Made by a program: the position numbers and the translations under genes. The notes below the pieces were generated by a model that did not search any database, had not been told where the DNA came from, and was given only the letters and a program-made list of their open reading frames with translations. This document shows positions 1 through 35,666 of a DNA stretch of 35,666 nucleotides, one piece after another (position 1 is the first letter of the stretch; every line of letters starts with the position of its first letter). The stretch covers positions 1 to 35,666 of the forward strand of contig PMFP01000095.1 of the NCBI GenBank assembly GCA_003155175.1, given 5' to 3'. Origin of the DNA: Vulcanimicrobiota bacterium (GTDB taxonomy: Bacteria; Vulcanimicrobiota; Vulcanimicrobiia; Vulcanimicrobiales; Vulcanimicrobiaceae).

Positions 1-765
1 CTGCGCATCGAGGACACCGACCGCGCCCGCTTCGTCGCCACCTCCGAGCAGATGATCTTCGACGCCCTGCGCTGGGCCGGCCTCACCTGGGACGAAGGCC
101 CCGACGTCGGCGGCCCTTACGGCCCCTACCGCCAATCCGAGCGCCTCGACATCTATGCCGAACACACTGAGCGGCTACTCCTCGAAGGGAAAGCGTACCG
201 CTGCTTCTGTACCCAGGAGGACCTGGAAGCCGAACGCCAGCGCGCCGTCGACGAGCATCTCCCACAGATCTACTCCGGCCACTGCCGTTTGCTCACCCAA
301 GTTGAAATCGGCAGGAATCTTGCCGCCGGCCTGCCCTACGCCGTCCGCCTCAAAATCGAAGACCACCCCCTCCGCTTCCACGACCTTCTACGCGGCCCAG
401 TCGAGTTTGCTGCCGACGCAGTCAGCGACCCGGTTCTCGTCCGCTCGGCAAGCGGCGTCTCCGCGGGCATTCCTGTCTACAACTACGTCGTCACCATCGA
501 CGACGCGCTGATGCAAATCACCCACGTCATTCGCGGCGACGACCACATCTCCAACACCCCCAGGCAGGTCGCCATCTACCAGGCCTTCGGTTGGCCGGTG
601 CCGGAGTTCGCCCATCTCTCCACCATTCTCGGCCCCGATCGCGAGCGCCTCTCCAACGGGATGGCCTCGGGGGCCAACTCCACCTTCCGCCAGATGGGCT
701 ACCTGCCTGAAGCCATGGCCAATTACCTGGCACTGCTTGGCTGGGGCGCGGAAGACGGCAAATCC
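1..765 (+). pseudogene. gltX: Glutamyl-tRNA synthetase fragment (5' truncated by window, 3' end missing; disrupted KMSKS region)
   Basis: Translation in the frame of ORF 52..867 gives [11 protein letters not shown]...[16 protein letters not shown]...GKAYRCFC...[14 protein letters not shown]...[12 protein letters not shown], typical of GluRS. The expected LSKR(H/D)G reads LSNGMASG, and homology stops near 755-765 with no anticodon-binding domain. Confidence 0.85.
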
Positions 766-831
766 GATGCCGACCGATGCCAGAGAGGCAACGATGACGA
801 GGGCGGCCTTCGCCCAGGGCTTCAAGTTCAT
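766..831 (-). CDS. N-terminal fragment of an unknown membrane/exported protein ([28 protein letters not shown]...), cut at the gltX junction
   Basis: ATG at 831 (minus) preceded by GAGGAG with 7-nt spacing; hydrophobic N-terminal helix; the frame then runs into antisense gltX. Confidence 0.5.
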
Positions 832-911
832 GTCTACTCCTCGTGTCGCGACCGATCTGGGTCGTGACGTTCGCACGGTTGAAAGCCGCCCCGCAGAACG
901 CGGAGACGGGG

Positions 912-1607
912 CTATGCGATCGAGGGCGGCGGCGCTCGCTCTCCGAGGCAGCAAAACGCGAAATGGGGCAACGCCAGGACGCGGTTGTGGCCGCGCATCG
1001 CCGACTCAGCCGAACGTTGCGCTTCGCGGTTCACGAAGGTCCGGATCAGGCCCAACACGCGGACCGTCGCGCCCGCGAGCGCGCCGACGCCGCGCGCCAA
1101 TGCAAAGACGATCGCAACGCACGCGACGGCGTGCGCCGCGAGCCCATACACGAGGGGAGCGCCAAGCCACAACGCACCGCCTAGATCGTGTCCGTAGACG
1201 GCGATCTGCTCGAGCGTCTCCATGGAATAGAGCGCGGCAATTTGAAGCGCGAATGCGATCGGGAGCAGGCGCCCCAAGCCGGATCCGAGTGCCTTGTCGG
1301 ATGCCGCCAACCAGTCCGGCGATGGTCCGTTCGCATCCGCGAGATGGCTGCGAACGCGCAGAGCGACGGCAAGCCCGGCGGCGACCACACCGGCAATCAG
1401 CGCGGGGACGACGTCGAGGCTGCTGTGATCCGTGAAGTTGCCGCTGCCGAACGCACCATGATTGGAAGCAAATTCCACGACGGGGTCCGCAACCGCCGCC
1501 GCGATAACCCCCGCTGCAAGACAGAACCAAAACCGAATCGCGCGTATCAAGACGTCATGACCTTTACCACCGCCGCAAGACGCCCCTCTCGTGGAACGGG
1601 CGGGCAC
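912..1607 (-). CDS. Integral membrane protein of unknown function (true start may be an internal TTG near LIRAIRFW)
   Basis: 231-aa ORF with several hydrophobic segments (FWFCLAAGVIAAAVADPV, VVPALIAGVVAAGLAVAL, LLPIAFALQIAALYS, LVYGLAAHAVACVAIVFALARGV). Confidence 0.65.
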   Translation of the reverse strand: MPARSTRGASCGGGKGHDVLIRAIRFWFCLAAGVIAAAVADPVVEFASNHGAFGSGNFTDHSSLDVVPALIAGVVAAGLAVALRVRSHLADANGPSPDWLAASDKALGSGLGRLLPIAFALQIAALYSMETLEQIAVYGHDLGGALWLGAPLVYGLAAHAVACVAIVFALARGVGALAGATVRVLGLIRTFVNREAQRSAESAMRGHNRVLALPHFAFCCLGERAPPPSIA

Positions 1608-1628
1608 GGCTCAGGAAGCCCCCAGTCT

Positions 1629-1823
1629 TTAATTTCCGATTTGCGGAAAGATCGTTTGTAGGGTGGAGATGGCCGTAAGCGCGATTGCGACGGTGCTCCA
1701 GGCGACGACGTTAAATAGCAGCAGCGAGAGAAACATTACAATGTTCCGCCACGGGGCCCGGCCGGCAAATGGACGTTCGCTCGATCTGAGTGCGGTCTTC
1801 GACCGCTTCACGATCGTGGCCAA
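1629..1823 (-). CDS. Small membrane protein (64 aa) of unknown function
   Basis: MATIVKRSKTALRSS...NIVMFLSLLLFNVVAWSTVAIALTAISTLQTIF; one long hydrophobic stretch; lies between other genes of the M-box operon. Confidence 0.6.
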   Translation of the reverse strand: MATIVKRSKTALRSSERPFAGRAPWRNIVMFLSLLLFNVVAWSTVAIALTAISTLQTIFPQIGN

Positions 1824-1825
1824 CG

Positions 1826-1966
1826 CTATGGGGGCGTACGCCAGGTGACGAGGGCACGCCAGGGCGAGAACGCCGGGGTTTCGCTGAATTGATTGGCTCG
1901 CAGCTGGTCGTTGTGGACGTGCCGGGACTGGAAGGCGCGCAGCAGCGCAGCCATCATGGTTTTCAT
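1826..1966 (-). CDS. Small ORF, 46 aa (MKTMMAALLRAFQSRHVHNDQLRANQFSETPAFSPWRALVTWRTPP)
   Basis: Good Shine-Dalgarno (AAGGAGA) before ATG at 1966; stop at 1826, 2 nt before the ATG of the 64-aa gene. Translated by hand; not in the supplied ORF list. Confidence 0.5.
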   Translation of the reverse strand: MKTMMAALLRAFQSRHVHNDQLRANQFSETPAFSPWRALVTWRTPP

Positions 1967-2067
1967 GGCGGTTCTCCTTGGTTTAGGTTGCCGCGCCGCT
2001 GAACGACGCTCGCATAGCGGCTCGTCGCGAGCCTGCGGGTTGAAGATCGACCTGGTCCATCGTCCAT
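1963..2067 (-). CDS. Candidate leader/small ORF, 34 aa, overlapping the next ATG by ATGA
   Basis: Strong SD (AAAGGAGGT) 11 nt before ATG at 2067; TGA at 1965-1963 overlaps the ATG of the 46-aa ORF. An alternative ATG at 2060 gives 25 aa in another frame. Confidence 0.35.
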   Translation of the reverse strand: MDDGPGRSSTRRLATSRYASVVQRRGNLNQGEPP

Positions 2068-2100
2068 CGCGGAATATTACCTCCTTTCACGTCGAGCGAG

Positions 2101-2135
2101 CAAAACAGAAACGCCGCCGGAGCTCTCCGGCGGCG
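2101..2135 (-). terminator. Intrinsic terminator, probable expression platform of the M-box riboswitch
   Basis: Minus strand: CGCCGCCGG-AGAGCT-CCGGCGGCG stem-loop followed by TTTCTGTTTTG. Confidence 0.85.
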
Positions 2136-2159
2136 AGGAAATCATGGCGAAAAATCGCA

Positions 2160-2329
2160 AGATTCGTCCTCTACGTCCGGGGTTTGGCACCGCGCGCCGT
2201 AGAGCCCGGGGGCTCAGCCGCATTAGATCCCGCCTTGATGTCGACGGGGCCTGGTCACCCATTGGCGTCTCTCGACGTTTCCGGGCAGCGGCCTGTTTTC
2301 GCGCGGACGCCTCGCCTAACGAGGATCCA
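2160..2329 (-). ncRNA. M-box (ykoK leader) Mg2+-sensing riboswitch aptamer
   Basis: Minus strand reads CCTCGTTAGGCGAGGCGTCC...CGCTGCCCGGAAACGTCGAGAGACGCCAATGGGTGACCAGG...GTCGACATCAAGGCGGGATCTAATGCGGCTGAGC...GTGCCAAACCCCGGACGTAGAGGACGA, matching the conserved M-box blocks GTTAGGYGAGGC, CTGCCC-GAAA-GTC-AAGACGCCAATGGGT, CGACATAAGGTG, TAATGCAGCTG and GTGCYAAA. Possible P1 TCCTC/GAGGA (2321-2325 with 2167-2171). Confidence 0.94.
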
Positions 2330-2354
2330 TAAACATGATACTCCCGCGTGTCAA
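2326..2354 (-). promoter_or_regulatory. Candidate sigma70-type promoter for the M-box transcript
   Basis: Minus strand TTGACA-N17-TATGGA (-35 at 2354-2349, -10 at 2331-2326); an alternative -10, TATCAT, lies at 2340-2335. Confidence 0.45.
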
Positions 2355-2356
2355 CC

Positions 2357-3469
2357 CTATCGCCCGCTAGAAGATTCGCCGGCAGGCAACGCTTGCTTCA
2401 TTTCTCCTATCATATATCCGAACAAGTCGCCGTTGTAATCGAACACCGTCCAATGGTCGGCTCTGGGGACGTAGACGATCTCCGCACCGGCCCCGAGCTT
2501 TTGCAGTACGGCATCCAGGAGATGCACCGAACCCTCGAGATGAAAGGTGTCCTGATCGCCGACGAAAATGTGGATCTTTCCTCGCAACGAGTTGCTCAGG
2601 CGCGGCCACTGTTTGGCGAGCAAGCTCGCGACGTCGTAGTGATCTTCCCAGTATTGGATGACGGCCGGATCGACGGCTCCGGTCTTCCAGTCGAACATCG
2701 TTTCCGGTTTTCCGTCGGGCCCTTTAGGGCTGTAAGCGGCGTCGTCGGAGCGAAACTGTTCGGGAAGCCGGTAGAGCAAGTCGCGCATACTTCCCCCGTA
2801 GAGGCCCGAACCTCGCATGACGTACGGCTTCCCCGTCGCGTCGTGGAACATATTCGCTTGCGGCGAGAGCAAATCTGCACCCGTGAAATCGCGAAAGTCG
2901 ACGGGGTCCGGCGACACGGACCACACGCCGCCGAAGACGCCCGGCTGTGTGATTTGCAGCCACAGGGCCGCCCACCCGCCCGAAGAGTGACCCTCGAGAA
3001 AGCGGTCGGCGGGGTCCGGAATCGTCCTGAGTTTCGAATCGATGAAGGGAACGAACTCTTGTGAAACGGCCGAGTCCCACGGCCCGTTGTTGGCCGAGTC
3101 CGCGAAGAGCGTGTGGACGTTTTTGAAATTGGGCTCGAGGACGACGATGATGAATTCCACGCCATTGGCCCGCATCGGCTTCTGCCAGCGAAGCTCGTCC
3201 GGGACGCCCAGGTCAGACGTGCCGTCGAGCGCGGGAACCACGTAAATCGTCGGATAGCGGCGATCCGGCTGCTTATAGTACGAATCCGGGAGTACGATGT
3301 GAGCGCGCATCACGACGGGTTGATTCCAGAACGCGCTCAGCAGCGTGCTCGTATAATCGGCGACCAAATATTGATCTTCGGCGGCGCCGGCGGGCGCGAA
3401 CGAAAGCACGCAGGCGAAGATCGCCAGGAGGATGGACGCTACCGCCGGGTCAGACCGGAAGAGGCGCAA
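2357..3469 (-). CDS. Secreted alpha/beta-hydrolase, esterase D/antigen 85-like (putative esterase family)
   Basis: RYPTIYVVPALDGTS...FLEGHSSGGWAALWLQITQPGVFGGVWSVSPDPVDF (nucleophile GHSSGG) ... YVPRADHWTVFDY; signal-like N-terminus. Likely start is TTG at 3469; the ORF is open to 3634. Confidence 0.8.
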   Translation of the reverse strand: MRLFRSDPAVASILLAIFACVLSFAPAGAAEDQYLVADYTSTLLSAFWNQPVVMRAHIVLPDSYYKQPDRRYPTIYVVPALDGTSDLGVPDELRWQKPMRANGVEFIIVVLEPNFKNVHTLFADSANNGPWDSAVSQEFVPFIDSKLRTIPDPADRFLEGHSSGGWAALWLQITQPGVFGGVWSVSPDPVDFRDFTGADLLSPQANMFHDATGKPYVMRGSGLYGGSMRDLLYRLPEQFRSDDAAYSPKGPDGKPETMFDWKTGAVDPAVIQYWEDHYDVASLLAKQWPRLSNSLRGKIHIFVGDQDTFHLEGSVHLLDAVLQKLGAGAEIVYVPRADHWTVFDYNGDLFGYMIGEMKQALPAGESSSGR

Positions 3470-3477
3470 AATCTGCT

Positions 3478-4248
3478 TTACGTTTTTCCGAGGAACGAGC
3501 TGACGTCGAAGTAGAAGTCGCGCGAGCTGTTGTTGACGGAGCAGCGAGCGGCGACTTTGTCGTAGTTCTTTCCGCCGTTCGTTACGAGTGACTGTTGCGG
3601 GGCGATCCACTTGCCCGCGCCGCTCGCGTCGCACGCGTGGAGCGCGAGATAGGCGTATTCGGCACGGACGCCGGCCTCTTCGTTTGCGGCTTTAATCACG
3701 ATGGCGTCGGCGAACGAGGCTCCGTCGTGAAGCGCCGGCTTTGCGTTGCTCGGGCCAAGAAAGGCTACCCAATTATTAGACATCTGAGCCGTGATCTGCG
3801 CGACTTTGCCGTTTACGATCAGAAACGCGTAGAAGAGGCCGTGGTTGTCGCTGTAGATCGACGATGGTCCATCGGGCGTTTGGTCGGTTCGGACGAAGCG
3901 ATCTTTCCGAATCGCGGCGACGGCGGTCGCGGGGTCTCCAAGCGTGACGCCCAAGGCGGACGGCAGAGCCGTGGTCGCCGTCGGCGTTTGCGAGGGGTCT
4001 TGGGGCGGCGTAGCGCTCACGGCGACGGCGATCACGCGCCCCGCCTTGACGTGCATGAATTGTTCGAGGTTGCCGGCCGGCGTCAGATAGAGATACACGG
4101 TCTCGCCGGATTGCTCGCGGTCTCCGAGCGGATCGCCACGTTCGGCGACGAGCTGCTGCGCGGTTTGTCCGAGGGTCACGCCGGCGAACGAGGGGAGCAC
4201 CGGAGCGGGCGTGGCGCCGGCCGCGAGCGCGAGAAGCACGGAGAGCAT
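3478..4248 (-). CDS. Secreted protein of unknown function
   Basis: 256-aa ORF with signal peptide (MLSVLLALAAGATPAP) and two repeat-like LGVTLG/FAGVTLGQT segments; overlaps no other convincing gene. Confidence 0.7.
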   Translation of the reverse strand: MLSVLLALAAGATPAPVLPSFAGVTLGQTAQQLVAERGDPLGDREQSGETVYLYLTPAGNLEQFMHVKAGRVIAVAVSATPPQDPSQTPTATTALPSALGVTLGDPATAVAAIRKDRFVRTDQTPDGPSSIYSDNHGLFYAFLIVNGKVAQITAQMSNNWVAFLGPSNAKPALHDGASFADAIVIKAANEEAGVRAEYAYLALHACDASGAGKWIAPQQSLVTNGGKNYDKVAARCSVNNSSRDFYFDVSSFLGKT

Positions 4249-4292
4249 AGTCGCCGGTTAAACGCGACGCGCCGCTGTCCTGTGACCGCGGT

Positions 4293-5429
4293 TTACGTCC
4301 GGGCCGCCGTCGCCTCGAAGAAATGGAAACCCGGCGCGATTTCGGTGGCGGTTTTCCAGGCCGCGTCTCGCATCGTTCGCCGAACGTCTTCGAGGCCGTC
4401 GTTCCACAACTCGGTGACGGTCCGCTCGGAGAAGTCCACGTCCTTGAACGACTGCGCGCGCGCGTTCGCGTCGTTGATCAAGCGCACCCAGCCGACCGAA
4501 TGCGGATCGCTTACGTCGGTCAGCTTCCGAACGTCGGCGTCGTCGCGGAGCTCGGCGGGAAGCTTTTCCAGCAGGCGCCGGAGGGCCGCGCGAAGCTCCT
4601 CGCGCTCCCGGATCCGGTCCCAACTCATGCGCTGCTTGCTCGCGTACTGAATGTCCTTGACGCGTTCGGCGGCCTGCTCGAGCGTTTGTGGCGTTTGCGC
4701 CCGCGGATTGAAGACGTCGGCTTGGATGATCAGCACGTCCTTGTGAGCGGTTTCGTCGGCCGCGTACCAGAGCGGCGAATTCGATGCGATGCCGCCGTCC
4801 CAGTAGAATTCGCCGTCGATCTCGACAGGCGGGAAACCCGGCGGCAGCGCGCCGCTGGCGCGCACGTGGTCGGGCCGGAGCTCGATGCGATGGTTGTCGA
4901 AGTACACCGACTCGGAGTTACGCACGTTCACGGCACCAAGCGAAAGGCGGACGGCCTTGGCGTTGATGAGATCGAAATCGGCGAGCTCGGAAAGCGTGCG
5001 ATTGAGCGGCTCGGTGTCGTAGTAGCTGAGCGCTGCGAGGGAGCCGGGCGGAGCTAGGAACGGCGGCGGCACGCGCGGCGTGAAGAATCCGGGGATTCCG
5101 AACGCGATCGCGTTCGCAACGTGCATGCGTGCGACGAACGGCTGGAACGGTTCCATCGCCGCCGGCATGACGTCCGGGGCCGAGCTCGACATGCGCTCCC
5201 AGAATTCGCGAAGGCGTGCCACGCGCCGCTCCGGCGGGTTGCCGGCGATCAGCGCCGCGTTGATCGCGCCGATCGAGACGCCGACGACCCAATCGGGCGC
5301 GAAACCCGCTTCCGAGAGGCCTTGGTAGACGCCGGCTTGATAGGCGCCGAGGGCTCCGCCGCCTTGCAGCGCTAGGACCACGTGATCGAATTTCCGGACG
5401 CCGGTCGAATTGTCGCTCATGCCCGGCAT
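4293..5429 (-). CDS. Patatin-like phospholipase family protein
   Basis: LALQGGGALGAYQAGVYQGL (oxyanion loop), GVSIGAINAALIAG (GXSXG), WDGGIASNSPLWYA (DGG). Confidence 0.93.
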   Translation of the reverse strand: MPGMSDNSTGVRKFDHVVLALQGGGALGAYQAGVYQGLSEAGFAPDWVVGVSIGAINAALIAGNPPERRVARLREFWERMSSSAPDVMPAAMEPFQPFVARMHVANAIAFGIPGFFTPRVPPPFLAPPGSLAALSYYDTEPLNRTLSELADFDLINAKAVRLSLGAVNVRNSESVYFDNHRIELRPDHVRASGALPPGFPPVEIDGEFYWDGGIASNSPLWYAADETAHKDVLIIQADVFNPRAQTPQTLEQAAERVKDIQYASKQRMSWDRIREREELRAALRRLLEKLPAELRDDADVRKLTDVSDPHSVGWVRLINDANARAQSFKDVDFSERTVTELWNDGLEDVRRTMRDAAWKTATEIAPGFHFFEATAART

Positions 5430-5434
5430 AACAC

Positions 5435-6949
5435 CTACGCTTCGAGAAGCGCTTCGGGCTCCTCAACCGGCACGACGTCGTCGGGGTTGGAGTTGCGGAA
5501 CCCGTAACTGAAGAAGAAGATCAGGCCGACGACGAGCGCCAGCGCGAACCACTCCCACGTCGAGCGCGAAAGCCCGAAGACGGCCAGGAAGAGCGAAAAC
5601 GCGATGCCCAGTAACGGAAACAGAGGCACGAACGGGCACCGGAAACTGCGCGGGAGATGCGGGTTGCGCTTGCGCAGATAGAGTACGCCCGCGCAGACGA
5701 CCGTAAAGGCCATCAGCGTGCCGATGTTTACCAGATTGAGCAGCGCGTTGAGGGGCACGATCAGCGTGAGGAGCGCGACGGCCACGCCGGTGATGAGCGT
5801 CGTCACGACCGGGGTCTTAAAGCGCGGGCTTACCATGGCAACGATCGGCGGCAGCATCTTGTCGCGGGCCATGACGTAGAAGATGCGGGTTTGGCCGAGC
5901 AGCGAGCTGAGCGCGACGCTGGTCGTTCCGGCCAGCACGCCCATCACGATGATCCACGTCAGCCACTGCTGGTGAAGCGGCGCCAGCGCGTAGACCAGCG
6001 GGTCCTTGACCGGCACCTGCGCCCACGGCACCGCGCCGACCAGCACGATCGCCGTCGCGCAGTAGATCAGCGTGCCGATCGCGAGCGCGCCGATCACCCC
6101 GACCGGGACGTCCCACTGCGGGTTCTTGCATTCTTCCGCGGTGGTCGTGGCGGCGTCGAAGCCGATGTAACTGAAGAAGACGTACGCGCCGATCGCGATG
6201 ATCCCGTACGGCTGCGTGGATTCCGCCGTGCCGCCGAAGGGGTGCAGTTCCCCCCAGCCCTTGGGGTTGAAATCGTGCAAGTTCGCGCCGTGGAAGAGCG
6301 TGATGCCCGCAACGATGAAGACGGCCAGCGCCGAGATTTTCAGCACGACGAAGATATTGTTGGCGGTTGCAGATTCGCGGATCCCCAGCGAGAGCAGCAG
6401 GCTGAGACCGAGCACGAACGCCGCGCCGACGACGTCGTATTGCGAGTGCACGAGATCCCAACTGCTCGCGTGCCACCACGGCCCGTTGATGACTAAGTTG
6501 GATTGCTGCGCCCAAACCGGCAGAGCCACGCCCGCGCTCTTGAGCACGTCTTGAATCGCCGCGGAGAATTGCTGGGCCACGGGCGCGGCGCTGATGCCGT
6601 ATTCGAAGATGAGCGCGAACCCGATGATCCACGCGAAGAGCTTGCCCAGCGTCGCGTAGGCATAGGTGTAGGCGCTGCCGGCGACGGGAACCATCGCCCC
6701 GAGCTCCGCGTAGCAGAGCGCGGCGAAGAACGACGTAACGCCCGCCAACAAATAGGAGATGATGACGGCGGGGCCGGCCCCCTTGACGCCGGTGCCGATG
6801 GTGGTGAAGATGCCGCCGCCGATCATCGTGCCCAGGCCGATGGCGACCAGATCCTTTGCCGTCAGCGCCCGGCGCAGGATCTTGCGCGAGCCCAGTTCGC
6901 GCAGCTTTTCAACGTTTGTCGTAGCAAACAGTTGGGAGACGAACGACAT
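5435..6949 (-). CDS. APC-family amino acid permease
   Basis: DLVAIGLGTMIGGGIFTTIGTG...GPAVIISYLLAGVTSFFAALCYAELGAMVPVAGSAYTYAYATLGKLFAWIIGF; multiple TM helices. Confidence 0.93.
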   Translation of the reverse strand: MSFVSQLFATTNVEKLRELGSRKILRRALTAKDLVAIGLGTMIGGGIFTTIGTGVKGAGPAVIISYLLAGVTSFFAALCYAELGAMVPVAGSAYTYAYATLGKLFAWIIGFALIFEYGISAAPVAQQFSAAIQDVLKSAGVALPVWAQQSNLVINGPWWHASSWDLVHSQYDVVGAAFVLGLSLLLSLGIRESATANNIFVVLKISALAVFIVAGITLFHGANLHDFNPKGWGELHPFGGTAESTQPYGIIAIGAYVFFSYIGFDAATTTAEECKNPQWDVPVGVIGALAIGTLIYCATAIVLVGAVPWAQVPVKDPLVYALAPLHQQWLTWIIVMGVLAGTTSVALSSLLGQTRIFYVMARDKMLPPIVAMVSPRFKTPVVTTLITGVAVALLTLIVPLNALLNLVNIGTLMAFTVVCAGVLYLRKRNPHLPRSFRCPFVPLFPLLGIAFSLFLAVFGLSRSTWEWFALALVVGLIFFFSYGFRNSNPDDVVPVEEPEALLEA

Positions 6950-6999
6950 TCCCCGTCGGTTCGAAGGTGGGCGGGGGCCGTCCCCCCAAGCGCGAGCAG

Positions 7000-7551
7000 A
7001 TGGACGATGGACCGTACCGGCGCTTCGGCTCGCGCGAAATCTACCGCAATCCTTGGGTCGCGATTCAAATCCACGAGATCGCGCATCCGACCGGGGAACC
7101 GGGCGAACACGTCGTCGTGGCGGTGCCCCCGGCCAGCGCCGTCCTGGTGGAAGATGCGCGCGGGGGGCTGGTCTTTGCGAGTCAGCCCCGGTTTGCGGCG
7201 GGACGGGAATGTATCGAGATCGTCAAGGGCGGACGCGACGGCGTGGAGTCCGCGCTGGAGTGCGCGCGCCGCGAGCTCCGCGAAGAGCTCGGCCTACGCG
7301 CGGCTGCGTGGGTGTCGCTCGGTACGCTCTACGAGATTCCGTCAATCGTCGCACCCGCGGTCTCACTCTTCCTCGCCGCGGACTTGGAAGAGACGGATCG
7401 CGCACCCGAGCCCGTCGAGCGCATCGCCCGCGTACGCATGGAACGCTCGGAGGCGTTTGCGTCCGCCGCAAGCGGTGAGATCGACGATGCGGTCACCATC
7501 GCCGCCCTCTTCCGTTATTCCGCCGTGCGCGGATTCGCGCTGAACCGCTAA
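7000..7551 (+). CDS. NUDIX hydrolase (ADP-ribose pyrophosphatase-like)
   Basis: Canonical Nudix box GGRDGVESALECARRELREELGL; upstream-extended ORF starts at 6967. Confidence 0.9.
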   Translation: MDDGPYRRFGSREIYRNPWVAIQIHEIAHPTGEPGEHVVVAVPPASAVLVEDARGGLVFASQPRFAAGRECIEIVKGGRDGVESALECARRELREELGLRAAAWVSLGTLYEIPSIVAPAVSLFLAADLEETDRAPEPVERIARVRMERSEAFASAASGEIDDAVTIAALFRYSAVRGFALNR

Positions 7552-8162
7552 GCCGGCGGCGGCGGCGCGGAGGCCTTGTTCCAGATGTGCTCGTCGGAGC
7601 TCAGACGAGCGTTGACCCAGCGCGCCCAGACGAACAGCGCGTCCGAGAGCCGGTTGAGATAGGCGATCGCGGCTGGCGAAATATCCGCATCGCCGTGGTC
7701 GCGCATTGCGACGAGCAAGCGTTCGGCGCGACGGCAGACCGTGCGCGCAACGTGCAAGTATGCGCCCGGCGGCGATCCGCCCGGATGGATGAAGTTCGCC
7801 AGCGGTTTCAGCTCGGCTTGCGCTTCGTCAATGGCGCGCTCGAGCGACGAGACGTCGGCGCCGTCCACGACCGGCATACCGTCGAGGCGCTGGTCGCCCG
7901 GCGTCGCAAGCTCGCTTCCCAAATTGAACAGGAGGTCCTGGACCCACGCGAGCCACACGTCCAAACGGCGCGTGCCGCCCTCCGTGGCCGACGCACCGCG
8001 CAACGCGCTGCGCGCCAGTCCGATAAACGATGAGAGCTCGTCCACCGTTCCGTAGGCCTCGATGCGAGGCGCGTGTTTGTGCACGCGTGCCCCGCCGATG
8101 AGCCCCGTCGTTCCGTCGTCACCGGTGCGCGTATAGATTCGAGTCGGCTTGACCATTGCCAT
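7548..8162 (-). CDS. Cob(I)alamin adenosyltransferase, PduO/MMAB type
   Basis: TRIYTRTGDDGTTGLIGGARVHKHAPRIEAYGTVDELSSFIGLAR...FIHPGGSPPGAYLHVARTVCRRAERLLV...YLNRLSDALFVWARW. Confidence 0.95.
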   Translation of the reverse strand: MAMVKPTRIYTRTGDDGTTGLIGGARVHKHAPRIEAYGTVDELSSFIGLARSALRGASATEGGTRRLDVWLAWVQDLLFNLGSELATPGDQRLDGMPVVDGADVSSLERAIDEAQAELKPLANFIHPGGSPPGAYLHVARTVCRRAERLLVAMRDHGDADISPAAIAYLNRLSDALFVWARWVNARLSSDEHIWNKASAPPPPA

Positions 8163-8242
8163 AACGACTTTCGCCGCCGTGCCGCGCGTTACCGTTGCGG
8201 TGAGGAGGCGGGCGCCTCCGGGCGCTCGAACCGGGCCGGGTC

Positions 8243-9715
8243 ATGTCCGACGAAGCCTTCCATACCAAGGGCGATCCGGCCGTCAAGGAGATTCCTCCGA
8301 AAGCGCCCGATCTCTCGGCCTGGTATACCGCCGTCACGCTCAAAGCCGAGCTCGTTTCGTATTCGCCCGTGCGGGGCTGCGTCGTGCTTCGTCCCTACGG
8401 TTTCGGGATGTGGGAGAACCTTCAGCGCGAGCTCGACGCGCGCTTCAAAGACACCGGCCACGAAAACGCCTACTTTCCGCTGCTGATTCCCGAGCATCTG
8501 TTGATGCGCGAGGCCGAACACGTCGAGGGCTTCGCGCCCGAGGTTGCCTGGGTGACGCAGGGCGGCCAGGAGACGCTGACCGAGCGCTTGGCGATCCGGC
8601 CGACCTCCGAAGTGATCATCGGCGTCATGTATGCCGAATGGATCCAGTCGCACCGCGATCTGCCGGTACTCATCAACCAATGGGCGAACGTGTTGCGTTG
8701 GGAGAAAGCGACGCGTCCGTTTTTGCGCACGATGGAATTTCTTTGGCAAGAAGGCCACACCGCGCACGCGACCGCCGGAGAGGCGCGCGAAGAGACGCTC
8801 AAGATGCTCGAAGTCTACCGCGAGTTCGCCGAAAACGTCGCCGCCTTGCCGGTATACGCCGGCGCCAAGAGCGCGAGCGAACGTTTCCCCGGGGCGATCG
8901 AAACGTATTCGATCGAGGCGCTGATGCCCGACGGCAAAGCGCTGCAGAGCGCGACGTCGCACGATCTCGGGCAGAACTTCAGCAAGGCGTACGACATCAC
9001 GTTCACCGGCGCGGATCAGCAGATCCAGCACGTCCACACCACGTCGTGGGGCATGTCGTGGCGCATGCTCGGCGCCGTGATCATGGCGCACGGCGACGAC
9101 CGCGGGCTCCGGCTGCCGCCGAAGCTGGCGCCCATCGAAGCCGTCATCGTGCCGATCGTCAAGAGCGGTGACGACGCGCCGCTGCAGAAGGCGCGCGAGA
9201 TCGGAGCGGCGCTCAAGAAGGCCGGATATCGCGTCCGCGTTGACGACCGCGATCAGAAGCCGGGCTGGAAATTCGCCGAGTGGGAGATGCGCGGCGTTCC
9301 CCTTCGCATCGAGATCGGCGCAAAGGATCTGGAGAGCGGAAGCGTCGTCGTCGTCCGGCGCGACCTGGCGCGCGGCGAAGAAGGGCAGAAGACGACGGTG
9401 CCCGTCGGAAATCTTGCCGCCGAACTGCGGCCGCTCTTGTCGGCCGTGCACGACTCGCTCTACGCCCAGGCCAAAGCGTTTCTCGACGCTCACACGTTCC
9501 GCGTCTCGGATCGCGCGGAATTCTTTGCCAAGTGCGCCGATCGGTCGGGCATGATCGACATTCCGTGGTGCGCGCGCCCCGAGTGCGAAGCCTACGTCAA
9601 AGCCGAGACGAGTGCGACGACGCGCAACACGCGTCCGCTCGAACCGGGCGATGCCGCCTGCGTGGCGTGCGGCGAGCCCGCCAAGGTCAGGGCCTTCTTT
9701 GCACAGTCGTACTAG
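8243..9715 (+). CDS. proS: Prolyl-tRNA synthetase, archaeal/eukaryotic-like (short) type
   Basis: GCVVLRPYGFGMWENLQ...AIRPTSEVIIGVMYAEWIQSHRDLP...LRWEKATRPFLRTMEFLWQEGHTAHAT...SHDLGQNFSKAYDITF...HTTSWGMSWRMLGAVIMAHGDDRGLRLPP; C-terminal Cys-rich domain. Confidence 0.96.
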   Translation: MSDEAFHTKGDPAVKEIPPKAPDLSAWYTAVTLKAELVSYSPVRGCVVLRPYGFGMWENLQRELDARFKDTGHENAYFPLLIPEHLLMREAEHVEGFAPEVAWVTQGGQETLTERLAIRPTSEVIIGVMYAEWIQSHRDLPVLINQWANVLRWEKATRPFLRTMEFLWQEGHTAHATAGEAREETLKMLEVYREFAENVAALPVYAGAKSASERFPGAIETYSIEALMPDGKALQSATSHDLGQNFSKAYDITFTGADQQIQHVHTTSWGMSWRMLGAVIMAHGDDRGLRLPPKLAPIEAVIVPIVKSGDDAPLQKAREIGAALKKAGYRVRVDDRDQKPGWKFAEWEMRGVPLRIEIGAKDLESGSVVVVRRDLARGEEGQKTTVPVGNLAAELRPLLSAVHDSLYAQAKAFLDAHTFRVSDRAEFFAKCADRSGMIDIPWCARPECEAYVKAETSATTRNTRPLEPGDAACVACGEPAKVRAFFAQSY

Positions 9716-10265
9716 CCGTAGGGCGGCGCTGCTGCTCGCAGCGCTGGCGGCGGCCGCGGCGACACCGGCCGTTCGTGCCGCGGTGCCCACCGTCGCCGAT
9801 CTCGATGCCAACGCGCGCGCGGCCGGGAACCGTCGGCCGGCCGCCGTTCGCATCGGCGAGAGCGTCTTTGCGGTGAAATGGCCGGCGCAGGTGCTCCAGG
9901 TCGCGGCGGACGCGGTGGACGACCACGTGGTGCTCGGGCTTCGCATCTCGGGGGTGCACTTCCATCGCGATCTCACGCGCGATGAGTTTCTCGACGAGGT
10001 CGAGGCCCTGGCCAAGCGCGCGTTTGCTGCCGAGCCGTCGGCCGAGGAACTCGATATTTGGGCGGTCGTGCCGATCGACGCCGGCAAGGGGGCGATCGTG
10101 AGCGGAGACCTCGCCAAGCCGACCTCGCGCACGGTCTATTCGGCGACCGTACTCCGCGCGGACGCCTCGCCGGGATCGATTCGCGGCGTGCTGGACGGCA
10201 AGAATGCCTTCTGGGACGAGGATTGGGCCCGCGCTTCTTTCAAACAGAGCGGCAATGTACCGTAA
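9699..10265 (+). CDS. Secreted protein of unknown function (TTG start proposed)
   Basis: Signal-like LHSRTSRRAALLLAALAAAAATPAVRAA then conserved-looking domain; ORF open from 9612; overlaps the next start by about 11 nt. Confidence 0.6.
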   Translation: MHSRTSRRAALLLAALAAAAATPAVRAAVPTVADLDANARAAGNRRPAAVRIGESVFAVKWPAQVLQVAADAVDDHVVLGLRISGVHFHRDLTRDEFLDEVEALAKRAFAAEPSAEELDIWAVVPIDAGKGAIVSGDLAKPTSRTVYSATVLRADASPGSIRGVLDGKNAFWDEDWARASFKQSGNVP

Positions 10266-11511
10266 GACGATCCTTCCCAACGGGCTTCGTATCGTTACCG
10301 AGACGATGCCGGCGGTTCGCTCGGCCACGCTCGGCATCTGGGCCGATGTGGGCTCCGCGGCCGAGTCCGGCGAGCAGCGCGGCATCTCGCATCTCGTCGA
10401 GCACATGCTCTTCAAGGGAACCACGCGGCGCAGCGCCCGGCAGATCGCCGAAACGATGGACGGTGTGGGCGGCAACCTCAACGCATTCACCGACAAAGAG
10501 AGCACCTGCTACTACGCCAAGGTGATCGACCGGCACGTCCCGCTCGCGATGGACGTGCTCGCGGACATGTTCCTGCATTCGACGTTCGACCCCGGGGAGC
10601 TCGCGAAAGAGCAAAAGGTCGTGCTCGAAGAGATCAAGATGTACGACGACTCCCCCGACGAGTCCATCCACGACCATTTCATCCAAACGATGTGGAGCGG
10701 CGCGAACCTGGGCGCTCCCACCATCGGCTTTGCCGAAACCGTCTCGCGCGTCACGCCCGACGACCTGCGCGCGCACATGGCCGCCAGGTACGCGCCCAAC
10801 TCCGTCGTGATCGCGGCGGCCGGAAACGTCGAACACGACCGGTTCGTCGAGATCGTGGCCGAGAACTTTGCGGATTTCTCGGGAAGTTGCGAGATCCCGC
10901 AGCCCGAGCGCCCGTCTACGACGCCCGCCACGCTGGTCACCAAGAAAGACTCCGAGCAAGCGTATCTCGTGCTCGGGACGCGCGGACTTTCCGCGCGCGA
11001 CGAGCGACGCTACACGCTCTCCGTGCTCGACACGATTCTGGGCGGCGGGATGTCGAGCCGGCTGTTTCAGGAGATTCGCGAAAAGCGCGGCTTGGTCTAC
11101 ACGGTGTACTCGTTTCAGGCTGCCTATCGAGGGGCCGGGCTCTTCGGCGTCTACGCGGGGACGTCGCCCGAGAACGTGCAGCAGTGCGTCGACGTCATCG
11201 GGGAGCAGCTCGCGCTCGCTCGCGACCTGCCGGTTGACGAGAGCGAACTGAGTCTGGCCAAGGAGCACATCAAAGGGAGCCTCACGCTCTCGCTGGAGTC
11301 AAGCTCCGGCCGCATGATCCGGCTCGGGCGCAACGAGTTCGCGTTCGGCCGCGATATCGAGCCCGAGGAGATCGAAGCGCGCATCGACGCGGTAACGACC
11401 GCCGACGTTCACGCCCTCGCGCAGGAGTTGCTGTCGGAAACGAACCAGGGACTCTGTATTCTCGGACCGGTCGACGAAACCGACGTTGAATTCGCTCGAA
11501 GCGCAGCATAA
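10255..11511 (+). CDS. M16 (pitrilysin/insulinase) family zinc peptidase
   Basis: GISHLVEHMLFKGTTRRSARQIAETMDGVGGNLNAFTDKESTCYYAKV (HxxEH motif); C-terminal GGGMSSRLFQEIREKRGLVYTVYSF. Confidence 0.95.
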   Translation: MYRKTILPNGLRIVTETMPAVRSATLGIWADVGSAAESGEQRGISHLVEHMLFKGTTRRSARQIAETMDGVGGNLNAFTDKESTCYYAKVIDRHVPLAMDVLADMFLHSTFDPGELAKEQKVVLEEIKMYDDSPDESIHDHFIQTMWSGANLGAPTIGFAETVSRVTPDDLRAHMAARYAPNSVVIAAAGNVEHDRFVEIVAENFADFSGSCEIPQPERPSTTPATLVTKKDSEQAYLVLGTRGLSARDERRYTLSVLDTILGGGMSSRLFQEIREKRGLVYTVYSFQAAYRGAGLFGVYAGTSPENVQQCVDVIGEQLALARDLPVDESELSLAKEHIKGSLTLSLESSSGRMIRLGRNEFAFGRDIEPEEIEARIDAVTTADVHALAQELLSETNQGLCILGPVDETDVEFARSAA

Positions 11512-12415
11512 CCTCATACGCGTCACGACGATTCCGCTGTGGACGTGGCAACTCTACGTCGCTCTTGCCGTCAACGTCGTCGTTCAAGCCATTCAGATCG
11601 GCGCCTACGCCGCGCGCCTGGCCGGAGTGCGCACCGGGCGCATAGCCACGTCCATCTCGCTCTTCAACCTGTTCGTTACGGCCAGCCGGCTGGCCACGCT
11701 GGTCTACACGCTGATGCTCGGTCCCCTCTCCGATGCGGCCGGGAATGCCGTGAAGGCGCTCACGCCGCGTGGGCCGCATCCGGTCATCGACCCGGTACGC
11801 CTCTCGCTCATCGAGCAGATCCAGCAGACCTTCGAATGGCAGTTGCGGTTGATCATCCTCGCGGGCCTGGTGGGGACGATCGTGGGCAGCCTGCTGCTGC
11901 CGATGTTCACGTACATGTACGAGCGTGGCGTCCGGTCGTTCGAGCGAACGAAATCGCTGCCGCATTCGCTGGCCCGGCTCTTTTCGCCCCGCGTGATCGG
12001 CGACGTGCTCTCGCACGTCCGCATCCCGAACTTCAGCGAGATCTTCTCGTTTTCGACGCGAGGCATTCCGCGTCGCTTACTGATCTTTAACGTCGTCGTG
12101 ACCGGTATCTACGCCATCGGCGTCGTCGCGGCGTACTACGCCAGCGTGCTCGACGTGAACGTCGCGCGAACCGCCATCGGCATATCGGGCATCATCAACG
12201 GGATCGGAACCGTCGCGTTTACGTTCTTCGTGGACCCGACCTCGTCGATCATCGTGGACGAAGCGGTGAAGGGGGAACGGCCGCACGAGGAAGTCAAGGC
12301 GATGGTGTTCTATCTTGCGCTGACGGCGATCGTCGGTTGGGCGCTCTCCCAGCTCTTGCTGTGGCCGGCGGCCGAGATCATCAAGTCCGTCGCACATTTG
12401 GTCAATCGCGGGTGA
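11486..12415 (+). CDS. amj: Amj-family lipid II flippase (alternate to MurJ)
   Basis: Polytopic; IQIGAYAARLAGVRTGRIATSISLFNLFVTASRLATLVYTLMLGPLSDAA and C-terminal FVDPTSSIIVDEAV are Amj-like. Confidence 0.8.
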   Translation: MNSLEAQHNLIRVTTIPLWTWQLYVALAVNVVVQAIQIGAYAARLAGVRTGRIATSISLFNLFVTASRLATLVYTLMLGPLSDAAGNAVKALTPRGPHPVIDPVRLSLIEQIQQTFEWQLRLIILAGLVGTIVGSLLLPMFTYMYERGVRSFERTKSLPHSLARLFSPRVIGDVLSHVRIPNFSEIFSFSTRGIPRRLLIFNVVVTGIYAIGVVAAYYASVLDVNVARTAIGISGIINGIGTVAFTFFVDPTSSIIVDEAVKGERPHEEVKAMVFYLALTAIVGWALSQLLLWPAAEIIKSVAHLVNRG

Positions 12416-13080
12416 TGGGAATGCGGCTGCGCCGTTTCGGGGCTCTCTTGGTGGTGAGCGCGGTCCTTTTGAGCGGGTGCTCGGGGAGCGTGGAGCACTG
12501 GATCCTCAACACGCGCGTTCGCCAGGGCGACGTCGCGCTCGAGAACGGAAACGCGCGCGACGCCGAACTGTCGTATCGTCTGGCGCTGCGCGTCGCGCCG
12601 GACGACGAGCGCGCCCGCGCCGGATACGTTGAAGCCGCGGGAGAGCTCGCCCAGGAGCTCTACGCCAAGGGCGAGTTCGACGACGCGCTCGCGATCGTCA
12701 ACGAAGCGCTGCAGTACGATCCGCAGAGCGTGCGTCTCCAGGCGATCAAGTCGCAGGTGGACGAAGCCAAACTCAAGCGCGAAATCGTGATCTCCAACTA
12801 TCCGACGTACCACGAGGCTGGAACGCAGATCGAGAAGGCCTACGAGCAACTGGCCGACTCGGACAAGGCGATCCTCAAGAACCTGCACCGCTTCGGCAAC
12901 ACCTACGACGCCAACGCGCTGACCGCGGCGATCAAGCAGAGTTACGAATTGCAGCTCGAAGTCACGAAGAACACCAACCGCCTCATCGACTACCGCCAAC
13001 TCGTCGAGTCGGGCGTTCCCGCTACGGCGTCGGGATCGGCTGGGGCCGCGGCGGCGACGTCGCTGCTTCCGCTTCCGTAA
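12415..13080 (+). CDS. TPR-containing lipoprotein
   Basis: Lipobox LLSGC after signal; NGNARDAELSYRLALRVAPDDERARAGYVEAAGELAQELYAKGEFDDALAIVNEALQYDP is TPR-like. ATG overlaps the amj TGA. Confidence 0.75.
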   Translation: MGMRLRRFGALLVVSAVLLSGCSGSVEHWILNTRVRQGDVALENGNARDAELSYRLALRVAPDDERARAGYVEAAGELAQELYAKGEFDDALAIVNEALQYDPQSVRLQAIKSQVDEAKLKREIVISNYPTYHEAGTQIEKAYEQLADSDKAILKNLHRFGNTYDANALTAAIKQSYELQLEVTKNTNRLIDYRQLVESGVPATASGSAGAAAATSLLPLP

Positions 13081-14683
13081 GGCAGAGGCCGTGCGCCTCG
13101 AGAAACGCGCGGCCGCGGCCGGCGAGCGCGGCGGTCCGATACTCGCGCCAGAACGCCTCGGCGCCGGGTTTGACGAGCGCCGGATCCGTGTGGTACACGG
13201 GCCAGGAGCCGCGCGAATCGATCAGCGGAAAACGCTGCATCCACGCGCATAGGTCGTCGTTACGGCGGAAACGGCGGTCCTCGATCGAAATGAAGTACCG
13301 CGCGCCCTTCTTGATCGCGCTCTCCTGGTCGAACGGCGTCCAGAGCGACGGGTCTTCTTCCCATCCGTAGCGGTTGATGTAGTAGAGGACGTCGGGGCCG
13401 TAGTGCGCGACGACGACGAGCGCGTTCTTATCCAATATTCGGTCGAGCGCGATCGCCTGGCGGTAGACCGACTTGTTGTAGCGATAGTAGGGCGCAATAG
13501 CCGCACGGCTCTGCGCGACCCCGAGGACCAGAACCGCAACGGCCCCCGCTCCGGCTGCCCAGCGCGCCGCCGGCGACATTCGCGCTGCGGAGAGCGCGTC
13601 GGCGGCATAGGCGATCGCGGCACCGCCGAGCAGCGCGAGCGGCGGTAAGAGCAGCAGCATGTAGTAGTCCACGCGCTCTACCGTCACGACGGCGTAGGTA
13701 TAGGCGAGGCCCCCCAGGAGCCACGCGGCGATCAGCGTCGGCGTGCGAACCGGCACCGCCCGTAAGCATGCCGCCGCTCCGCCGATCGCCAGCAGAAGCC
13801 ATATCGTCCCGACGATCGTCTCGCGGAACATCGCCAGCACCGTGGCGAACTGCTGCCACTTGAGCGCGAAGCCGGAGCCGCTCGTCAACGCGTCCTCGAG
13901 CGCAGGCACGACGTGCCGCTGCGTGATGCCGCTGGCCCAGTGCCACTCGGCGTGCTGGGCCACGCGCCCGTCGTAGAGCCACAAGATGAGGAGCGGAATT
14001 ACCAGCAGGACGGCCAGCGCCGAGACCCGCAGGCTTCGTCCGGCGCGGACGCGCTCCCACATCAGCGCGAGCAGCGGAACCACGCCGACGACGGCGACCG
14101 GTTTGGCGAGATAGGCGAAGGTGAGCAGGGCCGTGACGCGCGCGAGCGCGCGCGGCGCCATCGTTTCGTCCTCCGTCAAGAAGCGCGCGCTCGCATAGAG
14201 AGCGGCCGTCAAGAAGAACACCATGGTCGCGTCGGGAGTAAACGTTCTCCCGTAATAGATGCTTCCGGGCATGACGGCGTAGACGAAGGCCGCGCCCAGG
14301 CCGGCGATCCACGTGCCGAACAGCCATCGTCCGAAGAGTCCCAGCACGGCGACGGTGCCGAGCGAAAACGCGAGCGTGATCAGGCGGCCGAAGATCTCGT
14401 GCACGCCGAGCGTTTTGTAGAGCGTAGCGGCCAGGAACGGAACGATCTGCAGCTCGAGCTCGACGTAATTGGGCGGGGGACCGTCGTAGTTGGTCTGCGG
14501 CGCAACGATATTGTACTGCAGGCGCGCGAAGTTCCGGGCGATGCTGGCGGTGTCGCCCTGGCGCCACGCCGGGTGGTCGAGGATCGGATCGTGGATTCCG
14601 TGCAGGCGCAAGGCGAGCGCCAGCAAGAGTATCCCCGCTAGCCCGAACGAGAACCACGAGGATCGAACGCCCGCGACGCTCAG
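13022..14683 (-). CDS. GT39/PMT-like polytopic glycosyltransferase (exact start uncertain)
   Basis: LRLHGIHDPILDHPAWRQGDTASIARNF...PGSIYYGRTFTPDATMVFFLTAALYASARFL...; multi-TM architecture; ORF open to 14890. Confidence 0.8.
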   Translation of the reverse strand: MSVAGVRSSWFSFGLAGILLLALALRLHGIHDPILDHPAWRQGDTASIARNFARLQYNIVAPQTNYDGPPPNYVELELQIVPFLAATLYKTLGVHEIFGRLITLAFSLGTVAVLGLFGRWLFGTWIAGLGAAFVYAVMPGSIYYGRTFTPDATMVFFLTAALYASARFLTEDETMAPRALARVTALLTFAYLAKPVAVVGVVPLLALMWERVRAGRSLRVSALAVLLVIPLLILWLYDGRVAQHAEWHWASGITQRHVVPALEDALTSGSGFALKWQQFATVLAMFRETIVGTIWLLLAIGGAAACLRAVPVRTPTLIAAWLLGGLAYTYAVVTVERVDYYMLLLLPPLALLGGAAIAYAADALSAARMSPAARWAAGAGAVAVLVLGVAQSRAAIAPYYRYNKSVYRQAIALDRILDKNALVVVAHYGPDVLYYINRYGWEEDPSLWTPFDQESAIKKGARYFISIEDRRFRRNDDLCAWMQRFPLIDSRGSWPVYHTDPALVKPGAEAFWREYRTAALAGRGRAFLEAHGLCLTEAEAATSPPRPQPIPTP

Positions 14684-15093
14684 TTGAGGTGCTTGAACGT
14701 CCAATATTTGTTGAGGAAGAAGTTGACGAAGATGCCCGACACGGTCGCGACGAACCACGTCTTGTGGCCGTGCCCGAGGTACGGCGCGAGCAGCGCAGAT
14801 ACGACCAGCCCGACGGCGAGCGCGATCATCGAGACCGAGAGGAACTGCGCGCCCTCTTTGACGGCGTGGCCGGTCGAGCGGAACGTCCATACCCGGTTGA
14901 AGTAATAGTTCGAGACGCCGCCGGCAAGGAACGCGAACGAGTAGATCAGGTAGTAGGGCACGGCTTGGTCGTGGTTCGGCACGGCGCGCTGCAAGAGCGT
15001 AAAGACGATCAGGTTGACGACGAACCCGGTCGCGCCGACGATGCCGAACTTGAGGAACTGCCGGACGCCGCGGCTTTGCGTGAGACTATGCAA
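14680..15093 (-). CDS. GtrA family membrane protein
   Basis: RQFLKFGIVGATGFVVNLIVFTLLQ...AGGVSNYYFNRVWTFRS...FVNFFLNKYWTFKHLN. Confidence 0.93.
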   Translation of the reverse strand: MHSLTQSRGVRQFLKFGIVGATGFVVNLIVFTLLQRAVPNHDQAVPYYLIYSFAFLAGGVSNYYFNRVWTFRSTGHAVKEGAQFLSVSMIALAVGLVVSALLAPYLGHGHKTWFVATVSGIFVNFFLNKYWTFKHLN

Positions 15094-16606
15094 CCCAGTA
15101 CCAATCCGCGAAGAGCACGGTGAAGAGTCCGAGCAGCGGCAGCGAGAACGCCAAGATCAGGTTGTTGACCCACGGGCGGTCTCCCCAGCGCGCGAGGATC
15201 ATAAACATCGGGAACAGCACGAGCGCGAAGCGCGGCATGCTCATCAGACTCGAGGTGCTCATCGGCACCAGGATCGAGAGCGCCATATAGACGACGTACG
15301 GCGGCCGCAACGCCTTCCAGCCGCCGATCAGGACGCCGATCATCAGCCCGGTAAAGGCCAATTCGAGGGACTGATCGGCGATCGTCTGTCCGGACGTCGC
15401 GATCGCGATCTTGTGGAACGAATTGAACACGCTCACCCACGGCGGCGCGAAGTGGCGGTTCCAGTGGCTTTGCACGTGCGTAAAGTACAACGGATCGGCG
15501 CGCAGAACCCAGAGATACGCCATATAGATGAAAAGGCCGGCCGGAATCAGCGCACACGCAGCCAGGTCGACCAGCCCGTCTCGCACGCGCTTACCGTAGA
15601 CGCCGTACCACTCCATCAGGAACGGGACGACCAGAAGGACGCCCTCGACGCGCGTCATGGCTGCGAAGAGTCCGATCGCCGCGCTCAGCCACCAGCGATG
15701 CGCGCGCAGATAGTAGAACGACGCAACCGTCAGCATGAAGAACAGCGACTCGGTGTAGACGGCCGAGAAGAAGATGGCCGACGGGAAGATGGAAGCGTAA
15801 AAGATCGCGCGCCGCGCGGTCGGCCGGTCGAATTCGTGTTCGACGAGCTTGTAGAGAAAGAGCAGGCCGAAAAAGAACGAGGCGTTCGATATCAGCAACC
15901 CCGCGATCAAGTGGTTCCCGGTAAGCGCGCCGAGCATTCGGATGAGCGCCGGATAGAGCGGAAAGAACGCCATGTCCGTGCCGTGATAGCCGTTCGTCGC
16001 AATCTCGAGGTAATGCACGGCGTCCCAGCGCCCCCAGACCGCGAGCAACACGTGCGATGACTCTTGCACGTGCGTGCCGGGGCGCTGGCCGATGATCACG
16101 GCGGCCAGCTCGGCGATGACGATGATGGCGGCGCGCGTGGCCACGAAGTCGAGCAGAACTTCCCGCACGGTCTGGTTGAGCCGCGCCGCGATGAGAATCT
16201 TCGCAACCGCCCACAAGCCGAGAGCGAGTCCGAGGAGCTGTGCGCCGTGCGCGTACTGCGGAGGCAGAACCAGCGTGCCCCACAGCAAGACGAACGGCAG
16301 ATACGTCACGGCGTCGTACTGCAGCGAGCGGGCCAGCGTCGTGCCGGACCGCCGGGCAAAATAGCGCGAGTAGGAGCTCCACGCGAACGCAACGCCGGCC
16401 AGCCCGATCAGGAGGCAGAACGCGAGATCCAGCTGCCCGAATACCGGATCGCGCCGCGGCATCGCGACGGCGTACCATACAAAGAAGCCGAGCGACAGGC
16501 CCGACAAGATCACGGCAAAAGCCGTTATCGCCCCGGCATTTGCGAGATCAGCCAGGAAGGGAACTTGCGAACGCTGCGGTCTGGGCGCGTGGACGTTGGC
16601 CGACAC
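15086..16606 (-). CDS. PIG-V-like mannosyltransferase family membrane protein
   Basis: WGRWDAVHYLEIATNGYHGTDMAFFPLYPALIRMLG...SNASFFFGLLFLYKLVEHEFDRPTARRAIFYASIFPSAIFFSAVYTESLFFMLTVASFYYLRAHRWWLSAAIGLFAAMTRVEG; GTG start at 16606 proposed (ORF open to 16921). Confidence 0.88.
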   Translation of the reverse strand: MSANVHAPRPQRSQVPFLADLANAGAITAFAVILSGLSLGFFVWYAVAMPRRDPVFGQLDLAFCLLIGLAGVAFAWSSYSRYFARRSGTTLARSLQYDAVTYLPFVLLWGTLVLPPQYAHGAQLLGLALGLWAVAKILIAARLNQTVREVLLDFVATRAAIIVIAELAAVIIGQRPGTHVQESSHVLLAVWGRWDAVHYLEIATNGYHGTDMAFFPLYPALIRMLGALTGNHLIAGLLISNASFFFGLLFLYKLVEHEFDRPTARRAIFYASIFPSAIFFSAVYTESLFFMLTVASFYYLRAHRWWLSAAIGLFAAMTRVEGVLLVVPFLMEWYGVYGKRVRDGLVDLAACALIPAGLFIYMAYLWVLRADPLYFTHVQSHWNRHFAPPWVSVFNSFHKIAIATSGQTIADQSLELAFTGLMIGVLIGGWKALRPPYVVYMALSILVPMSTSSLMSMPRFALVLFPMFMILARWGDRPWVNNLILAFSLPLLGLFTVLFADWYWVA

Positions 16607-16658
16607 GGGGCCATTTCTTAAAGGAAATGCGTCGCTTCCCTTTGTAGCCAAGGACGCG

Positions 16659-17606
16659 ATGGTCAACTCGCTCGATTTCGTAAACGTGACGGAGAAGGCT
16701 GCCCTTGCAGCCTCGCGCTTCATGGGCCGGGGCGAACGCGACGCCGCCGACGGCGCCGCCGTGGAAGCCATGCGCGCCGAGCTCGGCGAGATGGAGATCT
16801 CCGGGCGCATCGTCATCGGAGAAGGCGAGCGCGACGAAGCGCCGATGCTGTTCATCGGCGAAGAGGTCGGGAAAGGCGGGGTATCCGTGGACATCGCGGT
16901 GGACCCGGTCGAGGGAACCAACCTCGTCGCAAACGGTTTGCCGAATTCGATCGCGGTGATGGCGATCGCCGAGCGAGGCGGTTTGTTGCATGCGCCCGAC
17001 TCGTATATGAAGAAGCTCGCGGTCGGCCCGAAAGCCGCAGCGTTCGTTCACATCGATGCGAGCGTCGCCGACAACCTCACCGCCGTCGCCAACGCGCTCG
17101 AGAAGCCGGTCAACGACGTCTGCGTCGTCATCTTGGACCGGCCCCGCCACGCCGATCTGATCCGCGAAGTTCGTGAAGCCGGAGCGCGCATCAAGCTCAT
17201 CTCCGACGGCGACGTGGACGCCTGCATCGCGACGTCCATCGACTCGACCGGAATTCACGTCGCGATGGGGACGGGAGGCGCACCCGAAGGCGTGCTTGCC
17301 GCAGCCGCGATCAAGTGTCTGGGCGGAAATTTCATGGGACGTCTGGAGCCGCGTTCGCCGGAAGAGGCCGAGCGCGCGAAGGCCATGGGATTCGGCGATC
17401 TCTCTCGCGTGCTCGAGATGGACGATCTGTGCAAGAGCGACAGCGTCATGTTCTGCGCGACCGGCATTACCGACGGCGACTTGATGCGCGGCGTTCGCTT
17501 CTTTGGAAACCACGCACGCACGCACTCGATTCTCGTGCACGGCAACGGGACCGTCCGGTTTATCGACTCCACCCACCGTCTGGGCGCCCGGCCGCGTCGT
17601 CGCTAA
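16659..17606 (+). CDS. glpX: Class II fructose-1,6-bisphosphatase (GlpX)
   Basis: DGAAVEAMRAELGEMEISGRIVIGEGERDEAPMLFIGEEVGKGG...DIAVDPVEGTNLVANG...GTGGAPEGVLAAAAIKCLGGNFMGRL. Confidence 0.96.
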   Translation: MVNSLDFVNVTEKAALAASRFMGRGERDAADGAAVEAMRAELGEMEISGRIVIGEGERDEAPMLFIGEEVGKGGVSVDIAVDPVEGTNLVANGLPNSIAVMAIAERGGLLHAPDSYMKKLAVGPKAAAFVHIDASVADNLTAVANALEKPVNDVCVVILDRPRHADLIREVREAGARIKLISDGDVDACIATSIDSTGIHVAMGTGGAPEGVLAAAAIKCLGGNFMGRLEPRSPEEAERAKAMGFGDLSRVLEMDDLCKSDSVMFCATGITDGDLMRGVRFFGNHARTHSILVHGNGTVRFIDSTHRLGARPRRR

Positions 17607-17610
17607 AGTA

Positions 17611-19053
17611 ATGAAACGCGTCGCCTACGATCTTATCGTGATCGGGGCGGGTTCGGCGGGCTACGCGGCCGCCCTCACTGCCCACGACTGCGGGTGCAGC
17701 GTGGCCTTCGTGGACCCCGGGCCGCTGGGCGGACTCTGCATCCTGCGGGGGTGCATGCCCAGCAAGGCGCTGCTCGCGTCCAGCGACGCGCTCTACGACG
17801 CCCGGGAATCCGGCGCGCTGGGCATCCACGTCGCCGGCACCTCGGCGGATATGCCGTTCATCGCCCGGCGCAAGCGCGAGCTCGTCAAGGAGTTTGCCGA
17901 GTACCGCGTGGACGGCATCGAGAAATTTCCGGTGTATTGCGGTCGCGCAGCCTTTCTCTCCGAGCGTGAGGTCCAGGTCGGCGACGACGTCGTGCTCGAG
18001 GGGCGCCGTTTCATCATCGCAACGGGCAGCGTGCCCGCGCCGCCCGTACTGCCGGGCCTGGCCGAGGCCGGGTACCTAGACTCCGACGCCATCCTCGATC
18101 TCGAGCGCATTCCCGAATCCGTGGTGGTCCTCGGCGGCGGCTACACGGCCTGCGAACTCGGACAGTTCCTCGCGCGCATGGGCGCAAAAACGACGGTCGT
18201 CATCCGCAGCGATCATCTGCTGACGTCGGCCGACGACGACGTCGGTCATGCCTTAACGACGTACTTCGGGGACGAGGGTATCGAGGTCTTCACGCGCGCT
18301 ACGGTGCTCGGAATCGAACGCCGCGGCAATCACAAGGTGGTGCGCGTCTCGGCCGGCGGTCAAGAACGCGAGCTCGTTGCAGAGGAGATTTTCTCGGCCC
18401 TGGGCCGCGTGCCGAACGTCGCGGGTCTGAATCTGGAGAAAGCCGGCGTACGGTACGACGCGAGCGCGGGAATCGGCGTCGACGCCACGCTGCGCACGAG
18501 CAACCCCAACATCTTTGCCGTCGGCGACGTTACCGGCGAATATTTGCTCGTACACGTGGCGATCTATCAAGGTGAGGTCGCGGCCCGGAACGCGACGCGC
18601 GACGCTCGCGAAGAGGCCGACTACCGCATCGTCTCGGCCCACGCGGTCTTCACCGATCCCCAGATCGGCGTCGTCGGCGCGAGCGAGAAAGAGCTCGAAC
18701 GCGACGGGCGCCGCTATGCGGTCGGGAGGTACGATTTCGCCGAACACGGCAAAGCGATGTGCCTCGCCAAACCCAAAGGTTTCGTGAAGATGATGGCCGC
18801 GCTGGATACCGGCGAGATTCTGGGCGCCGCCGCGATCGGCGCCCAAGCCTCGGAACTGATCCACGAGGTCATCGTGGCGATGAACTATCGGGCAACGGTT
18901 GCCGATTTCATGCGCATTCCGCACCTGCATCCGACGCTTTCGGAGATTTGGACGTATCCGGCGGAGATCTGCGCCGCACGTTGCGGATTAAAGGAACCCG
19001 GCGACGAGTCGATGGAAGTCGCTACCAGTGGAACCGCCGCACAGCCTGCTTGA
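17611..19053 (+). CDS. Dihydrolipoyl dehydrogenase/mercuric reductase-like FAD-dependent disulfide oxidoreductase
   Basis: IVIGAGSAGYAAALTA, redox pair GGLCILRGCMPSK (CxxxxC), VVVLGGGYTACELGQ, FAVGDVTGEYLLVHVA, C-terminal HLHPTLSEIW. Confidence 0.9.
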   Translation: MKRVAYDLIVIGAGSAGYAAALTAHDCGCSVAFVDPGPLGGLCILRGCMPSKALLASSDALYDARESGALGIHVAGTSADMPFIARRKRELVKEFAEYRVDGIEKFPVYCGRAAFLSEREVQVGDDVVLEGRRFIIATGSVPAPPVLPGLAEAGYLDSDAILDLERIPESVVVLGGGYTACELGQFLARMGAKTTVVIRSDHLLTSADDDVGHALTTYFGDEGIEVFTRATVLGIERRGNHKVVRVSAGGQERELVAEEIFSALGRVPNVAGLNLEKAGVRYDASAGIGVDATLRTSNPNIFAVGDVTGEYLLVHVAIYQGEVAARNATRDAREEADYRIVSAHAVFTDPQIGVVGASEKELERDGRRYAVGRYDFAEHGKAMCLAKPKGFVKMMAALDTGEILGAAAIGAQASELIHEVIVAMNYRATVADFMRIPHLHPTLSEIWTYPAEICAARCGLKEPGDESMEVATSGTAAQPA

Positions 19054-19966
19054 GACGCCGCCGCGCGTTCGCACGGCGATCGTACAAACCAAACCGCTCA
19101 AAGGACGCTACTCGGAGAATCTTCGCGCGGCGGGCGACGCCTTCGCTCAACTCGGATCCGCGGACGCGCCCGACCTAGTCGTTTTTCCCGAGGCGGCATT
19201 CACGGGGTACTTCCTCGAAGGGGCCGTCTACGATCTCGCGCTGCCGGCACGGCGCTTCGCGAACGATCTCGCCGCGACGTGGAGCGCGGCGTGCGGCGGC
19301 GCTCCCGTGGACATCTGCTGCGGCTTTTACGAGAACGACGAAGGCACGTATTACAACAGCGCGATCTACGCGCACGTCGTGGACGGCACGGCGCAGATCG
19401 TGCACGTGCACCGAAAACTGTTTTTGGCGACGTACGGCGTGTTCGACGAAGAACGGTTTCTCGTACGGGGGCGAGGCCTGCGCGCGTTCGAGACGCGTTT
19501 CGGGCGGATGTCCATGCTGATCTGCGAGGACGTATGGCACGCGATCGTGCCGACGATCGCGGCGATCAAGGGCGCCCGCATCTTGCTCGTGCCGAGCGCG
19601 TCGCCCGGCCGAGGCATCGAAGGCGAAGAAGAGCTGGAGTCGATCGAGCGCTGGCGCGAGATCCTTTCGCTGATCGCGGCCGAGCACGGCGTGTACGTGG
19701 TGTACGCGGGCCTGGCGGGATTCGAAGGCGGAAAGGGCATGACCGGCTCGTCGTGCGTGGTGGATCCCCGCGGCAAGGTCGTCGTTCGGGCCTCGGCGAC
19801 GCAGGCGCAGATCGTTCGTGCCGATCTCGACCCGCGCTCGATCGATCTGGCGCGAGCCGAACTGCCGCTGCTCGGCGATCTGGAAACGGTACTGCCGGAT
19901 CTGCTCGCCGACGAGGAACTGTCGCTGCGGCGTCTGGAGAACGGACACGATGCTGCCGGTCGTTAG
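19028..19966 (+). CDS. Nitrilase-superfamily amidohydrolase, probable glutaminase subunit of a split NAD synthetase
   Basis: DLVVFPEAAFTGYF (Glu), VHRKLFLATYGVFDE (Lys), SMLICEDVWH (Cys) catalytic triad; overlaps nadE downstream. Confidence 0.88.
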   Translation: MEPPHSLLETPPRVRTAIVQTKPLKGRYSENLRAAGDAFAQLGSADAPDLVVFPEAAFTGYFLEGAVYDLALPARRFANDLAATWSAACGGAPVDICCGFYENDEGTYYNSAIYAHVVDGTAQIVHVHRKLFLATYGVFDEERFLVRGRGLRAFETRFGRMSMLICEDVWHAIVPTIAAIKGARILLVPSASPGRGIEGEEELESIERWREILSLIAAEHGVYVVYAGLAGFEGGKGMTGSSCVVDPRGKVVVRASATQAQIVRADLDPRSIDLARAELPLLGDLETVLPDLLADEELSLRRLENGHDAAGR

Positions 19967-20801
19967 CGAATCCTACGAAGCGATTCTGCGGCCGCCGGGC
20001 ATCAACGCCGCGGTGGCGGCGCAGTGGCTCGAAGCCTTCCTGCGCGACGAAATGCCGCGCCGGCGCGGCGTCGAGCGGGCCGTCATCGGGCTTTCCGGAG
20101 GCGTGGATTCGGCCGTTACCGCATTTCTCTGCGCGCGGGCGCTCGGCCCGGAAAACGTGCATGCGTTTGCCTTGCCGTACGCGACGTCGAGTCCGGCCAG
20201 TCTGTCGGACGCGCAATTGGTCGTGGACGCGCTCGGCATCCATTTCCGGACGATCGAAATCACCGCGGCGGTGGACGGATACCTGCAGTTCGAGCCCGAT
20301 GCCGACGCACGGCGGCGCGGCAACGTCATGGCGCGCACGCGAATGCTCGCACTCTTCGATCAATCGGCGAAGCTGGGCGGCTTGCCCGTCGGCACCGGGA
20401 ACAAGACCGAACGCATGCTGGGATATTTCACGTGGCACGCGGACGACACGCCGCCGCTCAATCCACTCGGCGATCTCTTTAAGACGCAGGTGTGGGAATT
20501 GGCTCGGTACCTCGGCGTCCCGCGCGCGCTGGTAGACAAGGCGCCGAGCGCGGACCTGGAAGCCGATCAAACCGACGAAGGAGATCTGGGCATCAGTTAC
20601 GCGCACGCCGACGCGATTCTCGCGCAGCTGCTGCTCGGATATTCGGACGAGCAGTTGATTCAGCGCGGATTTCCGCCGGGCGACGTGCGTCTGGTCCGGC
20701 GCCGGGTGGACTCCACGCACTGGAAACGCCATCTGCCGACGACGGCGATGCTCTCGAACACCGCGATCAACGAGTTCTATCTTCGCCCGGTCGATTTCTA
20801 G
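19950..20801 (+). CDS. nadE: NAD+ synthase (synthetase domain only)
   Basis: AVIGLSGGVDSAVTAFLCARALG, GLPVGTGNKTERMLGYFTWHADDTPPLNPLGDLFKTQVWELARYLGVP, DLEADQTDEGDLGISY. Confidence 0.93.
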   Translation: MLPVVSESYEAILRPPGINAAVAAQWLEAFLRDEMPRRRGVERAVIGLSGGVDSAVTAFLCARALGPENVHAFALPYATSSPASLSDAQLVVDALGIHFRTIEITAAVDGYLQFEPDADARRRGNVMARTRMLALFDQSAKLGGLPVGTGNKTERMLGYFTWHADDTPPLNPLGDLFKTQVWELARYLGVPRALVDKAPSADLEADQTDEGDLGISYAHADAILAQLLLGYSDEQLIQRGFPPGDVRLVRRRVDSTHWKRHLPTTAMLSNTAINEFYLRPVDF

Positions 20802-20816
20802 GCTGGTTCGCACGAC

Positions 20817-22067
20817 ATGCCTCGAGTCGAACTGCTGGCGATCGGCACCGAGCTGCTGCTCGGACAACTCGTGGATACCAACACGGCGTTCGTCGCGGGT
20901 CACCTGTCGCAAGCCGGCATCGACGTCTATGCGACACACGCCGTCGGCGACAACCGGGAGCGCATCGCGCGCGCCGTGACGGACGCGCTCGATCGCGCCG
21001 ACGGCGTCATCTCGACCGGCGGTCTCGGTCCGACCGTCGACGATCTAACGAAGGAAGCCGTTTGCGACGCGCTCGGCGTCGAAGCGGAGCTCTACGCTCC
21101 CGCCCTCGCAACTCTGGAGCGCGCGTTTGCCGCGCTCGGGCGCACCATGCGGGAGAATAACCGGAAGCAGGCGATGCTGCCGGCGGGCAGCGTGGTGCTC
21201 GAGAACGCGAACGGCACGGCCCCGGGCTTTCTGGTCTTCCGCGACGACGGAAAGTTCGTCGCCTGCATGCCGGGCGTGCCCGCGGAGATGAAGCCGATGC
21301 TGACCGGCGAGCTGATCCCCCGTTTGCGCGAGCGGCTCGGCGTCAGCGACGCGATTTACACGCGCGTCGTCCACACCGTCAACGTCGCCGAGTCCGAGAT
21401 CGACCATCGCATCGAAGATCTCTTCCGGACGTCGGAAAATCCGAAGGTCGCCGTGCTCGCGCACGGCGGGCGGTGCGACGTCAAGATCATGGCCAAAGCG
21501 CCGTCGCGCGAGCGCGCCGAGGCGATGATCGCTCCGCTGCAAGCCGAGGTCGAGAGCAAACTCGCGGGCTTCGTCTTCGGCCTGGATGCCGAGACGCTGG
21601 AAACCGCGATCCATCGCTTGCTTCAATCCGACGGCCTCACGTGCGCGGTCGCCGAATCGTGCACGGGCGGCCGCATTGCAGCGGCGCTCACATCCGTTCC
21701 GGGGTCTTCGCAAAGCTTTCTCGGAGGCATCGTGGCGTACGATAATTCGGTCAAAATCGCGCAGCTGGGCGTACGGCCCGAGACGCTCGGCGCGCACGGC
21801 GCGGTCAGCGAGCAGGTCGCGTGCGAGATGGCGCGAGGCGCCTGCGAGGCAATCGGCGCGAACGTCGCGGTTGCGACGACCGGGATCGCCGGTCCGGACG
21901 GGGGTTCGGAGGAGAAGCCCGTGGGGCTGGTTTGGGTCGCGGTCGCGTGGGCAGGCGGAGAGGCGCGCGCGCGCAGCATCCGGTGGCGGGGCGATCGCGA
22001 GCTGATCCAAAGCCGGGCGGCGTCGGCAGCGCTGGGCATCCTCTGGAACGCTCTCATCAAGCGTTAA
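20817..22067 (+). CDS. cinA: CinA family protein with C-terminal nicotinamide-nucleotide amidase domain
   Basis: VELLAIGTELLLGQLVDTNTAFVAGHLSQAGIDV...ISTGGLGPTVDDLTKEAV; C-terminal AESCTGGRIAAALTSVPGSSQSFLGGIVAYDNSVK...ATTGIAGPDGGSEEKPVGLVW. Confidence 0.96.
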   Translation: MPRVELLAIGTELLLGQLVDTNTAFVAGHLSQAGIDVYATHAVGDNRERIARAVTDALDRADGVISTGGLGPTVDDLTKEAVCDALGVEAELYAPALATLERAFAALGRTMRENNRKQAMLPAGSVVLENANGTAPGFLVFRDDGKFVACMPGVPAEMKPMLTGELIPRLRERLGVSDAIYTRVVHTVNVAESEIDHRIEDLFRTSENPKVAVLAHGGRCDVKIMAKAPSRERAEAMIAPLQAEVESKLAGFVFGLDAETLETAIHRLLQSDGLTCAVAESCTGGRIAAALTSVPGSSQSFLGGIVAYDNSVKIAQLGVRPETLGAHGAVSEQVACEMARGACEAIGANVAVATTGIAGPDGGSEEKPVGLVWVAVAWAGGEARARSIRWRGDRELIQSRAASAALGILWNALIKR

Positions 22068-22119
22068 GAGGACGCACCTGGCGGAACGATAACAGAAGCT
22101 CTTTCGTAATCTTACAGAG

Positions 22120-23841
22120 ATGAAGGTACGCGTGAACGGATCCCCGACCGGCTTGCGGGCGCTTGCCGCCATTGCGATCGCTTCGTTAGCGTTCGCCGGA
22201 TGCGGCGGGGGCGGCGGCTCCAGCCCCAACCCGAATCCGACGCCAACGCCCGCGTCTAGCGCGTTCGTCTGTCCCAGCAGCAACACGGCTGCGAGCGTCG
22301 CGCAAAGCGGCGCGACTCGTGAGGCCGCGTCCGTTCATCGCGGCGTAAGCTTTCTTCCGGCGGTCCGCGTCGCGCAGTCGAGTACCATCGCCGTCCTCTA
22401 CGACACGTCACGTCTGCAGCAAGTGCGCGACGGTCTTGCCTCGCGCGAGGCCGGCGCAGGCGCCCAGTTCGACCGCGAGATCGCGTTTGGCGCCATCCAC
22501 CAGACCGCTCGCATCCTGAAAGTGGATCCGGCTCGCGTCGCTTCGGTCGTCGCAACGCTCCGCGCGCAGCCCGGCGTGATCGAAGCGGGCCCCCTCGTGC
22601 GTAAGGCGCCGATGCACGTGAGCACGCCGTATTTCCCTAACGATCCATATTTTCAAGGGTTTGCCGCGCCCATCGCGCCCGCGGCGCCGACCAACAACCT
22701 TCCGCCGTACTACGAGTCGAGCAGCGTCCCCGGTCAGTGGGACATGCACGCGGTCAAGATGGAAGATGCGTGGGCGTACAGCCAGAGCAACAACGGCAGC
22801 GCGTTCGTCAATCCACACGCGCTCGGCGTGCCCGCGATCCGGTTGGCCGTGATCGACACCGGTGAAGACACGACGTCGCCGGAGTTGGCGGGCAAGGTCG
22901 TCCGCCAGCGCTGCTTCGTGACGAGCCCGGGCGGATCGCAGTCCACCTCGGGGTTTACCGTGGATCCGGACGGCCACGGCACCAACGTGACCGGTCTGGC
23001 CGCGTCGAACCTCGGCAACGGCACGGGCTTTGCAGGAACCGGCGGCCACATCTCGCTGATGCTCTATCGCGTCTTTCCGACGCCCGACGACAACTGCCTC
23101 AGTTCGAGCAGCGCCGGAAGCGATCCGCAATGCACGGCGGATTCGCAAGATATCGCCGACGCCCTCAACGACGCCGTGAGTAACGGCGCCAACGTCATCA
23201 ACCTGAGCCTGGGCGGCGGCGCGTGCCCCGACGACGCCGTCGAAGGGCCGGCGATCGCCAACGCCATCGCCCACAACGTCATCGTCGTCGCGGCGTCGGG
23301 GAACTCGGACGGTTCGACGCCAGTTAACGTGGTGCAGACGCCCGCGTGCGATCCCGGCGTGATCGCGGTCGGCGCCACCGGCCTCAACGACGCCGCGAGC
23401 CCGGTCGCCGAGCAAGTTGCCTCGTACTCGGAGTACGATTCGACCAATCCGGGCGGCTGGGGCATCGTTGCGCCGGGCGGGAACCCATCGAGCGACGTTG
23501 ATAACGACAATCTTCACTGGGTCGAGAACATCTCGACCAGCACTCCGGTTGACGCAAAGTACGCGCAGAGCATCGACTGCAGCGGCGACTATCCGTCGGG
23601 AACGGGAACTCCCGATTGCAAGATGCTCATCGCGGGCACATCCATGGCGACGCCGCACGTCGCGGGCGCGGCCGCGCTGGTCCTTTCGGTCAACTCCGCG
23701 CTCTACGGATCGCCGAGCGCGATGAAAACCCTGTTGTGCTCGACGGCCGACAAACTGCCCGGCCAAAGCGCGACCGAGGGCTGCGGGCGGCTCAACGTCT
23801 ACCGGGCCATGGCCAAAGCCGTCGGCGATCCCGTCCCGTAG
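22120..23841 (+). CDS. Lipid-anchored S8 (subtilisin-like) serine peptidase
   Basis: Lipobox FAGCGGGGG; catalytic AVIDTGEDTTSPEL (Asp), DGHGTNVTGLAAS (His), GTSMATPHVAGAAAL (Ser). Confidence 0.94.
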   Translation: MKVRVNGSPTGLRALAAIAIASLAFAGCGGGGGSSPNPNPTPTPASSAFVCPSSNTAASVAQSGATREAASVHRGVSFLPAVRVAQSSTIAVLYDTSRLQQVRDGLASREAGAGAQFDREIAFGAIHQTARILKVDPARVASVVATLRAQPGVIEAGPLVRKAPMHVSTPYFPNDPYFQGFAAPIAPAAPTNNLPPYYESSSVPGQWDMHAVKMEDAWAYSQSNNGSAFVNPHALGVPAIRLAVIDTGEDTTSPELAGKVVRQRCFVTSPGGSQSTSGFTVDPDGHGTNVTGLAASNLGNGTGFAGTGGHISLMLYRVFPTPDDNCLSSSSAGSDPQCTADSQDIADALNDAVSNGANVINLSLGGGACPDDAVEGPAIANAIAHNVIVVAASGNSDGSTPVNVVQTPACDPGVIAVGATGLNDAASPVAEQVASYSEYDSTNPGGWGIVAPGGNPSSDVDNDNLHWVENISTSTPVDAKYAQSIDCSGDYPSGTGTPDCKMLIAGTSMATPHVAGAAALVLSVNSALYGSPSAMKTLLCSTADKLPGQSATEGCGRLNVYRAMAKAVGDPVP

Positions 23842-23868
23842 CCCGGCCGTGGCGACGACGGTCCGCGC

Positions 23869-24075
23869 GTGAAGATCCGCTTACCGTACGTCATCGGGGC
23901 GCTCTTGCTAGCCGGTTTCTTCGTCACGTCGTTTGCGGCTCGCCCCGGACAGCTCGCGGTGACGCGGCTCGTCCTATTGGTCGCGGCCATCGCCTTTCTC
24001 TTCGGCGGCCTCATCGGGCACATCAAAGACGTCAACCGGGAAAAGCCCAAGCCCGTAGCTCGGCGCGAGCGTTAG
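23869..24075 (+). CDS. Small two-TM membrane protein (68 aa), unknown function
   Basis: MKIRLPYVIGALLLAGFFVTSFAARPGQLAVTRLVLLVAAIAFLFGGLIGHIKDVNREKPKPVARRER. Confidence 0.6.
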   Translation: MKIRLPYVIGALLLAGFFVTSFAARPGQLAVTRLVLLVAAIAFLFGGLIGHIKDVNREKPKPVARRER

Positions 24076-25100
24076 TCGCCGGTGGAGTAGCCCGCAGCGG
24101 CCAGAACGCGCTGCGTTTCAACCGCTTCTTGGAACGTTGGGAGCTCGCTCGCGCCCGTTTCGATCTGCTTGATCCATTCGTCGTAAAGCTCGTACAGGAG
24201 CGGGACGTTTCCGCCCAGGCTCTCCAGTTTGGCGTACGGCGACGGCTTGCATTCGAGCTCGGACTGCTCGTCCTCGTCAACGACGAACAACGTCACGTCC
24301 ACGACGTCGGTTCCGCTCGCGACGGCCGTGCGGTTGCCGCCATGCACCGCGATCGTGGCCTGCTCGACGCCCGTCGTCCCGTCCACCGAGAGACGGCCGA
24401 CCAGACCGTGCCCGTAGTCCACGAGCGCGAACGCGCCGTCGTCGGCGTCCACCGTGAAGCTGCCGCGATCGTCGGTCCGCATGGGATTGGCGATGCGGGA
24501 GAAGCCGGTCGCATGCACCGGCGGACGCCCCGCGAGCCAATTGCACGTGTCGATGACGTGGGAGAGCAAGGCCCCGGAGATGCCGCCGCCCGACGATCGC
24601 TCGAAGAGCCAGCCCCGTTCGCGTTTCTCGGCGGGGGTAGTGAGATGCGTGAACTCGATCTCGCGCAACGGGTCGAGATGGCCGTTTGCGACCAGCTCCT
24701 TCATCGCCATTCGCTGTGGGATCCAGCGGAACTCGTGCGCGACGCCGCAGGCCGTTGCCGCGGCCTTCGACGCGTCGAGCATGCGCTCGGCCTGCGCGAC
24801 GTTGAGCGCGAACGGCTTTTCGCACAGCACGTGTTTGCCGGCAGCGAGGGCTGCCAGCACGTCGTCTTCGTGCGAGAACGGCGGCGACGCGACGACGACG
24901 GCATCGAGGTCGCATCCGGCAACCATCTGGGCGCAGGACGTGAACGCGTGCGGAATCCCGCGGGCGGCCGCAATGCCTTCAGCCGAATGCGGCGAGGCCA
25001 GTGCGACGACGTCGAAACGGGGGTGCGCGAGCAGGGCCGGCAGGTGCGCCTTCACGCCGAAGCCGCTGCCGACGATGCCTACGCGATAGGTTTCGCTCAA
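24072..25100 (-). CDS. Gfo/Idh/MocA family oxidoreductase (TTG start, TTGA overlap)
   Basis: YRVGIVGSGFGVKAHLPALLAHPRFDVVAL...DAVVVASPPFSHEDDVLAALAAGKHVLCEKPFALNVAQAERM. Confidence 0.93.
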   Translation of the reverse strand: MSETYRVGIVGSGFGVKAHLPALLAHPRFDVVALASPHSAEGIAAARGIPHAFTSCAQMVAGCDLDAVVVASPPFSHEDDVLAALAAGKHVLCEKPFALNVAQAERMLDASKAAATACGVAHEFRWIPQRMAMKELVANGHLDPLREIEFTHLTTPAEKRERGWLFERSSGGGISGALLSHVIDTCNWLAGRPPVHATGFSRIANPMRTDDRGSFTVDADDGAFALVDYGHGLVGRLSVDGTTGVEQATIAVHGGNRTAVASGTDVVDVTLFVVDEDEQSELECKPSPYAKLESLGGNVPLLYELYDEWIKQIETGASELPTFQEAVETQRVLAAAGYSTGD

Positions 25101-26383
25101 GGTGGCCCTCCAGTTTCGGCGATTGCGTTTTCCAACAAGTCGAGCGCGCGGTCGAGGTCGTCGCGCCCGATGACGAGCGGCGGCGTGACCGAGATGACGT
25201 TACCGTTGCGACCGGTTTGCAGCACGATGAGTCCGAGTCGCAGAGCGGCTTTGACCGCGGCGTCGGCTTGTGCCGCGTCGCGCAGTTCCACGCCCCACAT
25301 CAGTCCGCGCCCGCGCACGTCGCGCACGCCGTGCTTACCGAGAAACGCTTGGAGGCGCTCTTCGACGGCGGGTGCCAGTTCCCGCGCGCGCTCCGGCAAG
25401 CGCAGACGCTCGAGTTCGTCGATGGTTGCCAGCGCCGCCGCGCAGCCCATCGGATTGCCGAGGTACGTCGAGGTATGCAGCGCTTCGCCGCGCGAGACGG
25501 GCCAGGCGTCCATCACGTCGGCGCGCGCGGCGATCGCGCTGATCGGGAAGCCCGAACCCATGGCTTTTCCGATGCAGATAATGTCGGGCACGATGCCGTC
25601 GTGCATGCACGCGAACCACGAGCCGGTCCGGCCGAAGCCGGTATAGATTTCGTCAAAAATCAGCACTATGCCGAGCTCGTCGCAAATGGCTCGCAATCCC
25701 CGAAGATAGCCGCCGGGCGGAACCACGATGCCGCCGCGCGATTGGATCGGCTCGATGACGACGGCCGCGAGATCTCCGCGCGCGGCAAGGGCGCGCCTGA
25801 GCGCGGCGAGTTCGCGGGCAACGCCATCGCCGTCGGAATCGCCCGCGGGAAAGTCGAGCATCAGCGTCGTGGTGGAGAGCACGCCGGCAAACGGCGCGCG
25901 GAAGCGCTCGATGCCGCCGATCGTCAGCGCGCCGAACGAGAGGCCGTGGTAGGCGCCGCGGTACGACGCGAAGGCGGCCTTTCCGGTAGCGAGCATCGCG
26001 GTTTTCATGGCGGCCTCCACGGCCTCGGATCCGGTCGTCGCGAGGAAGATCTTGTTCAGGCCGGTAGGCAGGGCGTTCGCGAGACGCTCGAGCAGCCGCG
26101 CGCGAACGTGCGTCGGATGCACGTCGCCCATGCCGTGCATCAGCCGTTCCGCCTGTGTGTGGATGGCTTCGACGACCCGTGGGTTGGCGTGCCCCGCGTT
26201 GGCAACGCCGAATGCGGCCGTGAGATCGAGATAGCGGTTGCCGTCCACGTCCACAACGGTCGCGCCGGACGCCGACTCCCAGAACACCGGAAAATCCTCG
26301 CCCAAGTACGTGACGTTGCGCGATTCGAAACGCGCCAAATCGCCGCGCATCTCGGCGCTGCGCGGCCCCGGAATCTCGGTCAT
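25097..26383 (-). CDS. Class III PLP-dependent aminotransferase
   Basis: DVDGNRYLDLTAAFGVANAGHANPRVVEAI...TTGSEAVEAAMKTAM...YRGAYHGLSFGALTIGG...GIVLIFDEIYTGFGRTGSWFA...PDIICIGKAMGSGFPISAI (PLP lysine). Confidence 0.95.
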   Translation of the reverse strand: MTEIPGPRSAEMRGDLARFESRNVTYLGEDFPVFWESASGATVVDVDGNRYLDLTAAFGVANAGHANPRVVEAIHTQAERLMHGMGDVHPTHVRARLLERLANALPTGLNKIFLATTGSEAVEAAMKTAMLATGKAAFASYRGAYHGLSFGALTIGGIERFRAPFAGVLSTTTLMLDFPAGDSDGDGVARELAALRRALAARGDLAAVVIEPIQSRGGIVVPPGGYLRGLRAICDELGIVLIFDEIYTGFGRTGSWFACMHDGIVPDIICIGKAMGSGFPISAIAARADVMDAWPVSRGEALHTSTYLGNPMGCAAALATIDELERLRLPERARELAPAVEERLQAFLGKHGVRDVRGRGLMWGVELRDAAQADAAVKAALRLGLIVLQTGRNGNVISVTPPLVIGRDDLDRALDLLENAIAETGGPP

Positions 26384-27603
26384 GCTTCCGACGTCACCCA
26401 GCGTACGAATTCGGCGATGCGCGGGCGCGCGCCGTGATTGCCGCCGAGCGGAGGCCTCTGCAGCTCGCCGAATCGCGCGATGCGCGACGCGCCGGTCTCG
26501 AGCGCCATCGCATCGACGTCGTCGCGATTTCCGGCCAGGGCGATCGCCTCGATCGGCAAGCGGTGCGCGCGAACGTAGGCCAGCGCGTCGGCCGGTCCGT
26601 CCACGCAATGGATCGCAACGACGCGCGGAAGAAAGGAGGGGGGCTCGCTCGGCGGCGCGTCGAGCAACGCGAGGTACCCGGCCGATCCGCCGATGACGGC
26701 TCCGCGGCCTTCGGAAACGCGAAAGGCGGCCACGTTGCGGGCGTTCGCGACGCGAGCCTGCGCGCGCGCGTCGAGCGGGCCGGGGGGAAACTCGACGCTG
26801 GCGCGATCGAGAGCCGTGCGGAAGATCTCACCGAAGACCGCGGGCGCAATGGCGCCGCCACGCTCGAGAAAGAGCGCGTGCAGCGAAAGGCAGCCTTCGC
26901 CGTCGTAGAGCAGCATGTCGCGGGCCGCGCCGGCGGCGATGCGCGTGCAGGCCGCCGCGTCGGCAAGCGCTTCGCGCGCGACGTAGCCGATGCTGGCGGC
27001 CGGTCCAAACGCAACGAAGCGCGCTCGCGGCGCGGCTTGCGAGCGAATCTTGCGCAGCGAGACGTCGTCGCCGAACGCGACGACGGCGTCGAATGCCGCC
27101 AAGTCGCGCGCGTCGTTCTCGCCGCTCCACGCCTCGGCCACGGCCGCCGTGCCCAATTCCTCGAGTTCCTCGGCTGCGGTCTTTAAGAACGCGGCGACGA
27201 AATGGTCTTCGCGATCTTTCACCGCGACGTCGCATTTCGCGCACAGCGCGAAGAGCAGCGGCGGAATCGCGACGCCGATGGTAGTCCGGCTGGAGACGAC
27301 GCACACGCGCCCAACCGGAAGCGCGTGCAGCGCCGGCCGTCCCGCACGCTCCACCGCGCCGTCGAGGGCGGAGAGCGAACCGATCTCGTCGACGATCGCC
27401 GCTTCGAGCGCTGCGGCGCTCGCACTCTGAAAGAGCGCGTCGAGGGCGTACTCGACGACCGGCAGCGAATACCCCGTGCGCTCGCAGATGGCGCGCTGCG
27501 CGCGGACCCTCGGCGGAAAGTCCGCGTCGCACCACCGCTCGGACGCGTCGGCGAGCGCGCGCACGATTCTCCGGACGGGAACGCGCGCCAGCCGGGTGCT
27601 CAC
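26380..27603 (-). CDS. LuxC-like acyl-CoA/acyl-enzyme reductase (GTG start)
   Basis: VGRVCVVSSRTTIGVAIPPLLFALCAKCDVAVKDREDHFVAAFLKT...DMLLYDGEGCLSLHALFLERGG (candidate catalytic Cys). GTGA overlap with the upstream gene. Confidence 0.8.
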   Translation of the reverse strand: MSTRLARVPVRRIVRALADASERWCDADFPPRVRAQRAICERTGYSLPVVEYALDALFQSASAAALEAAIVDEIGSLSALDGAVERAGRPALHALPVGRVCVVSSRTTIGVAIPPLLFALCAKCDVAVKDREDHFVAAFLKTAAEELEELGTAAVAEAWSGENDARDLAAFDAVVAFGDDVSLRKIRSQAAPRARFVAFGPAASIGYVAREALADAAACTRIAAGAARDMLLYDGEGCLSLHALFLERGGAIAPAVFGEIFRTALDRASVEFPPGPLDARAQARVANARNVAAFRVSEGRGAVIGGSAGYLALLDAPPSEPPSFLPRVVAIHCVDGPADALAYVRAHRLPIEAIALAGNRDDVDAMALETGASRIARFGELQRPPLGGNHGARPRIAEFVRWVTSEA

Positions 27604-28709
27604 AGCGCGATGCCGCGCAAGGTTTCGGCGTCGAGCGAGCAGCCGCGCAGCGCCGCGCCCGCTTCGCGTCCCACCAGGACGATCGAACCGTCGCCATAGA
27701 CGGCGCCCAGATCCTCGGTCGCGACGGCCACGCACGACGAGCGATTCGCCAGATCCACGTGCACGAGCGCACCGACCGTTCCCGCCGGCAGCGTCGTGCC
27801 GGCGGCGCTCACGGCGCGCGAACGAAGCCATGGCGGCGCGACTTTTCGCCGCGGCGCGTCGCGCAGGCGCAGCGGGTCGTCGTAATACTGCGACGCCAAT
27901 TCGGTCATCCCGTATTCCGCGACGACGGCTTCGCGCGCGATGCCGAACCGGGAAGCGATGCGTTCGTACAGCTCGTCGCGCGAGACTACGCGCGCGCGTC
28001 CTTTGAAACCGCCGGTCTCCATCACGCGCGAACCGGTCGGCAGCGCCCAGCTTAAACCGCGCGCGTCCATCTCGTCGGTCACGTGGACGAGCGCAAACGC
28101 CGTCGCGGCAACGCAGACCGGCTCGCCCGCGGCGACGGCGGACCTGACGGCCGCGACGAAGTCGTCGAAGAGCAGCGATTCGGCGGTGACGAACCAGCCC
28201 GTTTCGCCCGTTCCGCGTTCGCGCGCGACGCGGTCCATCATGTAGCCCAGCGAGGATCCCGGACGCTCCGCGGGGTTCGGGACCAAGTTGAGATAGCGCA
28301 GGCGCGCGCCGTCACCGAGTACGAAGCGATCGAACGCGGCGATCAGCGACCGGTCGTAGAGCTCGGCGGTTTCCATAAAGTGAAGTCCGCCCGCACCGCC
28401 GGTCGTGCCGCTGGTCTCGAACGTCAACGCGGCGCGCGCCGGGTCGAACGTCGCCATGATCGCTTCCTTATACGCCTGTGCGGGCACCGCGGGAATCTGC
28501 TGCCAGGTCTCCGGCGGCTGGTCGGGCGCGTAGCCGAACGCCGCGCCGTAGCGTCCGTAAGGTTCGTTGTACCGGAGCTGATGAGCGCAGATTCGGCGCG
28601 CGAGGTCCCCGAACTCCGAATCGGCGAGTGCGCGCGCCCCGGCGCGCCATCGCTCGATCGTGCCGAGGATCTCCCGGTCGAGTTCGCCGGCCTCGGTAGC
28701 GTAGCTCAT
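27600..28709 (-). CDS. LuxE-like acyl-protein synthetase (acyl-adenylate forming)
   Basis: TFETSGTTGGAGGLHFMETAELYDRSL (AMP-binding loop), VVAEYGMTELASQYYDD, C-terminal RGCSLDAETLRGIAL with a Cys near the end. Confidence 0.85.
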   Translation of the reverse strand: MSYATEAGELDREILGTIERWRAGARALADSEFGDLARRICAHQLRYNEPYGRYGAAFGYAPDQPPETWQQIPAVPAQAYKEAIMATFDPARAALTFETSGTTGGAGGLHFMETAELYDRSLIAAFDRFVLGDGARLRYLNLVPNPAERPGSSLGYMMDRVARERGTGETGWFVTAESLLFDDFVAAVRSAVAAGEPVCVAATAFALVHVTDEMDARGLSWALPTGSRVMETGGFKGRARVVSRDELYERIASRFGIAREAVVAEYGMTELASQYYDDPLRLRDAPRRKVAPPWLRSRAVSAAGTTLPAGTVGALVHVDLANRSSCVAVATEDLGAVYGDGSIVLVGREAGAALRGCSLDAETLRGIAL

Positions 28710-28825
28710 CGAGCCAGGCGCACGAAGCTTGGACGGCCGGGCGAGGCGAACGGCGTTCTCCGCATGTCCGGGCCTTCTCCGCGCGAGTCCCGGTCCCCAG
28801 GTCAGCGTAAGCCGCGAGAGAAACC

Positions 28826-30121
28826 ATGCCCCCTATGGGCATGACCTTAACGGAAAAGATTCTCGCACGTCACGTCGGCCTCGACCGCGTGGTGCCGAAC
28901 CAGATCGTCGACGCCAAAGTCGATCTCGTGCTCGCCAACGAGCTCTCGGCGGCCGTCGCGATCGCGGTAATGCGGGGCATCAAAGGCGCAACGCGCGTCT
29001 TCGACCCCAACAAGATCGCGCTGGTCGAAGACCACTTCGTTCCCGCCAAGGACCCCCAGTCCGCCAAGCTGGCCAAGCTCATGAAAGACTTCGCGAAGGA
29101 GCAAGGCATCGTCCACTTCTTCGACGTCGGCCGCGGCGGCATCGAACACGTCGTGCTGCCCGAAGCGGGCCTGGTCGCGCCGGGCGAACTCATCGTCGGC
29201 GGAGATTCGCACACCTGCACCTACGGCGCGCTCGGCGCCTTCGCCACCGGCATGGGGTCCACCGACATCGCGGCGGCGTTCGTGCTTGGAGAAGTGTGGC
29301 TGCGCGTCCCCCCAACGATTAAACTCGTGTACGACGGGCAGCTCGGCGACATGGTCTACGCAAAGGATCTCATGCTTGCAACCGTCGGCCGGCTCGGAAT
29401 CGACGGCGCGACCTACTGCGCGCTGGAATTTCATGGTTCGACGGTCGACGCGCTCTCCATTACCGGGCGCACGACGATGGCGAATATGGCGATCGAGGCC
29501 GGGGCAAAGAACGGGATCTTTCATGCCGACGCCAAGGCGATCGCGTACGTCACCGAACGGACGGACCGCCCGTTCATCGTCGAGCGCGCCGACGAGGACG
29601 CGAACTACCAGCGCGTCATCGCGATCGACGTGAGCGCCCTCGAACCGCAAATCGCGTGCCCGCACACGCCCGACAACGTCCATCCGGTCTCGGAAGTCAC
29701 GAACGACGTGCTCGAACTCGACCAAGTCTTTATCGGTTCGTGCACCAACGGATACATCGAGGATCTTCGCGTCGTCGCCAGGATCCTGGACGGAAAGCAG
29801 ATCGCGCGGAGTTTGCGCGTGATCGTTAATCCCGGTTCCCAGCAAGTCTGGATGCAGGCCGCCGACGAGGGGATCCTCAAGACGCTGGCGGCGGCGGGCT
29901 GCGCGGTCAATACGCCGGGTTGCGGCGCGTGCTTCGGCGGACACATGGGCACGCTCGGCGACGGCGAGCGCTGTCTCTCGACGACCAACCGGAACTACGT
30001 CGGCCGCATGGGATCGCCCAAAGCCGAAGTCTACCTCGCATCGCCGGCAACGTGTGCCGCGTCGGCGCTGACCGGCCGCATCACCGATCCGCGCGCGGTC
30101 GAATTGGCGGGCGCCGTATGA
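28826..30121 (+). CDS. leuC: 3-isopropylmalate dehydratase / homoaconitase-like large subunit
   Basis: LTEKILARHVGLDRVVPNQIV...VGGDSHTCTYGALGAFATGMGSTD...FIGSCTNGYIEDLRVVA...NTPGCGACFGGHMG (Fe-S cysteines). Confidence 0.93.
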   Translation: MPPMGMTLTEKILARHVGLDRVVPNQIVDAKVDLVLANELSAAVAIAVMRGIKGATRVFDPNKIALVEDHFVPAKDPQSAKLAKLMKDFAKEQGIVHFFDVGRGGIEHVVLPEAGLVAPGELIVGGDSHTCTYGALGAFATGMGSTDIAAAFVLGEVWLRVPPTIKLVYDGQLGDMVYAKDLMLATVGRLGIDGATYCALEFHGSTVDALSITGRTTMANMAIEAGAKNGIFHADAKAIAYVTERTDRPFIVERADEDANYQRVIAIDVSALEPQIACPHTPDNVHPVSEVTNDVLELDQVFIGSCTNGYIEDLRVVARILDGKQIARSLRVIVNPGSQQVWMQAADEGILKTLAAAGCAVNTPGCGACFGGHMGTLGDGERCLSTTNRNYVGRMGSPKAEVYLASPATCAASALTGRITDPRAVELAGAV

Positions 30122-30624
30122 AACTGCGCGGACACGCCCACAAGTTCGGCAAGAACGTCGACACCGACGTCATCATTCCGGGCAAGTACTGCAACATCGT
30201 CGACCAGGCCGAATTGGGCAAGCACGCGCTCGAGGGCATCGATCCCGAATACACGACCCGCATGAAACCCGGCGACATCATCGTCGCCGACCGGAACTTC
30301 GGCTGCGGGTCGAGCCGCGAAGTCGCGCCGATCGCCATCAAGGGATCGGGAACCTCGGCGGTGATCGCAAAGAGCTTCGCGCGGATATTCTACCGCAACG
30401 CGCTCAACATCGGGCTGCCGATCTTCGAGTCGGACGAAGCGGTGGATCGTATCGACGCGGGCGACGAGATCGAAGTCGAGGCCGCAAGCGGAACGATTCG
30501 CAACGTCACCAAAGGCGAAACCTATGCCGCGGCGCAGTTCCCGCCGTTCATGCAGTCGCTGGTAGACGCGGGCGGGCTGGTCCCATACGTCGAGCGACGC
30601 CTCGCGGAGCGAGCCAAGACCTAA
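30118..30624 (+). CDS. leuD: 3-isopropylmalate dehydratase / homoaconitase-like small subunit
   Basis: RGHAHKFGKNVDTDVIIPGKYCNIVD...IIVADRNFGCGSSREVAPIAIKGSGTSAVIAKSFARIFYRNALNIGLPI; ATGA overlap with leuC. Confidence 0.93.
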   Translation: MKLRGHAHKFGKNVDTDVIIPGKYCNIVDQAELGKHALEGIDPEYTTRMKPGDIIVADRNFGCGSSREVAPIAIKGSGTSAVIAKSFARIFYRNALNIGLPIFESDEAVDRIDAGDEIEVEAASGTIRNVTKGETYAAAQFPPFMQSLVDAGGLVPYVERRLAERAKT

Positions 30625-30628
30625 CGGC

Positions 30629-31258
30629 TTAGCGCGGGGGTATTCCCCCGCCACCCGAGGAGGCGCCGCCGCCCATTCCGCCCATTCCGCCCGGCGCCGG
30701 CGAGATATTCTCGAAGAAGTTTTCTTTCGGCCGGTACGCCGCGGTGAACGGTACGCGCTGATCCGCGTCCGTCAACATGCCGAGCATGTCGGTCGTGCCG
30801 TCGAGCTTGCCTTCGAGCAAGAGCGTCGTGCCGTCGGCGCGCGTAACGATCAAGCGCACCGAATCGCCGTCGAGCGTGCCGGAGAGTGGAAACCTCTTGC
30901 CGTTGCCGTCAATGTAGAGGCCGCTGAGCGCGTTCTGCTGCTGCTTGATCTGAAAGTGCGTGTAGAGCGGATTGTTCTGGTTGGGCACCTGGATCTCGAC
31001 TTCCCAGACGCCTTCGATCCCATTGCGCGACGACTTGGGAGGCGGCGGAGTCCCCGAAGGCCTGCCGGGCGATTTGGCGCCGGCCGGCAACCCGAACCCA
31101 CTCGGTAGCGCGATCGGCGTGGGCGTCGCATCCGGCGCCGCGGTGGCGTCGGATGCCGGCGTTGCCAGCGCGGAGGGCGCGGGTGAGTTCAGTGTCGGGG
31201 GAGGCGGCGGCGGCGTGGCGAGCAGCATCACGGCCAGGGGTACGGCAAAGGCAATCAC
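30629..31258 (-). CDS. Secreted protein of unknown function with Pro/Ala-rich linker and Gly/Met-rich tail
   Basis: GTG start at 31258 overlapping the TGA of the upstream gene (GTGA); VIAFAVPLAVMLLATPPPPPP... linker, globular VWEVEIQVPNQNNPLYTHFQIKQQQNALSGLYIDGNGKRFPLSGTLDGDSVRLIV, tail GGMGGMGGGASSGGGG. Confidence 0.65.
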   Translation of the reverse strand: MIAFAVPLAVMLLATPPPPPPTLNSPAPSALATPASDATAAPDATPTPIALPSGFGLPAGAKSPGRPSGTPPPPKSSRNGIEGVWEVEIQVPNQNNPLYTHFQIKQQQNALSGLYIDGNGKRFPLSGTLDGDSVRLIVTRADGTTLLLEGKLDGTTDMLGMLTDADQRVPFTAAYRPKENFFENISPAPGGMGGMGGGASSGGGGIPPR

Positions 31259-31848
31259 CGGCGATGGCTTTGGCGCGCGGCCGCGCCCTCCCTCGCGGCG
31301 AGCGCTCGATGCGGCGTCGGCGACGTGGCCGGCGTGGCCCGGATTTCGATCGGAGCGCGACGGTAGAGCGGGAGAGGGGTGACGTGGCCAGCGCTTTGGA
31401 GCGCGGAAACGTCCTGTGCGAGCGCACCCATGGCGCCGGTGTTGCCGGGGCAGGAGAGGTCGCCGGAGCTCCAGCCGTGCCACAGCACCATGGTGCGGCT
31501 TCCGAAGGAGGCGCTCTTCATGCACGTCGCCGGCGGCTCGTTCGAATCGCGCGCGGCCCGCACGTCTCGGAAGAACGTCTCGACGAGCGCGGGGTCGGGC
31601 GTAAACGGTGCGGGCGTAGATTGAGAAGCGGGGCCGGTCTCCGGACCGCGACGCGAGAGAACCTGCGTCGTCGCTTGCCCGCTTGAACGAATGACCATGC
31701 GCCAGCCAGCACCGTTGGTGGATCCGCTATTTTCGATGACGGCGCCGTCGATGGTCGTCGCAGCAGCGGCGGCAACGAACGAGGCGGCAACGAGCGCGAT
31801 CGCGAGCGTGCCGCAACGTGCAGCGCTGCGAAACGAAAAGACGTCCAT
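31255..31848 (-). CDS. Secreted protein of unknown function
   Basis: MDVFSFRSAARCGTLAIALVAASFVAAAAATTIDG signal peptide; ATG at 31848; 197 aa. Confidence 0.6.
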   Translation of the reverse strand: MDVFSFRSAARCGTLAIALVAASFVAAAAATTIDGAVIENSGSTNGAGWRMVIRSSGQATTQVLSRRGPETGPASQSTPAPFTPDPALVETFFRDVRAARDSNEPPATCMKSASFGSRTMVLWHGWSSGDLSCPGNTGAMGALAQDVSALQSAGHVTPLPLYRRAPIEIRATPATSPTPHRALAAREGAAARQSHRR

Positions 31849-31950
31849 GAATCGTATAACGTATCGCCGTCGCAGACCGTCTCCGTGGAGGAGGTCGGAT
31901 TTGGATGCCCTAACCTGTCGCGACCTCTCCCTTGGAAGGAACGATCGGCT

Positions 31951-33297
31951 TTGAACGTTCGAATCGCTTCGCTCGCGGGCTTGCTGCTCGTCGTCGCTCT
32001 GGCTGCCTGCAACGGCACGCCGCCGTCCGGCGGCATGATCCCCACGCCGGCGCCCGTCATCGTTCCGACGCCAACGGTTGGGCCCGGCAGCACGTTTGCC
32101 TATTCCGGTTCGCTGACGCAGACGAACACGTACGCATACCCGCAACCGTCGCCGCTTCCCTCGACCGTGAATACGGCTGCGGTCACGGAGAACGTCGTCG
32201 TCTCCACGTCGCCCGCGCCGCCGCCGCTGAGCGCTCCCGCTTCGGCGCTGGACTATAACGCGAGCGAGACCGACGCCTATGGGCTCCAGAGCGTCGTGAC
32301 GACGACCGACAGCTGGCAAGGTAAGGCAGCGGCCGGATCGGCCGTCAATCTGGTTCAGTATGCAACCAATGTCGTGACGAACGCCAACACGTCCACCGCT
32401 TCAACCATCGCGACGTCGTATTCGACGCCGCAGATCGTCGGTCAGACGCCGGCAACCGCGGGCGCGAGCTGGAAAAACGTCAACGGCGGTACCGTGACCG
32501 AAAACGACGCCGACGGAACGACCGACGTCACCAAGCGAAATGCGAACGGCACCTACACCGACACGCAGACGATCGCAAGCACGCCGCAGACGCTGACGAT
32601 CGCAACAAAGGCTGACGGAAGCGGATCGTACGGCGGCACCGCGCTGTCGAGCTACGGCATTCAAGAATTCCAGATGCTCGCGCCGGCGTCCGGAAAGATC
32701 ACCGTTCAGATCCTCCCGACGGGCGGCGGTGCACCCACCGTCGTTGCGACGCCGAAGGCTTGGTTCTCGGCGGTGACTCCCCCGTATTCCGACGTCACGA
32801 ACGTCGCAACCAACGTCACGTTTCCGGCTGCCTGCAACGTCCCGCCGCAGTTCGGGACCAGCGGCTCGTCGCTGACGCGACAGATCGCGTCGTACGATCC
32901 GGTGCTCGGCTTCACCGACGCGCAAACGATTACCACGTACGTTGGAGGCTACGGCCCGGTTTGCATCGTGCTGAGCGATCTGCAGACGACGTACTACGAC
33001 TATCTCAACGATACGCTCAAGGCGTGGCAAAACTTCGCCGACTTCGAAGGCACGCCGCTGGCGACGCAGACCATCGCCGAAACGCTGACGCTGCAGAACG
33101 CGACGTCCGCCTCGGCGTCTCGCCGTTCGTCCGCCGCGATCGTCGCGGGCGCTCAAGGGCTCTCGCCGTCGAGCGTGTCGTTCGCGACGGCGCAGTTCGA
33201 GGCGCGCGTGCAGCACGAACGCACGGTCCGCAGAAAAGCCGCGATCGCGAGACTGATCCGATTCATGCAACACCGTACCGGGGGTAACGTCCGATGA
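31951..33297 (+). CDS. Lipoprotein of unknown function (TTG start)
   Basis: LNVRIASLAGLLLVVALAACNGTPP lipobox; GGAAGGA SD upstream; coupled by ATGA to the S53 peptidase gene. Confidence 0.7.
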   Translation: MNVRIASLAGLLLVVALAACNGTPPSGGMIPTPAPVIVPTPTVGPGSTFAYSGSLTQTNTYAYPQPSPLPSTVNTAAVTENVVVSTSPAPPPLSAPASALDYNASETDAYGLQSVVTTTDSWQGKAAAGSAVNLVQYATNVVTNANTSTASTIATSYSTPQIVGQTPATAGASWKNVNGGTVTENDADGTTDVTKRNANGTYTDTQTIASTPQTLTIATKADGSGSYGGTALSSYGIQEFQMLAPASGKITVQILPTGGGAPTVVATPKAWFSAVTPPYSDVTNVATNVTFPAACNVPPQFGTSGSSLTRQIASYDPVLGFTDAQTITTYVGGYGPVCIVLSDLQTTYYDYLNDTLKAWQNFADFEGTPLATQTIAETLTLQNATSASASRRSSAAIVAGAQGLSPSSVSFATAQFEARVQHERTVRRKAAIARLIRFMQHRTGGNVR

Positions 33298-35423
33298 ACG
33301 CGAGAGACTTTCGTCCGGCCGCGGCGCTTGCGCTTGCGGCTGCCTTCGTGACCGGGTGCGGCGGCGGCAGCCATGGCGGCGCGCTCCCCACCGATCCGGG
33401 CGCGGCGGCCGGCATGTCTCAGGCGCAGGCGCAGACGGCACTCTCGACGTATGCGGGTCCCTCGACGCTCGCGAACTTTACGTGGGGTAAAGAGACGCTT
33501 CGAACCGCCACGTACGTCGGTCCGGTGCACGGCGACATGGGCATGTCGGTTTCGGTTGCGCTGAAACTGCAGAACGAGCGCGGTCTGATGCAGTACGCGC
33601 AAGAGGCGAGCTCGCCCAAGTCGGCATTCTACCGCAAGTTCCTCACGCCGGCTGAGATCGGCGCGCGTTACGGCGCGACCGCGAGCGACGTGGCCGCGAC
33701 CGCGAAGTACTTCAACGGCTACCACATCTCCGTAGGAACTTGGCCGCAGCATCTCACGCTCACGCTCGCCGGCAGACTAACGTCGTTCGAGAAGGCATTC
33801 GGTACGACCATCGGCTGGTGGCGCGCCGGGAAGACGACGTTCCTGGCGCCGGTTCAGGCCCCGCACGTCGCCGTCGCTCTGCCCATCGCGGGCGTGGTCG
33901 GGCTGGTGCAGCCGCACTTCATGCATCCGTACATCATCCGAATGTCGCGCGGAAACACGATTGGCTATTCCCCGCAGATGCTGGCCAACGGCTTCGACTA
34001 CTCCGGTGCGTATAGCAAAGGCTACAACGGGACCGGCATCAACATCGGCATCATCGGAACCGGGCCGATCGACACGTCCGCCAACGGAGACGTGCCCACC
34101 CTGTCCAAGCTGTTCAAGGCGCGCGTCGCGACCGTGACGGTCGCGCAGGTGCGCGCGCAACCCGCCAGCGGCCAAAACAACAACACCGGGACGGGTGCCT
34201 TCGACCCGAATCCGGGTGGCCTGGCATCGCCGCCACCGGTGACGGATACGTGTAGCTTGCCGCCTTTCCCGACGCCTCCCGATTACACCACGTGCAATCC
34301 CGAGGATGGCGAAGCGCAGCTGGATACCGAGCAGCAAGCCAGCCTCGCGCCTGGCGCAAACGTGCTGTTCTACTTCGCGTACAATCCGGCGATTTGCGTC
34401 AACACGACCACCGGAAACGAAACGGCACCGCCGTGCGGCGCGGGCGAGGTCACCTATCCGCTGATCGGTATCCAGATTGCGGACGACGAGATTCAGCAAG
34501 CGATCGCCGACAACAAGGTGGACGCGGTCTCGCTCAGCTACGGGCTGGGCGAGAACGGCGGCTGCGGCTATTACTATTCGTGTTCGGGCAGCGGTCAGGG
34601 CACCGGCATCGGCCCCGACGAATTCGCGGCGCTAGCCGCCGAAGGCATCGCGGTGTTCGCGTCTTCCGGGGACACCGGGAACCAGTCGTGTTTCGACAAC
34701 TTCGGCAATCCACTGCCGACGCCGTGCGTTTCGTACCCGGCCTCGGACCCGTCGGTTGTCGGCGTCGGCGGCGTGAACGCGCCCATGGACACGACCGGCA
34801 AACTGCTCGGCCAAATCGCGGCCTGGGCCTACCAGTCCACGCAAGGCGGGAGCGGCAACTTCAACAACGACGTCGGCTCGGGCGGGGGAGTGTCGCAAGT
34901 CTTCCCGACCCCGGTTTGGCAGCAGGGCGTCACGACGCCGGCGGGCAGCAATCCGGCGAGCCCGCAGCTTAACGGCTATCGCGGCGTTCCCGACATCGCA
35001 CTGATGGCGGATCCCTTCACGGGTCCGGCCCTCGTCTTTAACTCGGCTTTTTCCGATGGAGGCGTCGGGCCGTCCGGCGGGACGTCGGCAGCCGCGCCCG
35101 AGTCCGCCGCGGAGTGGGCGCTGGTCGAACAGGCCTGCAAAGCCACGCCGTCCTGCGCGACCGCGAGCGGCGGCCACCCGGAACGCTTGGGCAATCCGAA
35201 CGGCATCTTTTACAAGATCTACGCCGGTTCGCTCAACGGTTTGAGCTACAACGACGTGTTCTACGACGTTCTCTACGGCCAAAACCAGGCCAACTCCGGG
35301 CCCGGAGCGCCGCCGATCACCGGTTGCTGCACCTCCGGAAAAGGCTACGATCTGGTCACCGGGCTGGGCGTTCCGTTCGGCGGTCACCTCGTCCAGGCGA
35401 TCACGGGCCAAGTGACGCCTTAG
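33294..35423 (+). CDS. S53 family (sedolisin/kumamolisin-like) peptidase with N-terminal pro-domain, predicted lipoprotein
   Basis: Lipobox FVTGCGGGS; pro-domain [29 protein letters not shown]; catalytic EAQLDTEQ (Glu/Asp), FASSGDTG (Asp), [13 protein letters not shown] (Ser). Confidence 0.93.
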
Positions 35424-35432
35424 GCCACGGCA

Positions 35433-35454
35433 GGGCCCACGCAGGTGGGCCCTC
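35433..35454 (+). terminator. Probable terminator hairpin after the S53 gene
   Basis: GGGCCCAC-GCAG-GTGGGCCC followed by TCTTGCC; weak U-tract. Confidence 0.6.
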
Positions 35455-35464
35455 TTGCCTAGCC

Positions 35465-35473
35465 TGCTATAAT
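35465..35473 (+). promoter_or_regulatory. Extended -10 promoter element (TGCTATAAT) for rpmE
   Basis: TG-N-TATAAT at 35465-35473, 9 nt upstream of the GTG start; no good -35 at 17 bp. Confidence 0.65.
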
Positions 35474-35482
35474 CGAGTGGCT

Positions 35483-35666
35483 GTGAAAGAGAAGATTCAT
35501 CCCACCTGGTACCCCGACGCTCGCGTGCACTGCGCGTGCGGCACCGCCTTTACGACCGGCTCGACGCTCAAGGAGATCTCGGTCGAGATTTGCTCGGCTT
35601 GCCACCCGCTCTTTACGGGTCAGCAGAAGCTCATCGATACGGCGGGCCGCGTCGACAAGTTCAACC
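35483..35666 (+). CDS. rpmE: 50S ribosomal protein bL31 (partial, runs off window)
   Basis: [61 protein letters not shown]; Cys4 zinc-binding form. Absent from the ORF list because no stop is reached. Confidence 0.95.

Follow-up and report, generated by a model that had tools for sequence, protein, structure and literature searches.

Introduction

Queuosine is a common tRNA modification, and its building block is 7-aminomethyl-7-deazaguanine (preQ1). In the described bacterial route, preQ1 is made from 7-carboxy-7-deazaguanine (CDG), via the nitrile preQ0, by QueC and QueF (PMC11130926, PMC13329287). Both enzymes are described as required for de novo preQ1 synthesis (PMC11130926), and pathway surveys tell makers of queuosine (Q) from salvagers by the presence of QueC and QueF (PMC6593275, PMC11130926).

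Other systems take a carboxylate or thioester through an aldehyde to an amine with a class-III aminotransferase, as do PtTamA/PtTamH in tambjamine and PigE in prodigiosin synthesis, where reductase–aminotransferase fusions occur naturally (PMC9594044, PMC8341465). These act on fatty-acid ACP or CoA thioesters, in secondary metabolism, and the reductase of PigE is acyl-ACP-reductase-like and not described as LuxC. In the formally analogous ArgB–ArgC–ArgD and LysZ–LysY–LysJ sets a carboxylate is activated, reduced to the semialdehyde and transaminated by a class-III enzyme, but through an acyl phosphate rather than an acyl-AMP or acyl-Cys, and with amino acid substrates. Here we describe an operon encoding LuxE, LuxC and a class-III aminotransferase (AT) which, judging from its sequence and genomic context, very probably provides a QueC/QueF-independent route from CDG to preQ1.

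Results

The window is a stretch of 35,666 nucleotides from a Vulcanimicrobiota bacterium. Its minus strand carries a quartet of genes for LuxE, LuxC, AT and a Gfo/Idh/MocA oxidoreductase (Gfo/Idh), each overlapping its neighbour by 4 nt (Table 1). This chain, claimed in the original prediction, was borne out: the ORFs are present, the overlaps could be read directly (GTGA at 27600-27603, ATGA at 26380-26383 and TTGA at 25097-25100), and all four products matched Pfam profiles above the curated cut-offs (LuxE, PF04443, 46 bits, cut-off 24.9; LuxC, PF05893, 120.6 bits, cut-off 21; AT, PF00202, 356.8 bits, cut-off 30.5; Gfo/Idh, PF01408, 91.6 bits, cut-off 24). LuxC starts at GTG 27603, which overlaps the LuxE stop by 4 nt, and not at ATG 27831 of the longest ORF. 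The 116-bp luxE–leuC intergenic region gave no Rfam match.

Table 1. Positions of the operon genes and the adjoining intergenic region in the window.
Feature	Position	Strand	Assignment
LuxE-family ligase	27600..28709	-	PF04443; proposed CDG-AMP ligase and acyl-enzyme carrier, acceptor Cys357
LuxC-family thioester reductase	26380..27603	-	PF05893; proposed acyl-CDG to 7-formyl-7-deazaguanine, catalytic Cys238
Class-III aminotransferase	25097..26383	-	PF00202; proposed 7-formyl-7-deazaguanine to preQ1, PLP Lys273
Gfo/Idh/MocA oxidoreductase	24072..25100	-	PF01408; lineage-specific operon member
Intergenic region, 116 bp, between luxE and divergent leuC	28710..28825	.	Presumed operon promoter region, from its position

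Both LuxE and LuxC could be aligned to the solved LuxC–LuxE complex (PDB 7xc6). The catalytic residues, on which the original prediction depended for these two proteins, are in place: in alignments of 28–31 relatives (28 sequences for LuxE), Cys357 of LuxE (GCS motif) was invariant and aligned with the KGCS of LuxE in 7xc6, and Cys238 of LuxC (GEGCLS) was invariant, as was Lys273 of AT. The pair is homologous to the luminescence fatty acid reductase and has the same catalytic cysteines, and ATP activation and thioester reduction are expected of it. It differs in being joined to AT, in the proposed substrate, which is an aromatic deazaguanine acid rather than a fatty acid, and in that its operon has no luxAB, as had been noted originally, and no luxD. 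Its scores are far below the NCBIfam equivalog cut-offs for the long-chain fatty acid LuxE (NF052244, 31.4 bits vs 550) and the long-chain fatty acyl LuxC (NF052251, 35.3 bits vs 750). The AF2 model of LuxE (pLDDT 89.3) has an adenylating-enzyme fold, with PaaK and ClxA, both aromatic-acid adenylating enzymes, as its best PDB matches.

The Arg of the 'V-I-R-x-x-PPL' motif of GabT/AcOAT/PatA is replaced by Ser, Ala, Gly or Thr in 19 of 20 aligned AT members. The AT of L139, which has only 38% identity, retains this Arg, and the L139 locus was not counted as firm. The reductase and aminotransferase are separate genes in the window, unlike the single polypeptides of the PigE/TamH type, and a natural LuxC–AT fusion was found only in the relative L053 (L053:7555-10233, 892 aa). 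The predicted conversion of a carboxylate to an aldehyde and then a primary amine by LuxE, LuxC and AT fits all of the evidence, this fusion included.

Synteny of LuxE–LuxC–AT, far beyond chance, extends from the GTDB family through its order to its class. Gfo/Idh is conserved in the family, but other carriers of the core (the class relatives L064, L065 and L071, as well as L042, L053 and genomes of other phyla) have no such gene next to it. Of the expected co-occurrence of the four Pfam families, the part involving the trio held in these other carriers and that involving PF01408 did not; Gfo/Idh is a lineage-specific add-on outside the core. MetY-like and CoA-binding-like genes lie between LuxE and LeuCD in relatives, and were set aside as they are not common to other lineages.

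The window's genome is a MAG (82% complete), so a gene absent from it alone is weak evidence. It encodes abutting QueD (L180:5029-5337, called by sequence motif and homology rather than by HMM) and QueE (L180:5321-5899), the latter full-length with the SVQGEG and CxxxCxxC motifs, although its best score (120.9 bits) is below trusted cut-offs. QueA exceeded both NCBIfam equivalog cut-offs (378 vs 324 and 314 vs 267), and Tgt scored 505 bits. The search for QueC in this genome returned only QueC-family noise (best 24.7 bits), and QueF was absent.

The same pattern was seen in the window's genome and its relatives taken together (f1–f3, 117 genomes), which have QueE and QueA without canonical QueC or QueF. 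LuxE was found in 111 and QueA in 115 of these genomes, QueF in 0/117, and no QueC match exceeded 103 bits. Two of the strongest types of QueC-like protein, from G129 (83 bits) and G027 (72 bits), fell below the equivalog cut-off of 150.3 (TIGR00364) and were rejected as true QueC; the former carries a fused Cys-rich N-terminal segment, and no other que genes surround the gene of the latter. Outside f1–f3, true QueC (168–248 bits) was present in 10 of 11 QueA-positive genomes, and it is likewise true QueC that is found in those families of the phylum in which Q is made without LuxE. Absence of QueF alone is not diagnostic, since six QueC-positive genomes of the phylum (G001-G003, G005, G011, G012) have neither QueF nor a LuxE of this clade. 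One genome, G024, has QueE and neither LuxE nor QueA. No que genes adjoin the operon in the window's own lineage; in f3, QueE lies 14-26 kb from LuxC.

Direct linkage was found in independent lineages of other phyla. The gene order is QueE–AT–LuxE–LuxC in L112, where QueE scores 303.7 bits (cut-off 300), QueE–LuxE–LuxC in L148 and L151, and LuxE–LuxC–QueD in L128-L131, L137, L140 and L142; QueE and AT are neighbours in G167 and G164. Overall, queD or queE lay ≤4.5 kb away at 10 of 50 non-TPP LuxE loci compared to 0 of 30 TPP-type loci (described below), and 22 of all 80 LuxE loci had no informative neighbour. Canonical QueC and QueF are lacking in all 16 AT–LuxE–LuxC genomes of other phyla, none of which had QueC above 124 bits or QueF above 32 bits, while QueC-like proteins of 94–123 bits are kept in three other-phylum genomes. 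Where LuxE–LuxC genomes had no adjoining AT, an AT ortholog (44–53% identity) was encoded elsewhere in 11 cases. A tree of LuxE proteins groups that of the window with Gemmatimonadota LuxE encoded beside QueE (support 99/94). No preQ1 riboswitch was detected at the gathering threshold upstream of Q-type loci.

The catalytic residues are conserved, the genes are syntenic and repeatedly linked to queD/queE, and the trio and canonical QueC exclude each other; from these observations and the gene content of the genomes we infer the CDG substrate, the formyl intermediate, the cofactor, the amino donor and every catalytic step of the following route. CDG, the product of QueE, would be adenylated on its carboxylate by LuxE with ATP and then held as a thioester on Cys357. 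The acyl group would pass to Cys238 of LuxC, where NAD(P)H reduction would release 7-formyl-7-deazaguanine, and this aldehyde would be transaminated by the PLP enzyme AT to preQ1, the substrate of Tgt. Tgt and then QueA would carry preQ1 on to epoxyqueuosine-tRNA. The proposed route shares its start (CDG), its end (preQ1) and the flanking QueD, QueE, Tgt and QueA with that of QueC and QueF; it differs in that an acyl-enzyme and an aldehyde would replace the amide and the nitrile, and the enzymes are non-homologous. It probably serves whole Eremiobacterota/Vulcanimicrobiota lineages together with members of Verrucomicrobiota, Gemmatimonadota, Myxococcota, Omnitrophota and, with less certainty, Sumerlaeota.

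Discussion

The original prediction offered an amino-lipid, an amino-sugar or an amino-aldehyde-derived metabolite as the product; genomic context and gene complementarity point to the conversion of CDG to preQ1 instead. A related reading has the trio act on CDG or a near relative to make some other 7-deazaguanine (for instance a DNA base, the alcohol or aldehyde, or a product of secondary metabolism), with the preQ1 for Tgt being salvaged. The queD/queE linkage would fit such a product too, and known transporters of Q precursors are diverse (PMC11130926), but a salvager would have no need to retain QueD and QueE. The trio is moreover near-universal in f1–f3 alongside QueA, which is specific for preQ1-tRNA, with Tgt also present in the window's genome; this distribution, with no canonical QueC in any carrier lineage examined, fits a core tRNA role. 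We consider this reading improbable. Synthesis of an alkyl-amine from a fatty acid is more improbable again, even though long-chain fatty acids are the substrates of LuxE/LuxC in luminous bacteria and PtTamH with PtTamA makes amines from fatty acids (PMC9594044). The recurrent neighbours are queD and queE, the gene neighbourhoods inspected showed no lipid, ACP or natural-product genes accompanying the trio, and the long-chain equivalog scores given above are negligible; an amino-lipid product was therefore rejected.

The closest sister clade of LuxE suggests another substrate. Its LuxE–LuxC–SDR operons, found in Azospirillum, Pantoea, Bosea, Bacillus and Levilactobacillus, are preceded by TPP riboswitches and contain the same two reduction enzymes, which presumably act on a heteroaromatic acid, so that the window operon might salvage thiamin pyrimidine by reducing and aminating a pyrimidine carboxylate to the aminomethylpyrimidine. 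However, the TPP-type LuxE forms a separate clade (99/97) that occurs with SDR and transporters and never with AT or que genes. The SDR in place of AT leads us to expect an alcohol product, and the five TPP-type host genomes tested keep QueF (5/5) and mostly QueC (4/5). No TPP riboswitch was found near the window operon or at 20 other AT/Q-type loci. As the window operon is of the AT type, without TPP riboswitch, SDR or transporter, thiamin-type salvage, which the sister clade presumably carries out, was rejected for it as scarcely credible.

The CDG to preQ1 route that most likely replaces QueC and QueF here is previously unreported within the literature searched, in which we found no description of a nitrile-free LuxE/LuxC/AT route or of LuxE with queuosine or thiamin; most subscription journals and all preprints lay outside that search. 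Because QueC and QueF are missing, the carrier lineages would score as queuosine salvagers in current schemes. If the proposed CDG to preQ1 route is correct, a second, non-homologous pathway would change how many genomes across several phyla are classified, and 7-formyl-7-deazaguanine would be a new metabolite. It would also explain luminescence-type genes in non-luminous bacteria, give a function to proteins that at present carry the name 'long-chain fatty acid--CoA ligase' or that of 'acyl-CoA reductase (bioluminescence)', and make a set of enzymes for turning small acids into amines available for biocatalysis. The 880-aa LuxC ORFs of f13-f16, considered as further LuxC–AT fusions, look instead like LuxC–PaaK/CapK fusions with a distant LuxE, and belong to a different system.

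Operon structure and conservation

The LuxE, LuxC, class-III aminotransferase and Gfo/Idh/MocA oxidoreductase (Gfo) genes are chained on the minus strand with a 4-nt overlap at every junction, as originally predicted, and leuC, transcribed divergently, begins 116 bp upstream. The window belongs to contig 13 of a 2.47-Mb, 82%-complete metagenome-assembled genome, in which this LuxE is the only PF04443 match. The catalytic residues are kept: LuxE Cys357, LuxC Cys238 and aminotransferase Lys273 were invariant in alignments of relatives. LuxE and LuxC align with the solved Lux complex (7xc6) over most of their length. The AlphaFold model of LuxE (pLDDT 89.3) best matched the aromatic-acid adenylating enzymes PaaK and ClxA, which weakly hints at a heteroaromatic substrate.

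Coordinates of features in the window and in related loci
Feature	Sequence	Position	Strand	Basis
LuxE	window	28709-27600	-	ORF, Pfam
LuxC	window	27603-26380	-	ORF, Pfam
Class-III aminotransferase	window	26383-25097	-	ORF, Pfam
Gfo/Idh	window	25100-24072	-	ORF, Pfam
M-box (ykoK) magnesium riboswitch	window	2162-2330	-	130 bits
Predicted secreted serine peptidase, subtilisin-like	window	22120-23841	+	motif GTSMATPHVAG
Predicted secreted serine peptidase, sedolisin-like	window	33294-35423	+	motif GGTSAAAPE
LuxC-aminotransferase natural fusion	L053	7555-10233	-	one 892-aa frame
QueC-like protein	L188	8455-9666	-	below equivalog cut-off
QueC-like protein	L189	7776-8393	+	below equivalog cut-off

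The two peptidases flank the operon region, and homologues lie at similar positions in relatives. At five loci in relatives (L036, L044, L045, L047 and L050) two extra genes, by sequence appearance O-acetylhomoserine sulfhydrylase-like and CoA-binding-protein-like, separate leuC from luxE; the window has none at that spot.

Of 149 genomes of the phylum, 122 had LuxC-like matches, and the neighbourhoods of 40 of these showed LuxE, LuxC and the aminotransferase (the trio) recurring as a block in the window's family (f1), order (f2) and class (f3). Gfo lies downstream of the block in most f1 genomes; the gene at its position in f2 is just 25-29% alike, and f3 has an MFS transporter there. No result tied Gfo to a step of the chemistry; the gene may have been carried along or be an addition peculiar to some lineages. 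Some f1 genomes retain LuxE apart from LuxC and the aminotransferase, and the family member carrying the L053 fusion has no adjacent Gfo. Other families of the phylum (L059-L063, L066-L070) encode a distant LuxE and a LuxC of ~880 aa fused to a PaaK/CapK-like adenylating domain, with LuxE also part of the fusion in L059; this would be another LuxE-LuxC pathway.

A proposed route to preQ1

QueE produces 7-carboxy-7-deazaguanine (CDG), a carboxylic acid; in preQ1, the essential base that comes next, an aminomethyl group takes the place of the carboxylate. The known route makes a nitrile (QueC) and then reduces it (QueF). The chemistry of the trio, in which a carboxylate becomes an aldehyde and then an amine, matches this change exactly. 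From gene content, motifs, linkage and phylogeny we infer that LuxE would activate CDG with ATP to CDG-AMP and bind it as a thioester on Cys357; transfer to Cys238 of LuxC and reduction with NAD(P)H would yield 7-formyl-7-deazaguanine, which the aminotransferase would convert to preQ1 by PLP transamination, for use by Tgt and then QueA.

QueD, QueE, QueC and QueF have been taken as the set required for preQ1 (PMC11130926), and makers are distinguished from salvagers by QueC/QueF (PMC6593275, PMC11130926). TamA/TamH (PMC9594044) and PigE (PMC8341465) are precedents for the general approach of turning an acid into an amine through adenylation, thioester reduction and transamination by a class-III enzyme. 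Our literature search, with preprints and most subscription journals outside it, found nothing tying LuxE/LuxC or an aminotransferase to queuosine. The proposed route is therefore a variation on a known pathway that draws on known families and passes through an intermediate unreported in the literature found.

Complementarity with QueC and QueF

Should the trio stand in for QueC and QueF, genomes that carry it would be expected to encode the other pathway enzymes but neither of these two. Among the 117 genomes of f1-f3, including one that is a single contig and 99% complete (G118), LuxE was present in 111 and QueA in 115, QueF in none, and no QueC match exceeded 103 bits. In the window's own genome QueD directly precedes QueE, QueA scores above two equivalog cut-offs and Tgt reaches 505 bits. 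Two QueC-like proteins that we checked scored 83 and 72 bits against an equivalog cut-off of 150.3. One is fused behind a Cys-rich N-terminal part and the other has no further que genes around it; they are possibly repurposed members of the QueC family, for example QatC-like.

Outside f1-f3, 10 of 11 QueA-positive genomes have a true QueC (168-248 bits). Absence of QueF alone proves little, because six genomes of the phylum with true QueC and QueA (G001-G003, G005, G011 and G012, from families f4, f5, f9 and f10) also lack it, and lack a LuxE of this clade; they represent another gap in preQ1 synthesis. In sixteen genomes from other phyla with aminotransferase-LuxE-LuxC, no match exceeded 124 bits for QueC or 32 bits for QueF; QueE was strong in six (242-303 bits), whereas in the others it was weak, belonged to other subtypes or could not be resolved. 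In contrast, five genomes with LuxE-LuxC-SDR operons of the TPP-riboswitch type (TPP-type) had QueF (5/5) and mostly QueC (4/5).

Linkage to queD and queE

A LuxE profile scan of GTDB contigs gave 80 loci from many phyla, 30 of them TPP-type and many others aminotransferase-LuxE-LuxC or LuxE-LuxC. By tblastn across all loci, queD or queE lay on the same strand and no more than 4.5 kb away at 10 of 50 non-TPP loci, compared to 0 of 30 TPP-type loci. QueD directly follows LuxC at seven Verrucomicrobiota loci (L128-L131, L137, L140, L142), QueE directly precedes LuxE at two Gemmatimonadota loci (L148, L151), and QueE (TIGR04349, 303.7 bits, above cut-off) precedes an aminotransferase-LuxE-LuxC block on a Verrucomicrobiota contig (L112). 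As these loci are partly related to one another, we count at least three independent arrangements. QueE and LuxC also share a contig, 14-26 kb apart, in six f3 genomes.

Where LuxE-LuxC genomes lacked an adjacent aminotransferase, an ortholog was encoded elsewhere in eleven cases (44-53% identity); matches in TPP-type control genomes reached just 37-41%. One such ortholog adjoins QueE (G167), and in G164 the first part of an aminotransferase comes after QueE, at the end of the contig.

Aminotransferase and LuxE families

In GabT-type enzymes the Arg of V-I-R-x-x-P-P-L binds the substrate carboxylate. GabT, acetylornithine and putrescine aminotransferases have this Arg, whereas 19 of 20 trio members, from several phyla, have Ser, Ala, Gly or Thr, and a GDV motif is common among them. 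These features mark a separate subfamily, and the replacement fits an acceptor without a carboxylate.

In a 91-row tree, the window LuxE grouped with Candidatus Eremiobacterota (Vulcanimicrobiota) records, in a clade (99/94) with f1, f2 and two Gemmatimonadota LuxE encoded beside QueE. TPP-linked LuxE formed a single clade (99/97), with aminotransferase/que-linked LuxE outside it; deeper forks lacked firm resolution.

The nearest plasmid-borne LuxE proteins (31-38% identity) belong to LuxE-LuxC-SDR operons, several of which also encode an ABC or nucleobase transporter. A guess that such operons serve thiamin-precursor salvage predicted TPP riboswitches, and these were found upstream of 4/5 plasmid and 6/9 chromosomal loci, 10 of the 14 scanned (L072, L073, L075, L076, L083, L085, L088, L092, L094, L127); none was found near the window operon. 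Many of the riboswitch-bearing operons include ABC or NCS2-type transporters. Their probable role is thiamin salvage, with a pyrimidine carboxylate being reduced to hydroxymethylpyrimidine, and the riboswitches argue that this LuxE branch probably holds enzymes for small heteroaromatic acids, beyond fatty acids alone. No published account of these operons was found, preprints and most subscription journals again lying outside the search. Their proteins are presently labelled 'long-chain fatty acid--CoA ligase' and 'bioluminescence'.
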